Below, piece after piece: positions 1 to 64,000 of a DNA stretch of 64,000 bases. Source of the stretch: Paracoccus marcusii (GTDB lineage Bacteria > Pseudomonadota > Alphaproteobacteria > Rhodobacterales > Rhodobacteraceae); NCBI RefSeq assembly GCF_028621715.1, contig NZ_CP117466.1, positions 1,250,501 through 1,314,500 on the forward strand, given 5' to 3'. The notes beneath the pieces are model-generated. The model did not search any database and had not been told where the DNA came from. It was given only the letters and a program-made list of their open reading frames with translations. The position numbers were made by a program, and so were the translations under genes. Each line of letters begins with the position of its first letter. Within the stretch, counting starts at the first letter, position 1.

Positions 1-1
1 C

Positions 2-295
2 AGCCTGCCCTATGACTGCACGCTGCTGGAACGTCACCCGCTTGGGTCGCAGGCGTTCATGCCGCTTGGCGACCGGCCGTGGCTGTCGGTGGTCGCGCCC
101 GATGACGACGGCCGACCCGGCGCCCTGCGGGCGTTCCTGGTCCCGGCGCATACCGGCGTGAACCTGCATGCGGGAACCTGGCACGGCGTGCTGACGCCCT
201 TGGACCAGCCGGCCGATTTCCTGGTCGTGGACCGCGAGGGGACCGGCACGAACCTAGAGGAAGTGACCATCCCCGCGGTGCGGATCACCGCATGA
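2..295 (+). CDS. allA: Ureidoglycolate lyase, C-terminal part (5' end outside window)
   Basis: Open from the left edge, so the N-terminus is missing. The visible residues (LERHPLGSQAFMPL, then a FLVPAHTGVNLHAGTWHG stretch) match the C-terminal half of the AllA cupin family, which splits ureidoglycolate into glyoxylate and urea in purine (allantoin) breakdown. The HxGTWHG-type segment is part of the conserved cupin core. The gene stops at TGA 293-295 and overlaps the rnhB start by ATGA, so the two are probably co-transcribed. The family call is fairly secure. The rest of the purine operon, if present, lies to the left. Confidence 0.85.
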   Translation, partial: SLPYDCTLLERHPLGSQAFMPLGDRPWLSVVAPDDDGRPGALRAFLVPAHTGVNLHAGTWHGVLTPLDQPADFLVVDREGTGTNLEEVTIPAVRITA

Positions 296-919
296 CCCCC
301 GATTACAGCGTCGAGACCCTGGCCATGGCCGGGGGCGCGCGTCGCGTGGCCGGCGTGGACGAGGCCGGGCGTGGGCCGCTGGCCGGCCCCGTCACCGCGG
401 CGGCCGTGGTATTGGACCCGCAGAACATCCCTGACGGCCTGAACGACAGCAAGAAGCTGACCGCCGCGCGGCGCGACGCGCTGGCCGCTTGGATCATGGC
501 GCATTGCGACTGGTCCGTGGCCCATGTCGATCCGGTCGAGATCGACGCCCTGAACATCCTGCGCGCCAGCCATGTCGCGATGTGCCGCGCCCTGGCCGGG
601 CTGCGCCAGCCGCCCTGCCACGTGCTGATCGACGGCAACATGCTGCCCCGCGATCTGACCCTGCCCGCGCAGGCGGTGGTCAAGGGCGATGCGCGCTGCC
701 TGTCGATCGCCGCGGCCTCGATCGTGGCCAAGGTGTTGCGCGACCGCATCATGGTGGATTTGGCGCAACAGCACCCCGGATATGGCTGGGACGTGAATGC
801 CGGATACCCCACGCCGGGCCACAAACGCGCCCTGCTACATCTGGGGATAACCCCACATCATAGGCGGTCGTTCAGGCCGGTCCACAACATCTTGTGTAAA
901 GACCCTTTGGTAAGTGACT

Positions 920-921
<2 letters not shown>
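292..921 (+). CDS. rnhB: Ribonuclease HII
   Basis: A 209-residue cytoplasmic endonuclease that cuts the RNA strand of RNA/DNA hybrids and removes ribonucleotides misincorporated in DNA. All four acidic metal ligands of the family are visible: D23 and E24 in GVDEAGRGPLAGPV, D114 in IDGN, and D133 in VVKGD, with the same spacing as E. coli D16/E17/D108/D126. The AASIVAKVLRD block follows. The ATG overlaps the stop of the preceding lyase gene (ATGA), which implies translational coupling. It ends about 90 bp before ccrM. Rhodobacteraceae often keep rnhB just upstream of ccrM. Confidence 0.97.
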
Positions 922-2142
<1,221 letters not shown>

Positions 2143-2196
2143 GCTTCACCCTTCGCCCGTTCCCCCCGCGCCATGCGCGCGGCCGGAACCACCTTG

Positions 2197-2226
2197 CCCC
2201 GCCATGTCCGCATGGCGGGGAATTTT
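2197..2226 (+). terminator. Rho-independent terminator after ccrM
   Basis: Perfect 10-bp arms, CCCCGCCATG (2197-2206) and CATGGCGGGG (2211-2220), close on a TCCG loop and are followed by AATTTT. The orientation fits the end of ccrM on the plus strand. It lies between convergent ccrM and the BLUF gene. Confidence 0.75.
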
Positions 2227-2232
2227 CATCCG

Positions 2233-2694
2233 TCAGCCGTTCATCGACCGCATGAAGGCCGCGATGCTTTCGGCGTCGTCCTGGTCGGACCCGGCACGGT
2301 CGCGCCGTTCGGCCAGCCATTCCAGCAGCGATGCGGCCTCGCGGTCGGAAAACCGCATCTCCCAATCGCTGAACAGGCGCTGTTGCAGCGGGCCCTGGTC
2401 CAGCACCGTGAAGTTCAGGTGGCGGTCATCCTCGCGCAGCACGTCGATCAGCCGGAACAGGCGAAAGCGCGGCCCCTCGACCCATTGGAAGAACAGCCCG
2501 TCCTCGTGGTGCAGGCATCCGGTCAGCCCCGCCGCCCGGTTGCGGTCGCGCGCATGATGCAGGATGCGTTCCAGGTCGTCGCGTTGCATGCCGGGACGGG
2601 CCACGCTGCGGTACAGAAGATAGCCCAGACTGTCGCCCGCGGCGAAGTGATAGGGCTGCGCATCGCTGTGCATCAGCATCGAATCGTCGTTCAT
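2233..2694 (-). CDS. BLUF-domain blue-light sensor
   Basis: A 153-residue single-domain BLUF (flavin-binding) photoreceptor. The photocycle residues align with Rhodobacter AppA Y21, N45, Q63 and W104 at exactly the same spacing: Y28 (LLYRS), N52 (RNRAAGLTG), Q70 (FFQWVEGP) and W111 (FSDWEMRF). Light is expected to rearrange the hydrogen bonding of bound FAD. There is no fused output domain beyond ~30 C-terminal residues, so it should act through a partner protein. Three further Met codons lie in the first eight residues, so the exact start is open. It is transcribed away from alkB and mutY, with an AT-richer 121-bp gap and a palindrome upstream. Confidence 0.95.
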   Translation of the reverse strand: MNDDSMLMHSDAQPYHFAAGDSLGYLLYRSVARPGMQRDDLERILHHARDRNRAAGLTGCLHHEDGLFFQWVEGPRFRLFRLIDVLREDDRHLNFTVLDQGPLQQRLFSDWEMRFSDREAASLLEWLAERRDRAGSDQDDAESIAAFMRSMNG

Positions 2695-2730
2695 TCCGGT
2701 CGGTCCCTGTTACGCCTTGGGACACTTTTC

Positions 2731-2748
2731 CATTTTGTGCACACAATG
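2731..2748. promoter_or_regulatory. Imperfect palindrome upstream of the BLUF gene
   Basis: CATTTTGTGCACACAATG is an 18-bp inverted repeat with one mismatched pair and a TGTGCACA core. It is 37-54 bp before the BLUF start codon, in the only AT-rich part of the gap, where an operator would be expected. The protein that might bind it is unknown. Confidence 0.4.
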
Positions 2749-2815
2749 CAAGGTTGCGCCGGAAACAAGCTGCACAGCCTTTTAGCGATATTTGCCGACC
2801 CCTGCGGCATGCGCG

Positions 2816-3946
2816 CTACAGCGCGTTGCGGGGCAGGGGCAGCGTGCCGCGGTTATAGTCGGTCCAGTCGGTGATCTCTGGATAGAACTGGCGCCGCCAG
2901 GCGCGCACGCGGGGGTTCATGCGCCGCCGCCACAGCGGCGGGACCATCGCCAGCAGCGTCATCGCCGGATAGCCCATCGGCAGCTGCGGCGCCTCGTCCG
3001 CGCCATAGGTCTGCAGCAGCGGAAAGCGGCGGTCGGGCTTTGTGTGATGGTCGGAATGGCGCTGCAGGTTGATCAGCAGCCAGTTGGTCGCGGTGTGGCT
3101 GGCGTTCCAGCTGTGGCGCGGGCGGACGGGTTCATAGCGGCCGTCCCCCAGATGCTTGCGCGACAGCCCGTAATGTTCGACGTAATTCGTCAGCTCCAGC
3201 TGCCAGACGGCGATCAGCGCCTGGAACAGGAACAGCCCCAGCCCGGTCCAGCCGCCCACGGCCATGGCCAGCCCCAGCATCGCCCCCTGCAGCACGCCGT
3301 AACGCCAGAAGGGGTTGCGGCGGTCCCAAGGGCCGCGGCCCGCGCGGGCCAGGAACCGCGTCTCGGCCCGCCACGCGCTGCGGGGGCCGTCGATCAGGAC
3401 GCGGGCGAAAAAGCGGTGAAAGCCTTCGTTGTAGCGGGCCGAGACGGCGTCGCGCGGGGTCGACACCCAGCTGTGATGCACCAGCAGATGCTCGGTGCGG
3501 AAATGCGAATAAAGAACCGACGCAAGCAGCAGGTCCCCCAGCCAGCGTTCGGCCGGCGTCTTCTGGTGCAGCAGTTCATGCGCATAGACGATGCCGACGC
3601 TGCCCGACATGACGCCGATGGCAAAGAACAGCCCAAGCGATTCCCACCCCGACAGGTGGTCCGTGCGCCCCGCAACCCACAGGCAGGCCAGGATCGTGGC
3701 CGCCTGCAGCGGAAACCAGATCAGCGTCACGGCGCGGTGCCAGAACAGCTGGTCGGTGGCGGTGTCCGGGTCGGGATTGGCCTCGTTCAGGCCCAGCACG
3801 CGGTCCAGAACCGTGGTCAGATACCAGGCATAGACCGGCACGATCAGCCACCACATCCCGCCCCCCCAGGCCGCCAGCGCGACCAGGGGGATCAGGGCGA
3901 CGGACAGCCAGAAGGGCGCCGCGGCGGGCAGGGGGGCATGGCTCAT
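2816..3946 (-). CDS. AlkB-type alkane/fatty-acid hydroxylase (membrane di-iron)
   Basis: A 376-residue integral membrane di-iron oxygenase. The AlkB histidine signature is complete: HELLH at 123-127, EHLLVHH at 152-158, NYVEHYG at 254-260 and LQRHSDHH at 294-301. Hydrophobic segments sit near residues 10-30, 33-50, 72-92, 102-122 and 222-250. The NYVEHYG and LQRHSDHH boxes set it apart from fatty-acid desaturases and point to alkane 1-monooxygenase or a close relative acting on medium or long chains. No rubredoxin or rubredoxin reductase gene is nearby, so electron donors must be encoded elsewhere. It starts 10 bp after mutY ends, so the two are probably co-transcribed. Confidence 0.9.
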   Translation of the reverse strand: MSHAPLPAAAPFWLSVALIPLVALAAWGGGMWWLIVPVYAWYLTTVLDRVLGLNEANPDPDTATDQLFWHRAVTLIWFPLQAATILACLWVAGRTDHLSGWESLGLFFAIGVMSGSVGIVYAHELLHQKTPAERWLGDLLLASVLYSHFRTEHLLVHHSWVSTPRDAVSARYNEGFHRFFARVLIDGPRSAWRAETRFLARAGRGPWDRRNPFWRYGVLQGAMLGLAMAVGGWTGLGLFLFQALIAVWQLELTNYVEHYGLSRKHLGDGRYEPVRPRHSWNASHTATNWLLINLQRHSDHHTKPDRRFPLLQTYGADEAPQLPMGYPAMTLLAMVPPLWRRRMNPRVRAWRRQFYPEITDWTDYNRGTLPLPRNAL

Positions 3947-3955
3947 GCCGCGATG

Positions 3956-4981
3956 CTACCCCTGAAGATGCGGCTGCGCCATATCCCAGGCCTTGCGCAT
4001 CAGCCCCGGCAGGGCGTCGCGGTCGATCTGCCGCAGGGGGACCAGTTCCCCGCGCGTGGGATTGCCGGTCAGATCGCCCAGCAGCACGGTCAGATCCAGC
4101 GTGAAATGCGTGAAGACATGGCGCACGGCGCCCAGGTCGCGCCAGTCGGCGGGGCCAGGCGGGGGCATGTCGCGCCCGTCCCATTGAGCCGACGGAAAGG
4201 CCAGCGTGCCGCCCAGCAGCCCCTTGGGCGGGCGGTGTTCCAGCACAAGCGCATCGCCCTGGCGCGCCAGCCAGACCACGCCCTGACGCGTGGGCTTGGC
4301 GGCCTTGGGGGTCTTGCGGGGCAGTTCGGCCGCGATCCCCTGGACGCGGGCGTCGCACTGGGCCTGGACGGGGCAGATGACGCAGGCGGGGCTGCGGGGC
4401 GTGCAGATGGTCGCACCCAGGTCCATCATCGCCTGCGCGTAATCGCCCGGGCGGGACTGCGGTGTCAGCTTGTCGGCCAGCGCCACCAGTTCCGGTTTCG
4501 CGCGGGGCAGGGGTGTCTGGACTGCGAACAGCCGCGACACCACGCGTTCGACATTGCCGTCCACCACGGTTTCCACCCGGTCGAAGGCGATCGAGGCGAT
4601 CGCGGCCGATGTATAGGCCCCAATCCCCGGCAGCGCGGACAACCCGTCGCGCGTGTCGGGAAAGCCGCCCCGCGCCGCCACCGCACGGGCGCAGGCCAGC
4701 AGGTTTCGGGCGCGGGCGTAGTATCCCAATCCCGCCCATTCGGCCATCACCTGCGCGTCATCGGCCGCCGCAAGGTCCTCGACCGTCGGCCACAGCGCAG
4801 TGAACCGCAGGAAATACGCCTTGACCGCCGCGACGGTGGTCTGCTGCAGCATCACCTCGGACAGCCAGACGCGATAGGGGTCGGCAGGGCCGCCGCCGGG
4901 GGGCACCCGCCAGGGCAGGCTGCGGGCATGGCGGTCGTACCAGTCCAGCAGGTCGGGGGCGATCACCTTGCTTTCACGCAA
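3956..4981 (-). CDS. mutY: A/G-specific adenine DNA glycosylase
   Basis: About 341 residues. It removes A mispaired with 8-oxoguanine in base excision repair. The catalytic Glu is E42 in SEVMLQQT. The helix-hairpin-helix LPGIGAYTSAAI is at 117-128, with the HhH Asp at D141. The [4Fe-4S] cysteines C193, C200, C203 and C209 have the classic CX6CX2CX5C spacing, and a C-terminal NUDIX-like 8-oxoG recognition domain follows. The longest reading uses a TTG start at 4981. A GTG at 4966 (giving VIAPDLLDWYD) looks at least as likely. It is divergent from the DUF721 gene. Confidence 0.95.
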   Translation of the reverse strand: MRESKVIAPDLLDWYDRHARSLPWRVPPGGGPADPYRVWLSEVMLQQTTVAAVKAYFLRFTALWPTVEDLAAADDAQVMAEWAGLGYYARARNLLACARAVAARGGFPDTRDGLSALPGIGAYTSAAIASIAFDRVETVVDGNVERVVSRLFAVQTPLPRAKPELVALADKLTPQSRPGDYAQAMMDLGATICTPRSPACVICPVQAQCDARVQGIAAELPRKTPKAAKPTRQGVVWLARQGDALVLEHRPPKGLLGGTLAFPSAQWDGRDMPPPGPADWRDLGAVRHVFTHFTLDLTVLLGDLTGNPTRGELVPLRQIDRDALPGLMRKAWDMAQPHLQG

Positions 4982-5066
4982 TTATGTGGGCCTTTGCAAA
5001 AGGGCGCGCTTTCATCCGGGGGGATGGCTGGCTAAGAATGGCCGGGTGATAGCAGCAAAGGCGCCC

Positions 5067-5591
5067 ATGGCCCACCCGTCCGACGCCCCAAAGACCCGGA
5101 TCCGTCGTCGCAGCCGCGGCTTCCAGGCGGCAGCCACCCTGCTGGCCGACCGCGTCCAGAAGGCGGCCGAGGGGCGCGGATTCGCGGTCACCCGCCTGCT
5201 GACCAACTGGGCCGAGATCGCGGGCCCGCAGCTGGCCCCCGTCACCCGTCCGGTCCGCATCAGTCACGCCCGCACAGGCTTTGGTGCCACGCTGACGCTG
5301 CTGACCACCGGCCCCATGGCGCCCATGGTCGAGATGCAGCTGCCCCGGCTGCGCGACCGCGTCAACGCCTGCTACGGCTATAACGCCGTCAGCCGCATCA
5401 CCCTGACGCAGACCGCCGCAACCGGCTTTGCCGAAGGGCAGGCGGCCTTTTCCCATGCGCCCCGCCCGGACCGCGCGCCCGATCCCGCGATCGTGGCGCA
5501 GGCCCGGGGGGTGGGGCAGCAGTTTTCCGATCCGACCCTTGCCCAGGCCATGGCGCAACTGGCGATGAACGTCGCCAGCCGCCGGACCTGA
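5067..5591 (+). CDS. DUF721 / DciA-like protein
   Basis: A 174-residue protein of the DUF721 family. The conserved core runs from LLTNWAEIAGPQLAPVTRPVRI to the Tyr-rich NACYGYNAVSRITL segment, a KH-like fold in DciA, which helps load the replicative helicase DnaB in bacteria without DnaC. The ATG at 5067 is preferred because AAAGG lies 6 bp upstream; a GTG at 5046 is an alternative. Its place between mutY and a dsbA-like gene is the usual order in Rhodobacteraceae. A helicase-loading role is inferred from the family and has not been shown for this alphaproteobacterial branch. Confidence 0.8.
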   Translation: MAHPSDAPKTRIRRRSRGFQAAATLLADRVQKAAEGRGFAVTRLLTNWAEIAGPQLAPVTRPVRISHARTGFGATLTLLTTGPMAPMVEMQLPRLRDRVNACYGYNAVSRITLTQTAATGFAEGQAAFSHAPRPDRAPDPAIVAQARGVGQQFSDPTLAQAMAQLAMNVASRRT

Positions 5592-5621
5592 CATGACATG
5601 CACGACCTGAAAGGACTTTCC

Positions 5622-6245
5622 ATGTTTCTGCGATTTGCCGCAACCGCCGTCGCGATGACCCTGGCCGCCCCCGCCTTTGCGCAGGACGCCGCCGCGACCC
5701 CCGAAACCCTGCCCGACATCGCCCAGGGCGCCGAGGACGCGCCCCTGACCATCGTCGAATACGCCAGCTTCACCTGCGGGCATTGCGCGAATTTCCACGC
5801 CAACGTCTATCCGCAGCTCAAGGCGGAATACATCGACACCGGCAAGGTCCGCTTCGTTCAGCGCGACGTCTATTTCGACCAGCCGGGCCTGTGGGCCGGA
5901 ATCCTGGCGCGCTGCGGTGGCGACGACAAGTTCTTCCCCGTGTCCGGGATGCTGTTCGACGAACAGGAACAGTGGCTGGCCGGCGGTTCGGGCGACGAGA
6001 TCGCGACGAACCTGCGCCGCATCGGCCTGAAGGCCGGAATGACAGAGGAACAGATGACCGCCTGCTGGGAGGATACCGCCAAGGTCGAACAGCTGATCGC
6101 CACGTTCCAGACGAACGCCACCGCCGACGAGGTCGAGGCCACCCCGACCTTCATCATCGGCGGAGAGAAGGTGTCGAACCAGCCCTGGGACAGCATGAAG
6201 GAAATCATCGACACCAAGCTGGCCGAGGCCGCCCCGGCCCAGTGA
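5622..6245 (+). CDS. DsbA-family thiol:disulfide oxidoreductase, periplasmic
   Basis: A 207-residue thioredoxin-fold protein with a signal peptide (residues 1-20, ending APAFA-QD) and the active site C52-G-H-C55 in SFTCGHCANFH. This CGHC version with a long helical insertion is typical of the alphaproteobacterial DsbA/Com1 branch, which oxidises or isomerises disulfides in exported proteins. The start at 5622 is chosen for the AAAGGA 6 bp upstream and the clean signal peptide; the earlier in-frame ATG at 5598 has no ribosome binding site. A cis-Pro appears in EATPTFIIGG, as expected. Confidence 0.92.
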   Translation: MFLRFAATAVAMTLAAPAFAQDAAATPETLPDIAQGAEDAPLTIVEYASFTCGHCANFHANVYPQLKAEYIDTGKVRFVQRDVYFDQPGLWAGILARCGGDDKFFPVSGMLFDEQEQWLAGGSGDEIATNLRRIGLKAGMTEEQMTACWEDTAKVEQLIATFQTNATADEVEATPTFIIGGEKVSNQPWDSMKEIIDTKLAEAAPAQ

Positions 6246-6256
6246 CGCATCGCCCC

Positions 6257-6279
6257 GCAGGGCCCCGCGCGGGCCCTGC
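6257..6279 (+). terminator. GC-rich hairpin after the dsbA-like gene
   Basis: Perfect 9-bp arms, GCAGGGCCC and GGGCCCTGC, with a 5-nt loop, start 12 bp after the dsbA-like stop. There is no immediate T-run; GATTGATTTT follows about 11 nt later. It may be a terminator or a processing hairpin. Confidence 0.5.
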
Positions 6280-6360
6280 ACGCACGCGATTGATTTTCGT
6301 CCGGCATGGTCGCAGGATCGGCGGGCGCGGAATTGACGCGCAGCACGGGGACAGTGTGTC

Positions 6361-6804
6361 ATGATTCAGGAATTCAAGACTTTCATCGCCCGCGGCAACG
6401 TCATCGACCTTGCCGTGGGCATCATCATCGGCGCGGCCTTCACGGGCATCGTCAATTCGCTGGTCGTCGACCTGATCAACCCGATCCTGGGGTTGATGAC
6501 CGGCGGGATCGATTTCACCGACAAGTACGTCGTCCTGTCCGGCAACGTGGCCGACGGGGCCAGCCTGGCCGCCGCCCGCGATTCCGGGGCGGCGATCTTT
6601 GCCTATGGCGCCTTCGCGATGGCGGTGCTGAACTTCCTGATCGTGGCCTGGGCGGTGTTCCTGCTGGTCAAGGGCGTGAACCGCCTGCAGCGCGCCGCGA
6701 TGCGCAAGGAGGAGGCCAAGGAGACCCCCCCGGCCGGCCCCACCCAGGAAGAGCTGCTGGCGCAGATCCGCGACCTGCTGGCCGACCGCGCCAGCCCCGC
6801 CTGA
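6361..6804 (+). CDS. mscL: Large-conductance mechanosensitive channel MscL
   Basis: A 147-residue homopentameric inner-membrane channel that opens under osmotic downshock. It has the canonical N-terminus [20 protein letters not shown], with TM1 at about 15-45 ([16 protein letters not shown]), a periplasmic loop, TM2 near 80-103 and the charged C-terminal helix [14 protein letters not shown]. Length is normal. The ATG has only a weak ribosome binding site (GGGGACA). It converges on ald with a 3-bp gap. Confidence 0.97.
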
Positions 6805-6807
6805 CGC

Positions 6808-7926
6808 CTACAGCCCCAGCACCGATGCCGGGGTGACGGCGTCCAGGCCCAGGGCCTCGCCCACCGGGGGCGAGGTCAGCTGGCCCTCGTGGACCGACAG
6901 CCCGGCGCGCAGATGCGCGTCATCGGTCAGCGCGCGGCGCCAGCCCTTGTCGGCCAGGGCCAGCAGATGCGGCATGGTCACGTTGCCAAGCGCCTGCGTG
7001 CTGGTGCGGGCCACCGCGCCCGGCATGTTCGCCACGCAGTAATGCACGATTCCGTCGACGTCATAGATGGGGTCCTGGTGCGTGGTGGCGCGCGACGTCT
7101 CGAAGCAACCGCCCTGATCGATCGCCACGTCGACCAGAACCGCGCCCTGCGGCATGGTCGACAGCTGGTCGCGGCTGATCAGCTTGGGCGCGGCGGCGCC
7201 GGGGATCAGGACCGCGCCGATCACCATGTCGGCCGTGCGGATCGCCTCGGCCGTGGCCGCGGCGCTGGCGAACTGGGTGGTCAGGCGGCCCATGAAGATG
7301 TCGTCCAGATAGGACAGGCGCGGCACCGACCGGTCCATGACCGTCACGTTGGCCCCCATGCCGACCGCCACGCGCGCCGCCGCGGTGCCCACCACGCCGC
7401 CGCCGATCACCACGACATTCGCAGGCCGCACGCCGGGCACGCCGCCCATCAGCATGCCGCGGCCGCCATTGGCATTTTGCAGCGCCCATGCGCCGACCTG
7501 CGGGGCGAGGCGACCGGCGACCTCGGACATCGGGGCCAGCAGGGGCAGGCCGCCGCGTGCGTCGGTGACCGTCTCATAGGCGATGGCGGTCACGCCGCTG
7601 TCCAGCAGGTCGCGGGTCTGGTCCGGGTCGGGCGCCAGGTGCAGATAGGTGAACAGGATCTGGCCACTGGCCAGCATCTTGCGTTCGGCGGCCTGCGGCT
7701 CCTTGACCTTAATGATCAGTTCGGCCTCGGCGAACACCGTCGCCGCGTCGGGGGCGATCGTGGCGCCGGCATCGACGTAGTCCTGGTCCGCGAATCCCGC
7801 GCCCAGGCCCGCGCCGGACTGGACCAGCACGTCGTGGCCGCGCAGCACGGCCTCGGCGGCGGCGGCGGGGGTCAGGCCGACGCGGAATTCCTGCGGCTTG
7901 ATTTCGGTGGGGCATCCGATCTTCAT
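6808..7926 (-). CDS. ald: Alanine dehydrogenase
   Basis: A 372-residue NAD-dependent enzyme that converts L-alanine to pyruvate and ammonia and back. It starts MKIGCPTEIKPQEFRVGLTP, with the substrate Arg and Lys of the family (K in IIKVKEPQ). The Rossmann glycine motif VIGGGVVGTAAA follows near residue 172. The start at 7926 has a strong GGAGGAGA ribosome binding site. The divergent Lrp/AsnC gene 134 bp away is the usual arrangement, with the regulator (AldR/Lrp type) activating ald in response to alanine. It belongs to the alanine dehydrogenase family, not to the transhydrogenase alpha subunit, because the partner subunits are absent. Confidence 0.96.
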   Translation of the reverse strand: MKIGCPTEIKPQEFRVGLTPAAAAEAVLRGHDVLVQSGAGLGAGFADQDYVDAGATIAPDAATVFAEAELIIKVKEPQAAERKMLASGQILFTYLHLAPDPDQTRDLLDSGVTAIAYETVTDARGGLPLLAPMSEVAGRLAPQVGAWALQNANGGRGMLMGGVPGVRPANVVVIGGGVVGTAAARVAVGMGANVTVMDRSVPRLSYLDDIFMGRLTTQFASAAATAEAIRTADMVIGAVLIPGAAAPKLISRDQLSTMPQGAVLVDVAIDQGGCFETSRATTHQDPIYDVDGIVHYCVANMPGAVARTSTQALGNVTMPHLLALADKGWRRALTDDAHLRAGLSVHEGQLTSPPVGEALGLDAVTPASVLGL

Positions 7927-8040
7927 GGTCTCTCCTCCCAGAGCTGTGGTCCGATGGTGCCCCGTCCGGCCCGCAAGGTGCTGCGAACATTCCCCCGATA
8001 GGCGGATGATCGGCGAAGAAACCGCTGGCATCGGGACCGG

Positions 8041-8050
8041 TCTTCGAAGA
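8041..8050. promoter_or_regulatory. Palindrome in the ald-lrp divergent region
   Basis: TCTTCGAAGA is a perfect 10-bp palindrome, flanked by CCGG on both sides and 10 bp before the start codon of the Lrp-type regulator. It could be an autoregulatory operator for that regulator. A GATTC (GANTC) site overlaps its end at 8049-8053. Confidence 0.4.
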
Positions 8051-8060
8051 TTCTGCCGGC

Positions 8061-8522
8061 ATGGCCGATCTTGACGCAATAGACCGACGAATCCTGTCCC
8101 TGCTCCAGACCGAGGGACGAATCAGCAATGCCGAGCTGGCGCTGCGGGTGCATCTGTCCCCGTCGGCCTGCCACAGGCGCGTTCAGCGGCTGGAGGAGGC
8201 CGGTGTGATCTCGGGCTATGTCGCGCTTCTGGATGCGCGCGCCCTGCGCCGCCAGACGACGGTCTTCGTCGAGATCACCCTGTCGGGTCAGGCGGACGAG
8301 GTTCTGGACGCCTTCGAACGCGGCGTGCGCACCATCCCGGACGTGCTGGAGTGTCACCTGATGGCGGGCACGGCCGACTATCTGCTGAAGATCGTGGTCG
8401 AGGATACCGACGACTTCGCCCGCATCCACCGTCAGCACCTGTCGCGCCTGCCGGGAGTTGCCCAGATGCATTCCAGCTTTGCCCTGCGCACGGTGTTCCG
8501 GACCACCGCGATTCCCGTCTGA
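8061..8522 (+). CDS. Lrp/AsnC-family transcriptional regulator (likely controls ald)
   Basis: 153 residues. An N-terminal winged-helix domain (LDAIDRRILSLLQTEGRISNAELA, recognition helix LSPSACHRRVQRLEEAG) is followed by a C-terminal RAM (ACT-like) ligand-binding and oligomerisation domain containing VLECHLMAGTADYLLKIVVED. Such proteins form octamers that respond to amino acids. Divergence from ald suggests it is the alanine-responsive activator of ald. This is supported by family practice and context, not by sequence alone. Confidence 0.92.
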   Translation: MADLDAIDRRILSLLQTEGRISNAELALRVHLSPSACHRRVQRLEEAGVISGYVALLDARALRRQTTVFVEITLSGQADEVLDAFERGVRTIPDVLECHLMAGTADYLLKIVVEDTDDFARIHRQHLSRLPGVAQMHSSFALRTVFRTTAIPV

Positions 8523-8591
8523 TCGGCGGTCAGGGAACCCTGCGGGCCCGGATGCGCGTTATGCCGCCAGACAGACAACAGGAGACGCACG

Positions 8592-9359
8592 ATGCTGAAG
8601 ACTCCGTTCAAGGCCCTGCTGGTCGGCGGCCAGATCGCCGCAGCCAGCCTGATGGCCACGACCGCGATCGCACAGACCACCGTGATCGAGACCCCCGAAT
8701 CGACCGTCATCGTCCCTGATGACGCGCTGGAGGAATCGCCGTCCGGCGGCTTCGTCTCGGAAAGCGATTATCCGCGGCTGGAAAGCCTGGAGAATTATGA
8801 GGCCATCGCCGATACCCTGTCCGACCAGGGCTATTCCGACATCTACATCCAGCGCGAGGGACCTATCCTGACGGTGACCGCACAGCGCGCCGGCGTGCCG
8901 ACCGAACTCGTCTACAGCACCGCCAACGGGCGGCTGGTCTCGGTGAACGGGGTAGAGACGCGGGACGACCCCGAGACATCCTCGGCAGGCGATGATTCCG
9001 GCGTAGCGCCCGTCGGCACGGCAGGCGCCGTGGACGGCGGCGCGACCGATGACGGATCGACCGAAGATGGCGCCACGGATGACGGTGCCGGTGATGACGG
9101 CATGGATGGCGGGGCCGGTGATGACGGTGCCGCGGATGGCGGTTCGGACGATGGCGCCGATGACGGCGCATCCGACGGCGGCGCATCCGACGGCGGCTCA
9201 TCCGACGGCGGCGCGTCTGATGGCGGCGCTGACGGTGGCGCGTCTGATGGCGGTGATTCGGATGGCGGTTCGGACGGTGGTTCCGACGGCGGATCGGACA
9301 GCGGTTCCGATGGTGGATCGGATGGCGGTTCCGACGGCGGTTCGGACAGCAACGGCTGA
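8592..9359 (+). CDS. Secreted protein with PepSY-like region and long acidic Asp/Gly/Ser repeat tail
   Basis: 255 residues. A signal peptide (residues 1-27, ending TTAIA-Q) is followed by a short folded region near residues 55-122 (YEAIADTLSDQGYSDIYIQREG...ILTVTAQRAG) that resembles the PepSY-like domains of small periplasmic proteins. From about residue 138 to the end the chain is almost only D, G, S and A, shifting from DDGA units to SDGG units. The tail is strongly acidic and may bind cations or be disordered. AGGAG lies upstream of the ATG. Function unknown. The repeat DNA invites slippage, so tail length may vary between strains. Confidence 0.75.
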   Translation: MLKTPFKALLVGGQIAAASLMATTAIAQTTVIETPESTVIVPDDALEESPSGGFVSESDYPRLESLENYEAIADTLSDQGYSDIYIQREGPILTVTAQRAGVPTELVYSTANGRLVSVNGVETRDDPETSSAGDDSGVAPVGTAGAVDGGATDDGSTEDGATDDGAGDDGMDGGAGDDGAADGGSDDGADDGASDGGASDGGSSDGGASDGGADGGASDGGDSDGGSDGGSDGGSDSGSDGGSDGGSDGGSDSNG

Positions 9360-9388
9360 TCGCGTCCCGCATCGACCCACCACGAAAG

Positions 9389-9421
9389 AAAACCCCCGCG
9401 GCATGGCGCCGCGGGGGTTTT
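9389..9421. terminator. Bidirectional terminator
   Basis: Perfect 14-bp arms, AAAACCCCCGCGGC and GCCGCGGGGGTTTT, close on a 5-nt loop, giving a T-run in both directions. It serves the repeat-protein gene on plus and rpsU on minus. Confidence 0.9.
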
Positions 9422-9445
9422 CAAATGACACAAGATCGCGTCGTC

Positions 9446-9652
9446 TTACAGCGCGCCTTCGCGCTGTGCCTTTTTACGGGCCAGCTTGCGGGCGCGGCGA
9501 ACGGCCTCGGCCTTTTCACGGGCTTTCTTGACCGACGGCTTCTCGAAATGCTGCTTGAGCTTCATTTCGCGGAAGACACCTTCGCGCTGAAGTTTCTTCT
9601 TCAGAGCACGGAGCGCCTGTTCGACGTTGTTGTCGCGAACATTGACCTGCAT
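9446..9652 (-). CDS. rpsU: 30S ribosomal protein S21
   Basis: A 68-residue small-subunit protein beginning [20 protein letters not shown], with the very basic C-terminal helix typical of S21, which helps base-pair the Shine-Dalgarno region. A strong ribosome binding site (AGGAAGGTGG) precedes the ATG. It is a monocistronic gene divergent from COQ9, ending in the shared bidirectional terminator. Confidence 0.98.
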
Positions 9653-9744
9653 GTGGTTGTCACCACCTTCCTAGGTTAGAGTTGATAGATTGCAGGAAGC
9701 GTCCCTCTAACAGGGGCGGGCGCAAATGTCCAGACGAGGTATGC

Positions 9745-10398
9745 ATGACCAACACCGACCGAGACGCGCTGCTGGATGCCGCATTGGTCCATGTCCCCTT
9801 CGAGGGGATGAACGAGCGGGCGCTGGCCGCCGGTGCGCGCGACATCGGCATGGATGCGGCCCTGATCCGGGTGCATTTCCCGCAGGGCGGTGCCGGATTG
9901 GCCGCCGCCTATCACCGCCGTGCCGACCGGGCGCTGCGCGAGGCCTTGGCCGCCACCCCGCTGGAGGGGCGGTTCCGCGACCGCGTGGCCCAGGCCCTGT
10001 GGCAGCGGCTGGAGCTGTCGGACCCCGAACTGGTCCGCGCCGGGGCCGCGACGCTGGCGTTGCCGCAGAATGCGGCCCTGGCCGCGCGGCTGGTGTGGGA
10101 GACCGCGGACGTGATCTGGACCGCCCTGGGCGATCGGTCGCAGGACGTGAACTGGTATTCGAAACGCGCGACGCTAACGGCGGTGATCTCGGCCACGGTG
10201 CTGTTCTGGCTGGGCGACGAGTCCGAGGGCCGTGCCGACACTCGCGCCTTCATCGACCGCCGCATCGACGGCGTGATGTCGGTCGAAACCGTCAAGGCGC
10301 GCCTGCGCAGCCTGCCCGGCGCCTCCAGGCTGGCCGATGCCGCCCTGGGCTGGATTCGTGCGCCCCGTGACCGGGCGCTGCCCGGCAAGACCCGATAA
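9745..10398 (+). CDS. COQ9-family ubiquinone biosynthesis protein
   Basis: 217 residues. An N-terminal TetR-like helical region is followed by the COQ9 core, with the signature WETADVIWTALGDRSQDVNWYSKRATLTAVISATVLFWLGD near residues 114-155. COQ9 binds lipids and presents polyprenyl intermediates to COQ7 for hydroxylation during ubiquinone synthesis. It is peripheral to the membrane and has no signal peptide. The ATG at 9745 is preferred over the one at 9741 because it is in frame with the family N-terminus and has GAGGT upstream. The quinone oxidoreductase gene follows after 10 bp. Confidence 0.93.
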   Translation: MTNTDRDALLDAALVHVPFEGMNERALAAGARDIGMDAALIRVHFPQGGAGLAAAYHRRADRALREALAATPLEGRFRDRVAQALWQRLELSDPELVRAGAATLALPQNAALAARLVWETADVIWTALGDRSQDVNWYSKRATLTAVISATVLFWLGDESEGRADTRAFIDRRIDGVMSVETVKARLRSLPGASRLADAALGWIRAPRDRALPGKTR

Positions 10399-10408
10399 GG
10401 ACGACCCC

Positions 10409-11395
10409 ATGTTCCCCGACCAGATGACCGCCATCGAGATCGCAGGCCCCGGCGCCGCCGATCAGCTGCGCGCCACGACCCGGCCCGTGCCGGTGCCCTG
10501 CCATGACCAGATCCTGATCAAGATCGCCTATGCCGGCGTGAACCGTCCCGACGTGCTGCAGCGATCGGGCAGCTATGCCCCGCCGCCGGGCGCGTCCGAC
10601 CTGCCCGGGCTGGAGGCCTCGGGAGAGATCGTGGGCCTTGGCGCGGGTGTCACGCGCTGGCGGAAGGGCGAACAGGTCTGCGCCCTGCTGCCCGGCGGTG
10701 GATATGCGGAATACGCGGTGTGCCACGCCGATCACGCGCTGCGCATCCCCAAGGGACTGTCGCTGCGCGACGGGGCGTGCCTGCCCGAAACCGCCTTCAC
10801 CGTCTGGTCGAACGTCGTCCAGCGCGGCGGGCTGACCGGGGGCGACCGCTTTCTGGTCCATGGCGGAACCTCCGGCATCGGCATGATGGCCATCCAGATC
10901 GCCCACGCCCTGGGCGCGCGTGTCTTTGCCACCGCGGGCAGCGACGACAAATGCGCGGCCATCACCGCGCTTGGCGCCACCGCCATCAATTATCGCAGCC
11001 AGGATTTCACCAAGGTGCTGGCCGAGGCGGGTGGTGCGGACCTGATCCTGGACATGGTCGGGGGCAGCTACATCCCCCGCAACATCAAGACGCTGGCCCA
11101 GGACGGGCGGCTGGTGATGATCGCCTTTCTGGAAGGCCCCAAGGTCGAGCTGAACTTTGCCCAGATCATGGTGAACCGCCTGACGATCACCGGGTCCACC
11201 CTGCGCCCGCAATCCGACGTCGCCAAGGCCGAGATCGCCGACCAGATCCGCAAGCGGCTGTGGCCGATGATCGCCGCCGGGTCGGTCGCCGTCACCATCG
11301 ACAGCGAGTTCGCGCTGGCCGACGCGGCCGACGCCCATCGCCGGATGGAAAGCAGCGACCATATCGGCAAGATCGTCCTGAAGGTCGCGGGCTAG
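10409..11395 (+). CDS. NAD(P)H:quinone oxidoreductase, PIG3/QOR type (MDR superfamily)
   Basis: A 328-residue zinc-free medium-chain reductase. It has the quinone-oxidoreductase substrate region (AGVNRPDVLQRSG, PGLEASGEIVGLG) and the NADPH-binding GGTSGIGMMAIQIAHALGA segment near residue 153. The AxGSxxKC motif (ATAGSDDKC) follows the third beta strand and is typical of NADPH-preferring PIG3 enzymes. It is expected to reduce quinones in the cytoplasm. It sits 10 bp after the COQ9 gene with AAGGA before the ATG. Its TAG stop shares the bases CTAG with the stop of the convergent RNase T2 gene. Confidence 0.92.
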   Translation: MFPDQMTAIEIAGPGAADQLRATTRPVPVPCHDQILIKIAYAGVNRPDVLQRSGSYAPPPGASDLPGLEASGEIVGLGAGVTRWRKGEQVCALLPGGGYAEYAVCHADHALRIPKGLSLRDGACLPETAFTVWSNVVQRGGLTGGDRFLVHGGTSGIGMMAIQIAHALGARVFATAGSDDKCAAITALGATAINYRSQDFTKVLAEAGGADLILDMVGGSYIPRNIKTLAQDGRLVMIAFLEGPKVELNFAQIMVNRLTITGSTLRPQSDVAKAEIADQIRKRLWPMIAAGSVAVTIDSEFALADAADAHRRMESSDHIGKIVLKVAG

Positions 11396-12027
11396 CGCAC
11401 GGCCTCGATCAGCAGGCGGGGCGCGTCGCAGTCGCGGCGCGCATCGGGGGCACAGGTCCGGGGTTCCAGGTCCCGGGTCAGGCAGATCCGCACCTCGGTC
11501 AGGGCGCCGTCGCGGCAGGCGATGGTGACGCCGTCGGCATCCAGGTCGGGGTTGGCCTCCAGGAAGGCTTCCTCGATCACCACGGGCGGGGCCGCGACGT
11601 CGCGGGCCAGATCATCCAGCACCGGCGGGATGACGATGCCCTCTGCCGCCTGCCGGGTCGCGTCGTAATAGCCCGCGGCAGACAGCCCGCTGCAGCGGCC
11701 GTGCTTTTTCCACTGGTACCACGCCAGCCCGCCGGACCCCATCACGTCGGCCATCGCGGCGCTTTCGCGGCGCGACGGATCGCGTTCGGGCGTCGTGCAG
11801 TCCTGCGGCCAGCCGCGTTCGTATTGCGGCCACAGTCCGTGGACCGAAAAGTCGCGTGCCGTGCCGTCGCGGCATTCGGGGGCGTCGCGGTCGTCGCCCG
11901 TCGTGCTGCACCAAGTCGGCTGCCAGGACAGCGCCAGCACGTAATAATCGAACCGCCCCGCAACGTCGCGGGCGGCAAGGGGCAGGGGTGTCAGCAGGAC
12001 CGCGAGGGTCAGGAACAGGATGCGCAT
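11392..12027 (-). CDS. Ribonuclease T2 family protein, exported
   Basis: 211 residues with a signal peptide (MRILFLTLAVLLTPLPLAA). Both catalytic segments of RNase T2 are present: CAS-1 FSVHGLWPQ and CAS-2 WKKHGRC, each with its catalytic His, plus cysteines for disulfides. The enzyme cuts RNA through 2',3'-cyclic phosphates, in the periplasm or outside the cell, probably for nutrient scavenging. It is divergent from trcR across 187 bp and convergent with the quinone oxidoreductase gene, with which it shares a CTAG stop overlap. Confidence 0.93.
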   Translation of the reverse strand: MRILFLTLAVLLTPLPLAARDVAGRFDYYVLALSWQPTWCSTTGDDRDAPECRDGTARDFSVHGLWPQYERGWPQDCTTPERDPSRRESAAMADVMGSGGLAWYQWKKHGRCSGLSAAGYYDATRQAAEGIVIPPVLDDLARDVAAPPVVIEEAFLEANPDLDADGVTIACRDGALTEVRICLTRDLEPRTCAPDARRDCDAPRLLIEAVR

Positions 12028-12214
12028 CCTGCGACAATAGCGACGCCCGCGCCGGCATGCACCGGCAAACGTGCGAATCCTCTTTTCCCCGGCCTCCGAA
12101 ATCGGTATACGACCTGCCAATTCCCCCCGAAAACGAGGAATGGCGCAAGCCGAAGCCGTTTTTCCGGCCCTCGCCCCCATGTTCGGGACCAAGAGACACG
12201 CGAAGGAGACTGAC

Positions 12215-12976
12215 ATGAGCAAGCCGCTGATGGCCAAGGCCACCGCCGTCTGGCTGGTCGACAACACGACGCTCAGCTTCAAGCAGATCGGCGATTTCTG
12301 CGGTCTGCACGAGCTTGAGGTCCAGGGCATCGCCGATGGCGACGTGGCCGCGGGCGTCAAGGGCTATGACCCCGTCGCCTCGAACCAGCTGGACCCCGAA
12401 GAGATCAAGCGCGCCGAGGCGAGCCCGATCTATCGCATGCGCCTGAAGCACAACCCCGCCGCCGACGGCGAGGAGAAGCGCCGCGGGCCGCGCTATACGC
12501 CGCTGTCCAAGCGGCAGGACCGTCCCGCGGCGATCCTGTGGCTGGTCAAGTTCCACCCGGAGCTGGCCGATGCGCAGATCGCCAAGCTGGTCGGCACGAC
12601 CAAGCCCACGATCGCGTCGATCCGCGACCGGACGCATTGGAACAGCCAGAACATCCAGCCGATCGACCCGGTCGCCCTGGGCCTGTGCCGGCAGACCGAA
12701 CTGGACGCGGCTGTCCAGAAGGCCGCCAAGAAGAAGGCCGCCGAAGGTGGCGTGATGACCGACGACGAGCGTCGCAAGCTGGTCAGCACCGAGACATCGC
12801 TGTCCATGTCCGAGGAGCCGCGCCTGCCCAGCGCGATCGCCGGGCTGGAGAACTTCAGCCTGTCGCGCGACGAGGACAAGCCCGAGCGGGAGCTGGACAA
12901 GGACACGTTCTTCAACCTGCCCGATACGGATGACGAGGATGACGACGAGGACGATCACGGCAAGTCGCGCCGCTGA
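12215..12976 (+). CDS. trcR: DUF1013 transcription regulator (TrcR family)
   Basis: 253 residues. A DUF1013 core (MSKPLMAKATAVWLVDNTTLSFKQIGDFCGLHELEVQGIADGD and the helix-turn-helix-like ELADAQIAKLVGTTKPTIASIRDRTHW) is followed by a variable tail ending in a highly acidic DTDDEDDDEDD run. The Caulobacter member, TrcR, associates with RNA polymerase and controls cell-cycle genes. It is near universal and often essential in alphaproteobacteria. The ATG at 12215 has GAAGGAGA upstream. One GANTC site (12075-12079) lies in the promoter region. A good terminator follows. Confidence 0.9.
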   Translation: MSKPLMAKATAVWLVDNTTLSFKQIGDFCGLHELEVQGIADGDVAAGVKGYDPVASNQLDPEEIKRAEASPIYRMRLKHNPAADGEEKRRGPRYTPLSKRQDRPAAILWLVKFHPELADAQIAKLVGTTKPTIASIRDRTHWNSQNIQPIDPVALGLCRQTELDAAVQKAAKKKAAEGGVMTDDERRKLVSTETSLSMSEEPRLPSAIAGLENFSLSRDEDKPERELDKDTFFNLPDTDDEDDDEDDHGKSRR

Positions 12977-12995
12977 TTGGCACCGCAGAGGATGA

Positions 12996-13023
12996 AAAAG
13001 GCCGGGCAATCGCCCGGCCTTTT
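12996..13023 (+). terminator. Rho-independent terminator after trcR
   Basis: Perfect 12-bp arms, AAAAGGCCGGGC and GCCCGGCCTTTT, close on a 4-nt loop 19 bp after the trcR stop, with the T-run built into the right arm. Confidence 0.9.
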
Positions 13024-13070
13024 ATCTTGGGATGGACGCCCGGCTGCCCGCCCGCAACAACGATCGCATG

Positions 13071-13103
13071 AAAAAGGCCGCGCCAGGTTTCCCCGACGCG
13101 GCC
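13071..13103 (-). terminator. Terminator of the GlsB-type gene
   Basis: The 7-bp arms GGCCGCG and CGCGGCC flank a 14-nt loop. Read on the minus strand the hairpin is followed by TTTTT, 21 bp after the stop of the small membrane protein gene. Confidence 0.7.
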
Positions 13104-13124
13104 CTTTCTGCAAACGCCTGAGTG

Positions 13125-13379
13125 TCAGGCGCGGCCGCGCACCGCACGTGCGATGGCGATCAGGATACATGCACCCACGAAGCCTGCCAGCAGATAGGCG
13201 AAGCTGAAGCTTGCACCGGCCGCATAGAGGCCCAGAAGCGAGCCGAAGATGAAGTTGAACAGCACCGCGCCCACGATGCCCAGGATGATGTTCATCAGGA
13301 GGCCCATGTTGGACTTCATGAACTTTTCAGCAAGCCAACCGGCAATGCCCCCGACGATGATAGCTGCAAGCCAGCCCAT
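13125..13379 (-). CDS. GlsB/YeaQ/YmgE-family small membrane protein
   Basis: An 84-residue protein with three hydrophobic segments (about 3-20, 27-48 and 56-78) and the transglycosylase-associated signature GGIAGWLAEKFMKSNMGLLMNIILGIVGA. Relatives are stress-induced inner-membrane proteins in many proteobacteria with no settled biochemical role. Monocistronic, with its own terminator. AAGGAGAA precedes the ATG. Confidence 0.92.
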   Translation of the reverse strand: MGWLAAIIVGGIAGWLAEKFMKSNMGLLMNIILGIVGAVLFNFIFGSLLGLYAAGASFSFAYLLAGFVGACILIAIARAVRGRA

Positions 13380-13478
13380 GCCATTCTCCTTGATTGTCCC
13401 GGCCGACCCTGACGGTCGGCGCCTTCTGTGAGCGCAACGTGGCCTCTGGCCCCCGGTTCCAAGACGGCGTCGAAAATG

Positions 13479-14948
13479 TCAGACCGAGAGGCAGATATAC
13501 TTCATCTCCAGATAGTCCTCCAATCCGTGATGGCTGCCCTCGCGGCCCAGGCCGGACTGCTTGACGCCACCGAAGGGTGCCACTTCGGTCGAGATGATGC
13601 CGGTGTTCACGCCGACGATGCCGTATTCCAGCGACTCCTGGACGCGGGTGACGCGGCCGATGTCGCGGGCATAGAAATAGGCGGCCAGGCCGAAGATGGT
13701 ATCGTTGGCGGCGGCAATCGCCTGATCCTCGGTGTCGAAACGGAACAGCGGTGCCAGCGGGCCGAAGGTCTCTTCGGTCGCGACCTTCATGTCGCGGGTG
13801 ACGCCGGTGACGATGGTCGGCTCGAAGAACAGGCCGTCCTTGCGCTTGCCGCCGGTCAGGACCTGGCCACCGCCCTGGGTGATGTCACGGATATGCTCCT
13901 CGACCTTGTCGACGGCCTTCTGATTGATCAGCGGGCCGGTGGTGGTCCCCTCGGTCAGCCCGTCGCCCACGTGCAGCTTCTCGACCGCGGCCTTCAGCTT
14001 GTCGGCAAAGGCGTCATAGACCCCGGCCTGGACATAGATGCGGTTGGCACAGACGCAGGTCTGGCCGTTGTTGCGGAACTTGGACGCCATGGCACCCTCG
14101 ACCGCGGCGTCCAGATCGGCATCGTCGAAGACGATGAAGGGCGCGTTGCCGCCCAGCTCCATGCTGCATTTCATCACCTGGTCGGCGGCCTGGCGCAGCA
14201 GCACGCGACCCACCTCGGTCGAACCGGTAAAGGTCAGCTTACGAACCAGGTGGTTCTCGCAGAACTCCTTGCCGATGTCGCTGGCGCGCGACGACGGGAC
14301 GACCGACAGGATGCCCTTGGGCAGACCCGCCCGTTCGCCCAGCACCGCCATGGCCAGCGCCGACAGGGGCGTCTCGGCTGCGGGCCGCGCGACGAAGCCG
14401 CAGCCGACGGCCAGCGCGGGCCCCGCCTTGCGCGCGATCATCGCGTTCGGAAAATTCCAGGGCGTGATCGAGCCGACGACCCCGATGGGCTGGCGGATGA
14501 CGCTGATGCGCTTGTCGGCCTGGTGGCCGGGGATGGTCTCGCCATAGACGCGCTTGGCCTCCTCTCCGAACCATTCGATGAAGCTGGCGCCATAGGCGAT
14601 CTCGCCCTTGGCCTCGGCCAGGGGCTTGCCCTGTTCGGCGGTCAGGATGGTGCCCAGGTCGTCCTGGTTGGCCATCATCAGGTCGAACCACTTGCGCATG
14701 ACCTGGGCGCGGTCCTTGGCCGTGCGCGCGGCCCAGTCCTTCATCGCCGCCGCGGCGGCGTCGATGGCGCGGGCGGTCTCGGCCCGGCCCAGATCGGCCA
14801 CATGGGCGATGACGTCGCCGCGGGCGGGGTTGGTGACCTCGAACGTGGCGCCGTCGTCGGCGTCGACCCATTCGCCGCCCACGAACGCACGGGTTTCCAA
14901 CAGCAAGGGGTCGCGAAGAAGGCTTTTCAGATCGGTCGGCTTGGTCAT
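13479..14948 (-). CDS. gabD: NAD(P)-dependent succinate-semialdehyde dehydrogenase
   Basis: 489 residues of the aldehyde dehydrogenase superfamily. Catalytic Glu is in MELGGNAPFIVFDDAD and catalytic Cys in NNGQTCVCANRIYV; the GSTEVGRVLL cofactor loop and the SSADH-type end PFGGVKQSGLGREGSHHGLEDYLEMKYICL are also present. The CxC pair around the nucleophile is typical of GabD. It completes GABA breakdown to succinate. GAGGA precedes the ATG at 14948. No GABA transaminase is adjacent. Glutarate-semialdehyde dehydrogenase is an alternative substrate assignment. Confidence 0.92.
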   Translation of the reverse strand: MTKPTDLKSLLRDPLLLETRAFVGGEWVDADDGATFEVTNPARGDVIAHVADLGRAETARAIDAAAAAMKDWAARTAKDRAQVMRKWFDLMMANQDDLGTILTAEQGKPLAEAKGEIAYGASFIEWFGEEAKRVYGETIPGHQADKRISVIRQPIGVVGSITPWNFPNAMIARKAGPALAVGCGFVARPAAETPLSALAMAVLGERAGLPKGILSVVPSSRASDIGKEFCENHLVRKLTFTGSTEVGRVLLRQAADQVMKCSMELGGNAPFIVFDDADLDAAVEGAMASKFRNNGQTCVCANRIYVQAGVYDAFADKLKAAVEKLHVGDGLTEGTTTGPLINQKAVDKVEEHIRDITQGGGQVLTGGKRKDGLFFEPTIVTGVTRDMKVATEETFGPLAPLFRFDTEDQAIAAANDTIFGLAAYFYARDIGRVTRVQESLEYGIVGVNTGIISTEVAPFGGVKQSGLGREGSHHGLEDYLEMKYICLSV

Positions 14949-15159
14949 GGCGTCCTCGGGGTGCATTTCGGTTGCGGCATGTGAACATGCCCGGCGCGGC
15001 AAAGTCAAAGCCGCCGCGGGGCCGGTCGGTGCCGACGATGACGGAAACGTGAAGCGGGCGTCGCAACCGGGGGCGGGGTTCGGCGTTCGGCCTGCAATCG
15101 CTAAGCTGTCCCTCTTGGCGATCTCTCGGGGGCGGTGCGCTGGTCGCGCCGCCCTTTTC

Positions 15160-16149
15160 CTATCCGAACCGCTGTTGCCAGCTGGGTTGCGGGTCACCCG
15201 GCCGCGCCGAGGCGCTGTGCACGCCATGCGCCACGGCACGCGCCAGCACGCAGGCCGCCGCATGGCCCAGGACGAACGCATCGCTGGCGGGGTCCGCCAG
15301 GGGTCGTGCGCCCGTGGACACTGCAAAGACCAGATCGCCGTCCAGCGGCGTGTGGCTCGGCACCAGGGCGCGGGCCAGGCCGTCATGCGCGGCGGTCGCC
15401 ATGCGCTGCAGCCCGGCCTTGTCCAGCGCGGCATCGGTCGCGACGATGGCGATCGTCGTGGCCTCGCCAAGGCGCTTGGCCGGGGCAGGTTCATGGGCGG
15501 CGGGAAAGCGCGCGGGCAGGCCCAAGCCGCCGAACTCGGCCTCCAGTTCCCACGGGGCTGCCCAGAAAAGGTGGCTGTCGCCCACGGTCGCCTGCCCAAG
15601 CGCGTTCACCACGACCAGCGCGCCGACGGTGGCCCCACCCTGCAGCACCGCGGATGCCGACCCGACCCCGCCCTTCAGCGTGCCGGTCAGCGCACCGGTG
15701 CCCGCGCCCACCGATCCCATCGCGCAATCCACCCCCGCCGCGCTCCAAGCCGCGGCGCCAAGCGCGGGATAGGGATTGGCGTCCCATCCCTTGTCGCCGC
15801 CGTTCAACAGGTCGAACACGATCGCGCCCGGCACGATCGGCACTCGCGCGGGGCCCACGGCAAAGCCGCGCCCCGCCCGGTGCAGCGCCGCCATCACTCC
15901 GTCGCAGGCCGCAAGGCCGAAGGCCGACCCGCCGGCCAGCACCAGCGCATCGACCCCGCCCACCAGCTTGTCGGGCGCCAGCAGGTCGGTTTCCCGCGTC
16001 CCGGGCGCGCCGCCCATCACGTGGACACTGGCCGCAAAGGGCGCATCGGCAGTCAGAACGGTGACACCGGACCGCAGGGCGTCGTCTTGGGCGTGGCCCA
16101 CGCGCAGCCCGGCCACGTCGGTGATCCGGTTGCGCGGGCCGCGGATCAT
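15160..16149 (-). CDS. P1/S58-family N-terminal nucleophile hydrolase (NylC/DmpA-like)
   Basis: A 329-residue member of peptidase family S58, whose precursors cleave themselves to expose an N-terminal nucleophile. It opens with ITDVAGLRVGHAQD and has GGSAFGLAACDGV and the GATVGALVVVNALGQ block. The putative cleavage region is EATTIAIVATDAAL near residue 231; NylC, the nylon-oligomer hydrolase, uses an Asn-Thr bond there, while this protein has Ala-Thr. Substrate unknown; relatives act on small peptides or amides. The ATG overlaps the stop of the upstream ThDP gene (ATGA), so it is the last gene of a three-gene operon. Confidence 0.85.
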   Translation of the reverse strand: MIRGPRNRITDVAGLRVGHAQDDALRSGVTVLTADAPFAASVHVMGGAPGTRETDLLAPDKLVGGVDALVLAGGSAFGLAACDGVMAALHRAGRGFAVGPARVPIVPGAIVFDLLNGGDKGWDANPYPALGAAAWSAAGVDCAMGSVGAGTGALTGTLKGGVGSASAVLQGGATVGALVVVNALGQATVGDSHLFWAAPWELEAEFGGLGLPARFPAAHEPAPAKRLGEATTIAIVATDAALDKAGLQRMATAAHDGLARALVPSHTPLDGDLVFAVSTGARPLADPASDAFVLGHAAACVLARAVAHGVHSASARPGDPQPSWQQRFG

Positions 16150-17804
16150 GCCCGCGCCCTGAGCGCCGCGTCGCGCGTCTGGGTGAGGGTCGCGCCGGGG
16201 GTCAGCGCCTCGGGGTCCAGCCGCAATTCGATCACGGACAGGCGGCCCGACAGGCGGGCGCGTTCAAAGGCGGGGGCGAAATCCTCGTCCCGCTCGACCA
16301 GCTCGCCATGGCCGCCATAGGCGCGGACCAGGTCGGGCAGGTCGGGATTGAACAGGTCGGTGCCCGACACGCGTCCCGGATAGTGGCGCTCCTGATGCAT
16401 CCGGATCGTGCCATAGCGGCCGTTGTTGGCCACGATGACGATGGGCGTCGCGCCGTACTGGGCAGCGGTCGACAGCTCGTTCACGGTCATCTGCAGGCAG
16501 CCGTCCCCCGCCAGGCAGACCACGGTCCGGTCGGGATGGGTCAGGCTGGCGGCGATGGCCGCGGGCAGGCCGTATCCCATCGACCCCGACGTGGGCGCCA
16601 GCTGCGTCCCATGGCAGCGCCAGCGGTAATAGCGGTGCAGGAAGCTGGCATAGTTCCCCGCGCCGTTGGTGACGATCGCGTTGGCCGGCAGGTTCTGCGC
16701 CAGCCAGCCCACCACCTGTTCCAGCCGCAGCGCGCCGGGCGTGGGGCGCGGGGTCTGCCAGTCATCATAGGACGCGCGCAGCCGGGCCCGCCAATCGGAC
16801 CAGCGCGTCGTGGGGGCGGGCAGGTCGGCCAGCGCGGCCACCACGCGGCGTGGATCGGCGACCAGGCCCGGATCGGCCCGCCACAGCGTGCCCAGCTGGT
16901 CGGGGTCGGGATGGACCATGATCACGCGGGCATGGGGACGCACCGGGTCCATCGCGCTGTAGCCCCCGGTCAGCGTGTCCCCCAAGCGCGAGCCAAGCGA
17001 CAGGATCACGTCCGCCTCGCGCAGCGCCGCGGCCAGCGCGGGGTTCATGCCGACGCCCAGGTCGCCCACGTAATGGGGCAGGCGGTTGTCCATGCGGTCC
17101 TGGCGGCGGAAGGGCACGGCCACAGGCAGATCCCACGCCGCGGCAAGGCGGGCCAGGTCCTCGGCCGCGTCCTGCGACCACTGGCTGCCGCCGGCGACGA
17201 CCAGCGGACGCCGTGCCGTCGCCAGGGCGTCGGCCACGGCCTCTACCGATTGCGGCGCAACGTGGGACAGCGGGGCCGGGGCGGGGGCCAGGTCGGGAAT
17301 GTCGGCCTGGCCGGACAGCATGTCCTCTGGCAGGGCCAGGACCACGGGACCGGGTCGGCCCGACATCGCCACGTGAAAGGCGCGGGCCACGTATTCGGCG
17401 ATGCGGTCGGTGGCGTCGATCTGGGCCACCCATTTCGCCAAGGGGGCGAACATGGCGCGGTAATCGACTTCCTGGAAGGCCTCGCGGTCCTGGTCGCCGC
17501 GCGCGATCTGGCCCACGAACAGGATCATGGGGGTGCTGTCCTGGCGGGCGACATGCACGCCGGCGCTGGCGTTCGTGGCACCCGGTCCGCGGGTAACGAA
17601 GGCCACGCCGGGCCTGCCGGTCAGCTTGCCGGTGGCCTCGGCCATCATGGCCGCGCCGCCTTCGTGGCGGCAGACGATGTTGCGGATGCCGCTGTCGACT
17701 AGCCCGTCCAGCGCCGCCAGGAAGCTTTCGCCCGGAACCGAGAACACCCGCGTGACGCCGTTTGCGCGCAGCGCCTGCACCAAGATCTGACCGCCATGCC
17801 GCAT
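16146..17804 (-). CDS. Thiamine-diphosphate-dependent enzyme, acetolactate-synthase-like
   Basis: 552 residues with the three-domain ThDP fold. The PYR domain has the activating Glu in VCRHEGGAAMMAEATGK (about residue 48). A central nucleotide-binding-like domain follows, then the PP domain with GDGCLQMTVNELSTAAQYGATPIVIVANN. No regulatory small subunit (ilvN) follows, so this is probably a catabolic or paralogous enzyme and not the biosynthetic acetolactate synthase. The exact reaction cannot be told from sequence. It starts 3 bp after the ion channel gene and overlaps the S58 hydrolase gene by 4 bp. Confidence 0.85.
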   Translation of the reverse strand: MRHGGQILVQALRANGVTRVFSVPGESFLAALDGLVDSGIRNIVCRHEGGAAMMAEATGKLTGRPGVAFVTRGPGATNASAGVHVARQDSTPMILFVGQIARGDQDREAFQEVDYRAMFAPLAKWVAQIDATDRIAEYVARAFHVAMSGRPGPVVLALPEDMLSGQADIPDLAPAPAPLSHVAPQSVEAVADALATARRPLVVAGGSQWSQDAAEDLARLAAAWDLPVAVPFRRQDRMDNRLPHYVGDLGVGMNPALAAALREADVILSLGSRLGDTLTGGYSAMDPVRPHARVIMVHPDPDQLGTLWRADPGLVADPRRVVAALADLPAPTTRWSDWRARLRASYDDWQTPRPTPGALRLEQVVGWLAQNLPANAIVTNGAGNYASFLHRYYRWRCHGTQLAPTSGSMGYGLPAAIAASLTHPDRTVVCLAGDGCLQMTVNELSTAAQYGATPIVIVANNGRYGTIRMHQERHYPGRVSGTDLFNPDLPDLVRAYGGHGELVERDEDFAPAFERARLSGRLSVIELRLDPEALTPGATLTQTRDAALRARA

Positions 17805-17807
17805 CGG

Positions 17808-18245
17808 CTACCCTTCCGTGAATTCGATCTGGCGCACGCGGACATGGCGCAACGCCTCGACCATGAATGCCGTCATCAGGCCAAAGTGCAACAGCCCGTT
17901 GGCCGCCGCCAGCCCGCCCAGGATGCGCCAGTCCTGGGGCATCAGCACATCGCCATAGCCAAGTGTCGTGAAGGTGACCAAGGTGAAGTACATCGCCTCC
18001 TCGAAGGTGGCGAAGACGCCCATGTGGTGGAACGCCACCGCCCACAGCCAGACCGACGCCGTGACCATCGCCAGCACCGCCAGGCTGGTCGCGACGATCA
18101 CCAAAGCCAGCTTGGGCCGATGGGGCGCACGGGCCAGCCAGCGGGCATTGCGTGAGAATGCCGTCTCCAGCGCCCAGATGGCCAAGGCGGCCATCAGCAC
18201 GCTGATCACCATCAGCACCGATCCGAACGCGATCTGACCCAGCAT
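17808..18245 (-). CDS. Two-TM potassium-channel-like protein
   Basis: 145 residues with predicted segments near 5-28 and 45-70, then a pore loop TFTTLGYGDVLMPQDW carrying the K+ filter TLGYGD and a final helix near 110-130. It matches the Ion_trans_2 family. There is no cytoplasmic RCK or cyclic-nucleotide domain, so the gating signal is unclear. First gene of the operon with the ThDP enzyme and the S58 hydrolase. A run of ten G precedes the start and includes the ribosome binding site. Divergent from smpB. Confidence 0.85.
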   Translation of the reverse strand: MLGQIAFGSVLMVISVLMAALAIWALETAFSRNARWLARAPHRPKLALVIVATSLAVLAMVTASVWLWAVAFHHMGVFATFEEAMYFTLVTFTTLGYGDVLMPQDWRILGGLAAANGLLHFGLMTAFMVEALRHVRVRQIEFTEG

Positions 18246-18338
18246 GTCCCCCCCCCCCGCGACAGACCTAGCGCAGGGCACGGCCATCGCGCAACGCATG
18301 CCTTTACAGATGCACCCGCCGCGCCTATCTGACCTGCC

Positions 18339-18812
18339 ATGGCCAAGGATGACGACAGCAAGAACTACAAGGTGATCGCCGAGAACCGGCGGGCCCGGTA
18401 CGACTATGCCATCGAGAGCGATCTCGAGGTGGGGATCATGCTGACCGGATCCGAGGTCAAGTCCCTGCGCGTGGGCCAGTCGAACATCGCCGAAAGCTAT
18501 GCCTCGGTCGAGGGCGGAGAGCTGTGGCTGATCAACGGCTATATCGCGGCCCTGTCGCGGGCCGGCGTCTTCGGCCACGAGGAGCGGCGCCGCCGCAAGC
18601 TGCTGGTGAAATCGCGCGAGCTGGCCCGCCTGTGGCAGGCCACCGCGCGCGAGGGGATGACGCTGGTTCCGCTGGTGATGTATTTCAACCACCGCGGCAT
18701 GGTGAAGCTGAAGATCGCCGTCGCCAAGGGCAAGAAGAACCACGACAAGCGCGAAACCAGCGCCGCCCGCGACTGGAATCGTCAAAAGGCGCGCCTGCTG
18801 AAGCAGGGATAG
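18339..18812 (+). CDS. smpB: SsrA-binding protein SmpB
   Basis: A 157-residue protein that binds tmRNA and brings it to stalled ribosomes for trans-translation. It has the OB-fold core [35 protein letters not shown] and the basic C-terminal tail [23 protein letters not shown] that enters the empty mRNA channel. Length is normal. No tmRNA gene was recognised in this window. Confidence 0.98.
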
Positions 18813-18873
18813 GCCATTGCAGCCCTGGCCCCCGGCCTGTAGATCGGGGCGGCACAAGCCAAGGGGGACGGCG

Positions 18874-19725
18874 ATGGACGATCCGAAGACACTGGTCTCG
18901 ACCGACTGGCTGGCGGCGCATCTGTCCGATCCCGACCTGCGCATCATCGACGCCAGCTGGCACATGCCCGCCACGGGCCGCGACGCACGGGCCGAATACG
19001 ACGCGGGCCACATCCCTGCCGCGCGCTTCTTCGACATCGACGCGATCAGCGACAAGCGCTCCGCCCTACCGCACATGGCCCCCCCGCCCGAGATGTTCAT
19101 CAGCCGCCTGCGCGCGATGGGCGTGGGCGACGGGCACCAGGTGGTCATCTACGACAATTCCGACGTGCGCAGCGCCTTTCGCGTCTGGTGGACCTTCCGC
19201 CTGATGGGCAAGACCGACGTGGCCGTGCTGGACGGAGGCCTGCCGAAATGGCGCGCCGAGGGCCGCCCGCTGGAGGACATGCCCCCCGTCATGCGCGACC
19301 GCCACATCACCGTCCAGCGCCAGGCGGGCTTAGTGCGCGACGTGACCCAGGTGGCCGCGGCCAGCAAGCTGGGCGACCCGCAGATCGTCGATGCGCGCAG
19401 CCCCGAACGCTTTCGCGGCGATCAGCCCGAACCCCGCGCGGGCCTGCGCGCGGGCCATATTCCGGGCTCGCGCAATCTGCCCTTCGGTCGCCTGTTCAAC
19501 GCCGACGGCACGATGATCGCGCCCGACGCGATCCGCGCGGCCTTTGCCGAGGCGGGCATCGACCTGTCCAAGCCGGTCATCACCACCTGCGGCAGCGGCG
19601 TGACGGCAGCGGTGCTGTCCTTCGCGCTGGAGCGGGCGGGCCATCGCGACCATTCGCTTTACGACGGCAGCTGGACCGAATGGGGCAGCTTCGCCGACCT
19701 GAACATCGCAACCGGAGACGCCTGA
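18874..19725 (+). CDS. sseA: 3-mercaptopyruvate/thiosulfate sulfurtransferase (tandem rhodanese)
   Basis: 283 residues forming two rhodanese domains: an inactive N-terminal one (about 1-140) and an active C-terminal one with the catalytic Cys C239 in TTCGSGVTA. The CGSGVT loop is typical of 3-mercaptopyruvate sulfurtransferases, as opposed to the CRxGxR loop of thiosulfate-specific enzymes. AAGGGGGA lies before the ATG. Its stop overlaps the start of the aminotransferase gene by one base. Pairing with an aminotransferase fits cysteine breakdown, in which transamination yields 3-mercaptopyruvate. Confidence 0.92.
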   Translation: MDDPKTLVSTDWLAAHLSDPDLRIIDASWHMPATGRDARAEYDAGHIPAARFFDIDAISDKRSALPHMAPPPEMFISRLRAMGVGDGHQVVIYDNSDVRSAFRVWWTFRLMGKTDVAVLDGGLPKWRAEGRPLEDMPPVMRDRHITVQRQAGLVRDVTQVAAASKLGDPQIVDARSPERFRGDQPEPRAGLRAGHIPGSRNLPFGRLFNADGTMIAPDAIRAAFAEAGIDLSKPVITTCGSGVTAAVLSFALERAGHRDHSLYDGSWTEWGSFADLNIATGDA

Positions 19726-20906
19726 TGCTGACCGACCTGAAAGCCCAAAGCCCCGACAAGATCCTGATGCTGATCGAGGAGTTCAAGGCCGACACCCGAC
19801 AGGGCAAGATCGACTTGGGGGTGGGCGTCTACAAGGACCCGCAGGGCGTCACCCCGGTCATGCGCGCCGTCAAGGCGGCCGAACAGCGCATCTGGGAGAC
19901 GCAGACCACCAAGGCCTATACCGGACTGGCGGGCGAGGCCGACTATCGCAACGCGCTGGCCACGATGGTGCTGGGCGATCTGCCCGCCGACCGTCTGGCC
20001 TCGGTCGCCTCCGTGGGCGGCACGGGTGCCATCCGTCAGGCGCTGGAGCTGGCGCGGCTGGCCAATCCGGGCGTGCGGGTCTTCGTGTCGAACCCGACCT
20101 GGCCGAACCACCTGTCGATCATGGCGTTCATGGGCCTGCCCTATACCGAATACCGGTACTTCGACGCGGAAACCCGCGGCGTCGATTTCGAGGGCATGAA
20201 GGCCGACATCGCGCAGGCGGGCAAGGGCGACGTCGTCCTGCTGCACGGCTGCTGCCACAACCCGACCGGGGCGAACCTGACCCTGGAGCAATGGTCCGAG
20301 GTCGTGGCGATCCTGCAGAAATCGGGCGCGATCCCGCTGATCGACCTGGCCTATCAGGGCTTTGGTGACGGGCTGGACGCGGATGCCGAGGCCACGCGCC
20401 TGGTCGCCCGCAGCCTGCCCGAGGTGCTGATCGCGGCGTCGTGTTCCAAGAACTTCGGCATCTACCGGGAACGCACCGGCATCCTGATCGCGCTGGCCGA
20501 CACCACCAAGGGCCGCGACCTGGCGCAGGGGTCGATGGCCTTCCTGAACCGCCAGAACTTCTCGTTCCCGCCGGATCATGGCGCGCGCATCGTCAGCACC
20601 ATCCTGATGGACGACGCGCTGCGCGCCGATTGGGCGGCGGAACTGGAGGAGGTCCGCAACACGATGCTGGGCCTGCGCGACCAGCTGGCAGCCGAACTGC
20701 GCGATCTGTCGGGCAGCGACCGGTTCGACTTCATCCGCCATCACCGCGGCATGTTCTCGCGCCTTGGCGCGACGCCCGAACAGGTGCAGCGCCTGAAGAC
20801 CGATGCGGCCATCTACATGGTGGGCGATTCGCGCCTGAACATCGCGGGTCTGAACCGTGACACGGTGCCGGTCCTGGCCCGCGCCATCATCGACGCCGGC
20901 ATCTGA
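19725..20906 (+). CDS. Aromatic amino acid / aspartate aminotransferase (class I, PLP)
   Basis: A 393-residue class I aminotransferase of subgroup I-alpha. Visible features are GVGVYKDPQGVTPVMRAVKAAE near the N-terminus, the HGCCHNPTGANLT block, DLAYQGFGDGLDADA, and the PLP lysine in SCSKNFGIYRERTG; the carboxylate Arg is in SRLNIAGLN. It transfers amino groups between aromatic amino acids or aspartate and 2-oxoglutarate. The HGCCHNPTG form is common in tyrosine/aspartate aminotransferases. Translationally coupled to the sulfurtransferase gene. Confidence 0.92.
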   Translation: MLTDLKAQSPDKILMLIEEFKADTRQGKIDLGVGVYKDPQGVTPVMRAVKAAEQRIWETQTTKAYTGLAGEADYRNALATMVLGDLPADRLASVASVGGTGAIRQALELARLANPGVRVFVSNPTWPNHLSIMAFMGLPYTEYRYFDAETRGVDFEGMKADIAQAGKGDVVLLHGCCHNPTGANLTLEQWSEVVAILQKSGAIPLIDLAYQGFGDGLDADAEATRLVARSLPEVLIAASCSKNFGIYRERTGILIALADTTKGRDLAQGSMAFLNRQNFSFPPDHGARIVSTILMDDALRADWAAELEEVRNTMLGLRDQLAAELRDLSGSDRFDFIRHHRGMFSRLGATPEQVQRLKTDAAIYMVGDSRLNIAGLNRDTVPVLARAIIDAGI

Positions 20907-20924
20907 TCCGGGCGGACTGGCGCG

Positions 20925-21254
20925 TCAGCGACGCGCCAGTGCCTGCTCGATGTAGTCGCGCAGGTCCTCGACCTCGTTGCGGCTGTCGCGCAGGCCGTCC
21001 ATCGCATCGCGCAATTCGGCCTGCGTGCCCGCCAGGCGGGTGGTCAGCGCCGCCTCGCGTTCGGCCAGGGCGGCCACGGCCTCGTCGCGCTCCTCCTCGA
21101 CCTCGTGCAGCTGCTGGGCCATGCGGTCCAGCTCGGACATGTCGGCACGGGCAGGACGGGCGACGCGATGGACCAGCCAGCTGGCGATCCAGCCCAGCAC
21201 GAAGGCCCCGAACAGAATCAGGGCGGTCACGGCTATGAATTCGGATCTGTTCAT
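20925..21254 (-). CDS. Small membrane-anchored coiled-coil protein
   Basis: 109 residues. One N-terminal transmembrane helix (about 7-29, ALILFGAFVLGWIASWLV) is followed by a long charged helical region with heptad-like spacing (residues 40-105), predicted as a coiled coil on the cytoplasmic side. No known domain recognised. Its ATG overlaps the stop of the large OmpA-domain gene (ATGA), so it is co-translated with it and may work with it in the envelope. Confidence 0.75.
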   Translation of the reverse strand: MNRSEFIAVTALILFGAFVLGWIASWLVHRVARPARADMSELDRMAQQLHEVEEERDEAVAALAEREAALTTRLAGTQAELRDAMDGLRDSRNEVEDLRDYIEQALARR

Positions 21255-23413
21255 TCGTCTGTCGCTTCGTCTTGCGCGCCTGCCTGCTCTGCGACGCTGT
21301 CGGGACGCGGGCCGGGGCGGGGGGTGTCGTCATCGGGCGTCAGCACGGGCACCCTAAGGTTTTCCTCGCGTTCGTCCAGCGTCTGGAACTGTTCCGCGAC
21401 GCCCACGGTCATCGGCACCATCCCAGACGCGGCACGGCTGTGGGGCAGCTGCGGGCCCTGCATCTGCGCCGCCCGGTCGGGCAGCTGCGGCCCCTGCATC
21501 GGCGGCAGGCGCGGGCCTTGGGTCAGATCCTCGGCGGGGTCCGGGTCGACCTCGGCGCCGGTGACGCCGGCGATGGTGACCGGGGCGGGGATGGTGTCGG
21601 CATCCAGGGGGTGCGGCGACAGCAGGCGGAACTCGATCCGGCGGTTGATCTCGCGGCCTTCCTCGGTCTGGTTGGTGGCGACGGGGCGGCTTTCGCCATA
21701 GCCGCGGGCCGACATGTTCGCCACGCTGATTCCGGCATCGGCCATCGCCGAGACGATGGCCTGCGCGCGCGATCGCGACAGTTCGGCGTTGAACGCCTCC
21801 GAACCTTGAGAGTCGGTATGGCCACCGGCCTCGATCTGAAAATCGCTGCAATCGGCCATGGCGCGGACGAACCGCTCCATCGTCGGCCCCGGATCGCCCG
21901 CGATCGACGAGCGACTGGGTTCAAAGCCGATCTCGCTCTCGGACATGATGATGTTCAGGCGCGCGACGCATTCCTCTCCGTCGGGCAGGCCCAGGGCCTC
22001 GTCCATGCGGCGGTCATAGCTGATCGCCAGGCGATAGCGCGCGCCCGGGCCAAGCCGTTCCGACAGCAGCGCCGCGGCCCGGTCGCTGGCGCGTGGATCG
22101 CCCGACACGCCCGTCAGCTCGATCATGTCGGGGGTCACGCGAACCTGGCCCGCGTGCAGCGCGCCCATTGCCTCCAGTCCCGCGATCACGCGGACGGTCC
22201 AGCCGCCGGGAACCGACGGATCGGTCCGCAGACCGCTTTGCGCCACGTCAAAGCGTGACCGGGCAAAGCTGTCCACGGCCTGCTGCATCTGCGCATCCGC
22301 GATGCGTCCGCGCATCGACAGGCTGCCCGAGGGCGGCAACGTGGCCTGGAATTCGATGGGCGCGGCCTGGGCGGCCGCCTTTTCATGCTGGGCCTGTAGC
22401 CGATAGGTCGGGGGCAGCGCCTGTTCTAGGCGGCCGGCGACCTGGTCGAACCGCTGGCGCGTCACCGATGCAGGCACCACCAGCGCCACGTCCGCATCCG
22501 ACAGCGTCACCTGGCCCTGGCCCAGCTGCCCCACGGCGGCGATGGCGGCGGCGGCGGCCTCGGCCCAGTCGTCGGACGGGGCACCCAGGCCCAGGGTGCA
22601 GGTCGGCACCCTCTGCATGCCGGCATCGCGGGCCGCCTGCACGATCCGGTCGCGGCCCGCATCGTCGCTGGCCGCGCAGGCGTCGAAGCGGCCGCCGTCA
22701 TCATCCATCACGAACCGCAGCGTGAAGGGCGCGATCACCGGACGCGGCGCGGTGATCTGCAGGTCCAGCGCGACCTGCGGCGGCGCGGCCCGGCGCAGCG
22801 CCTGTTCCAGCCGGCCCTGATCCTCGCGGTCGGCGGCCAACGCCGCCACCTGCACCTGTCCCGGCGCGATCGAGATCTTCGCCTGCGCGGTCATCTGGGC
22901 GGCCTGCAGGCCGAAGCGCAGCGCCTCGGTCCAGCCGTCGGGGACGGGGTGGTCCGCGGCCTCCAGCAGGTCGGTCACCTGCTGGCCCGCCGGGCGCAGT
23001 CCGCGCAGGATCGCGTCGCGGTCGGTGGCGGCGGGAACCAGCCCGATCAGCGACAGGCCCTGTTCGCCCTTCAGCAGCTCGACCTTGAAATCGGGGGGGG
23101 TCATCGCCTCGACCGAGGCGACGGTCATCTCGTCCAGGATGCGCGTGGCGTCGACGGCGGTGCCGGCCTGGGTCACCGCACGGAACCGCTCGACCTCGGA
23201 CGGGGCGGTGCCGGTCAGGCGGACGCGCAGCCCGTCGGTCGCCACCTGCGCCCAGTCATGGCCCGCGGCCTGCAGCGCCTGCGTCACGTCGCGCGCGGCG
23301 CGATCCTCGACGAAGGTCGCTGCGGCCTCGGCCCCCATCCAGGACAATCCGCCCGCGCCGGCCAACACGATGATGGTGGCCAGGGATGTCGAAAGGCGGC
23401 GGCGTCGGGCCAT
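21251..23413 (-). CDS. Large OmpA-domain envelope protein with BON-like repeats
   Basis: 720 residues with an N-terminal membrane anchor or signal (residues 9-30). A long periplasmic region holds several BON-like units (for example DGLRVRLTGTAPSEVERFRAV). The peptidoglycan-binding OmpA_C domain is near 490-610, with FQIEAGGHTDSQGSEAFNAELSRSRAQAIV and ARGYGESRPVATNQTEEGREINRRIEFRL. The last ~110 residues are Pro-rich and include three QGPxLP-type units. This architecture is conserved in Rhodobacterales. The start at 23413 is a Met followed by Arg-rich residues and an apolar helix. Likely role: tethering the envelope to peptidoglycan. Confidence 0.85.
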   Translation of the reverse strand: MARRRRLSTSLATIIVLAGAGGLSWMGAEAAATFVEDRAARDVTQALQAAGHDWAQVATDGLRVRLTGTAPSEVERFRAVTQAGTAVDATRILDEMTVASVEAMTPPDFKVELLKGEQGLSLIGLVPAATDRDAILRGLRPAGQQVTDLLEAADHPVPDGWTEALRFGLQAAQMTAQAKISIAPGQVQVAALAADREDQGRLEQALRRAAPPQVALDLQITAPRPVIAPFTLRFVMDDDGGRFDACAASDDAGRDRIVQAARDAGMQRVPTCTLGLGAPSDDWAEAAAAAIAAVGQLGQGQVTLSDADVALVVPASVTRQRFDQVAGRLEQALPPTYRLQAQHEKAAAQAAPIEFQATLPPSGSLSMRGRIADAQMQQAVDSFARSRFDVAQSGLRTDPSVPGGWTVRVIAGLEAMGALHAGQVRVTPDMIELTGVSGDPRASDRAAALLSERLGPGARYRLAISYDRRMDEALGLPDGEECVARLNIIMSESEIGFEPSRSSIAGDPGPTMERFVRAMADCSDFQIEAGGHTDSQGSEAFNAELSRSRAQAIVSAMADAGISVANMSARGYGESRPVATNQTEEGREINRRIEFRLLSPHPLDADTIPAPVTIAGVTGAEVDPDPAEDLTQGPRLPPMQGPQLPDRAAQMQGPQLPHSRAASGMVPMTVGVAEQFQTLDEREENLRVPVLTPDDDTPRPGPRPDSVAEQAGAQDEATDE

Positions 23414-23474
23414 CGGAAAAACCTTGTGCTGTTGCAAGCGTGCAACGTCTAGCGACGGGGGGGCGGTGGCGCAA

Positions 23475-24413
23475 TCATGCCAGCCCCGCAATGGCAAGAA
23501 ACAGCGCAAGAATCAGCCCCGCATCGCGGTTCGACCGGAACAGGCGCAGGCAGACAGCTCCCTGATCCGGCTGGAAATTCCGCAGCTGCCACGTCAGGTG
23601 CAGCCCCAGGGCCAGCACACCGGCCCAGCCCATCAACAGATTGCGACCCGTCAGCGCGACGGCCACGGCCAGAACCGCCACCGTCACCAGCGCGAAACCC
23701 GCCAGAATCGCGGGGCTGCGGTCGCCGAACAGCCGGGCGGTGGATTTCACCCCGATCAGCGCGTCGTCATCGGCATCCTGATGGGCATAGATGGTGTCAT
23801 AGAAGATCGTCCAGGCGATCGCGCCCAGCCAGGCCACCACCGGCGCCGGATCGACCCGGCCCATATGCGCGGCATAGGCCAGCATGACCCCCCAGTTGAA
23901 GGCAAAGCCCAGGAACAGCTGCGGCCACCAGGTGAAACGCTTGGCAAAGGGATAGATCGCCACCAGCGCCAGCGATGCGACCCCCATCCACACCGCCGCC
24001 CGGCCCAGCGTCAGCAGGATCACCAGTCCGACCAACCCCTGCGCCCCCAGCCACAGATAGGCGCCGCGCAGGCTGACCTGCCCCGAGGGCAGGGGCCGCG
24101 ACCGGGTCCGCGCCACCTGCGCATCGATGTCGCGGTCGGTGATGTCGTTCCAGGTGCAGCCCGCGCCGCGCATGACGAAGGCGCCGATGGCGCAGGCCAG
24201 CGCGATCCACACATCGAAAAACCGCGGCCCGTCCGCCATCATCGCAAGCCCGATCCCCCACCAGCAGGGCAGCAGCAGCAGCCATGTCCCGATGGGGCGG
24301 TCCGCCCGGCTGAGCCGCAGCCAGGGCCGCGTGCGCACCGGCGCAAAGCGGTCCACCCAGTTGTCCGGGGGCGCGTCAAAGACGGCGTCTGGCCTTTCTG
24401 TCCGGCTTTGCAT
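23475..24413 (-). CDS. ubiA: 4-hydroxybenzoate polyprenyltransferase
   Basis: A 312-residue membrane prenyltransferase of ubiquinone synthesis that attaches the polyprenyl tail to 4-hydroxybenzoate. Both Asp-rich diphosphate-binding motifs are present: NDITDRDID (NDxxDxxxD) near residue 90 and DTIYAHQDADDD near 210. Eight to nine apolar segments make up the rest. Divergent from rsmE, with the two starts 15 bp apart, so their promoters must overlap the opposing coding ends. Confidence 0.95.
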   Translation of the reverse strand: MQSRTERPDAVFDAPPDNWVDRFAPVRTRPWLRLSRADRPIGTWLLLLPCWWGIGLAMMADGPRFFDVWIALACAIGAFVMRGAGCTWNDITDRDIDAQVARTRSRPLPSGQVSLRGAYLWLGAQGLVGLVILLTLGRAAVWMGVASLALVAIYPFAKRFTWWPQLFLGFAFNWGVMLAYAAHMGRVDPAPVVAWLGAIAWTIFYDTIYAHQDADDDALIGVKSTARLFGDRSPAILAGFALVTVAVLAVAVALTGRNLLMGWAGVLALGLHLTWQLRNFQPDQGAVCLRLFRSNRDAGLILALFLAIAGLA

Positions 24414-24428
24414 AGCGTCGCGCCCATC

Positions 24429-25148
24429 ATGGCTAAAATCAGACTGTTCATAGATCACCCGTTGGTTGCAGGACAACCCGTTCCCGTGGACGGCGCGCAG
24501 GCGCATTACCTGTCGGGCGTCATGCGCCTGCGGCAGGGCGACGCGGTGTCGGTCTTCAACGGGCGCGACGGCGAATGGCAGGCGACCCTGCTGGATGCCG
24601 GCAAGCGCGGCGGCAGCCTGTCGGTGGTCGCGCAGACCGCGATCCAGCAGGACCCGCCGGACCTGTGGCTGATCTTCGCGCCCATCAAGAAGGCCCGCAC
24701 CGACTTCATCGTCGAGAAGGCGGCCGAGATGGGCGCGGCGCGCATCATGCCCGTGCAGACCGACCACACCAATTCCGACCGCATCCGCCAGGACCGCCTG
24801 CAGGCGCACGCGATCGAGGCCGCGGAACAATGCGGCGGCACCATCGTGCCCCCGGTGGCCGACCTGGCCCCGCTGTCGCGCGTGCTGGACGGGTGGGACC
24901 CGGCGCGGCGCATCCTGTGGGCGGACGAATCCCGCGCAGGGCCGGCCGCGACGCTGGCGGGGCTGCCGCAGGGCCCCTGGGCCATCCTGATCGGCCCCGA
25001 GGGCGGGTTTTCCGCCACCGAACGCGCGCGGCTGGCACGCCTGCCCTTCGTGACGCCGGTCAGCCTGGGGCCGCGAATCCTGCGCGCCGACACGGCGGCG
25101 GTGGCCGCGCTGGCGCTGTGGCAATCGGCCCTGGGCGACTGGCGTTAA
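24429..25148 (+). CDS. rsmE: 16S rRNA (uracil-1498-N3)-methyltransferase
   Basis: A 239-residue SPOUT-class enzyme: an N-terminal PUA-like domain (VDGAQAHYLSGVMRLRQGDAVSVFNG), then the knotted SAM-binding domain with IKKARTDFIVEKAAEMG, LIGPEGGFSATE and LGPRILRADTAAVAAL. It methylates U1498 in the decoding region of 16S rRNA. Length is standard. It is close and divergent to ubiA. Confidence 0.96.
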   Translation: MAKIRLFIDHPLVAGQPVPVDGAQAHYLSGVMRLRQGDAVSVFNGRDGEWQATLLDAGKRGGSLSVVAQTAIQQDPPDLWLIFAPIKKARTDFIVEKAAEMGAARIMPVQTDHTNSDRIRQDRLQAHAIEAAEQCGGTIVPPVADLAPLSRVLDGWDPARRILWADESRAGPAATLAGLPQGPWAILIGPEGGFSATERARLARLPFVTPVSLGPRILRADTAAVAALALWQSALGDWR

Positions 25149-25339
25149 CCAACAGGCAGACAAAGGGGTTCGATTTGCGTCCCTTCGTGACCTTTTTGCG
25201 ACAGAAACACGCCCACCTGTTGCGAAAAGCGCATAGCGGGGTTGCCGGTTTTGCGGCTACCGTTCGCGGGCTGCCGAAACTATCTCCTGTCTATCTGAAA
25301 TGTGCCCGCTGACCGGGCAAAGTGAAAACAGGTGAACTG

Positions 25340-25534
25340 ATGTCGACGATCGAAACGAACCGCAGCGTGGCTGTCGGAGGCGTGGGCAACGTCGTGGCGC
25401 AAATCACGTCGCTGATCGCGTCTTGGCGGGAAACCCGCATGACGCGTCGCGAACTGGGCCGCCTGTCGGACCGCGAGCTGGACGATATCGGTCTGTGCCG
25501 CGGCGACATCGAGCGGGTTGCGCGCGGCTTCTAA
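25340..25534 (+). CDS. DUF1127 small protein
   Basis: A 64-residue protein with the DUF1127 core at its C-terminus (SWRETRMTRRELGRLSDRELDDIGLCRGDIERVARGF), rich in Arg. Small DUF1127 proteins in alphaproteobacteria have been linked to RNA turnover and to phosphate and growth control, and their mRNAs are often sRNA targets. The ATG at 25340 has AGGTGA 4 bp upstream; an earlier GTG at 25322 is less likely. It has its own leader of up to 190 bp and a terminator. Confidence 0.88.
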   Translation: MSTIETNRSVAVGGVGNVVAQITSLIASWRETRMTRRELGRLSDRELDDIGLCRGDIERVARGF

Positions 25535-25559
25535 GGCTTGCTGCCACAATTGACGAACG

Positions 25560-25594
25560 AACCCCCGAAAGCGGAATGCTCGCGGGGGTTTTTT
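25560..25594 (+). terminator. Terminator after the DUF1127 gene
   Basis: The arms AACCCCCG (25560-25567) and CGGGGGTT (25583-25590) are followed by a run of six T starting at 25589. Placed between convergent DUF1127 and prmA. Confidence 0.8.
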
Positions 25595-25617
25595 CATGTC
25601 CGGATGTCGGCGCAGGG

Positions 25618-26487
25618 TCAGCCCCGGATCATCACCAGCGTGGTCCAGTCGCCCATGTCGTCGCGCCGGTCGGGGGCAAAGCCCACGGCCTGATATGCGG
25701 CGGTGACCTCATCCGCCTGGGTGGTCAGGATGCCCGACATCACGATGCGGCCGTCCTTGGCGACATGGCGCGCCATGTCGGGCGCCAGATCGATCAGCGG
25801 CTGCTTGAGGATGTTGGCCAGCACCAGGTCATAGGGTGCCGCACGTTCCAGCATCGGGTGGTCGAACCCCGCCGCCTCGACGCATTCCACGCGACCGTCC
25901 AGGCCATTGGCGATCACGTTGGCGGCGGCGGTGTCGACGGCCACCGGGTCGATGTCGCTGGCCAGGACCGTGACGTGCCACAGCCGTGCCGCGGCCATCG
26001 CCAAGACCGCCGTGCCGCAGCCGATATCGGCGATGCGCGTCGCCTTGAACCCGTCGGTGGCCAGGCGGTCAAGCGCCTCGAGGCAGCCCTTGGTGGTGTT
26101 GTGGTGCCCGGTGCCGAAGGCCATCGCGGCCTCGATCCACAGCGCCTCGACGCCATCGGGGATCTGGTCGACATCGTGGCTGCCATGCACAAAGAACCGG
26201 CCCGCGCGTACGGGGGTCAGTTCGCGTTTGACATGGGCAACCCAATCGACATCGGGCAGTTCGGACACCGCAAAGGGCTGGGCGCCATAGGCGGCGGCCA
26301 GGATCGCCAGTGCGATTTCGTCGGGGGCTTCGGTGAAGTAGGCGCCCACCTCCCACCGTTCGCTGCCGTCCTCGATCTCGAAGACGCCGGTGCCGACGGG
26401 CTCGGGGGTCAGGTCCTCGCAGGCAAGCGCCAGGTCTTCGGCGGCTTCGCGGCCGGGCAGGTGGGTCAGCGCGGTATAGGTGGCCAT
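25618..26487 (-). CDS. prmA: Ribosomal protein L11 methyltransferase
   Basis: A 289-residue SAM-dependent enzyme that trimethylates ribosomal protein L11. An N-terminal substrate domain is followed by AFGTGHHNTTKGCLEAL and the SAM motif ADIGCGTAVLAMAAARL, then DIDPVAVDTAAAN and LVLANILKQPL. The ATG at 26487 overlaps the msrA stop by one base (TGATG), so the two are coupled. Last gene of the fsa-DUF484-xerC-msrA-prmA series. Confidence 0.93.
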   Translation of the reverse strand: MATYTALTHLPGREAAEDLALACEDLTPEPVGTGVFEIEDGSERWEVGAYFTEAPDEIALAILAAAYGAQPFAVSELPDVDWVAHVKRELTPVRAGRFFVHGSHDVDQIPDGVEALWIEAAMAFGTGHHNTTKGCLEALDRLATDGFKATRIADIGCGTAVLAMAAARLWHVTVLASDIDPVAVDTAAANVIANGLDGRVECVEAAGFDHPMLERAAPYDLVLANILKQPLIDLAPDMARHVAKDGRIVMSGILTTQADEVTAAYQAVGFAPDRRDDMGDWTTLVMIRG

Positions 26488-27062
26488 CAGATCGGATCCG
26501 GGTTGGGAATGCTGGCCTGTACGCCGGTGCCCTTCAGGCCGCAATAACCGTCGGGGTTCTTTTCCAGATATTGCTGATGCGCCTCGTGCGCGGGCCAGAA
26601 GGGGCCTGCGGGGACGATCTGCGTGGTGATCTTGTCCATGCCCTGCACGGCCAGACGATTGTCATAGTCGATCTTGGACGCCTCGGCCGCCGATTCCTGC
26701 AGGTCTGTGAAGGTCATGATCAGGCTGCGATACTGGTTGCCCACGTCGTTGCCCTGGCGGTCGCCCTGCGTGGGGTCGTGGTTTTCCCAGAACAGCTGCA
26801 GCAGGTGATCATAGCTGATCAGCGAGCTGTCATAGATCACGCGCACGACCTCGGCATGGCCGGTGTCGCCGCGCTTGACCTGGTCATAGGTGGGGTTCTG
26901 GACGTCGCCGCCGGCAAAGCCGACCTCGGTCAGCCAGACGCCGTTCTGCTTCCAGAACAGCCGCTCCACCCCCCAATAGCAGCCCATGCCGAAAATCGCC
27001 TGGTCATAGCCGGCGGGCGGGGTGGCCCCCAGGGGGCGGTGAAAGATGGCGTGATCGGTCAT
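26487..27062 (-). CDS. msrA: Peptide methionine (S)-sulfoxide reductase
   Basis: A 191-residue cytoplasmic repair enzyme that reduces methionine-S-sulfoxide in proteins. The catalytic Cys C28 lies in IFGMGCYWGVERLFWK. TEVGFAGG, GDTGHAEVVRVIYD and FWENHDPTQGDRQGNDVGNQYRS are also typical of MsrA. Coupled to prmA downstream and separated from xerC upstream by 51 bp. Confidence 0.97.
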   Translation of the reverse strand: MTDHAIFHRPLGATPPAGYDQAIFGMGCYWGVERLFWKQNGVWLTEVGFAGGDVQNPTYDQVKRGDTGHAEVVRVIYDSSLISYDHLLQLFWENHDPTQGDRQGNDVGNQYRSLIMTFTDLQESAAEASKIDYDNRLAVQGMDKITTQIVPAGPFWPAHEAHQQYLEKNPDGYCGLKGTGVQASIPNPDPI

Positions 27063-27113
27063 CGGGGCCTCGTTGGTGGATGATGGGGCAAACGCCTGCG
27101 GGCGCGCCGGGGT

Positions 27114-28025
27114 TCAACCGCGCGGGTGCGCGGCGCGATAGACGGCCATCAGCCGCGCGTCGTCCACCCCGGTATAGACCTGGGTGGTCGACAGGCTGGC
27201 ATGGCCCAAAAGTTCCTGGATCGTGCGCAGATCGCCGCCCGCAGACAGAAGATGCGTGGCAAAGCTGTGGCGCAGGGCATGGGGCGTCGCGCTGGCCGGC
27301 AGGCCGATGGCCGCGCGGGCCTGGCGCATCGCGCCCTCGACCGCGCTGGCGGTCAGGCGGCCGCCCCGGATGCCGCGAAACAGCGGCGCGTCGGTGCGGT
27401 GCCCCCAGGGGCACAGGCGCAGATAGGTCGCGATCGCGTCGCGGGCCACCGGCAGGACCGGCACCTGCCGTTCGCGCCCGCCCTTGCCGCGGATGATCAG
27501 CCCTTCCGGAAAGGGCCAGTCCGCCCCCTCCAGCGCCAGCGCCTCGGAGATGCGCAGCCCCGATCCCCACAGCAGGGTCAGCACCGCCAGGTCGCGCGCG
27601 CCCACCCAGGGGGTCGCGTGATCGGCCACGCGGTCCAGCGTGTCCTGGGCCTGCAGGGGGGTCAGCGGGCGCGGCAGGCTGCGGCTGTATTTCGGGCTGC
27701 GGGTCGACAGGGCGGCGGACAGGTCCACCCCCTCGCGGTCAGAGATCCAGCGCAGGAACGACCGCACCCCGGACATGCGCCGCGCCAGCGACCGCGCGCC
27801 CAGACCCCGGCCGCGTTCGGATGCCGCGAATGCGCGCATGTCGGCCTGGCGCAGGCGGGCCAGGGCCGCGGGGGGGACGGGTTCGCCCCAATGGGCCGCG
27901 ATGAACTGCAGGAACGCGACCAGGTCGGCGCGGTATGCGGTCACCGTATGGTCGGACCGGTCGCGGGCCGCGGCCTCGGTCTCCAGCCAGCGGTGCAGGG
28001 CGTCGGCCGTGGCCGGGGCCATCAT
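27114..28025 (-). CDS. xerC: Tyrosine recombinase XerC
   Basis: A 303-residue site-specific recombinase that resolves chromosome dimers at dif with XerD. It has an N-terminal SAM-like core-binding domain. The catalytic set is complete: R158 (SGLRISEAL), K182, H249 and R252 (HALRHSFATHLL), H275 (LLGHASLSTTQ) and Y284 (VYT). It follows a DUF484 gene with an ATGA overlap, the standard context of chromosomal xerC, so it is not a mobile-element integrase. Confidence 0.96.
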   Translation of the reverse strand: MMAPATADALHRWLETEAAARDRSDHTVTAYRADLVAFLQFIAAHWGEPVPPAALARLRQADMRAFAASERGRGLGARSLARRMSGVRSFLRWISDREGVDLSAALSTRSPKYSRSLPRPLTPLQAQDTLDRVADHATPWVGARDLAVLTLLWGSGLRISEALALEGADWPFPEGLIIRGKGGRERQVPVLPVARDAIATYLRLCPWGHRTDAPLFRGIRGGRLTASAVEGAMRQARAAIGLPASATPHALRHSFATHLLSAGGDLRTIQELLGHASLSTTQVYTGVDDARLMAVYRAAHPRG

Positions 28026-28702
28026 CCGGGCAACCGGGCCAGCAGGGCCATGCGGAACACCTGGCCGAAGAACCGCAACAGGTCCGTGCCATGCGCGGGC
28101 ATGAACCGCGTCGGATCGCTGCTGCCCATCAGCAGCACCGTGCGCGGTCGCGCCGGACCCAGGTCCAGGGGCAGCAACGCCTCGGACGCGATGGTGCGGC
28201 CATGCAGGGGGCGGGTCACCACCAGGGCCGCGCGCAGCACGATGTCGTCGCCGCGCGGTGCCCGCCGCCCGGCGGTCAGGATGCGGTCGATGGTGCCGTG
28301 AGGGACCGCCACCGCATCGCGCGGCAGGTCCAGGGCGGGATCGTCCTCGACCACAAGGCGCAGCGTCTCGATGCGCAGCAGGGGGGCGATGTCGGTCTGC
28401 AGGGCGGCGATGAAATCGGCCAGGTCGGCCGTCTCCAAGAGGCCCAGGACGGCACGGTGGATCACCGCCATGCCGGACTGGTTGTCATAGGCGGCGGCGA
28501 TCACGCTTTCATGCGTGGATTCCAGACGATCCAGCCGGGTCTCCAGCGCCTGCATCGCGCGGCCGCGGATGTCGATGACGTTGTCGCCGACCTCGGCCTC
28601 GCGTGCGGCGACCAGGGCCCGCATCAGGTCCCGGTCGGCCAGGATCGCGCCCGGATCGGCCAGCAGCCGGTCGCGGGTTTCAGGGTCCAGCGCGTCGGTC
28701 AT
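28022..28702 (-). CDS. DUF484 family protein (GAF-like)
   Basis: A 226-residue DUF484 protein, nearly always found next to xerC. It begins with LLADPGAILADRDLMRALVAAREAEVGDNVIDIRGRAMQALE, then a coiled-coil-like helix and a GAF-type fold (residues 85-215). Its function is unknown. The overlap with xerC and conservation of the pair suggest a role in chromosome maintenance, which is an inference from context. Confidence 0.88.
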   Translation of the reverse strand: MTDALDPETRDRLLADPGAILADRDLMRALVAAREAEVGDNVIDIRGRAMQALETRLDRLESTHESVIAAAYDNQSGMAVIHRAVLGLLETADLADFIAALQTDIAPLLRIETLRLVVEDDPALDLPRDAVAVPHGTIDRILTAGRRAPRGDDIVLRAALVVTRPLHGRTIASEALLPLDLGPARPRTVLLMGSSDPTRFMPAHGTDLLRFFGQVFRMALLARLPG

Positions 28703-28726
28703 GCGGGTCTCTCCGGGGGGCGCGGA

Positions 28727-29380
28727 TCAGAGGATCTTCTGGCCGGTCTGGGCCCAGTCCGCGTTGAACTGCGCCAGACCCTTGTCGGTCAGGATGTGGT
28801 TCGCCATCGACTTGATGACCGAGGGCGGCGCGGTGATCACGTCGGCGCCGATCTTGGCCGCGTCCACGATGTGGTTCACCGTGCGGATCGATGCCGCCAG
28901 GATTTCGGTCTCGTAGCCGTAGTTGTCATAGATCTCGCGGATGTCGGCGATCAGGTCCATGCCGTCCAGGTGGATGTCGTCCAGACGCCCGATGAACGGG
29001 CTGATGAAGGTCGCGCCCGCCTTGGCGGCCAGGATCGCCTGGGCCGGGCTGAAGCACAGCGTGACGTTCAGCTTGTGGCCCTCGTCCGACAGCACGCGGC
29101 AGGCCTTGAGGCCGTCCCAGGTCAGCGGCACCTTGATGCAGACGTTCGGCGCGATCTTGGCCAGGTGGCGGCCTTCGGCGATCATGTCGTCGGCCTTCTC
29201 GGCCACGACCTCGGCGCTGACGGGACCCTCGACCATGGCGCAGATCTCGGCCGTGACATCGGCGATGGCGCGGCCCGACTTCAGGATCAGCGAGGGGTTG
29301 GTGGTGACGCCATCGACCATGCCCAGGTCGTTCAGCTCCTTGATCGCGGCGATATCGGCGGTGTCGACAAAGAATTTCAT
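28727..29380 (-). CDS. fsa: Transaldolase-like / fructose-6-phosphate aldolase
   Basis: A 217-residue short transaldolase-family (TalC/FSA) TIM barrel: [32 protein letters not shown], Schiff-base Lys K83 in CIKVPLT, and [29 protein letters not shown]. It moves dihydroxyacetone units between sugar phosphates, or cleaves fructose-6-phosphate. Sequence alone does not separate transaldolase from aldolase activity in this subfamily. The start at 29380 has GGAG upstream. First gene of the fsa-DUF484-xerC series, divergent from priA. Confidence 0.92.
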
Positions 29381-29499
29381 GGCGCGTCTCCTCAGGGTGC
29401 GTTTGTCTGGGTGATACTGCAGATGGGGGCGGGCGGGAAGGGGCACAACCCATGCAGGGGCTTGCAACCGACGCGCGGCCCCGTCTTTATCGCGCCATC

Positions 29500-31698
29500 A
29501 TGACCCCGCCCGAATTCTTTCCCCCCCGCGCCCGCATCGCGGTGCTGACCGCCGAGACGGTCGGCGTGCTGGACTATCTGGCGCCCGACGAGGGCGTGCG
29601 CCAGGGACAGTTGGTGCTGGTGCCCCTGGGGCCGCGCCGGGTGCTGGGTCTGGTCTGGGGGCCGGGCAAGGGCGATTTCGACCTGGCCAAGCTGCGCGCC
29701 GTCGCCCGCGTGCTGGACGCACAGCCCTTCGATGCGCGGTTCCTGGATTTCCTGACGCGGGCGGCGGAATACACGCTGACGCCGCTGCCGCTGATGCTGC
29801 GCATGGCCACGCGCGCGCCCGACATCGACCAGCCGCCCGCCGCGCGGCGCATCATCGTGCCCGGGTCGGGCCAGCCCGGTCGTGCGACCGAGGCGCGGAC
29901 CCGCGTGCTGCAGGTCATGGCCGATCACGGCGGGGCCAGCTTTGCGGCATCCGAACTGGCACAGCTGGCGGGCGTCGGCACGTCGGTGGTCAAGGGCCTG
30001 GTCGCCAGCGGTGCCCTGGCCGAGATCGAGGCACCGCGCGATCTGCCCTATCCCGCGCTGGACCCCACGCGGCCCGGCAAGCCGCTGGCCCCCGACCAGC
30101 AGGCGGCCTCCGACACGCTGCGCGGCGCGATCCGGGCGGGCGGTTACGGCACCACGCTGCTGCGTGGGGTCACCGGGTCGGGCAAGACCGAGGTCTATCT
30201 GGAGGCCGTGGCGGAATGCCTGGCGCAGGGGCGGCAGGCACTGGTCCTGTTGCCGGAAATCGCGTTGTCGGCCGAATTCCTGGACCGGGTCGAGGCGCGG
30301 TTCGGCGCGCGGCCCGGCGAATGGCACAGTGGCATCACCCGCACCGAACGCCGCCGGCTGTGGCACATGGCCGGGCGCGGTCAGGTCGGGCTGGTCGTGG
30401 GCGCGCGTTCAGCGCTGTTTCTGCCCTTTGCCGATCTGGGCCTGATTGTCGTCGATGAGGAGCATGACGGCAGCTACAAGCAGGAGGACGTCGTCTATTA
30501 CAGCGCCCGCGACATGGCGGTGCTGCGCGCCTCCATCAACCGTGCGCAGGTGGTGCTGGCCTCGGCCACGCCCTCCTTGGAAAGCTGGGTGAACGCCGCG
30601 ACCGGGAAATACGCGCGCCTGGACCTGCGATCCCGCTATGGCGAGGCCGAGCTGCCGCAGATGGCCGCGATCGACCTGCGCGCCGAGGCGATGGAGCAGG
30701 GGCGCTGGATCTCTCCGACGCTGGCGCAGGCGGTGACCGACCGGCTGGCCAAGGGTGAGCAATCCCTGATCTTCCTGAACCGGCGCGGGTTTGCGCCGGT
30801 CACCGTCTGCCGCGCCTGCGGCGAGCAGATCGGCTGCCATCAATGCGATGCGCGGATGGTCGAGCACCGCTTCCAGAACCGCCTGGTCTGCCACCAATGC
30901 GGAGAGACGCGGCCCATCCCCACGGCCTGTCCCAGCTGCGGGGTCGAGGGAAAGCTGGCCCCCATCGGCCCCGGCGTCGAGCGCATCGCCGAGGAGGTCG
31001 CGGCACGGTTCCCCGACGCCAAGGCCACCGTGCTGTCGTCGGACCTGTTCCATTCCGCCCGCGCGCTGAAGGAGACGATCGCCCAGATATCAGAAGGCGA
31101 CACCGACATCATCATCGGCACGCAGATTGTGGCCAAGGGGCACAACTTTCCGCGCCTGACGCTGGTGGGCGTGGTCGATGCCGATCTGGGCCTGCAGGGG
31201 GCCGATCTGCGCGCGGCGGAGCGCAGCTTTCAGCTGATGCGCCAGGTGGCCGGGCGGGCCGGGCGGCAGTCGGGGGCGGCGCCGGGGGTTGCGCTTCTGC
31301 AGACGCACCAGCCCGACCATGCGGTGATCCGGGCGATCCTGTCAGGCCAGGACGAGACGTTCTGGGATGCCGAGGCCGCGGGCCGCCAGGCGGCGGGCAT
31401 GCCCCCCTTCGGCAGGCTGGCGGGGATCATCCTGTCCCATCCGGACCTTGGCACGGTTGCCGATTTCGCGCGCCATCTGGCCGGTCTGGCCACCCCCCTG
31501 GCCGAGGTCGGGGCCGAACTGTGGGGCCCGGCGCCTGCGCCCATCGCACGGGTGCGGGGACGCCACCGCATGCGCATGCTGATCCGCGCGCCGCGTCAGG
31601 CGCCGCTGCAGGCGGCGATCGCCGATTGGCTGGCGGGGGTCAAGCTGCCCACGAACATGCGCCTGTCCGTGGACATCGACCCGCAAAGCTTTCTGTGA
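29500..31698 (+). CDS. priA: Primosomal protein N' (replication restart helicase PriA)
   Basis: A 732-residue 3'-5' DNA helicase that reloads the replisome at stalled forks. It has an N-terminal 3'-DNA-binding domain, Walker A GVTGSGKTEVY at about 223-233, and DEEH at 319-322. Eight zinc-binding cysteines lie in the CRACGEQIGCHQCD...CHQCG...CPSCG region near 435-485, and ADLGLQGADLRAAERSFQLMRQVAGRAGR is the helicase motif VI. It ends immediately next to the stop of the convergent transglycosylase gene (TGATCA). Confidence 0.97.
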   Translation: MTPPEFFPPRARIAVLTAETVGVLDYLAPDEGVRQGQLVLVPLGPRRVLGLVWGPGKGDFDLAKLRAVARVLDAQPFDARFLDFLTRAAEYTLTPLPLMLRMATRAPDIDQPPAARRIIVPGSGQPGRATEARTRVLQVMADHGGASFAASELAQLAGVGTSVVKGLVASGALAEIEAPRDLPYPALDPTRPGKPLAPDQQAASDTLRGAIRAGGYGTTLLRGVTGSGKTEVYLEAVAECLAQGRQALVLLPEIALSAEFLDRVEARFGARPGEWHSGITRTERRRLWHMAGRGQVGLVVGARSALFLPFADLGLIVVDEEHDGSYKQEDVVYYSARDMAVLRASINRAQVVLASATPSLESWVNAATGKYARLDLRSRYGEAELPQMAAIDLRAEAMEQGRWISPTLAQAVTDRLAKGEQSLIFLNRRGFAPVTVCRACGEQIGCHQCDARMVEHRFQNRLVCHQCGETRPIPTACPSCGVEGKLAPIGPGVERIAEEVAARFPDAKATVLSSDLFHSARALKETIAQISEGDTDIIIGTQIVAKGHNFPRLTLVGVVDADLGLQGADLRAAERSFQLMRQVAGRAGRQSGAAPGVALLQTHQPDHAVIRAILSGQDETFWDAEAAGRQAAGMPPFGRLAGIILSHPDLGTVADFARHLAGLATPLAEVGAELWGPAPAPIARVRGRHRMRMLIRAPRQAPLQAAIADWLAGVKLPTNMRLSVDIDPQSFL

Positions 31699-32634
31699 TC
31701 AGTTCTTCAGCACGATGCAGCGCCCGCCAAGCGACTTGAACCGGGTGCAGAACCGCGTGGCCTCGTCGCGCGACGAATAGCCGACCTGCGCGGTGAAGAC
31801 GGCGCGCGGCATGCTGTTCAGCCGCTTGCGGACATAGCCCACCCGCGCCCCGTCGGTCAGGATCGGCCGCAGGGTGCGGTTCAGCCGCGCGACCTGCTGG
31901 GCCGCGCCCGCCTGGCTGGGATGGCTGGCCACGACCACGCCCCAGGGCATCGCCGGGGGCTGGGTGTTGAACTCGCGCAGCGACCGGTCGCCGGCCATCC
32001 GTTCGCAGGCCGGGCGAAAGGCCTGGTCGTCGGCCAGGGCCAGCTTGACCTCCTGCTGGGGCGGGGGGTTGTCGCGCCAGCGATGCGCGCTGAACCCGGT
32101 GATCGATTCGACATAGTCGACCGTCTCATAGGGCAGGGTCGTGGCCTGCGCGATGAACCGCGCAGCGCGGTTCTCTCCGCCGTTATAGGCGACGGCGGCC
32201 AGGCCGATATTGCCGAACCGGTCGCGCAGGTGGCCCAGATACCACGCGGCCTTGGAAATGGCCTGGGCCGGGTTGAACGGATCGTCCAGCCAATACAGGT
32301 CGGCCGTGCCCGGCATGAATTGCGCGATGCCAAGCGCGCCCGCCGGGCTGACGGCAGAAGGTTCGAATCGGCTCTCCTTCCACAGCAGGCGCGCCAGGAA
32401 GGCCGGGTCCAGCCCGTGATCGGCGGCATTGCGTTCGATCAGCTTGCAGACATCCGCGGCATAGCTGTCGCGCGCGATGCAGTCGCGCCCGTCATCGCTG
32501 CAGCGCAGGTCTTCGGACGTGCGGGGCGGGGGCAGGCCGTGGGCGGCGTCGATGGCGGGGCGCGCGGACAGGGGCGCGGCCACGCAGAACAGCGCCACGA
32601 CGGCGGCACCAAGATGTCTGGAAAGGGTCATCAT
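31699..32634 (-). CDS. Lytic transglycosylase (SLT) with SPOR-like C-terminus
   Basis: 311 residues with a signal peptide (about 1-24). The soluble-lytic-transglycosylase domain has catalytic E87 in LLWKESRFEPSAVSPAGALGIAQFMPGTA and the AVAYNGGENRAARF motif. The C-terminal ~75 residues (PWGVVVASHPSQAGAAQQVARLN... VFTAQVGYSSRDEATRFCTRFKS) look like a SPOR peptidoglycan-binding domain. It cleaves glycan strands with formation of 1,6-anhydroMurNAc. It starts at either of two adjacent ATGs (32634 or 32631). Confidence 0.9.
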   Translation of the reverse strand: MMTLSRHLGAAVVALFCVAAPLSARPAIDAAHGLPPPRTSEDLRCSDDGRDCIARDSYAADVCKLIERNAADHGLDPAFLARLLWKESRFEPSAVSPAGALGIAQFMPGTADLYWLDDPFNPAQAISKAAWYLGHLRDRFGNIGLAAVAYNGGENRAARFIAQATTLPYETVDYVESITGFSAHRWRDNPPPQQEVKLALADDQAFRPACERMAGDRSLREFNTQPPAMPWGVVVASHPSQAGAAQQVARLNRTLRPILTDGARVGYVRKRLNSMPRAVFTAQVGYSSRDEATRFCTRFKSLGGRCIVLKN

Positions 32635-32680
32635 CGCGACGGGCCGTTCATCCGCCCGCGCCCGGTGCGCGGGCGGACGA

Positions 32681-33502
32681 TCACTTGGACTTCTTCGACT
32701 TGGATTTCTTGGCAGGCTTGGCTTCGGCCGACTTGGCCTTTGCGGGCTTGTCCTTGGCGGGCTTGGCGTTTTTGCGGGCGGCCTTGGCCTCGGGGCTCTC
32801 GGCCTGACGTTCGGCCTTGCGGGCGGCGCGGCGCGCGGTCTTGGCGGCCTCCTTCTCGGCGGCCTTGGCGGCTTTGGCCTCGACCTTCTGGGCCTGCTTG
32901 GCGGCCTGGCGCTCCGCCTTGCGGGCAGCCTTGGCTTCTTCCTTCTCGACGGCTTTGGCGGCATCCTTCTGGGCCTTGCGGGCCGCCTGCTTGGCGGATT
33001 TCTGCGCCTTGTCGTCGTTTGCAGTCGCGGTGGTCGCGGGCTCTGCCACGGCGTCGGCCGGGGCGGGCGCGGCCTTTGCACCGCGCTTGGGAATGCGGTG
33101 CGGTTCGGTCCGCAGGTCCGTCTTGCGCGTCTCGGCGGACTTGCGGTCGGCGGGGGTGCGCGGCACGGTCGCCTGCTTGCGCTTGGCGGTCGCGGGCTTG
33201 GCACCGGCAGGTTTGGCCGCCGCCTTGGCCGCCGTCGGCGCGGCGGAGGGGGTGCCGGGCGCGGCAAGACGGCGCTTGCGGCGTTCCATGTCGGTCCGGC
33301 GCAGGGCCGCGCGCAGCATCTCGGCCGGGGCCGGGTCGCCCTCGGCGGTCGTCGCCTCGGCGCGGGCGGCGCGCAGCGCGTCGATCAGCGTCAGTAACGC
33401 CGCATCGTCCAGCGCCCCAAGCGCGGGATGGCGGCTTTGTTCGGCCAGCGACAGTTGATCGGGGTTGAGCAGTTCCTGTTCGCGCTTGGCATAATTCGGC
33501 AT
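32681..33502 (-). CDS. Histone-H1-like Lys/Ala-rich protein
   Basis: 273 residues. A short N-terminal domain (MPNYAKREQELLNPDQLSLA... residues 1-80, mostly helical, neutral) precedes a long low-complexity tail of Lys, Ala, Arg and Glu (residues 80-273) with AEKEAAKTARRAARKAERQA-type units and a final KKSKSKKSK. Composition resembles histone H1-like nucleoid proteins and also long charged single helices. No signal peptide, so probably cytoplasmic and possibly DNA-binding. The reading is backed by its own start (33502) and by the Lys/Ala bias that high GC alone would not produce. Function unknown. Confidence 0.7.
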   Translation of the reverse strand: MPNYAKREQELLNPDQLSLAEQSRHPALGALDDAALLTLIDALRAARAEATTAEGDPAPAEMLRAALRRTDMERRKRRLAAPGTPSAAPTAAKAAAKPAGAKPATAKRKQATVPRTPADRKSAETRKTDLRTEPHRIPKRGAKAAPAPADAVAEPATTATANDDKAQKSAKQAARKAQKDAAKAVEKEEAKAARKAERQAAKQAQKVEAKAAKAAEKEAAKTARRAARKAERQAESPEAKAARKNAKPAKDKPAKAKSAEAKPAKKSKSKKSK

Positions 33503-33576
33503 TCGCGGGACCCTTGGCGGACGGATGATGTGTTCGGCAGGACTGTGCGCAGGAATCGGCGCGTTTGCAATTGGAA

Positions 33577-33604
33577 AGGGCCCCGGTCGCAACCGGAGCC
33601 CCCT
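33577..33604 (-). terminator. Terminator of the L,D-transpeptidase gene
   Basis: On the minus strand GGGCTCCGGT and ACCGGGGCCC pair with one mismatch around a TGCG loop and are followed by TTTCC, 28 bp after the stop. Confidence 0.6.
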
Positions 33605-33631
33605 GATCTTTTCGCAGGCGCGGCCGCCCCG

Positions 33632-34591
33632 TTACCGGGAGGGCACGGCGCTTTCGACCGGCGAGACGAAGCCCGCATCCGTGGCGAACGGATCGCTGAC
33701 CAGCGACGGCTGGACCGAGGTCGCGGCCGGAACCGCCGTCATTGCGGCATAGGGATCGGTGAACCCCGTCGGCACGGCAGATTCGACCGGCGCGGATGCA
33801 ACCATCGCGGTCTGCATCGGCGCTGATGCGACCTGCGCGGTCGCAGCCGGGTCGGCCGTCGGTTGCACCGCGGCGGCGGGCACGACATAGCCTTCGGGCG
33901 TTTCCTGCATCGGGCCTTCCATCGCGACGCTTTCGGCCTGCGAACGGACGATCACCTCGGTTCCCGTGGGGATCTGTTCGAACAGGTCGATGACGTCCTG
34001 GTTGAACATCCGGATGCAGCCCGCCGACGTGGCCTTGCCGATGGACGAGGGGTCCAGCGTGCCGTGGATGCGGTAATAGGTGTCGACGCTGCCCTGGTAC
34101 AGGTACAGCGCGCGCGACCCCAGGGGGTTCTGCATGCCGCCGGGCAGGCCGCCCGCGAACTGGCCGTAAAGCTGGGGTTCGGTCCGCAGCATGTTGTCGG
34201 TCGGGCGCCAGCTGGGCCAGGCCGCCTTGCGCGCGATCGTGGCGCGACCTTCGAAGGTCAGGCCAGCGCGCCCCACCGCCACGCCGTACCGCATCGCCTG
34301 CCCGCCGGGCTGCACGTGATAGAGGACGCGTGCATAGGGGTCGACGACGATGGTGCCGGGGGCCTCGGTGCCGTTATAGGACACCAGCTGGCGGGTGTTG
34401 CGGTCGTTCAGATAGGCAGCGCGGACGGCCGCGATGGGAATCGGCTCTCCGTCCGGGCCGCGGTCGGTGCGGGCCTTGTAGATCTCGGGGATCTCGACCG
34501 GCTGCTGGGCGATGGGGGTCGTGGTCTCTTGCGAAGGACCGCAGGCCGCCAGCCCCAGGGCCAGCGCCGCGAAAAGGGAAGCGAGGCGCAT
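33632..34591 (-). CDS. L,D-transpeptidase lipoprotein (YkuD domain)
   Basis: 319 residues. The lipoprotein signal [20 protein letters not shown] has a clear lipobox (LAAC), so it is anchored in the outer membrane or periplasm. The YkuD domain (about 80-220) has the catalytic signature [25 protein letters not shown] with the nucleophile Cys. It cross-links peptidoglycan or attaches proteins to it. The C-terminal ~90 residues are Ala/Val/Pro-rich with repeated [13 protein letters not shown] segments. The start at 34591 is preferred for AAGGAAC upstream and the correct signal length; an ATG at 34612 is the alternative. Confidence 0.93.
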
Positions 34592-34945
34592 CGTTGCTTG
34601 TTCCTTGTTCATCGTCGGTCGCGCCGGCAGAGGCGGTTCCGAGGCAGCATCTGTTCTGTTGCGCCGCAAGGCGGGCGCGATTCGCATGTTCTTCCATGAG
34701 GCCGCCCGCCGATCCGCGTCAACCCCGAGCCACCCTCGACGGGGTCCGTGCCGCGTCTGCGCCCGATCTCTGTGGCGCTACGGCGTCAGGTGGATCACCT
34801 TTATGCGCCTAATGAACAACTTGGCGTGTCTTCGGGTTTCATGTGCAGGCGAAAACTTTGCGGCGATCGGGCGGGCGCCGGCGTTGCGGGTTCGCGGGTG
34901 CCCGCCTAGGCTGACCGCGATGCCCGCCGCAGGAAAGGCCGATCC
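34592..34945. other. 354-bp non-coding gap
   Basis: Divergent region between the L,D-transpeptidase and MFS genes, expected to hold both promoters. A locally AT-richer part (about 34795-34860, around AATGAACAACTTGG) is the likeliest promoter site. No RNA gene, repeat or convincing small reading frame was seen. Confidence 0.6.
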
Positions 34946-36601
34946 GTGACCCCTTCGACAGACCCCACCACCGTCCCCGCCCGGACCGGCGCGCTGGCGC
35001 CGCTGGGCTATCGCGACTTTCGCCTGCTGTGGAGCGCGACGCTGGTGTCGAATTTCGGCGGCCTGGTGCAGGCCGTGGGCGCGGCCTGGCTGATGACCCA
35101 GCTTACCGACAGCGCCACGCTGATCGCGCTGGTGCAGGCCTCGAACACGCTGCCGATCATGCTGCTGGCGATCGGGGCGGGGGCGCTGGCCGACATCTTT
35201 GACCGCAAGACGCTGCTGATGGGCGCGCTCATCTTCATGGCGGTGGTGTCGCTGGCCCTGGCCGCGGTGGCCTGGACGGGGGGGCTGACGCCATGGCTGC
35301 TGCTGGGCTTCACCTTCCTGCTGGGGGCGGGGCAGGCGGTCTATAACCCGCCCTGGCAGGCCAGCATGGGCGATCTGGTCGACCGGAAGGACCTGCCCGC
35401 GGCGGTCAGCCTGAACTCCGTGGGCTTCAACCTGATGCGCAGCGTGGGGCCCGCGGCGGGCGGCCTGATCGTAGCCACACTGGGCGCGTCGGCTGCCTTT
35501 GCGGTCAACGCCATCAGCTATCTGCCGCTGCTGGGGGCGATGTCGCAATGGAAGCCCAAGCTGGCGCCGCGCGTCACCACGCCCGAGCCGTTCATGGCCG
35601 CGATGGGGGCGGGCCTGCGCTATGTCGCGCTGTCGCCCAACCTGCTGCGGGTGATGTCGCGCGGCGCGCTGTTCGGCTTTGCCGCCATCGCCGTGCTGGC
35701 GCTGCTGCCGCTGGTCGCCAAAAGCCACCCCGAGGGGGGGTCGCTGCTGTTTGGCGGCCTGCTGGGGTGCTATGGCGTCGGCGCGATCGGCGGGGCGCTG
35801 CTGAACCCCCGCATCCGCGCCCGGCTGAACAACGAGAACGTCGTGCGCATGGCCTTTGCGGGCTTTGCGGTCTCGGCCCTGGTCCTGGGCCAGACGCAGT
35901 CGGTCTGGCTGCACGCGGCAGCGATGCTGCCTGCGGGGGCGTCCTGGGTGCTGGCGCTGTCGCTGTTCAACGTGACGGTGCAGCTGTCCACGCCGCGCTG
36001 GGTCGTGGCCCGCGCGCTGGCGCTTTACCAGATGGCGACCTTCGGCGGCATGGCGGCGGGCGCCTGGATCTGGGGCATGGTGGCGGGCACGCAGGGCCTG
36101 GATGCGGCGCTGACGGCCGCCGGGGGTGTGCTGCTGCTGGGGGCTGCCATCGGGTTCTGGCTGCGGGCGCCCGAATTCGGGGCGGTCGATCTGGACCCGG
36201 TGAACCGCTTCCGCGAGCCCGCGCTGATGCTGGACCTGCGGGGGCGGTCGGGGCCGATCATGGTGATGGTCGATTACCGCATCGACCAGGCCGATGTGCC
36301 GGAATTCCTGCGCCTGATGCAGCGGCGGCGCAACATCCGCAGGCGGGACGGGGCGCGCAACTGGTCGCTGCTGCGCGATCTGGAACATCCCGACCAGTGG
36401 AGCGAAAGCTATCACATCGCGACCTGGGACGAATATGTCCGCCACAACCTGCGCCGCACCAAGTCGGATGCCGAGGTCGCGGTGGCCCTGCGCGCGCTGC
36501 ACAAGGGCGACACCGACCCGCTGGTCCACCGCATGATCGAGCGTCACACTGTCGGCCCCCAAGACGACGTGCCCCTGGTGGGCAAGATCGAGATCCCCTG
36601 A
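34946..36601 (+). CDS. MFS transporter, EntS/MFS_3 type, with C-terminal soluble domain
   Basis: 551 residues. Twelve apolar segments span residues 18-410, with the MFS loop motif GALADIFDRKTLL between TM2 and TM3 and the EntS-like PWQASMGDLVDRKDLPAAVSLNSVGFNLMRSVGPAAGG. A C-terminal soluble domain of about 120 residues (VMVDYRIDQADVPEFLRLMQRRRNIRRRDGARNWSLLRDLEHPDQWSESY) resembles antibiotic-monooxygenase-like ferredoxin folds and is normal for this subfamily. Likely an exporter of small molecules; substrate unknown. It starts at GTG 34946, with AGGAAAGG 8 bp upstream. Confidence 0.9.
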   Translation: MTPSTDPTTVPARTGALAPLGYRDFRLLWSATLVSNFGGLVQAVGAAWLMTQLTDSATLIALVQASNTLPIMLLAIGAGALADIFDRKTLLMGALIFMAVVSLALAAVAWTGGLTPWLLLGFTFLLGAGQAVYNPPWQASMGDLVDRKDLPAAVSLNSVGFNLMRSVGPAAGGLIVATLGASAAFAVNAISYLPLLGAMSQWKPKLAPRVTTPEPFMAAMGAGLRYVALSPNLLRVMSRGALFGFAAIAVLALLPLVAKSHPEGGSLLFGGLLGCYGVGAIGGALLNPRIRARLNNENVVRMAFAGFAVSALVLGQTQSVWLHAAAMLPAGASWVLALSLFNVTVQLSTPRWVVARALALYQMATFGGMAAGAWIWGMVAGTQGLDAALTAAGGVLLLGAAIGFWLRAPEFGAVDLDPVNRFREPALMLDLRGRSGPIMVMVDYRIDQADVPEFLRLMQRRRNIRRRDGARNWSLLRDLEHPDQWSESYHIATWDEYVRHNLRRTKSDAEVAVALRALHKGDTDPLVHRMIERHTVGPQDDVPLVGKIEIP

Positions 36602-36677
36602 CGGGTCGTTTCCCTCTCGCCCGCACGCGCGGGTTGTGCCAGATCTGGTGCGACCCGTGGCACGAAAGGGCCGGCCG

Positions 36678-37367
36678 ATGATCAGACTTGTCCTGTTCCT
36701 GGCGCTGATGCTGCCCGCCGCGGTGCAGGCCGGGCCTTGGCCGCGCGAGGCCGGGCGGACCTTCCTGTCGCTGTCGGGGGAACGCAATCGCGCGGACAGC
36801 AGCTATGCCTCGGCCTATGCCGAATACGGGCTGACGCCGCGCACCACGCTGGGGATGGAACTGGGCCGCGCCGACCAGGCGGAGACCAGCGCCATCCTGT
36901 GGCTGCAACGCGCGCTGGACGACGGTCAGGGGCCGAACCGCTTTGCGATGCAATCGGGCGCGGGGGTGATCCGGCGGAACGACCTTACCCTGCCGGTGGT
37001 CCAGGGCGCGCTGTCCTGGGGGCGCGGTTTCGACCGGGGCTGGATCACCGCGCAGGTGCTGGCCAAGATGACCGGCAGCGCGCCGGACCCGCGCGCGCCC
37101 ATGCGCCCGTCCTTTGCCGCCAGCTTCCTGACCGCCGAACGGGTGATCAAAACCGACGTGACCCTGGGCCTGCGTCCGCGTGACGGGCTGATGGTCATCA
37201 ACAGCCTGTGGCTGGAGCACCCCCAGGACGAGGAGTATTCCGCCCGGCTGATGTCGTCGCTGGTCTTCGACGTGCCGGGCCCGGTCAAGGTGGAACTGGG
37301 CATGGTCAATCCCCTGTCCGGCCCGTCCGAACAGGCCGTCCGGCTGGGCACCTGGCTGGAGTTCTGA
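36678..37367 (+). CDS. Secreted protein of unknown function, possible outer-membrane barrel
   Basis: 229 residues with a signal peptide (MIRLVLFLALMLPAAVQA-GP). The mature part has alternating apolar and polar stretches (TFLSLSGERN, YAEYGLTPRTTLGMELG, SAILWLQRAL, GWITAQVLAKM) and ends in Phe (TWLEF), features of outer-membrane beta-barrels. No named family recognised. The ATG at 36678 has GAAAGGG upstream. It ends 3 bp before the convergent nadE gene. Confidence 0.7.
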   Translation: MIRLVLFLALMLPAAVQAGPWPREAGRTFLSLSGERNRADSSYASAYAEYGLTPRTTLGMELGRADQAETSAILWLQRALDDGQGPNRFAMQSGAGVIRRNDLTLPVVQGALSWGRGFDRGWITAQVLAKMTGSAPDPRAPMRPSFAASFLTAERVIKTDVTLGLRPRDGLMVINSLWLEHPQDEEYSARLMSSLVFDVPGPVKVELGMVNPLSGPSEQAVRLGTWLEF

Positions 37368-37370
37368 AAC

Positions 37371-39029
37371 CTACAGCCGGTCGCGCCAGCGGTTCACCAG
37401 GGGATAGCGGCGGTCCAGCCAGAAGGCGCGGGTCGAGATGCGCGGCCCCGGTGCGGCCTGATACCGCTTCCATTCGCTGACATAGAGCAGCTTTTCCACC
37501 TGCCGCACCGTGTCCGCATCGAACCCCCGCGCCACCAGATCGGCCAGCGACAGATCCTGTTCCACCAGCCCGTCCAGGATCGCGTCCAGAACCTCATAGG
37601 GCGGCAGGCTGTCGTCGTCGCGCTGATCGGGGCGCAGTTCGGCCGACGGCGGCTTGGTGATGATCCGCTGGGGGATGACCTCTCCGGGCGCGCCCATCAT
37701 CCAGTCGCGATGGTTGGCGTTCCGCCAGCGGCAGGTTTCGAACACCCGCGTCTTGTAGAGGTCCTTGATCGGGTTATAGCCGCCCGCCATGTCGCCATAG
37801 ATGGTGGCATAGCCCACCGCGACCTCGGACTTGTTGCCGGTGGTCAGCAGCATCTCGTTGAACTTGTTGGACAGCGCCATCAGCATCACGCCGCGCAGGC
37901 GGGACTGGATGTTCTCCTCGGTGATGTCGGGGTTCGTGCCCTCCATCAGATGCGCCAGCGCATCCCCCACCGCGTCGCGCGCCCCGTCGATGCGCACGGT
38001 GTCCAGCCGCGCGCCAAGCCGCGTCGCGCAATCGGCCGCATCCTCCAGGCTGGCCTGGGAGGTGTATTCCGACGGCAGCATCACGCAGCGCACGTTTTCC
38101 GGCCCGATCGCGTCGCAGGCGATGGTGGCGACCAGGGCGCTGTCGATGCCCCCCGACATGCCCAGCAGCACCTTGCGGAACCCCGACTTGCGCAGATAGT
38201 CGCGCAGGCCCAGCATCATCGCATGGTAATCCTGTTCCCACGCGTCGGGCTGGAGCTCCATCACGCCCGGTTCGGCGCGCCAGCCGTCGGGGCCATGGGT
38301 AAAGTCGACATGCACCACCGCCTCCTGGAAGGCGGGCAGCTGCACGACCTTGTGGCCGCCGGGGTTCAGCACGAAGCTTGCCCCGTCATAAAGCTGGTCG
38401 TCCTGGCCGCCGACCATGTTCACATAGACCAAGGGTAGGCCCGTCTCGACCACGCGGCCGACCATGTGGCCCATGCGCAGGTCCAGCTTGTCGCGGTGAT
38501 AGGGGCTGCCGTTCGGCACGACCAGGATCTCGGCCCCGGTCTCGGCCAGCGTCTCGGCCACGTCCGGGTACCAGCTGTCCTCGCAGATCGGGCTGCCGAT
38601 GCGGGCCGCGCCCACCGGATAGGGGCCGCTGATCGGGCCGCTGTCGAACAGGCGCAATTCGTCGAACAGCTGCTTGTAGGGCAGGTGATGCTTCAGCACG
38701 CGCGCCACCAGCGCCCCGTCCCGGAACACCCACCACGCGTTGTAAAGACGGCCGCCGTCGCGCCACGGCCCGCCGATGCCGATGGCGGGGCCGCCTGTCA
38801 GCGATGTGCCAAGCGCCACGATCGCATCCTCGGCCTGGGCGGTGAAGGCGGGTTTCAGCACCAGGTCCTGGGTCTGGTATCCGGTGATGAACATCTCTGG
38901 CAGGGCCAGCATGTCGGCGCCTGCATCGCGCGCCTGTTCCCAGGCATCGCGCGCGCGGGCGGCATTGCCGTCCAGGTCGCCCACGGTGGCGTTCAGCTGC
39001 CCGATGGTCAGGCGGAAACGGTCGGTCAT
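37371..39029 (-). CDS. nadE: Glutamine-dependent NAD+ synthetase
   Basis: 552 residues, two domains. The N-terminal nitrilase-type glutaminase (1-260) has the catalytic Glu in LALPEMFITGYQ, Lys in LPYKQLFDE and Cys in GSPICEDSWYP. The C-terminal NAD synthetase has the ATP loop LLGMSGGIDSALVATIA and TTGNKSEVAVGYATIYGDMAGGYNPIKDLYKT. It converts deamido-NAD to NAD, using glutamine as the ammonia source. The start is placed at 39029 where the nitrilase fold begins (MTDRFRLTIGQLNATVGD); longer frames upstream lack a ribosome binding site. Confidence 0.97.
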   Translation of the reverse strand: MTDRFRLTIGQLNATVGDLDGNAARARDAWEQARDAGADMLALPEMFITGYQTQDLVLKPAFTAQAEDAIVALGTSLTGGPAIGIGGPWRDGGRLYNAWWVFRDGALVARVLKHHLPYKQLFDELRLFDSGPISGPYPVGAARIGSPICEDSWYPDVAETLAETGAEILVVPNGSPYHRDKLDLRMGHMVGRVVETGLPLVYVNMVGGQDDQLYDGASFVLNPGGHKVVQLPAFQEAVVHVDFTHGPDGWRAEPGVMELQPDAWEQDYHAMMLGLRDYLRKSGFRKVLLGMSGGIDSALVATIACDAIGPENVRCVMLPSEYTSQASLEDAADCATRLGARLDTVRIDGARDAVGDALAHLMEGTNPDITEENIQSRLRGVMLMALSNKFNEMLLTTGNKSEVAVGYATIYGDMAGGYNPIKDLYKTRVFETCRWRNANHRDWMMGAPGEVIPQRIITKPPSAELRPDQRDDDSLPPYEVLDAILDGLVEQDLSLADLVARGFDADTVRQVEKLLYVSEWKRYQAAPGPRISTRAFWLDRRYPLVNRWRDRL

Positions 39030-39153
39030 CACGGGCACCCCGGTTGTGTGGCCCCTTGGATAGAGGATCGCCCGGCCAAGGAAAAGTCGGCCTTTGCGCA
39101 TGGGTGCCTTCCGGGGTAAACCTGCGGCAAAACACCGTAAGGGGCGACAGGCG

Positions 39154-40596
39154 ATGAAAGCGGCAATCGGAACGGCCTTGGCATTGGCGATCTGGGCAGG
39201 CCCTGCGGCCGCCCAGGTCATCACCAAGCAGTACGACGATGGCGGCGTCTACGAAGGCACCTTCCGCAACGGGCTGCAGCACGGCCAGGGCAGCTATGTC
39301 CTGCCCAACGGCTATCGCTACGAGGGGGACTGGGTCGAGGGCCAGATCATGGGCCAGGGCCGCGCCGCGTTTCCCAACGGGTCCGTCTATGAGGGCCAGT
39401 TCGCGGGCGGCAAGCCGCATGGCCAGGGCAAGATCACCTATGCCGACGGCGGCACCTACGAAGGCGCCTGGGCCGAGGGAGAGATCACCGGGCAGGGCGT
39501 CGCCCGCTATGCCAACGGGTCCGTCTACGAGGGCCAGTTCGTCAGCGGCCTGCATCAGGGGCAGGGCGTGCTGACCCAGGCCAACGGCTATCGCTACGAG
39601 GGCGACTGGAACGCCGGCGTCAAGGAGGGGCAGGGCAAGATCACCTATCCCGACGGCGCCACCTATGAGGGCGCGATGCTGGCCGGCCAGCGCGCGGGCC
39701 AGGGCAAGCTCGTGATGTCGGACGGGCTGACCTACGAGGGGGTCTGGGCAGCGGGCCAGATGTCCGGGTCGGGCGTTCTGGTCCAGCCGACGGGCGACCG
39801 GTACGAGGGCCAGATGCAGGGCGGGCGTCGGCAGGGCAAGGGAGTCGCGACCTATGCCAACGGCGACGTCTATGACGGCGATTTTGCCGATGACCGCCGC
39901 CACGGCCAGGGCACGTTCACCGGTGCGGACGGCTACGTCTATGTCGGCGAATGGTCCGAAGGCCGCATGGAGGGCCGCGGCCAGATCACCTATCCCGACG
40001 GGTCCGTCTATCTGGGCCAGATGCGCGCCGACCGGCCCGACGGCACCGGCAAGATCACCTATGCCGACGGCTCGACCTACGAGGGCCAGTGGTCCGAGGG
40101 CGTGATCGAGGGCGAGGGCAAGGCCAGCTATGCCAACGGCATGGTCTATGAGGGGGGCTTTCGCAACGCGCGCAACGACGGGCAGGGGCGCATGTCCTAT
40201 CCCGACGGCTATGTCTATTCCGGTGCCTGGAAGGACGGCCAGCGCCACGGCGAGGGGCAGGCCACTTATCCCGACGGCACGGTCTATACCGGCAGCTTCG
40301 TGGACGGGCTGCGCGAGGGCCAAGGCCGCCTGACCACGCCCGACGGGTTCATCTATGAAGGCGGCTGGAAGGCGGGAGAGATCGACGGCACCGGCGTCGC
40401 CACCTATGGCAACGGCGACCGGTACGAGGGCACCTTTGCTGCGGGCAAGCGCCAGGGGCAGGGCGTCATGCGCTATGCCACCGGCCAGATCGCGTCGGGC
40501 GAATGGCAGGACAACCGCCTGATCGAGGCCGACCAGGGATCGACCGACATGGCCCCCACCGAAGACGCGCCCGACCTGCCGGCCGAGGCCCCGTGA
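39154..40596 (+). CDS. Secreted MORN-repeat protein (18 repeats)
   Basis: 480 residues. A signal peptide (ending AGPAAA-Q) is followed by 18 near-perfect 23-residue MORN units (consensus G-x-x-Y-E-G-x-W/F-x-x-G-x-x-x-G-Q-G-x-x-T-Y-x-D/N) and a degraded 19th (GQIASGEWQDNRLIEA). A short acidic tail follows. MORN arrays form extended beta-hairpin rods that bind lipids or proteins. In Rhodobacteraceae such exported proteins are common but uncharacterised. TAAGGGG precedes the ATG. Its stop overlaps the GTG of the GNAT gene (GTGA). Confidence 0.88.
   Translation: MKAAIGTALALAIWAGPAAAQVITKQYDDGGVYEGTFRNGLQHGQGSYVLPNGYRYEGDWVEGQIMGQGRAAFPNGSVYEGQFAGGKPHGQGKITYADGGTYEGAWAEGEITGQGVARYANGSVYEGQFVSGLHQGQGVLTQANGYRYEGDWNAGVKEGQGKITYPDGATYEGAMLAGQRAGQGKLVMSDGLTYEGVWAAGQMSGSGVLVQPTGDRYEGQMQGGRRQGKGVATYANGDVYDGDFADDRRHGQGTFTGADGYVYVGEWSEGRMEGRGQITYPDGSVYLGQMRADRPDGTGKITYADGSTYEGQWSEGVIEGEGKASYANGMVYEGGFRNARNDGQGRMSYPDGYVYSGAWKDGQRHGEGQATYPDGTVYTGSFVDGLREGQGRLTTPDGFIYEGGWKAGEIDGTGVATYGNGDRYEGTFAAGKRQGQGVMRYATGQIASGEWQDNRLIEADQGSTDMAPTEDAPDLPAEAP
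39235..40497 (+). repeat. Tandem 69-bp coding repeats (MORN)
   Basis: Eighteen 69-bp units encode the 23-residue MORN repeats. Stretches such as GGCAAGATCACCTATGCCGA and the TCCGTCTATGAGGGCCAG type recur almost unchanged, so the array can recombine or slip. Confidence 0.85.
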
Positions 40597-41042
40597 CCGC
40601 GTTCCGCCGCGCCACCGCGGCCGACCTGCCCGCGATCCTTGCCCTGCTGGCCGACGATCCGCTGGGCGCAGGGCGAGAGGACCCGGCGGATGCCGCACGG
40701 TATCGTGCGGCCTTCGACCTGATCGACGCCGATCCGGCGCAGCTGCTGGCCGTGGCGCAGGACGGGGACCGGGTGGTCGGCACCCTGCAACTGACCTTCA
40801 TCCCGGGGCTGGCGCGCGGCGGCGCGCTGCGTGGCCAGATCGAGGCGGTGCGTGTCGCCCGCAGCCATCGCGGCGCGGGCCTGGGCCGGGCGATGATGGA
40901 CTGGGCCATCGCGGAATGCCGGGCACGGGGTTGCGCGCTGGTGCAGCTGACGACGGACCGGTCGCGCACGGATGCGCACCGGTTCTATGACGGGCTGGGG
41001 TTCGTCCCGTCACATGTCGGATACAAGCTGGCGCTGGACTAG
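40593..41042 (+). CDS. GNAT-family N-acetyltransferase
   Basis: A 149-residue acetyltransferase fold. It starts MTAFRRATAADLPAILALLADDPLG, with the acetyl-CoA loop RSHRGAGLGRAMMDWAIAECRARG and the DAHRFYDGLGFVPSH C-terminal motif. Substrate unknown. GTG start at 40593 overlaps the stop of the MORN gene (GTGA). Its TAG stop shares CTAG (41039-41042) with the convergent YcjF-type gene. Confidence 0.9.
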   Translation: MTAFRRATAADLPAILALLADDPLGAGREDPADAARYRAAFDLIDADPAQLLAVAQDGDRVVGTLQLTFIPGLARGGALRGQIEAVRVARSHRGAGLGRAMMDWAIAECRARGCALVQLTTDRSRTDAHRFYDGLGFVPSHVGYKLALD

Positions 41043-42103
41043 CGGGCGTCATCGTTCGAAAACAGGCCGGTCAGCGCGCGGCTGACCAGGTTTCCGACCT
41101 TGGGCCGGGGCTGGGACAGGAACGGCAGCGGACGGCAGACCTCCATCGCGGCGATGCCCACGCGGGCGGTCAGCGCGCCGTTCACCAAACCTTCGCCGAA
41201 ACGGCGCGACAGTTTGGCCAAGATGCCGCCCCCCGCCATCGTGTGGATCAGGTCGTCCCCGGCCGCCACCGCGCCCGTGGCGATCAGATGCGTCATCACC
41301 GTCCGCGCCAGGCGCCAGCCGCCGACGGCACCGGCGCGCCCGCCATAGATCTCGGCCATGCGGCGGATCATGCGCAGGTTCGCGGCCAGGGCGGCCGCCA
41401 CGTCGGCCAGGGCCAGCGGGACCAGCGCGGTCGTCGCGGCGACCGTCCGGGCGGCGGCCTCGATCTCGCGGCGCGCCTGTTGGTCCAGCCCGGCCAGCAG
41501 CTCCGTCTCGGCCAGGGTCAGCAGGGCCTGCGCGTCAAAGGTCTCGGCCCGGCGGTCGGCCAGGCGCTGACGCTGCCACTCCATCTCGGGGCGCTTGGCA
41601 TAGAGGGCGACCAGGCCGTCGGCAACCGCCTTGGCCTGATCCAGGCTTTCGGCGGCCAGGGCGGCGCCGGCCTGCCGCTGCAGGGCGTCGATCCTGGCCA
41701 TCCGCCGCCAGGCTCGCCATTCCCGCAGCGCCATCCCCAGGGCCGCGATGGTGAAGACCGCGAACAGCGTGACGGCGATCCAACCCAGCAGCGGATAGCG
41801 GGTCATCAGCCCGTCGATGAAATCCAGCGCCATCACGCCCAGAAGGAAGGTGAACAGCGCCGCCCCGGCATTGATGAACAGCCGCGTCAGCCGCGACGGC
41901 GGGCGCCCGACCAGGCGGGCCACCATCTGCATGGTGCGCGGCTGGGGCAGCGGGGCGTCACTGATGTCGATGGCAGGGGCATCGGCGGGGCTTGGGGCGT
42001 CGTCCGCGCGGGTTTCCGTGCGGGGCGGCCGCGGCCGGGTGCCGGTATCGTCGTCCAGAGGCATCAGGACCGGGCCGCGCGGGCGTTTGGGGGCGTCTGT
42101 CAC
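41039..42103 (-). CDS. YcjF/TIGR01620-family membrane protein (DUF697)
   Basis: 354 residues. A charged Pro-rich N-terminus (1-75) is followed by two transmembrane helices (about 87-108 and 115-138), a helical cytosolic region (LDQAKAVADGLVALYAKRPEMEWQRQRL) and the DUF697-like C-terminal part with GGWRLARTVMTHLIATGAVAAGDDL. The start is a GTG at 42103 overlapping the ycjX stop. The YcjX-YcjF pair is widely conserved and is heat-shock regulated in enterobacteria, but its function is unknown. Confidence 0.85.
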   Translation of the reverse strand: MTDAPKRPRGPVLMPLDDDTGTRPRPPRTETRADDAPSPADAPAIDISDAPLPQPRTMQMVARLVGRPPSRLTRLFINAGAALFTFLLGVMALDFIDGLMTRYPLLGWIAVTLFAVFTIAALGMALREWRAWRRMARIDALQRQAGAALAAESLDQAKAVADGLVALYAKRPEMEWQRQRLADRRAETFDAQALLTLAETELLAGLDQQARREIEAAARTVAATTALVPLALADVAAALAANLRMIRRMAEIYGGRAGAVGGWRLARTVMTHLIATGAVAAGDDLIHTMAGGGILAKLSRRFGEGLVNGALTARVGIAAMEVCRPLPFLSQPRPKVGNLVSRALTGLFSNDDAR

Positions 42104-43470
42104 AGGCGGTCTCCGATCAGGAACTCGGCCGCGCGGTCCAGCCGGATGTGGGGCGGGCCGTCGCCCGGACGCGTGGTCAGGGGGGCGGGGGCAAAGTTCA
42201 TGATCGCGTAATCGGCATCCAGCCATGCCTGCGCGCCCTGCCGTGCGGGATGCAGCAGCACCGCGGGGTCGGTGGGCAGTTCACCCGGAAAGAACGCGGC
42301 CTGCCGCCCGTCCAGCAGGCGTCCGCGCACGGCGGGCAGGTCGCCGTCGGGTTGGGCGATCATGTCCTCGGTCGTGGCGCGCAGGGCGGCGATGGCCATC
42401 GCCTCAGTCCGGGCGCCCTGGAAATCGGCGCGGTCGCGAGCCTCGCGCAGCATGGCGGACAGGATCGCGGTCAGGCGGTTGTGCTGGGTGTGGTGCAGGT
42501 GGTCGGCCTTGGTTGCGGCGAACAGGATGCGTTCAACCCGCCGCGTGCCCAGAAGCTGGCCCAGCCAGCCTGCGCGGCCGGGGCGGAAGGCCGACAGGAT
42601 GTCGGCCATGGCGCGGCGCATGTCCTCGACCGCCTGGGGGCCCTGATGGATCGCGCCCAGGATGTCGACCAGCACCACCTGGCGGTCGATGCGGGCAAAG
42701 TGGTCGCGAAAGAAGGGCCGGATCACCCGCGACTTGTAGGCATCGAACCGGCGGCGGAATTCTCGGCCAAGCCGCGTGGCCTGCAGGTCGGGCGGCAGGG
42801 GCGCAAAGGTCAGGGCGGGCGAACCCGCCAGCTCTCCGGGGATCAGGAACCGGCCGGGCGTGCAGTCCGACCAGCCCGCGTCGCGCGCCGCGTTCAGATG
42901 CGCGGTATAGATGTCGGCCAGCTGCTGGGCCTGCGGTTCGGTGAAGCCGTCATCGCGGGGCAGCGCCTGCAGCGCGGTCAGGAACCGGTCGGCGCCGGGG
43001 CGGCCCGCGATGCGGTCCAGCACCTCGGTCGACCATTGCGCAAAGTCGCGTTCCATCAGGCGCAGGTCCAGCAGCCATTCGCCGGGATAATCGACGATGT
43101 CCACATGCAGGTTGCGCGCGCCGCGCAGCCCCCCGAACATGCCGCTGCCCTGCAGGCGCAGCGACAGGCGCAGCTGGCTGACGTGACGCGTGCCGTCGGG
43201 CCAGTGCGGATCGGGGCCGGTCAGCGCGGCCAGGTGGCGTTCGAAGTCGAAGCGGGGGATGGTGTCGTCGGGCTGGGGCTGCAACCACACCGCCTTGAGC
43301 CGCCCGTCGGCGGCGGCGCGCAGCGACGACATGCGCCCGCGTTCCAGAAGGTTCGCCACCAGCGAGGTGATGAACACCGTCTTGCCGGCCCGCGACAGGC
43401 CCGTCACGCCGATGCGGATCACCGGATCGGACAGGCCCAGTCCCTCCATCACGTCGCTGCGGATACCCAT
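42100..43470 (-). CDS. YcjX-family P-loop GTPase-like protein (DUF463)
   Basis: 456 residues of the YcjX family. The P-loop is GVTGLSRAGKTVFITSLVANLLERG at about 22-46. ARNLHVDIVDYPGEWLLDLRLM holds the D-x-P-G switch-like motif, and RILFAATKADHLHHTQHNRL supplies the TKxD-type base recognition. It is probably an NTPase acting on the membrane with YcjF. AGGGGC precedes the ATG. Confidence 0.92.
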   Translation of the reverse strand: MGIRSDVMEGLGLSDPVIRIGVTGLSRAGKTVFITSLVANLLERGRMSSLRAAADGRLKAVWLQPQPDDTIPRFDFERHLAALTGPDPHWPDGTRHVSQLRLSLRLQGSGMFGGLRGARNLHVDIVDYPGEWLLDLRLMERDFAQWSTEVLDRIAGRPGADRFLTALQALPRDDGFTEPQAQQLADIYTAHLNAARDAGWSDCTPGRFLIPGELAGSPALTFAPLPPDLQATRLGREFRRRFDAYKSRVIRPFFRDHFARIDRQVVLVDILGAIHQGPQAVEDMRRAMADILSAFRPGRAGWLGQLLGTRRVERILFAATKADHLHHTQHNRLTAILSAMLREARDRADFQGARTEAMAIAALRATTEDMIAQPDGDLPAVRGRLLDGRQAAFFPGELPTDPAVLLHPARQGAQAWLDADYAIMNFAPAPLTTRPGDGPPHIRLDRAAEFLIGDRL

Positions 43471-43586
43471 GTCTGCCCCTGTTCGTTTCGCGACACCCAA
43501 CGCCGCGGGTGCAAGATAGGTCCGCGGAGGCGCGATGTGTAGCGGCGCGATTGTGCCCGGTGCCCCGGCGGCGCTAGAAGGCGGGC

Positions 43587-46034
43587 ATGACGGATGCCCT
43601 GCCCATCGACGACGCCCTGCCTGCGCTGTGCGCGGCGATCCGCAGCCACGGCCGCGCGGTGCTGGTGGCCCCGCCCGGCGCGGGCAAGACGACGCGGGTG
43701 CCGCTGGCGCTGATGGATCAGGTCGCGGGCCGCATCCTGATGCTGGAGCCGCGCCGCCTGGCCGCGCGCGCCGCGGCCGAGCGCCTGGCGCAGTCTCTGC
43801 GCGAGGCCGTGGGCGGGCGGGTCGGATACCGGATGCGCGGGGAATCGGTTCGGGGCAGCCGCATCGAGGTGGTGACCGAGGGCATCCTGACGCGGATGAT
43901 CCAGACCGATCCCGCGCTGGAGGGCGTGGGCTGCGTGATCTTCGACGAGTTCCACGAGCGCAGCCTGAACGCCGATCTGGGGCTGGCCTTGGTCTGGGAG
44001 GCGCGGGGTGCCCTGCGCGAGGATCTGGTGGTGCTGGTGATGTCCGCCACCTTGGACGCGGGGCCGGTGGCGGCGATGCTGGACGACGCACCCGTGGTGA
44101 CGTCCGAGGGGCGGGCCTTTCCGGTCGAGACGCGCTGGCTGGACCGGCCCCTGCCCGCGGGCGGGCGGTTGGCGGACGATGCCGCGCGTCTGATCGCAAG
44201 GGCCGAGGACGAGACGCGCGAGACGGGCGGCACGATCCTGGCCTTTCTGCCCGGAGAGGGAGAGATCCGCCGCGTGACGGCGGCCTTGTCGGGGACGGGC
44301 TGCGAGGTGCTGCCCCTGTATGGCGCGCTGCCGGCCGCGGCGCAGCGCGCGGCGCTGGCCCCGCCGGGAGCCGTGCGGCGGATCGTTCTGGCGACGGCCA
44401 TCGCCGAGACCTCGCTGACGATCCCCGGCGTGCGGGTGGTCGTGGATGCGGGGCGCGCGCGCCGGGCGCGGTTCGATCCGGGCAGCGGCATGTCGCGGCT
44501 GGTGACCGAGCGGGTCAGCCGCGCCGAGGCCGAGCAGCGGCGCGGCCGGGCGGGGCGGGTGGCACCGGGCATCTGCTATCGCATGTGGGCGCGGGCCGAG
44601 GAGGGGGCGCTGCCGGCTTTCGCGCCACCCGAGATCGCCGTGGCCGACCTGCCCGGGCTGGCGCTGGAACTGGCCGTCTGGGGGGCGGGGGCCGCCGATC
44701 TGGCGTTCCTGACGCCGCCGCCGGAAGCCGCGCTGACCGAGGCGCGGGCGCTGCTGGCCGATCTGGGCGCGCTGGATGCGGAGGGGCGGATCACGGCGCA
44801 TGGCCGGGTGCTGGCACGGCTGCCGCTGCATCCGCGTCTGGCGCATATGCTGGCGCTGGCGGGGCCGGCTGCCGCCGATCTGGCGGCGCTGCTGTCGGAC
44901 CGCGACCCGCTGCGCGGGGCGGGGGCCGATCTGGAGCATCGGCTGCGGGTGATCCGCGATCCGGGGGCGCGTGCGGCGTTCGAGGTGAACCGGCAGGGCA
45001 TCGAGAGGATCAGGGCCGAGGCCAAGCGGTTGCGGCGGCTGGTTGCGTCCCGCGACGGCGGGGGGGACGATGTCCCCCCCGCACCCCCCCTAACGGCCCT
45101 GTCGGCAGGCGGCATGGCCTCGCTGGCCTATCCCGACCGGATCGGGCTGCGTCGCAAGGGCGACGAGGCGCGGTTCGTGCTGTCGGGCGGCAAGGGTGCG
45201 GTGCTTGCATCGGAGGACAGCCTGGCGGCGCAACGGATGATCGTGGCGCTGGATCTGGACGGGGATCAGCGCGAGGCGCGCATCAGGCTGGCCGCGCGAC
45301 TGGACGAGGGTGATCTGCGCGCGCTGCATGGCGACCGGATCGGCCAGCAGGCCCTGTGCGAATGGTCGCGCCGCGAGGGTCGCGTCGTCGCCCGCCTGCA
45401 GGAGCGGCTGGGCGCGCTGGTGCTGTCGGACCGGCCCTGGCCCGACGCCCCGGCCGAGGCGATGGCCGCGGCCGCGTTGGAGGGATTGCGCCTGGACGGG
45501 CTGCCCTGGACCCCGGCCGCGGCGCGTCTGCGGGCGCGGATCGCGCTGGTGCCTGACCTTGGCTCTGTGGCGGATGTCGACCTGCTGTCGGATGGCGACT
45601 GGCTGCTGCCTTGGCTGGGCCGGGTGCGGACGCTGGCCGATCTGCGCGGGCTGGACCTGGTCGAGCCGCTGAAGGCGCGGATCGGATGGGCAGGCCAGCA
45701 GCGGCTGGACCAGGAGGCGCCGGGGCAGTTCACCACCCCCCTGGGTCGCCGCGTGCCGATCGATTACGGGGGCGCGGACCCGTCGATCGAGTTGCGCCTG
45801 CAGGAGCTGTTCGGCGTCACCCGCCATCCGGCGGTGGGCGGGCGGCCGCTGCGGATCACGCTGCTGTCGCCGGGCGGCAAGCCGGTGCAGGTGACGATGG
45901 ACCTGCCGGGGTTCTGGGCCAGCTCCTATGCCGATGTCAGAAAGGACATGCGCGGCCGCTATCCGCGCCATCCCTGGCCCGAGGACCCGACCGCGGCCGA
46001 TCCGACGGTGCGGGCCAAGCCGCGCGGCACCTAG
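43587..46034 (+). CDS. hrpB: ATP-dependent helicase HrpB (DEAH family)
   Basis: An 815-residue DEAH-type RNA helicase-like protein. Walker A is PPGAGKTTRV at 29-38, DEFH (motif II) at 120-123, VMSATLD is motif III, and AEQRRGRAGRVAPGICYRMW is motif VI. The HrpB C-terminal domain ends PRHPWPEDPTAADPT. HrpB is widespread in bacteria, but its role is poorly known. Residues ~490-502 (DGGGDDVPPAPP) are encoded by a perfect palindrome that looks like intergenic repeat DNA. The stop shares CTAG with the convergent DUF2794 gene. Confidence 0.95.
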   Translation: MTDALPIDDALPALCAAIRSHGRAVLVAPPGAGKTTRVPLALMDQVAGRILMLEPRRLAARAAAERLAQSLREAVGGRVGYRMRGESVRGSRIEVVTEGILTRMIQTDPALEGVGCVIFDEFHERSLNADLGLALVWEARGALREDLVVLVMSATLDAGPVAAMLDDAPVVTSEGRAFPVETRWLDRPLPAGGRLADDAARLIARAEDETRETGGTILAFLPGEGEIRRVTAALSGTGCEVLPLYGALPAAAQRAALAPPGAVRRIVLATAIAETSLTIPGVRVVVDAGRARRARFDPGSGMSRLVTERVSRAEAEQRRGRAGRVAPGICYRMWARAEEGALPAFAPPEIAVADLPGLALELAVWGAGAADLAFLTPPPEAALTEARALLADLGALDAEGRITAHGRVLARLPLHPRLAHMLALAGPAAADLAALLSDRDPLRGAGADLEHRLRVIRDPGARAAFEVNRQGIERIRAEAKRLRRLVASRDGGGDDVPPAPPLTALSAGGMASLAYPDRIGLRRKGDEARFVLSGGKGAVLASEDSLAAQRMIVALDLDGDQREARIRLAARLDEGDLRALHGDRIGQQALCEWSRREGRVVARLQERLGALVLSDRPWPDAPAEAMAAAALEGLRLDGLPWTPAAARLRARIALVPDLGSVADVDLLSDGDWLLPWLGRVRTLADLRGLDLVEPLKARIGWAGQQRLDQEAPGQFTTPLGRRVPIDYGGADPSIELRLQELFGVTRHPAVGGRPLRITLLSPGGKPVQVTMDLPGFWASSYADVRKDMRGRYPRHPWPEDPTAADPTVRAKPRGT
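45058..45082. repeat. Perfect palindrome inside hrpB
   Basis: The 11-bp arms GCGGGGGGGAC (45058-45068) and GTCCCCCCCGC (45072-45082) around GAT are followed by ACCCCCCC. It keeps the hrpB frame open and encodes a Gly/Asp/Pro-rich linker. Confidence 0.7.
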
Positions 46035-46357
46035 TCGATGGGGCGGATCAGCTTGGCGTCCAGCACGCGCAGCACCTGGGCCAGGTCGTGGCCGCGTTTC
46101 AGGATGCGCCCGTCCATCGCGATCACGGCATAGGCGCCCTGGGCCGCACGCAGCCGAGGACGCTTTTCGATCCGGTAAAGGGGGTGTTCGGCGGCGCGGC
46201 GAAAAACGCTGAACACCGCCGCGTCGCGCAGAAAGGACATGCCGTAATCGCGCCATTCACCCGCGGCCACGAAGCGGCCGTAGGTCGACAGGATCAGGCT
46301 CAGTTCCCTGCGGTCGAACACCACGCGGTCGGCATCGGGCGGGATCGCGTTCATCAT
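46031..46357 (-). CDS. DUF2794 protein
   Basis: A 108-residue protein of the alphaproteobacterial DUF2794 family: VVFDRRELSLILSTYGRFVAAGEWRDYGMSFLRDAAVFSVFRRAAEHPLYRIEKRPRLRAAQGAYAVIAMDGRILKRGHDL. No function is known. It is cytoplasmic with no signal or membrane segment. Starts at either of two adjacent ATGs (46357 or 46354). It shares its CTAG stop with hrpB. Confidence 0.88.
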   Translation of the reverse strand: MMNAIPPDADRVVFDRRELSLILSTYGRFVAAGEWRDYGMSFLRDAAVFSVFRRAAEHPLYRIEKRPRLRAAQGAYAVIAMDGRILKRGHDLAQVLRVLDAKLIRPID

Positions 46358-46403
46358 GTCGGAATGGTGACAGCCCGCCGCGGCCGGCGCAACGCCAAAC
46401 GGG

Positions 46404-46694
46404 TCAGAAGCAGCTGACCTTGGTGATGCGTCCATTCACGCCGTATTCGATGTTCAGCCGGTCGGGGCGGAAATCGGCGGTGACCATGTCCTCGGGGCCG
46501 ATGACGCGGGTGCCCAAGGGGAAGTTCATCGCCGACAGGGCCGTGCGGGGCTGGCCGATCAGGCCCTGATAGCCGGCGGCGCCGCATTCGTCGACGACCG
46601 GGTGCGGGGTCGGCTCGACATAGGCGGGTTCGCAGGCGGCAAGGGCCGTCGCGGCAAGGATCAGGGCAAGCGTGGTCTTGTGCATGGGGGTCAT
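46404..46694 (-). CDS. I78-like proteinase-inhibitor lipoprotein (short)
   Basis: About 96 residues: a lipoprotein signal with lipobox LAAC, then an Inhibitor_I78-like domain (CGAAGYQGLIGQP... TRVIGPEDMVTADFRPDRLNIEYGVNGRITKVSC). The two conserved Cys and the DRLN...G.I..V.C pattern fit potato-inhibitor-I-like elastase inhibitors of family I78. The ATG at 46694 overlaps the stop of the paralog upstream (ATGA); an ATG at 46685 is also possible. Inhibitory function is inferred from the family. Confidence 0.8.
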   Translation of the reverse strand: MTPMHKTTLALILAATALAACEPAYVEPTPHPVVDECGAAGYQGLIGQPRTALSAMNFPLGTRVIGPEDMVTADFRPDRLNIEYGVNGRITKVSCF

Positions 46695-47185
46695 CCGCAA
46701 TCGATCTTGGTGATGGTGCCGGTCGCATCCAGGCGGAAGACGAGCCGGTCGGGGTCATAGTCCTGGGGTTCGATCCCGCGATACTCGACCACGCGATAGG
46801 CGCCGGGCAGGCCGAGCGTCGGGATCGTGCTGCCGGGCTGGCCCACGCTGGAGGCGTAGCTGCTGGCCTTGCACAGGTCGGGCTTGCGTTCGGTCACCCC
46901 GGTGATGCCGGTCGTCGCGGCAGGCAGGTCCGCCACCACGGGTGCCGCCGGGAAGGGGACCGCGGCCGGATAGGGCGCCGTCGGATAGGGGGCCGGTGCG
47001 GGTGGCGCATAGGGCGCGGGCGCGGCGGCATAGGGCGCGGGCGCATAGCCGGGCTGGGCCGTATAGGCAGGCCCCGCATAGCCGCCCGCGGGCGGCATGC
47101 GGTTCGGCGACGATGCGCAGCCCTGCACGGCCAGCGCCACGCCGGCGGCCATCGCGGCCCGAATCGTCCAGTCCTTGCTGATCAT
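46691..47185 (-). CDS. I78-like lipoprotein with Pro/Ala/Tyr-rich linker
   Basis: 164 residues. The lipoprotein signal (lipobox-like VQGC) is followed by a linker of Ala/Pro/Tyr repeats (residues 35-90, APAPYA and PYPTAPYP units), then an I78-like domain (LCKASSYASSVGQPGS... YDPDRLVFRLDATGTITKIDCG). The domain is a clear paralog of the next gene's domain, so the pair arose by duplication. The linker may let it cross or stretch along peptidoglycan. Confidence 0.78.
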   Translation of the reverse strand: MISKDWTIRAAMAAGVALAVQGCASSPNRMPPAGGYAGPAYTAQPGYAPAPYAAAPAPYAPPAPAPYPTAPYPAAVPFPAAPVVADLPAATTGITGVTERKPDLCKASSYASSVGQPGSTIPTLGLPGAYRVVEYRGIEPQDYDPDRLVFRLDATGTITKIDCG

Positions 47186-47308
47186 CGCCTGTCACCCCTG
47201 CCGGTCCTGTTTCCGGACCTTGTTCCCGCCAGCATAGGCCGCGCCCCCGGCCTTGAGAAGCGGGGTGATGGATCACGTTTCGATCATCGCAGGAATGCAA
47301 CAGCCCCT

Positions 47309-47323
47309 GGGCGCGTCGCGCCC
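47309..47323 (-). terminator. Hairpin directly after the TetR gene
   Basis: GGGCGCG and CGCGCCC are separated by one base and abut the stop codon of the TetR gene. It is a compact stem without a T-run, so only a possible terminator. Confidence 0.4.
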
Positions 47324-47962
47324 TCAGGCGGCCTGCAGGCCGTAGGCCGACAGGAACAGTGCCGCCGCGTCGCGGGCGATCCGCGCGACCTGCGCGTCGG
47401 GCAGCGTGGTGCCGGTCAGCAGGGCGGGCTGCTGGACCTGCCCGGTGATCAATGCGACCAGCTGGCGGGAGGATTGACCGCTGTCATGGTCGCGGATCTG
47501 CCCCGCGGCGATCCAGCCGTCGATGATCTGTGCCAGGGGGGCCGCGACGCGGTGGGCCAAGGCGTCGTCATAGTCGCGCGCGTCGTCGGGAAAGCGCGTC
47601 GATTCGGCGGTCATCACCCGCAGCAGGCTGAGCCGCGGTTCCGACAGTGCCCATGTCGCCAGGTCCGACAATACCCGCGGCAGCTCGGTCCGGGCTTGGG
47701 ACGCGGGGTCGGCCGCGAAGGGCTGCTGGCGGAAGGCGCTGTCCATCGTGGCGCGCAGCACCTCGCGGAACATCAGGGATTTGTCGGGGAAATAGCTGTA
47801 GAGCGTCGCCTTGGACACCCGGGCGGACCGGGCGATGTCGTCGACGCTGGCGGCCGCATAACCGTCGCGCAGAAAGATGACGGCAGCCCCGTCACGGACC
47901 TGATCGAACTTGCGGCCCCGCGTGATGCCGGGGGCCGGTGCATGGGTGGTATCGGTCTTCAT
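47324..47962 (-). CDS. TetR/AcrR-family regulator
   Basis: 212 residues. The N-terminal helix-turn-helix (AAVIFLRDGYAAASVDDIARSARVSKATLYSYFPDKSLMFREVL) is followed by a TetR_C ligand domain similar to the AefR/YcdC-like C-terminal type. It starts at 47962, with AAGGAAGAAG just upstream. It is divergent from the glutamate dehydrogenase gene across 230 bp, so it may regulate itself and possibly that gene. Ligand unknown. Confidence 0.92.
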   Translation of the reverse strand: MKTDTTHAPAPGITRGRKFDQVRDGAAVIFLRDGYAAASVDDIARSARVSKATLYSYFPDKSLMFREVLRATMDSAFRQQPFAADPASQARTELPRVLSDLATWALSEPRLSLLRVMTAESTRFPDDARDYDDALAHRVAAPLAQIIDGWIAAGQIRDHDSGQSSRQLVALITGQVQQPALLTGTTLPDAQVARIARDAAALFLSAYGLQAA

Positions 47963-48192
47963 TCTTCTTCCTTGGTTTCCATCCAAACACCGCGGATAGA
48001 GAGGCGGTTTCCCTATCAGCATAATAAATGGTGTGAAAAGGAAAACCCCGGCCGGGCTGCGTGTCGTGCAAAAGCTGCTGGTTTTTATCGCAAACATGGC
48101 GGCGTCGGCGACGATCCGCTGTGGCGGCACCGGGCGGATTGGCCTAGCGTGCGGCCATATCGACCTTGCGCCGTCACCAGGAGGAAGCAGCA

Positions 48193-49620
48193 ATGTCCGT
48201 CAACACGACCTCGTTCCGGGATTCCGTGGACCGCATGTTCACCCATGCCGCAGGCCTGATGAGTCTTGCGCCGGGGCTGGAGGAGAAGATCCGGGTCTGC
48301 AATTCCACCTATACGGTGCGGTTCGGGGTGCGGCTGCGCGGCCAGATCCACACCTTTACCGGCTATCGGTCGGTCCATTCCGAACACATGGAGCCCGTGA
48401 AGGGCGGCATCCGCTATTCGCTGGACGTGAACCAGGACGAGGTCGAGGCGCTGGCAGCCCTGATGACCTACAAATGCGCGCTGGTCGAGGTGCCCTTCGG
48501 CGGGTCCAAGGGCGGTCTGTGCATCGACCCCCGCGCCTGGAACGAGGACGAGCTGGAGCGCATCACCCGCCGCTTCACCTATGAGCTGTCGCGCCGGAAC
48601 CTGATCTCTCCGTCGCAGAACGTGCCCGCGCCCGACATGGGCACCGGAGAGCGCGAGATGGCCTGGATGGCCGATGCCTACAAGCGCCTGCACCCGGACG
48701 ACATCAACGCCAAGGCCTGCGTCACCGGCAAGCCGCGCACCGCGGGCGGCATCGACGGGCGCGTCGAGGCGACGGGCCGCGGCGTGCAATACGCGCTGCG
48801 CGAGTTCTTCCGCCATGACGACGTGATGAAGCAGGCCGGGCTGACGGGCGTGCTGGCGGGCAAGCGCGTGATCGTGCAGGGCCTGGGCAACGTGGGCTAT
48901 CACGCCGCCCAGTTCCTGTCGGTCGAGGACAAGTGCCTGATCACCGGCGTGATCGAGCGCGACGGCGCCATCACCAACCCGCAGGGCATCAACATCGACG
49001 CGCTGCGCGGCCATATCCGCGCGACCGGCGGCATCAAGGGCTTTGCCGGCGGCGACTATCACGAGAACGGCCTGGCGATGCTGGAGCAGGAGTGCGACAT
49101 CCTGATCCCCGCCGCGGTGGAAAGCGTGATCCACGCCGACAACGCCGAACGCATCAGCTGCAAGCTGATCATCGAGGCGGCGAACGGTCCCGTGACCGCC
49201 GACGCGGACGCGATCCTGCGCCGCAAGGGGATCGTGATCATCCCCGACATGTACGCCAATGCCGGCGGCGTGACCGTGTCCTATTTCGAATGGGTCAAGA
49301 ACCTGTCGCAGATAAGCCTGGGCCGTCTGGAGCGCCGCCACGAGGAGGCCCGCGCCCGCATGATCGTCGAGGAGCTGGAGCGTCTGTCGGCCGATACCGG
49401 CCTGAACTGGACCCTGTCCAAGGGCTTCAAGGAGGCGTTCCTGACCGGCGCGGACGAGCTGGAGCTGGTGCGGTCCGGCCTGGACGACACGATGCGCGAG
49501 AGCTTCAAGAAGATGAAGGAGGTCTGGATCAGCAATCCCAAGGTTCAGGACATGCGCACCGCGGCCTATGTGGTGGCGATCCGCCGGATCTCGAACGTCT
49601 ACAATTCGCTGGGGCTTTGA
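48193..49620 (+). CDS. Glu/Leu/Phe/Val dehydrogenase (glutamate dehydrogenase family)
   Basis: 475 residues with the dimerisation/substrate domain (MEPVKGGIRYSLDVNQDEVEALAALMTYKCALVEVPFGGSKGG, catalytic Lys) and the NAD(P) Rossmann domain (VIVQGLGNVGYHAAQFL). AANGPVTADAD and NAGGVTVSYFEWVKN are also typical. Likely NAD-linked glutamate dehydrogenase (2-oxoglutarate/ammonia). Length and sequence type fit the alphaproteobacterial GluDH group. Strong AGGAGGAAG before the ATG. Confidence 0.93.
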   Translation: MSVNTTSFRDSVDRMFTHAAGLMSLAPGLEEKIRVCNSTYTVRFGVRLRGQIHTFTGYRSVHSEHMEPVKGGIRYSLDVNQDEVEALAALMTYKCALVEVPFGGSKGGLCIDPRAWNEDELERITRRFTYELSRRNLISPSQNVPAPDMGTGEREMAWMADAYKRLHPDDINAKACVTGKPRTAGGIDGRVEATGRGVQYALREFFRHDDVMKQAGLTGVLAGKRVIVQGLGNVGYHAAQFLSVEDKCLITGVIERDGAITNPQGINIDALRGHIRATGGIKGFAGGDYHENGLAMLEQECDILIPAAVESVIHADNAERISCKLIIEAANGPVTADADAILRRKGIVIIPDMYANAGGVTVSYFEWVKNLSQISLGRLERRHEEARARMIVEELERLSADTGLNWTLSKGFKEAFLTGADELELVRSGLDDTMRESFKKMKEVWISNPKVQDMRTAAYVVAIRRISNVYNSLGL

Positions 49621-49636
49621 GGAAGACCGCGCGTCA

Positions 49637-49690
49637 GGGGGGCGCTGCCCCCCGTCCTGCGGACTCCCCCCGGGGTATTTCCGGCAAAGG
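49637..49690. repeat. GC-rich intergenic palindromic element
   Basis: GGGGGGCGCTGCCCCCC (49637-49653) is a hairpin with 7-bp arms, followed by a second G/C run (CCCCCCGGGG) and TATTTCCGGCAAAGGAG. I recall very similar elements between convergent genes in many Rhodobacteraceae. It may act as a terminator for gdh and tsaC. Confidence 0.55.
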
Positions 49691-49695
49691 AGAAA

Positions 49696-50643
49696 TCAGG
49701 GGCGGGGGGCGGCGGCGCGGCGCAGGCGGTCGTTGATCGCCTGGCCCAGCCCGTGGTCCGGGATCGGCGCGACCGAGATCGGGCGGCCCAGGGCATCGGC
49801 ACGGCGCAGCAGGTCGAAGAGGCGCGCGGCGGCCTGGGTCAGGTCGCCCGTCTCAGACAGGCTGAACGGGCCGGGGGCGCCGAAGGACAGATGCGTTTCT
49901 TCGGGGGCGGGGGCTGCGTTCAGGCGCAGCGCCGATTGCGGCGCGTAATGGCTGGACAGCTGTCCGGGCGCGTTCGGGGCCGAAGGGTCTGCATGATGCG
50001 CGGCCAGGGGTTCGCCCAGGGCCGCGGCGATCGCCTCGGCCGGGATGCCGCCGGGACGCAGCAGCGTCGGGCGACCGTCCTGCCAGCCGATGATCGTCGA
50101 TTCCACGCCGACAGGGCAGGCACCGCCATCCAGTACCGCGGCGATGCGCCCGTCGAGGCCCCCGTCCGGGTGCAGCACATGATCCGCGGTGGTCGGGCTG
50201 ATCCGCCCCGAGGCATTCGCCGACGGTGCGGCCAGCGGCGCGCCGGATGCGCGCAGCAGCGCCTGCGCCACGGGATGGGCAGGAACGCGGATGCCGATCG
50301 TGTCCAGCCCCGCCGTGACCAGCCCCGCGATGCCCGCATCGGTGCGCAGCGGCACCACCAGCGTCAGCGCGCCCGGCCAGAAGGCCCGCGCCAGGGTCAG
50401 CGCCTGCGGCGGCAGGTCGGCGATGGCCTGCGCCGCGGACAGGTCCGCCACATGCACGATCAGCGGGTTGAAGCTGGGCCGCCCCTTGGCCTGGTAGATG
50501 CCGGCCACTGCCGCCCCGTCGCGCGCGTCGGCAGCCAGACCATAGACCGTCTCGGTCGGGATCGCCACGCAGCGGCCCTGGGCCAGCAGGCGGGCGGCCT
50601 TGGCCAGGCCGGCAGGGTCGGGGATCAGTCGCAGGGTCTGCAT
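49696..50643 (-). CDS. tsaC: Threonylcarbamoyl-AMP synthase (Sua5/YwlC type)
   Basis: A 315-residue enzyme that makes threonylcarbamoyl-AMP for t6A37 in tRNAs reading ANN codons. The YrdC domain (1-200) has GRCVAIPTETVYGLAADA, KGRPSFNPLIVHV, APSANASGRISPTTADHV and GGIPAEAI; the additional C-terminal Sua5 domain has the linker PGQLSSHYAPQ. Length fits the two-domain Sua5 type. ATG at 50643, divergent from the acyl-CoA dehydrogenase gene. Confidence 0.95.
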   Translation of the reverse strand: MQTLRLIPDPAGLAKAARLLAQGRCVAIPTETVYGLAADARDGAAVAGIYQAKGRPSFNPLIVHVADLSAAQAIADLPPQALTLARAFWPGALTLVVPLRTDAGIAGLVTAGLDTIGIRVPAHPVAQALLRASGAPLAAPSANASGRISPTTADHVLHPDGGLDGRIAAVLDGGACPVGVESTIIGWQDGRPTLLRPGGIPAEAIAAALGEPLAAHHADPSAPNAPGQLSSHYAPQSALRLNAAPAPEETHLSFGAPGPFSLSETGDLTQAAARLFDLLRRADALGRPISVAPIPDHGLGQAINDRLRRAAAPRP

Positions 50644-50754
50644 TCGTGACGCGGGGTTTCGGTTGAGCCTGAAAGGACGGCGGCCCAAGATGCCGCCAGC
50701 GCCCGTTGATAGACGCGCCGCGGCCCGATGCCAAGGCGCCAGGAGGAGAACCCG

Positions 50755-52452
50755 ATGACCTACAAGGCCCCGACAGCCCAGATCGACTTCATCCTGACCC
50801 ATGTCGTCCCCTTCGCCGACCTGGCCCGGACCAACCGCTTTGCCGAGGCCACGGCCGAGACCGCGACCGCCATCCTGTCCGAGGCCGGCAAGCTGGCCCA
50901 GAACGTTCTGGCGCCCCTGAACCGGGGCAGTGATCAGACCCCCGCGCGGCTGGAGAATGGCGTGGTGCGGTCGTCGCCCGGCTTTGCCGACGGGTTTCGG
51001 GCGATTGCGGAGGGAGGCTGGGTCGGCGTGTCGGCCGATCCGGAATACGGCGGCATGGGCCTGCCGCAGGCCCTGAACATGGCCGTGGCCGAGATGATGT
51101 CGGGCGCCTGCCTGTCCTTGCAGCTGAACCCGCTGCTGACCCAAGGCCAGATCGAGGCGCTGGAGCATCATGCCAGCAACGATCTGAAGGCGCGCTATCT
51201 GCCCAAGCTGATCAGCGGCGAATGGTCGGGCACGATGAACCTGACCGAACCGGGCGCGGGCAGCGACGTGGGCGCGCTGACCACCCGGGCGGAACCGGCG
51301 GGCGACGGCACCTATCGGATCAGCGGGCAGAAGATCTACATCACCTGGGGCGACAGCGACGTCACGTCGAACGTCTGCCACCTGGTGCTGGCGCGTCTGC
51401 CGGGCGCGCCCAAGGGGACGCGCGGCATCAGCCTGTTCATGGTCCCCAAGCTGATCCCAGACGAGCAGGGCGACCCGGGCGTCGCCAACAGCCTCAAGGT
51501 GGTCAGCCTGGAGCACAAGCTGGGCATCCACGGCAGCCCGACCTGCGTCATGTCCTATGACGGCGCCACCGGCTGGCTGGTCGGCGAGGAGAACAAGGGC
51601 ATGGCGGCGATGTTCACGATGATGAACGTGGCCCGCCTTGGCGTCGGCATGCAGGGCGTGGGCGTGGCCGAGGCCGCGCTGCAGAAGGCCGTGGCCTATG
51701 CGGTGGACCGCAACCAGATGGGGCCAATCATCGGCCATCCCGACGTGCGCCGGATGCTGGCCACCGCGCAGGCCGAGGTCTTTGCCGCCCGCGCCATCGG
51801 CCTGGCCTGCGCCACCGCCATCGACATGGATCGCGCCACGGGGGATGCCGATCAGGCCGCCCGCGCGGCCTTCCTGACGCCGATCGCCAAGGCCTATGGC
51901 ACAGACGTGGGCATCCGCGTGGCCGACATGGGCGTGCAGGTGCATGGCGGCATGGGCTATGTCGAGGAGACGGGCGCCGCGCAGTATCTGCGCGACGTGC
52001 GCATCACCTCGATCTACGAGGGCACGAACGGCATCCAGGCGATGGATCTGGTCGGACGCAAGCTGTCGGACGGCGGAGAGGCCGCGATGCGCCTGCTGGA
52101 CGAGGTGCTGGACGGGGCCAAGGCCGCGCAGTCCGCGCATCCCGAGCTAGCCCACCAGCTGTGGCAGGCCGCCGAGACCCTGCGCGAGGCGACCCAGGCC
52201 CTGCTGGAGCGTGACATGACCGACCGTTTCGCGGGCGCGGTCGCCTATCTGACCGCTTTTGCGCGGGTGCTGGGCGGGCATTACCACCTGCGCGCGGCGC
52301 TGAAGGGCGGACCGGCGCATCTGGCGCTGGCGCGGGTCTTCATGGCGCGCGTCCTGCCGCGGTTCACCGGCGATCTGGCCGAGGCGCAGGCGGGCCAGGG
52401 CGACCTGACTGCGCTGAGCGATGCCGCCCTGGCGGGCGACTTCGCGGCGTGA
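50755..52452 (+). CDS. Acyl-CoA dehydrogenase (DmdC-like, long form)
   Basis: A 565-residue FAD-dependent acyl-CoA dehydrogenase of the extended subfamily with extra N-terminal and C-terminal helices. Visible are the FAD/substrate loop MNLTEPGAGSDVGALTTRAEP, KIYITWGDSD, RNQMGPIIGHPDVRRML, DMGVQVHGGMGYVEE and RITSIYEGTNGIQAMDLVGRKL. The subfamily includes DmdC, the methylmercaptopropionyl-CoA dehydrogenase of DMSP breakdown, as well as medium/long-chain enzymes, so the substrate cannot be fixed. No other dmd gene is nearby. AGGAGGAG precedes the ATG. Its stop overlaps the next gene (GTGA). Confidence 0.92.
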   Translation: MTYKAPTAQIDFILTHVVPFADLARTNRFAEATAETATAILSEAGKLAQNVLAPLNRGSDQTPARLENGVVRSSPGFADGFRAIAEGGWVGVSADPEYGGMGLPQALNMAVAEMMSGACLSLQLNPLLTQGQIEALEHHASNDLKARYLPKLISGEWSGTMNLTEPGAGSDVGALTTRAEPAGDGTYRISGQKIYITWGDSDVTSNVCHLVLARLPGAPKGTRGISLFMVPKLIPDEQGDPGVANSLKVVSLEHKLGIHGSPTCVMSYDGATGWLVGEENKGMAAMFTMMNVARLGVGMQGVGVAEAALQKAVAYAVDRNQMGPIIGHPDVRRMLATAQAEVFAARAIGLACATAIDMDRATGDADQAARAAFLTPIAKAYGTDVGIRVADMGVQVHGGMGYVEETGAAQYLRDVRITSIYEGTNGIQAMDLVGRKLSDGGEAAMRLLDEVLDGAKAAQSAHPELAHQLWQAAETLREATQALLERDMTDRFAGAVAYLTAFARVLGGHYHLRAALKGGPAHLALARVFMARVLPRFTGDLAEAQAGQGDLTALSDAALAGDFAA

Positions 52453-53468
52453 TCCGCACGCCGCACGACATCCCGCCCGCCGAGGGGCAGGCCATCACCG
52501 TCGCCCCGGGCGTCTTGTGGATGCGCCTGCCGCTGCCGATGAAGCTGGACCACGTCAACGTCTATGCCTTCGACGATCCCGACGGCTGGACGGTGGTCGA
52601 TACCGGCTTCGACACGGCGCGCACGCGCGAGATTTGGCAGGTGCTGCTGGACGGGCCGCTGCAGGGGCGGCCGGTCGTGCGGGTGATCGGCACGCATCAC
52701 CATCCCGACCATATCGGGCTGGCCGGCTGGTTCATGGAGCGGGGCGCCGACCTGTGGATCAGCCGCACCGCATGGCTGATGGCGCGGATGCTGGTCTTGG
52801 ACGTGCAGGACCGTGCCAGCCCGCAGGCGCTGGCGTTTTGGCGACGGGCCGGGATGGCGGCCGAGATGCTGGACCGGCGCGCCAGCGACCGGCCCTTCAA
52901 CTTTGCCGACGTGGTCCACCCGCTGCCTTTAGGCTTCACCCGCCTGGTCGAGGGCGACGTGGTGACCTTCGGCGGAAGGCGCTGGCGGGTGGCGATGGGG
53001 CATGGCCATGCGCCCTGCCACGCGACGCTGTGGTCGCAGGACTGCGATCTGGTCATCGGCGGCGACCAGCTGCTGCCGTCGATCTCTCCGAACCTGGGGG
53101 TCTATCCGACCGAGCCCGAGGCCGACCCGGTCGGCGAGTGGCTGGAAAGCTGCGCCCGGCTGGCGGCGCTGGCGCGGGCCGACCAGCTGGTGCTGCCGGG
53201 ACACAAGCTGCCCTTCACCGGGCTGCCCTTCCGGCTGGAACAGCTGATCCAGAACCACCGCGCCGGGCTGGACCGGCTGGCGCAGGCCCTGGCGGACGGC
53301 CCGCGCACCGCGGTCGGGTGTTTCGACATCCTGTTCCGCCGCCGCATCGGCGAGGCCGAGTACGGACTGGCCATGGTCGAGGCCGTGGCCCATGTGAACC
53401 ACCTGCACCGCGCCGGGCGCATCCGGCCTGTGGGCGAAACGCAGGGTGCGGTGCTGTGGGGGGCGTGA
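52449..53468 (+). CDS. MBL-fold metallo-hydrolase
   Basis: 339 residues with the metal-binding motif THHHPDHIG (H83, H85, D87, H88), then GHGHAPCHATL (later His), GGDQLL and LPGHKLPF. The long C-terminal helical part (LIQNHRAGLDRLAQAL) is typical of a hydrolase group often paired with acyl-CoA dehydrogenases, probably thioesterase- or lactonase-like. GTG start coupled to the preceding dehydrogenase gene. Substrate unknown. Confidence 0.9.
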   Translation: MIRTPHDIPPAEGQAITVAPGVLWMRLPLPMKLDHVNVYAFDDPDGWTVVDTGFDTARTREIWQVLLDGPLQGRPVVRVIGTHHHPDHIGLAGWFMERGADLWISRTAWLMARMLVLDVQDRASPQALAFWRRAGMAAEMLDRRASDRPFNFADVVHPLPLGFTRLVEGDVVTFGGRRWRVAMGHGHAPCHATLWSQDCDLVIGGDQLLPSISPNLGVYPTEPEADPVGEWLESCARLAALARADQLVLPGHKLPFTGLPFRLEQLIQNHRAGLDRLAQALADGPRTAVGCFDILFRRRIGEAEYGLAMVEAVAHVNHLHRAGRIRPVGETQGAVLWGA

Positions 53469-53521
53469 CAGCTGCGCCGCTTTCCGCTATCGCAGGATGA
53501 ACGCAAACCGATGGGGCAGTG

Positions 53522-53674
53522 ATGGCCGACTACGACAACAAACCCGAAGCGACCCAGGGAACGATGGACCTGACCGACCACAAGAAGACCTTCGCGGGCT
53601 TCATCCGCGGATCCACCTGGGTCATCGTCGGATCGCTGGCGGTCCTGGTCTTCATGGCCCTGACGAACGCCTGA
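53522..53674 (+). CDS. aa3-type cytochrome c oxidase subunit IV
   Basis: A 50-residue single-TM protein: MADYDNKPEATQGTMDLTDH, then KKTFAGFIRGSTWVIVGS, then LAVLVFMALTNA. It has the same length and pattern (MD..xxH..TFAGFI.G.TWV....AVLVF.AL.N) as subunit IV of the Paracoccus denitrificans aa3 oxidase, a small subunit with one membrane helix that is not essential for catalysis. The core ctaD/ctaC/ctaE genes are not here. The ribosome binding site is weak (GGGGCAG). Confidence 0.88.
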   Translation: MADYDNKPEATQGTMDLTDHKKTFAGFIRGSTWVIVGSLAVLVFMALTNA

Positions 53675-53690
53675 TCGGACGGGCGGGGAC

Positions 53691-54314
53691 ATGAAGCGAC
53701 GCGTCTTCCTGGCGGCCACGCTGCCGGTCGTGCTGACCGCCTGCGGGGCCGACAACATCTGGGCCAGCGACGAAGCCGTGCGCGACGCGCGCTATGTGTC
53801 CGCCACGCCGACCTCGATCACGCTGTTCACGGTGATCGGCATCCCGCGCGGCGAAGGCGGCCATTCGGCGCTGATGTTCAACGGCAGCCAGCGCGTGATC
53901 TATGATCCCGCCGGCAGCTGGAGCCATCCGCGCATTCCCGAACGGCGCGACGTGCTTTACGGCATCACCGACAACTTCAAGAACTTCTACATCGATTACC
54001 ACGCGCGCGAGACCTATTGGGTGGCCGAGGACACGATCCTGGTCCCGCGCGAGGTGGCCGACCTGGCGATCCGCCGGGCCGAGGCCAACGGTTCCGCCAA
54101 CAAGAGCTTTTGCGCGATCGAATCGGGCAACGTCCTGTCCGGCGTGCCGGGGTTCGAGACGGTGCCGCGGGGGTTCTCTCCGCTGAAGCTGCGCGAATGG
54201 TTCCTGCGCCAGCCGGGCGTGGTGTCCAAGCGTCACTATGACGGCGACCCGGCCAACAACCACGACGTCCTGCTGCGTCAGAAGGACGGGACGATCGGCG
54301 GTTACAGAAGGTAA
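53691..54314 (+). CDS. Lipoprotein/Tat-like exported protein, possible papain-like fold
   Basis: 207 residues. Signal MKRRVFLAATLPVVLTACGADN has a lipobox (LTAC). The mature part contains GEGGHSALMFNGSQRVIYDPAGSW (a His in an H-x-A-L-x-F setting) and, about 80 residues later, NKSFCAIESGNVLSGVPGF with a Cys. His before Cys in this setting resembles circularly permuted NlpC/P60-type hydrolases, but I cannot confirm this from sequence alone. Conserved in Rhodobacteraceae as a hypothetical protein as far as I recall. It starts 16 bp after subunit IV and its 3' end overlaps azlD by 13 bp. Confidence 0.72.
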   Translation: MKRRVFLAATLPVVLTACGADNIWASDEAVRDARYVSATPTSITLFTVIGIPRGEGGHSALMFNGSQRVIYDPAGSWSHPRIPERRDVLYGITDNFKNFYIDYHARETYWVAEDTILVPREVADLAIRRAEANGSANKSFCAIESGNVLSGVPGFETVPRGFSPLKLREWFLRQPGVVSKRHYDGDPANNHDVLLRQKDGTIGGYRR

Positions 54315-54628
54315 AGCAGGCCCGCCAGCGTGATGCCCCCGGCCAGGATGGCCAGCATCACGTTGCGGGTCAGCACGCCCACTGCCACGGTCGCGGCGGC
54401 GGCGGCCATGCGGGCCGGATCGGCATTGCCGCCGGTCGCGGCGGGCCAGACGACCAGCGGCGCGACCAGCGCGGGCAGCACCGCCACCGGGGTATAGCGC
54501 AGCATCCGCAGCATCCAGTTCGGCAGGTCGCGGTCGCCCAGCGCGCCCAGGAACGACCAGCGGATCAGGTAGGTGCCGACGCCCAGCACCACGATGATGA
54601 CCCAGATCTCAGTCGCGGACGCCTGCAT
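54302..54628 (-). CDS. azlD: Branched-chain amino acid exporter small subunit AzlD
   Basis: A 108-residue protein with four apolar segments (IWVIIVVLGVGTYLIRWSFL, VAVLPALVAPLVVW, MAAAAATVAVGVLT, VMLAILAGGITLAGLLYLL). It is the small partner of AzlC in the LIV-E-type exporter (AzlCD). It overlaps azlC by 20 bp on the same strand and the lipoprotein gene by 13 bp on the other. Confidence 0.92.
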   Translation of the reverse strand: MQASATEIWVIIVVLGVGTYLIRWSFLGALGDRDLPNWMLRMLRYTPVAVLPALVAPLVVWPAATGGNADPARMAAAAATVAVGVLTRNVMLAILAGGITLAGLLYLL

Positions 54629-55406
54629 CGCGCGCCTCCTTGCGTTCGGTGCGGATCTCGACCAAGGCGCCGGTGGCCATGCCCAGGGGCGCGGCGATCA
54701 GCAGGCCCAGCCCCGACGGCAGCCCCGCCAGCGCCAGCGCCGCGACGATCGCGACAAAGCAGGCGGCCAGATGCGCAGGCGTGCGCAGCATCGGCGCGAT
54801 CATCGCCAGGAAGGTGATGGGCATCGCGAAATCCAGCGCGATCCCCTCGGGGATGGCCTGGCCCACGGTGGCGCCCGCCCAGGTGGCGATCATCCATGGC
54901 ACGCACAGAACCAGCGCGGTGCCGCCGAAATAGGCCAGCCGCTGCGCGATGGTCAGGCGCGGATACTGTTCGTAATGCTGGATCGACAGCGCATAGCTTT
55001 GGTCGATCAGCGCATAGGCGACCCAGGCCTTGTGGCCGGGCGTCGCGTCCCGCAGCCACGGCAGCAGGGACGCCGAATACATCGCCATGCGCAGGTTCAC
55101 CGCCAGCCCGGACAGGATCACGATCAGCGCCGGCGCATTGTCGGTCAGCAGCTGCACCGCCGTGAACTGCGACGCGCCCGCCAGGACCAGCACCGAAAAC
55201 CCCATGATCTGCGCCAGGTTCAGCCCGGCCTCGGTCGCGACCACGCCGAACAGCACCGCAAAGGGCACGATCACCACCAGGAAGGGCAGCGACTGGACGA
55301 TGCCGTGGCGGAACGCGGCGGCCGGCGTCCGGGCCAATACGCGGATTGCCGCCTGATCGGCGGCGGCTTGCCGGGCCGAGGGCCTGGGTTCGGGGGCGGG
55401 GGACAT
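54609..55406 (-). CDS. azlC: Branched-chain amino acid exporter large subunit AzlC
   Basis: A 265-residue inner-membrane protein: FRHGIVQSLPFLVVIVPFAVLFGVVATEAGL, then LAGASQFTAVQLL with the conserved NLRMAMYSASLLPWL motif and QSYALSIQHYEQY. Exports branched-chain amino acids or analogues with AzlD. The ATG at 55406 is 70 bp from the divergent GNAT start. An earlier Met would extend the protein into that promoter region and lacks a ribosome binding site. Confidence 0.92.
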   Translation of the reverse strand: MSPAPEPRPSARQAAADQAAIRVLARTPAAAFRHGIVQSLPFLVVIVPFAVLFGVVATEAGLNLAQIMGFSVLVLAGASQFTAVQLLTDNAPALIVILSGLAVNLRMAMYSASLLPWLRDATPGHKAWVAYALIDQSYALSIQHYEQYPRLTIAQRLAYFGGTALVLCVPWMIATWAGATVGQAIPEGIALDFAMPITFLAMIAPMLRTPAHLAACFVAIVAALALAGLPSGLGLLIAAPLGMATGALVEIRTERKEARDAGVRD

Positions 55407-55476
55407 GGCGCTTTCGTCTTCCTGCGTTTCGCGGCACCTTGCTTGCACGACACGCAAGGCAAGACAAGGCCAGCCG

Positions 55477-55953
55477 ATGCAGATCCTGCACCCGATCCCC
55501 GACAGCCTGCTGCCCGCCGCGGCGGCGCTGTGGCGCGCGCATTTCGGGCGCGGACGCTGGCCTGCGCGGGTCCGCGCCGGGCATGGCGTGGTGGCGGTGG
55601 ATGCATCCGGGGCGGTCTGCGGGGTGATGGGTCTGCGCGATGGTGCCGGCGGGTTCGCGCAGGGCGGCGCGGGGCTGTCAGGCTGGCTGTTCCGCGCGGC
55701 GCCGCCCACGGGCGATCTGGTCATCGACGGGCTTGCCGTCACCGACACCCGGCAGGGCACGGGGCGCGCGTTGATCGAGGCGGGGGCACTGGTCGCGGCC
55801 CGCGACGGCCGCCCCGGCCTGCGGGCCGAGGTGCGCGCCCGCAACCGGGGCGCGCTGGCCTTCTACGACAGGGTGGGGTTTTCGGACCGGGGGCGGGGCC
55901 GCTATGGCCTGCCCTGGTGGGGGCAGGTCCATCTGCTGCACCTGAGCGTCTAG
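55477..55953 (+). CDS. GNAT-family N-acetyltransferase
   Basis: 158 residues of GNAT fold: the acetyl-CoA loop VTDTRQGTGRALIEAGALVAARDGRPGLRAEV and the ARNRGALAFYDRVGFSDRGRG motif. A cysteine and the LHPIPDSLLPAAAALWRAHFG N-terminus are not diagnostic, so the substrate is unknown. The start at 55477 is favoured (MQILHPIPD). TAG stop shares CTAG (55950-55953) with the convergent membrane-protein gene. Confidence 0.85.
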   Translation: MQILHPIPDSLLPAAAALWRAHFGRGRWPARVRAGHGVVAVDASGAVCGVMGLRDGAGGFAQGGAGLSGWLFRAAPPTGDLVIDGLAVTDTRQGTGRALIEAGALVAARDGRPGLRAEVRARNRGALAFYDRVGFSDRGRGRYGLPWWGQVHLLHLSV

Positions 55954-56885
55954 CCGAAGACGCCCGACACGCGGCCCAGCAGCATGAAGGCGCGCGACGA
56001 CCGGCTGTCGGCCAGCACGGCGATCTGCAGGTCGTCCAATTCCGGTACCAGGCGGGCCGTCAGCCCGTCGAAATGGCGCAGGAAGTGATGCGCGGTGTCG
56101 CGAAAGATCTCGTCCTCGCGCAGCATGGTGGCGGCGATCTCCAGCGCGGGCTGGTGGTGGATGCCGCCCAGGGCCGCGACGGCGCTGCCGCGTTCACCGG
56201 CGGCATAGCGGCGCCAGACGTCGGGGCGGGCCATCTCTGGCGGCAGGTCATCCATGTAGACATCCTGGCCCGCCATCAGCGTCACGACATCCTGCGCGGC
56301 GCGCAGCACCTTGGAATGCGCGGGGTCCTTCAGCGCATGACGCAGGGCGTCGATCGCGTCGACATCGTCGGGACCGTCGGGAAAGTTCAGCGCCCGGATC
56401 AGCGTCGTGGCGTCCACCGGGACGCCCTGGGCCTCGAACCGCAGGGCGGCCTGGCGCTGATCGGCGGTCTGGCGGGGCTTGGGCAGGGGGGCCGCGGGGC
56501 GGGGCGCGGCGGCCGACTGCGGTTCGGCGGGGGCGGCTGCGGCGCGGGGGGCGGCTGCGGCGCGGGGGGCGGGCGGCGGCAGGTCGTCCACCGGGGCTGC
56601 CTCGCCCCGCAGATGCGTCAGGCGGGCGCGCAGGTCCTCGGCCTCGGCGCGCAGGATGGCCAGCTGGCGGGCCAGCGACACGCCCAGCCAGATCAGCGCC
56701 AGCGGCAGGACCGTCCCCATGATCGAGACGAGGCGCGCCACGCCCGACGGGCCGCCATCGGTACCCGCGGGCCCAAGCAGCCAGAACAGCGCGACCAGGA
56801 ACAGCCAGACGCCGGTCAGGGTAAAGCCGACCGTGGTCAGGCGGTCGCGGTTGGCCAGGCTGGCGATGCGTGCAATCAGGGACAT
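55950..56885 (-). CDS. Conserved membrane protein with Ala/Pro linker
   Basis: 311 residues. Two TM helices (about 18-38 and 50-75) are followed by a short coiled region (LARQLAILRAEAEDLRARLTHLRG), an Ala/Pro-rich linker (95-135) and a helical C-terminal domain (ALRFEAQGVPVDATTLIRALNFPDGPDDVDAIDALRHALKDPAHSKVLRAAQDVVTLMAG). Not assigned to a named family. It starts 4 bp after the greA stop, so the two are probably co-transcribed. Confidence 0.75.
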   Translation of the reverse strand: MSLIARIASLANRDRLTTVGFTLTGVWLFLVALFWLLGPAGTDGGPSGVARLVSIMGTVLPLALIWLGVSLARQLAILRAEAEDLRARLTHLRGEAAPVDDLPPPAPRAAAAPRAAAAPAEPQSAAAPRPAAPLPKPRQTADQRQAALRFEAQGVPVDATTLIRALNFPDGPDDVDAIDALRHALKDPAHSKVLRAAQDVVTLMAGQDVYMDDLPPEMARPDVWRRYAAGERGSAVAALGGIHHQPALEIAATMLREDEIFRDTAHHFLRHFDGLTARLVPELDDLQIAVLADSRSSRAFMLLGRVSGVFG

Positions 56886-56889
56886 GGCG

Positions 56890-57360
56890 TCATCCGTACC
56901 GGATCTCGACGATTTCATAGCTGCGCTGGCCGCCGGGGGTGGTCACCTCGACGCTGTCGCCCTCGTCCTTGCCGATCAGCGCGCGCGCCAGCGGAGAGCG
57001 GATGTTCAGCAGCCCGCGCTCGATGTCGGCCTCGGCCTCGCCCACGATCTGATAGTTGCGCTCTTCCTCGGTGTCCTCGTCGATCAGCTTGACGCGGGCG
57101 CCGAACTTGATGCTGCCCGACAGTTTCGCGGGGTCGATGACCTCGGCGCGCGACAGCAGGCTCTCCAGCTCCTTGATGCGCCCCTCGACGAAGCCCTGCT
57201 TTTCGCGGGCGGCATGGTATTCGGCGTTCTCCGACAGGTCGCCATGTTCGCGCGCCTCGGCGATGGCGCGGATGATGGCGGGACGTTCCTTGGATTTCAG
57301 CTGCCCCAGTTCGCGTTCCAGCGCTGCCGCGCCGGTGGGGGTCATCGGTATCTTTTCCAT
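56890..57360 (-). CDS. greA: Transcription elongation factor GreA
   Basis: A 156-residue factor that rescues backtracked RNA polymerase by stimulating transcript cleavage. The N-terminal coiled coil has the acidic tip [21 protein letters not shown] (catalytic D and E), followed by the FKBP-like C-terminal domain with [47 protein letters not shown] and the [10 protein letters not shown] end. The leader upstream contains a strong hairpin (57412-57441). Confidence 0.97.
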
Positions 57361-57411
57361 CGCTGCCCTGGTCCTTGTTGGGATGCGTTTGTCCTGCGGG
57401 TGCCAAACCAA

Positions 57412-57441
57412 CGCCCCTGCCATTGCGGAATGGCAGGGGCG
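57412..57441 (-). promoter_or_regulatory. Strong hairpin in the greA leader
   Basis: The 13-bp perfect arms CGCCCCTGCCATT and AATGGCAGGGGCG close on GCGG, 52-81 bp before the greA start. On the minus strand TTGGTTT follows, so it looks like an attenuator or leader terminator. E. coli greA has a terminator-containing leader that yields the GraL RNA, so the parallel is worth testing. Confidence 0.5.
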
Positions 57442-57605
57442 CGGAAGCTGATCGGGGACATGGTCACCAAAATGACGCTTAATGCAAGCCTGCATGGCCC
57501 GAATCGCGCAATCGCACGCGGCCAACCGCCGCGTCACGATTGCCCCCGCCCGCCGGGGTCGCTATCTGTTTGGCAGCCAGATTGCCACGGAGGGGGCCCC
57601 AGCAC

Positions 57606-59261
57606 ATGACAGACCAGACCGAGATCGTTCGCGAATCGATGGAATACGACGTCGTGATCGTGGGCGCAGGGCCGGCGGGCCTGTCGGCCGCGATCCGGCT
57701 GAAGCAGATCGACGCCGAACTGTCCGTCGTGGTCCTGGAAAAGGGCTCGGAGGTGGGCGCCCACATCCTGTCGGGTGCCGTTCTGGACCCCTGCGGGCTG
57801 GACCGGCTGATCCCCGACTGGCGCGACAAGGGCGCCCCGGTCACCACCGAGGTGACCGACGACAACTTCTATGTCCTGGGCGAGGCGGGGCAGGTGCGCG
57901 TGCCGAACTGGCCGATGCCGCCGCTGATGTCGAACCACGGCAACTACATCGTCAGCATGGGCAATGTCTGCCGCTGGCTGGCCGAACAGGCCGAGGCCCT
58001 GGGGGTCGAGATCTTCCCCGGCATGGCCGCCAGCCAGGTGGTCTGGGACGGGGATCGCGTGAAGGGTGTCGTCGCCGGAGAGTTCGGTCGCGAACCCGAT
58101 GGCAGCATCGGCGACGGATACGAGCCGGGGATGGAGCTGCACGGCAAGTACGTCTTCATCGCCGAAGGCGTGCGCGGCAGCTTGGCCAAGCAGATCGATG
58201 CGCGGCTGAACCTGTCGGCCCATGGCGATCCGCAGAAGTTCGGCCTGGGCATGAAGGAGATCTGGGAGGTTTCTCCCGACAAGTTCCACAAGGGTCGCGT
58301 CGTGCACACGATGGGCTGGCCCCTGGGCAAGAATGCCGGCGGCGGCAGCTTCATCTATCATCTTGAGAACAACCAGGTACTGGTCGGCTTTGTCGTTCAC
58401 CTGAACTATGCCAACCCGTACCTGTATCCCTACATGGAGTTCCAGCGCTTCAAGCACCATCCGATGGTCGCGGACCTCTTGGAGGGGGCCAAGCGCATCA
58501 GCTATGGCGCCCGTGCCATCACCGAGGGAGGCTGGCAGTCGCTGCCGCAGCTGTCCTTCGACGGCGGCGTGCTGCTGGGCTGTTCGGCGGGCATGGTCAA
58601 CGTGCCGCGCATCAAGGGCAACCACAACGCGATGCTCTCGGGGATCGAGGCTGCCGATGCCGCCGCCGCCGCGATCAAGGCGGGGCGCGAGGGCGACCGG
58701 CTGACCGATTACGACGGCGCGGTGCGCGGCGGTGCCATCGGTGCCGACCTGAAACGCGTGCGCAACGTCAAGCCGATCTGGTCGCGCCTTGGTCTGTCGG
58801 CCAGCCTGATGCTGGGTGCGGTGGACATGTGGACCGCCAACCTGACCGGCTGGAACCCCCTGGGTACCTGGAGCCACGGCAAGTCGGACGCCGCCGCCAC
58901 CGGCAAGGCGCGCGATCACAAGCCGATCGACTATCCGCGCCCGGACGGCAAGCTGTCCTTCGACCGGCTGACCAACGTGGCGTTTTCCTTTACCAACCAC
59001 GAGGAAAGCCAGCCCTGCCACCTGAAGCTGCGCGACCCTTCGGTGCCGATCGCGGTGAACCTGCCGGAATATGCCGAACCCGCGCAGCGCTATTGCCCCG
59101 CAGGCGTCTATGAGGTGGTCGAGGATGCGTCGGGCCCGCGCTTCGTCATCAACTTCCAGAACTGCGTCCACTGCAAGACCTGCGACATCAAGGATCCCAG
59201 CCAGAACATCGTCTGGACCACCCCGCAGGGCGGAGACGGGCCGAACTATCCCAACATGTGA
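57606..59261 (+). CDS. Electron transfer flavoprotein:ubiquinone oxidoreductase
   Basis: A 551-residue inner-membrane enzyme that passes electrons from ETF, reduced by acyl-CoA dehydrogenases, to ubiquinone. FAD motif DVVIVGAGPAGLSAAIRLKQ at 15-34. The 4Fe-4S cluster has C497 (YCPAGVYEV), C520, C523 and C526 (NCVHCKTCDI). Also GVRGSLAKQ and FGLGMKEIWEV. Length is as expected. The start at 57606 has GGAGGG about 12 nt upstream, a long spacing. The acyl-CoA dehydrogenase gene at 50.8 kb would feed this enzyme. Confidence 0.96.
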   Translation: MTDQTEIVRESMEYDVVIVGAGPAGLSAAIRLKQIDAELSVVVLEKGSEVGAHILSGAVLDPCGLDRLIPDWRDKGAPVTTEVTDDNFYVLGEAGQVRVPNWPMPPLMSNHGNYIVSMGNVCRWLAEQAEALGVEIFPGMAASQVVWDGDRVKGVVAGEFGREPDGSIGDGYEPGMELHGKYVFIAEGVRGSLAKQIDARLNLSAHGDPQKFGLGMKEIWEVSPDKFHKGRVVHTMGWPLGKNAGGGSFIYHLENNQVLVGFVVHLNYANPYLYPYMEFQRFKHHPMVADLLEGAKRISYGARAITEGGWQSLPQLSFDGGVLLGCSAGMVNVPRIKGNHNAMLSGIEAADAAAAAIKAGREGDRLTDYDGAVRGGAIGADLKRVRNVKPIWSRLGLSASLMLGAVDMWTANLTGWNPLGTWSHGKSDAAATGKARDHKPIDYPRPDGKLSFDRLTNVAFSFTNHEESQPCHLKLRDPSVPIAVNLPEYAEPAQRYCPAGVYEVVEDASGPRFVINFQNCVHCKTCDIKDPSQNIVWTTPQGGDGPNYPNM

Positions 59262-59276
59262 CCGTGGTCCGATAAG

Positions 59277-59309
59277 GCAGGTCGGGGCGGGTTCCTTGCC
59301 CCGACCTGC
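59277..59309 (+). terminator. Terminator-like hairpin after ETF-QO
   Basis: Perfect 12-bp arms, GCAGGTCGGGGC and GCCCCGACCTGC, with a 9-nt loop, start 15 bp after the stop. There is no T-run. Confidence 0.6.
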
Positions 59310-59720
59310 AGGTGGCTTGCAGCCTTGCGCCCCGTGGCGGGGCGGCATGGCCCGTCTAGCCGCTGCGGCAGGTTCCGGCCCTTGGATCAGGGGCGCCCCT
59401 CAGCTCGCGGTCCCAGGCGATCTTTCGGGCACGGGACCGGGTCTGCGCATCCTCGCAGGTCTGACCATCTTTTGCAGGATGGCGCAGATCTGGGGGTCGA
59501 TGATCGTCATGACATGCTCCTCATGGTCAGAAATGCACGCAGAGCGTGTATTGAACCATACGGTTCTGTCATTTGGCCCGACCAAACTCACCCGGTCGGC
59601 GGATTGTCGTAGGCGCGGGCGCCGCGATCGCTGTCCCGGCAGATGGCTGTACAAATAGCCAAGTGCGCAAAATGGACAAACGGGGGTACACACATCGTAT
59701 AGTTGTTCGAGGTATCGAGT
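59310..59720. other. 411-bp gap with a palindrome and a promoter-like site
   Basis: The region is less GC-rich than its surroundings. It holds GAACC-ATAC-GGTTC (59553-59566), a 14-bp inverted repeat, and a possible promoter for the next plus-strand gene: TGGACA (59673-59678), a 17-bp spacer, CGTATA (59696-59701). A tiny minus-strand frame at 59400-59510 is listed separately. No RNA gene recognised. Confidence 0.5.
59400..59510 (-). CDS. Possible 36-residue protein
   Basis: The frame begins MTIIDPQICAILQKMVRPAR and ends PGTAS. AGGAG lies 7 nt before the ATG, a better ribosome binding site than most in this window, and a palindrome lies 40 bp upstream. There is no known domain, and the length is too short to judge coding bias. 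It could be a real small protein or chance. Confidence 0.35.
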   Translation of the reverse strand: MTIIDPQICAILQKMVRPARMRRPGPVPERSPGTAS

Positions 59721-59981
59721 ATGCAAGGTGTTCCGACGGAAATGACGTTTCGGCTGTCCATGTCCGACAAGGACTGGGAGATCATCGATACGGCGCTGAC
59801 GGCTTATTCCCACAATGCGGTCTATCGCGACCTGCGCGACAAGCTGGACATGCAGGTCGCCATGGTCCGCGCGCTGGACGGTGCGACGCGCAGCGCCAAG
59901 GTCGCTGGCCACCGTGACGCGCGCGACGACAGGGCGCGGACCCCGGCCGGGCCGCGTCAGGATCGCCGCTCGACCGCATAG
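59721..59981 (+). CDS. Small hypothetical protein with helical N-terminal region
   Basis: 86 residues. The first half (MTFRLSMSDKDWEIIDTALTAYSHNAVYRDLRDKLDMQVAMVRAL) has a plausible, balanced helical sequence; the second half is Arg/Ala-rich and may be disordered. GAGGTA lies 7 nt before the ATG at 59721. No known family. Codon use in the first half looks normal for the genome; a shorter product ending near residue 55 in related strains would not surprise. Confidence 0.5.
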   Translation: MQGVPTEMTFRLSMSDKDWEIIDTALTAYSHNAVYRDLRDKLDMQVAMVRALDGATRSAKVAGHRDARDDRARTPAGPRQDRRSTA

Positions 59982-60154
59982 GCCGGCGGGGTCGCGATCA
60001 ATCGAGGCGGGGCCGTCTGCGATGTAGGGCAGGCGGAGGCGGCGCCTGGACGGTGTCCGACCTGGGTACGCTATGTCGTCGAAATCACTTGATGGAGGGC
60101 GGCATTCGGTATCCAACTCTGCGGATCAAAGCATCGCGCAGGAGGTGGCAAGTT

Positions 60155-60370
60155 ATGCCCCGTATGACGCTGACGGGAATGCCGGGGCACCACCCGGTTG
60201 TTCTCAGTTTCGAGGCCGACACCCTGTTCACCATCGAGAACGGACCCGAGGGGGCGACCATCCTCGGCCTGCATCGGCAGGGGTCCCAGCAGATCGTCCA
60301 TGTCCGCGAGACGCGCGATCAGATCATCGCGGCCCGCGCGGCAGCGCTGTCGAACGCGCCGTCCCGGTAG
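60155..60370 (+). CDS. Small hypothetical protein, FlbD-like pattern
   Basis: 71 residues beginning MPRMTLTGMPGHHPVVLSFEADTL. The stretch LSFEADTLFTIENGPEGATILGL...QQIVHVRETRDQIIAA follows the layout of FlbD/SwrD-type small beta proteins (beta, IE..P.T.I.L, V.E...EII), but identity is low and I am not sure. AGGAGG lies 9 nt before the ATG. It ends 11 bp from the convergent response regulator gene. Confidence 0.55.
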   Translation: MPRMTLTGMPGHHPVVLSFEADTLFTIENGPEGATILGLHRQGSQQIVHVRETRDQIIAARAAALSNAPSR

Positions 60371-60381
60371 CGCGCAGGGCG

Positions 60382-60756
60382 TCAGGCCGGATCGCCGGTC
60401 ATCTGGTGCAGGGCGTCGATGATCTGGTCCGTGGGATAGGGCTTTGGAAAGAACCGCGCACCGGGCGGCAGGTCGGCGTCCTTGACGCCCAGGATCCCCG
60501 ACGCGACGATGATGCGGATGTCGGGCCAGGTGGCGCTGACATGGGCTGCCAGCTTCAGGCCGTTCATCGATCCGGGCATCTCGACGTCGGTGAACAGGAT
60601 GGCGATGTCGGAGGTGCCGTTCAGCGTGACCAGCGCGGCGTCGGCCGACTTGGCCTCGTAGGTCCGAAAGCCCGCGTCGTGCATCATGTCGACGGCTTCC
60701 ATCCGGATCAGGATCTCGTCCTCGACGACAAGGACGGCGTTGCGGGGCTGGGACAT
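60382..60756 (-). CDS. Single-domain response regulator (CheY-like)
   Basis: A 124-residue receiver domain with E12/D13 (VVEDEILIR), phospho-acceptor D57 in LFTDVEMPGSMNGLKLA, Thr/Ser switch position in VASGI, and K105 in FFPKPY. No output domain, so it relays phosphate to another protein. It resembles the FixJ/CheY-like receivers next to HWE kinases. It lies 32 bp downstream of the kinase gene, so probably its cognate partner. Confidence 0.93.
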   Translation of the reverse strand: MSQPRNAVLVVEDEILIRMEAVDMMHDAGFRTYEAKSADAALVTLNGTSDIAILFTDVEMPGSMNGLKLAAHVSATWPDIRIIVASGILGVKDADLPPGARFFPKPYPTDQIIDALHQMTGDPA

Positions 60757-60788
60757 GATGGTTCTTCCGGGAATGGGGTGGCGGACGC

Positions 60789-62234
60789 TCAGTCCTGCTG
60801 CGTCAGGCCGGTCAGCGGTGATGTCAGTTCGAAACGCAAACCGCCGGGGTCATAGTCCAGTTCCGCGACCCCGTCGAAGTATCCCGCAAGGGCCTGTTCG
60901 ATCATCCGGCTGCCAAAACCCTTGCGGCGGGGCGGGGTGACGGTCGGCCCGCCATGTTCCTGCCAGGACAGGCGGAATCCGACAGGCTCCGCGTGGTCGT
61001 CGCGGTCCCACCGGACCTGGACATGGCCCGTCTCGGCGGACAGGGCGCCGTATTTCATCGCATTGGTGGCCAGTTCATGCAGCGCCATGGTCAGGGCCAG
61101 CGCCTGCTTGGACCCCAGGGCCAGGTCCGGCCCCGCAACCCGGAAGCGGTCCGCGCTCATGCGGTGGGGGGCCAGGGCCGCCTCGACCACCTCGGTGATG
61201 GCGGTTTCTGTCCAAGTCGCCTTGACCAGGCGGTCATGGGCCTGCGCCATGATGCCGATGCGCGACTGGATGGACATGCGGGCCTGGTCCAGCGTCTCGG
61301 CCTGACGCAGGGTCTGCGAGACGATGGAATGCACCATCGCCATCGAGTTCTTGACCCGGTGGTTCATCTCTCCCAGCATCAGCTGAAGCTGTTCCTCGAC
61401 CACCTTGATGCGGTTGATGTCCGTGCAGCTGCCGTACCAGCGGGTGATCCGCCCCGTCGCATCGCGGACCGGCTTGGCGCGACCCAAGACCCACCGGTAT
61501 TCGCCGGACCGGTGCCGCAGTCGATACTCGATCTCGTAGGGCTGGCCGGTCTCCAGGCTTTGACGCCAGCGCGCCCATGTGCGGTCCTGATCGTCGGGAT
61601 GGAACATCCCGGCCCAGGCCTCGCCGTCGGTCGAGCCTTCGGGCACGCCGGTGAATTCGTACCAACGGTGGTTGTAATAGTCGTGAAATCCGTCCGGGCG
61701 GGTCGACCAGATCATCTGGTCGACGGAATCGGCGATGGCGTGGAACTTGGCCTCGCTGTCGTGCAGCTGCGCCTCCCGGGTCTGCAGCTCGTGCATGCGG
61801 TCGCGCGCCTCGTACTGCCGCGCGCGGGCCTTGAGGGCAGAGCCGACCGCGCGCACCAGTTCCTCCGCATGCAGCGGTCGCGACAGCACCACCCCGTTCT
61901 GCAGCGCGTCGATGCGGGCCTTGGCCCGGTCCGATCGATGCCGCGACGTCCCGTTCGCCAGAACGATGAAGGGAACGTCCGACCAGGACGGCTGATCGGC
62001 CAGGGCCTGCTGCAGCAGCCCCTCATCCGCGGCGACCAGGGCCTCCTCGGTGACCAGGGCCACGCCGATGGTTGCTCCGACCAGCCCCGCCAGCGCGGGC
62101 AGGTCCCGTGCCTGGACCGACGCGATGCCGACCTTGTCCAGCAGCGCCGCGGCCACGGCGGCGTCGCGGCCCCGCGGCGCCAGGATCGCCACCGCCAGGG
62201 CCAGGTCGTCGCGCGCGGCCGACCGGTCGGTCAC
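60789..62234 (-). CDS. HWE-type PAS histidine kinase with degenerate receiver-like N-terminus
   Basis: 481 residues. The N-terminal ~135 residues fold like a receiver (VAILAPRGRDAAVAAALL... PFIVLANG... VVLSRPLHAEELVRAVGSALK) but lack the phospho-Asp. A coiled linker is followed by a PAS domain (about 157-280, with the PAC motif EIEYRLRHRSGEYRWVLGRAKPV) and the HWE kinase core: H292 in GEMNHRVKNSMAMVHSI, N-box HELATNAMKYGAL, SWQEHGGPTV and GFGSRMIEQAL. There is no membrane segment, so it is cytosolic. GTG start overlaps the kaiC stop (GTGA). Confidence 0.92.
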   Translation of the reverse strand: MTDRSAARDDLALAVAILAPRGRDAAVAAALLDKVGIASVQARDLPALAGLVGATIGVALVTEEALVAADEGLLQQALADQPSWSDVPFIVLANGTSRHRSDRAKARIDALQNGVVLSRPLHAEELVRAVGSALKARARQYEARDRMHELQTREAQLHDSEAKFHAIADSVDQMIWSTRPDGFHDYYNHRWYEFTGVPEGSTDGEAWAGMFHPDDQDRTWARWRQSLETGQPYEIEYRLRHRSGEYRWVLGRAKPVRDATGRITRWYGSCTDINRIKVVEEQLQLMLGEMNHRVKNSMAMVHSIVSQTLRQAETLDQARMSIQSRIGIMAQAHDRLVKATWTETAITEVVEAALAPHRMSADRFRVAGPDLALGSKQALALTMALHELATNAMKYGALSAETGHVQVRWDRDDHAEPVGFRLSWQEHGGPTVTPPRRKGFGSRMIEQALAGYFDGVAELDYDPGGLRFELTSPLTGLTQQD

Positions 62235-63760
62235 CGTGCCCGGTCCCTTTGCGGATCGGTCGCCATCAGGTCGTTCTCGGTGCCCACCAGCACCGGGGTC
62301 CCGGACAGGATGCCCGAAAAGCCCCGGATCGGTGCGCCGATGACGATGCCGCCCCCGTCGATCCGCAATTCGCGGATCGTGCGTTCGTGGTCCGACGTGC
62401 GCGTCTTGATGACCGCGATCGACTTCCGCACCTCTCCGTCGGCCTCGAAAAAGCGCAGCATCATCATCGTGTCGGCCAGATAGCTGATGTCCAGGTCCGA
62501 CCGCAGGTCGCCCGTCACCCCGTGCTGACCCAGGATCATCAGCGAGACCACGCCCTGCTGGGCCAGGTAGCTGAGCAGTTCGTGCATCTGCAGCACCAGG
62601 AAATTGTCGCTTGGCATCGCGTGCAGATAGGCGTTCAGGCTGTCGATCACGACCAGTCCGACATCGTCCTTCTCGACCGCGCTGCGGACGGCGCTGGCGA
62701 ACTCTCCGGGGGACAGTTCGGCCGGGTCGATCTGGCGGATCGTCAGCAGGCCGGCGTCGATGAACGGCTGCAGGTCCATGTTCAGCACCTTGGATCGGGT
62801 CATCAGCGTGGCCAGCCGTTCGTCGAACAGAAAATAGGCCGCCTTCTGGCCACGCTGCAGGGCCGAGATCATGCAGCGCACGGCGGTCGTCGTCTTGCCC
62901 ACCCCGGCAGGCCCCGCCAGCAGCGTGTTGGTTCCGGGAAACAGGCCGTCGCCCAGCAGCGCATCCAGACCGGCAAGCCCCGTGGTCACCGGTTCGGCCG
63001 AAAAGCGGCGGTGGTGATCGGCCGCGATCAGGCGCGGATAGACGCGGATGCCGCCACGTTCGATGGTAAAGTCGTGATAGCCGCCGTGATATTTCAGGCC
63101 ACGCATCTTGACGACCCTCAGCCTGCGGCGCTCCGAGCCGAAATCGTTGGCCAGCTGCTCCAGCGAGATGACGCCATGCGCGATCGAATGCAGTTGCAGG
63201 TCGCCGGGTTCGGCCGTGCGGTCGTCCAGCATCAGCACGGTGCAGTTCCGGCGCGCGAAGAAATGCTTCAACGCCAGGATCTGGCGGCGATAGCGCAGCG
63301 GGTTCTGCGCCAGCAGGCGCAGTTCCGACAGGCTGTCCAGCACCACGCGCACCGGATCGGTCCGGTCCACCAGATCGAAGATGCCGCGCACCGTCTCTCC
63401 CAGTTCCACCTCGCTGGGATGCAGAAGCGACTGTTCGTGGTCAATGCCGAACTCATCTTCGGCGATCATCTCGAAGACGTCGATGCCGTCCAACGTCAGG
63501 TCATGCGACCGCGCGACGGCCTGCAGCTCTGTCTCGGTCTCGGACAGGGTGATGTAGAGGCCGCGGTCACCCGCCTGGCGTCCCTCCATCAGGAACTTCA
63601 GCGCCAGCGTGGTCTTTCCCGATCCGGGCGTGCCCTCGACAAGATAAAGCCGCGATGGCGTCAGCCCGCCCAGCAGCACGGCATCCAGGCCGGGGGTTCC
63701 GGTGCGAAAGCGCGCGTCGATGTCCGCGCCTGCTGTTTCCTGGCTCATCTGCTGTCCCAT
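62231..63760 (-). CDS. kaiC: Two-domain KaiC-family ATPase
   Basis: 509 residues with two RecA-like KaiC domains. Walker A GTPGSGKTT is at 43-51 and GPAGVGKTT at 283-291. The catalytic acidic pair is SE (73-74, LSETE) in the first domain and DE (313-314, LFDERL) in the second, where cyanobacterial KaiC has EE. The phospho-site segment DISYLAD (424-430) keeps S426 at the position of Ser431 but has Tyr427 in place of Thr432. Start 63760 or 63748 (MSQE). First gene of the kaiC-kinase-receiver operon. No kaiB or kaiA is in the window. Confidence 0.92.
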   Translation of the reverse strand: MGQQMSQETAGADIDARFRTGTPGLDAVLLGGLTPSRLYLVEGTPGSGKTTLALKFLMEGRQAGDRGLYITLSETETELQAVARSHDLTLDGIDVFEMIAEDEFGIDHEQSLLHPSEVELGETVRGIFDLVDRTDPVRVVLDSLSELRLLAQNPLRYRRQILALKHFFARRNCTVLMLDDRTAEPGDLQLHSIAHGVISLEQLANDFGSERRRLRVVKMRGLKYHGGYHDFTIERGGIRVYPRLIAADHHRRFSAEPVTTGLAGLDALLGDGLFPGTNTLLAGPAGVGKTTTAVRCMISALQRGQKAAYFLFDERLATLMTRSKVLNMDLQPFIDAGLLTIRQIDPAELSPGEFASAVRSAVEKDDVGLVVIDSLNAYLHAMPSDNFLVLQMHELLSYLAQQGVVSLMILGQHGVTGDLRSDLDISYLADTMMMLRFFEADGEVRKSIAVIKTRTSDHERTIRELRIDGGGIVIGAPIRGFSGILSGTPVLVGTENDLMATDPQRDRAR

Positions 63761-64000
63761 GCCTTGGATGGTATCGGCCCGTGCGCGCCCCGGACACAAG
63801 GCGGATTCCTGTCCCGACCGGGTGCCGGTCGTCAAGCGCCAAAGGCGCAGTCTGATCGTCACGCCTAATCCGTCGCCGCGGACAGCTCCACCTGATAAAG
63901 GATGGTCCTGGCACGGGACCGGTGCCTGGACCGGGCTCAATGCCTTTCCGGATCATGGCGGCAACTGGCGCGCGATTTCTTGGGAACCCGGTTTACCGAA
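63761..64000. other. Upstream region of kaiC, to window end
   Basis: 240 bp without a recognisable gene. It probably holds the kaiC promoter; the AT-richer TTGATAAAGG-like patch is not convincing. The window ends here, so a gene in this direction cannot be excluded. Confidence 0.4.

Follow-up and report, generated by a model that had tools for sequence, protein, structure and literature searches.

A kaiC, histidine kinase and receiver operon without kaiB in Paracoccus marcusii, with a receiver-like head on the kinase

The window analysed here is a stretch of 64,000 nucleotides from the Paracoccus marcusii contig NZ_CP117466.1 (positions 1,250,501 to 1,314,500 of the forward strand). Near its right end, three genes on the reverse strand encode a KaiC, a histidine kinase (HK) and a response regulator (RR), with the following features in window coordinates.

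62231..63760, reverse strand: kaiC, 509 aa, encoding a two-domain KaiC ATPase that falls in the head-linked clade (two PF06745 stretches, E = 8.5e-67)
63539..63544, reverse strand: KaiC CI pair Ser73-Glu74 (Glu-Glu in KaiB-linked KaiCs)
62819..62824, reverse strand: KaiC CII pair Asp313-Glu314
62480..62485, reverse strand: KaiC Ser426-Tyr427, corresponding to phosphosites S431-T432
62231..62234, reverse strand: kaiC stop and HK start codons, overlapping in GTGA
60789..62234, reverse strand: PAS-HWE histidine kinase HK, 481 aa (HWE_HK, E = 1.7e-23; PAS_3, E = 1.5e-22)
61785..62234, reverse strand: head of HK, residues 1-150, putative pseudo-receiver adaptor (AF2 model, PDB matches, invariant residues)
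61431..61679, reverse strand: PAS_3 domain of HK, residues 186-268 (Pfam)
61125..61370, reverse strand: HWE dimerisation/phosphoacceptor domain of HK, residues 289-370 (Pfam)
61359..61361, reverse strand: H292, predicted phospho-histidine of HK, in NHRVKN
60382..60756, reverse strand: single-domain response regulator RR, 124 aa (Response_reg, E = 1.8e-11)
60586..60588, reverse strand: D57, predicted phospho-aspartate of RR (acid pair E12-D13 and K105-P106 also kept)

On re-reading, the coordinates, strand and GTGA coupling of kaiC and HK given in the first-pass annotation were correct, and H292 and D57 lie where it had placed them. HK belongs to the HWE kinase family PF07536 with 83.6 bits against a cut-off of 22.8. 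With the nearest start codon taken, 42 of the 74 members of the family have a possible HK start that overlaps kaiC by four bases, and in 68 of the 74 it lies at most 20 bases from the kaiC stop.

The window KaiC has two KaiC (PF06745) ATPase domains with Walker A motifs, its closest solved structures are KaiCs, and it is 99% identical to the P. marcusii KaiC at a second locus, L002. It falls below the curated cut-offs of two NCBIfam equivalog models, circ_KaiC TIGR02655 (147 vs 546 bits) and KaiC NF006799 (256 vs 408 bits). For comparison with other KaiCs a set of 90 rows was used, 24 of 114 having been dropped beforehand (duplicates, pieces and the near-copy L002). The head-linked KaiCs are the 74 with at least 45% identity to the window KaiC, all of which were then found with the kinase head described below; many are close relatives, and the 74 are not independent. 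Their CI pair is SE in 70 and AE in 3 of the 73 that are readable, vs EE in 11 and DE in 1 of 12 KaiB-linked KaiCs, and the first CI catalytic glutamate is thus absent in 73 of 73. The CII pair is DE in 73 and EE in 1 of the 74, vs EE in 10, DE in 2 and AD in 1 of 13 KaiB-linked KaiCs. At the phosphosites the first residue is Ser or Thr and the second is aromatic in 74 of 74, with Phe in 2, so that the pair reads (S/T)Y in 72; the KaiB-linked KaiCs compared here are mostly EE/EE and S(S/T). The Ser426-Tyr427, CI SE and CII DE pairs singled out in the first-pass annotation are therefore present as claimed, yet they are signatures of a clade and not oddities of one protein, and they set this clade apart from the KaiB-linked KaiCs of the comparison. 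As CI lacks one of its two catalytic glutamates, ATPase activity of these KaiCs is not assured, and the aromatic second site makes an ordered two-site phosphorylation cycle unlikely. Three KaiCs (L029, L030 and L032) belong to neither group, with CI pairs AQ, AQ and AE, CII pairs EE twice and YE, and sites SF, GY and SS; the first two of these are diverged KaiCs in which the head is present and the residue signatures are absent. The branch uniting the head-linked group has a support of only 63, and long branches meet there.

A whole-genome search for KaiB (PF07689) gave no match in the genome that holds the window (G000, one 3.18-Mb contig, 98.94% complete), in agreement with the absence of kaiB from the first-pass annotation. 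Consequently no kaiB adjoins the window on its right, where a copy would have spoken against that annotation; the 11.5 kb on this side (L001) were also read as open reading frames. Neither was kaiB found in 25 other genomes with a KaiC of the head-linked clade (51-99% identical, the genome of locus L007 left out). A kaiB on an extra plasmid was considered and is less likely, because the P. marcusii genome containing L002 (3.7 Mb, locus 99% identical) likewise lacks one. Within the 33 genomes of the class that have a KaiC, 16 KaiB matches occur in 12, all within about 1 kb of other KaiCs, and the KaiCs that they adjoin are only 25-31% identical. In 3 of 20 head-linked genomes kaiB is present beside another KaiC, and none was found beside a head-linked kaiC.

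Residues 1-150 of HK, the head, match no Pfam family, the only hit being a sub-threshold one to DUF5384 (E = 0.035) from residue 123. The AF2 model of this region has a pLDDT of 91.2 and the strand-helix order of a receiver domain, and in a Foldseek comparison with the PDB, 49 of the best 50 of 1391 matches (E of 10 or better) are receiver-domain entries. The one non-receiver among these 50, at row 35, is a B12-enzyme domain, and KaiA and the clock input kinase CikA are absent from the same best 50 of 1391. With residues placed by eye on the model, there is no acid pair directly after strand 1, the place of the phospho-aspartate is taken by E63 (among the residues listed for the 74 heads, E in 63, D in 5, I in 2 and A in 2), and that of the receiver lysine by Arg119 in 74 of 74. 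The head is thus a pseudo-receiver by this placement, with a receiver fold and without the phosphorylation residues. Ten residues are invariant across the 74 heads, W84, D86 and R119 among them. The N-terminal domain of SasA has a thioredoxin fold; a KaiB-like thioredoxin-fold head of this type was ruled against here by the receiver strand-helix order of the AF2 model and by the best 50 of the 1391 matches. A fusion of KaiC to the head was not found among the best 120 of 8000 homologues, a weak negative since much longer proteins fell outside the search.

The head is near-exclusively linked to one KaiC clade. Among 385 genomes of the class, all 21 with this KaiC subfamily (at least 49% identity) carry the head, which is also present in one genome without it, G573 (Fisher P = 1e-33, genomes taken as independent). 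The head is absent from 12 genomes having only other KaiCs, and G573 has no KaiC of the head-linked clade among its 27 candidates, every candidate having been scored in these 13; elsewhere, the 351 genomes with neither included, scoring covered some of the first-look candidates per genome (up to 10, 3 and 9 in three surveys, the last of them across the phylum). A transporter-like ORF lies upstream of the head kinase in G573. kaiC is directly upstream in 52 of 54 fetched head loci, in neighbour counts that leave out 8 of 40 phylum head matches; L002 ends just after kaiC, with the head beyond the sequence end. KaiC and head distances correlate at 0.83 over 73 pairs, a value reached by 0 of 2000 permutations, and within the 44 HisKA members the correlation with KaiC is 0.82 for the head vs 0.64 for the kinase core (bootstrap difference 0.09 to 0.28).

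Behind this constant element the kinase core varies. It is of HWE type in 21, of HisKA type in 52 and unassigned in 1 (L063) of the 74, as set by short motifs (in L078 by the looser pattern NHRVRN), and the type switched about six times on the KaiC tree. The first-pass annotation had singled out the receiver-like head as the likeliest point of contact with KaiC, and the constancy of the head on changing kinase cores argues for such a contact. Many members carry PAS domains, and in 33 of 73 the stretch between head and phospho-histidine is too short for one. A flavin-binding cysteine (NC) motif marks LOV-type PAS domains; HK is without it, its sole cysteine being residue 270, and a LOV light sensor in HK was rejected. 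Gene order is conserved: every Rhodobacterales locus that has an HWE kinase and sufficient sequence (11 of 11) encodes a related receiver downstream of the kinase (55-83% identical), and Pfam lists place a receiver domain inside the kinase itself in hybrid relatives.

An arrangement of kaiC and a specific kinase without kaiB is not new. In 2011, in PMC3164672, a kaiC with SY, TY or SF sites was described as followed by a specific histidine kinase in the absence of kaiB, the examples being Rta_04330 and Rta_04340 of Ramlibacter tataouinensis, cotranscribed by RT-PCR. The N-terminus of that 'Nt_HK' family was proposed there as the KaiC-interacting module and was likened to SasA (16% identity), KaiB (10%) and a receiver (19%). 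The window shares with this system a kaiC directly followed by a kinase with a conserved N-terminus, the SY sites and a genome without kaiB, the two heads being likened by gene context and description and not by sequence identity. It differs in that its kinase is of HWE type with a separate receiver and its head models as a receiver fold, and, whereas kaiB is described there as absent from the genome, 3 of the 20 head-linked genomes here have one elsewhere. What is shown here is the wide recurrence of such pairs with the same adaptor. The papers examined from a literature search for a KaiC paired with an HWE kinase dealt with other subjects.

Better-known Kai systems offer partial parallels. 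The Bradyrhizobium cluster BRADO1478-1481 has KaiC, a PAS kinase and a single-domain receiver together, but its order kaiC-kaiB-PAS kinase-CheY receiver includes the kaiB that the window lacks (PMC3899966). Rhodobacter sphaeroides KaiBC (PDB 8db3) also has a two-domain KaiC in an alphaproteobacterium; as described in PMC10076222, that KaiC works with KaiB and has SS sites and a C-terminal tail about 50 residues longer, a tail of this type being absent from the window KaiC. In Synechococcus KaiC feeds a histidine kinase via the N-terminal domain of the kinase, as proposed here, although that domain in SasA is KaiB-like (PMC3164672) and the head is receiver-like with no KaiB. Pseudo-receivers are used in Kai systems by CikA and KaiA, but that of CikA binds KaiB, according to PMC12632262.

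The gene layout, the modelled head fold, the clade-wide residue signatures, the linkage of the head to one KaiC clade and the KaiB-free surroundings of kaiC form the basis on which we consider it probable, with some reserve, that KaiC serves here as the KaiB-free input module of a two-component system, read by the head and relayed to the receiver. KaiC would bind ATP and, we infer, hydrolyse it, with autophosphorylation probably at one site, Ser426. The head of the overlapping-gene kinase would touch KaiC and directly read its nucleotide or phosphorylation state, its long last helix would transmit this state to the PAS domain and the HWE kinase region, and the kinase would phosphorylate the neighbouring receiver (His292 to Asp57). 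The first-pass suggestion of a KaiB-independent relay linked to ATP, light or time thus stands for the KaiC, kinase and receiver set without KaiB, by genome search and conserved gene order, but finds no support for light or time; the residues of a two-site phosphocycle are not kept, and a clock is not indicated. For the clade as a whole, we judge the chances to be evenly balanced that it left the KaiB cycle, with the CI glutamate lost and the second site aromatic, and that a dedicated pseudo-receiver reads KaiC directly as a plug-in adaptor that was combined with different kinase cores on about six occasions. KaiC would then be a general ATP-driven input to two-component systems and not a clock.

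Operon linkage and co-divergence can also stem from co-regulation and shared descent, and the head kinase of G573, the diverged L029 and L030 and the branch support of 63 likewise weigh against the relay. KaiC and kinase might form one regulon without touching: the head would sense some ligand or a different protein, and KaiC would be an ATPase effector in its own right, perhaps placed downstream of the relay. G573, which retains the head kinase without a KaiC of the clade, fits this, and pseudo-receivers can bind small ligands (PMC12632262); we nevertheless regard it as rather unlikely, as the head pairs with one KaiC clade but not with the others, and co-diverges with KaiC more closely than the kinase core does. 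More doubtful is the hourglass or circadian timer proposed in 2011, in which KaiC would measure time unaided by KaiA or KaiB, with the kinase as a SasA-like output. KaiC is indeed the core of the cyanobacterial clock, and PMC3164672 bases its case on a pair of phosphorylable sites and on cotranscription of the genes in Ramlibacter, but the aromatic second site in all 74, the CI glutamate missing in all 73 and the lack of a KaiB beside head-linked kaiC speak against it. That the kinase acts on KaiC and the relay sets its state, like the input arm of a clock, is very improbable, for although PAS domains in many members could bring in an outside signal and CikA bears a pseudo-receiver (PMC12632262), the space for a PAS domain is missing in 33 of 73, and a receiver, free or fused, is available as a possible output.

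KaiC without KaiB is found in many bacteria. Should the head prove to be where KaiC docks, it would mark those KaiB-free KaiCs that act through a histidine kinase and would provide a 150-residue domain as a target for pull-down or structural work on KaiC signalling outside clocks. Head proteins are numerous, with 4021 at an E of 1e-5 among 7994 scored in one search.

The window (bases 1250501-1314500 of a 3,175,811-base contig) carries the three genes named by the first-pass annotation, all on the minus strand, and its KaiC is 99% identical to Paracoccus marcusii KaiC, which places it in Paracoccus:

62231-63760, minus strand, kaiC
60789-62234, minus strand, PAS-HWE histidine kinase
60382-60756, minus strand, single-domain receiver

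The kaiC/kinase overlap is GTGA as described, and all of the residues singled out earlier were confirmed, namely the KaiC pairs Ser426-Tyr427 (phosphosites), Ser73-Glu74 (first ATPase domain, CI) and Asp313-Glu314 (second, CII), His292 of the kinase, and Asp57 of the receiver. Immediately beyond the right edge of the window, the first probable gene (L001:6573-7031, in a fetched locus) resembles by eye the 2Fe-2S subunit of a dehydrogenase of the xanthine/isoquinoline type.

No Pfam family scored above cut-off in kinase residues 1-150, hereafter the head. Its AlphaFold2 model from a 28-row alignment (mean pLDDT 91.2, pTM 0.86) has the strand-helix order of a receiver, and 49 of the 50 PDB matches listed by Foldseek (TM 0.51-0.69 on query, E 4e-5 to 6e-4) are entries for receiver domains, PhoB and HupR with Asp-to-Glu mutations among them. 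The remaining match is a methylmalonyl-CoA mutase subunit, and neither KaiB nor thioredoxin is among the 50 listed. Model and matches bear out the earlier proposal of a receiver-like kinase N-terminus. D24, Q81, W84, S85, D86, R119, P120, R137, R139, and Q140 are invariant in 74/74 heads. When placed by eye, E63 falls at the phospho-Asp position (E in 63/74, D in 5/74) and Arg119 where a receiver has Lys (74/74). We read the head as a pseudo-receiver.

Among 385 genomes of the class, 22 have the head and 33 a KaiC (E 1e-25 or better). The head is present in all 21 with a KaiC of at least 49% identity (in genome G291, a KaiC in pieces) and, with every candidate scored, in 0 of the 12 with more distant KaiCs only; one genome, G573, scored in the same way, has a head without a KaiC of the head-linked clade (encoded beside a head-bearing kinase and at least 45% identical to the window KaiC). 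kaiC lies directly upstream of the head in 52 of the 54 loci retrieved by searching at class, genus, and phylum level, and both exceptions belong to G573, one being a weak match. At one G573 locus (L061, G573:C1:458257-458664) a hybrid kinase bears the head, with a transporter-like ORF upstream in place of kaiC; this orphan may reveal the role of the head without KaiC. Counted by head, the pair is patchy, occurring in 4/101 genus and 36/398 phylum genomes. One genome of the window's genus, G605, has two such loci (L092 and L094), with KaiCs 86% and 81% identical to the window's.

The kinase behind the head is HWE in 21/74, HisKA in 52/74, and unassigned in 1/74; parsimony on the KaiC tree counts six changes of type. 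Across 73 pairs, distances between heads follow those between KaiCs with a correlation of 0.83, a value reached by 0/2000 permutations. Among 44 HisKA members the KaiC-head correlation is 0.82 vs 0.64 for KaiC and kinase core (bootstrap difference 0.09 to 0.28). The excess does not do away with shared descent, but the kinase core has the same descent too. In 33/73 fewer than 80 residues separate head and phospho-histidine, too few for a PAS domain, so that the head is the only evident input domain there.

Comparison of 74 head-linked with 13 KaiB-linked KaiC rows gave a CI pair of SE in 70/73 (AE in 3/73) vs EE in 11/12 (DE in 1/12), and a CII pair of DE in 73/74 (EE in 1/74) vs EE in 10/13 (DE in 2/13, AD in 1/13). 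The phosphosites are SY in 47, TY in 25, TF in 1, and SF in 1 vs SS in 6, ST in 6, and MT in 1. Tyr at the second site is already reported for some KaiC3 proteins in the available text of PMC5520375. Since the first site is Ser or Thr in 74/74 head-linked KaiCs and the second is kept aromatic, the first would still be phosphorylable and a two-site cycle appears unlikely. An 89-row KaiC tree by a quick method, arbitrarily rooted and with long branches that meet, gives one branch per group (support 63 for head-linked, 98 for KaiB-linked). Three rows in neither group (loci L029, L030, and L032) are without the signatures. L029 (genome G088) and L030 (G170) have KaiCs 39% identical with both CI and CII signatures absent, diverged heads (30% and 26% identity, WSR replacing WSD), and a short, HWE-like kinase; they may represent an outlying branch of this system.

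The reported absence of kaiB held beyond the window, a PF07689 search giving 0 matches in its genome (the 3,175,811-base contig). Among the 30 genomes searched, 25 carry a head-linked type of KaiC (23 plus G149 and G192; KaiC 51-99% identical to the window's); kaiB was found in none of these, nor in G088 and G170, carriers of the diverged version; the sole kaiB, in G051, adjoins a KaiC just 30% identical to the query (locus L031). Of 33 class genomes, 12 have kaiB (16 genes in total) and 20 a head-linked kaiC; three (G265, G291, and G465; 3/12 kaiB genomes) have both, on different contigs. As all 16 kaiB genes have a KaiC 25-31% identical to the query within about 1 kb, the head-linked operons are without detected KaiB, yet the same genome may own one for another KaiC. 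These three, with both KaiCs in one cell, are natural material for comparing the two modes.

A context of kaiC with a specific kinase was reportedly described by De Luca et al. The 2011 paper defining it (PMC3164672) gives, in its available text, SY/TY/SF sites, a specific kinase next to kaiC, absence of kaiB, and cotranscription in Ramlibacter, and proposes the kinase N-terminus as KaiC-interacting, likening it to a receiver as well as to SasA and KaiB. The window operon shares gene order, phosphosites, and kaiB absence with that description (Ramlibacter being compared by its published description), and by this analogy is filed as a probable member. Neither a term search of the same text nor a search of a mostly open-access literature found a published account of the head modelled as a receiver, of the change from Glu to Ser in CI, of how often head and KaiC pair, or of the kinase swapping, which is a weak negative.

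Our best reading, close to the KaiB-independent relay first proposed, is that KaiC would act as ATP-driven input, the head as its putative dock, and kinase and receiver as a relay through predicted phosphotransfer. No receiver match occurs in the 13.5 kb of Methylobacterium locus L024 (short HWE type), which counts against a universal free receiver. The receiver is a separate gene in 11/11 Rhodobacterales HWE-type loci with enough sequence, whereas in hybrid relatives, according to Pfam lists, the kinase itself contains a receiver domain. According to the introduction of a myxobacteria paper (PMC11832031, available text), Pseudomonas KaiCs, not necessarily of the head-linked clade, function in osmotic stress, oxidative stress, and biofilm, no circadian role being in evidence; heads are common in Pseudomonas in a search seeded with a Pseudomonas head.
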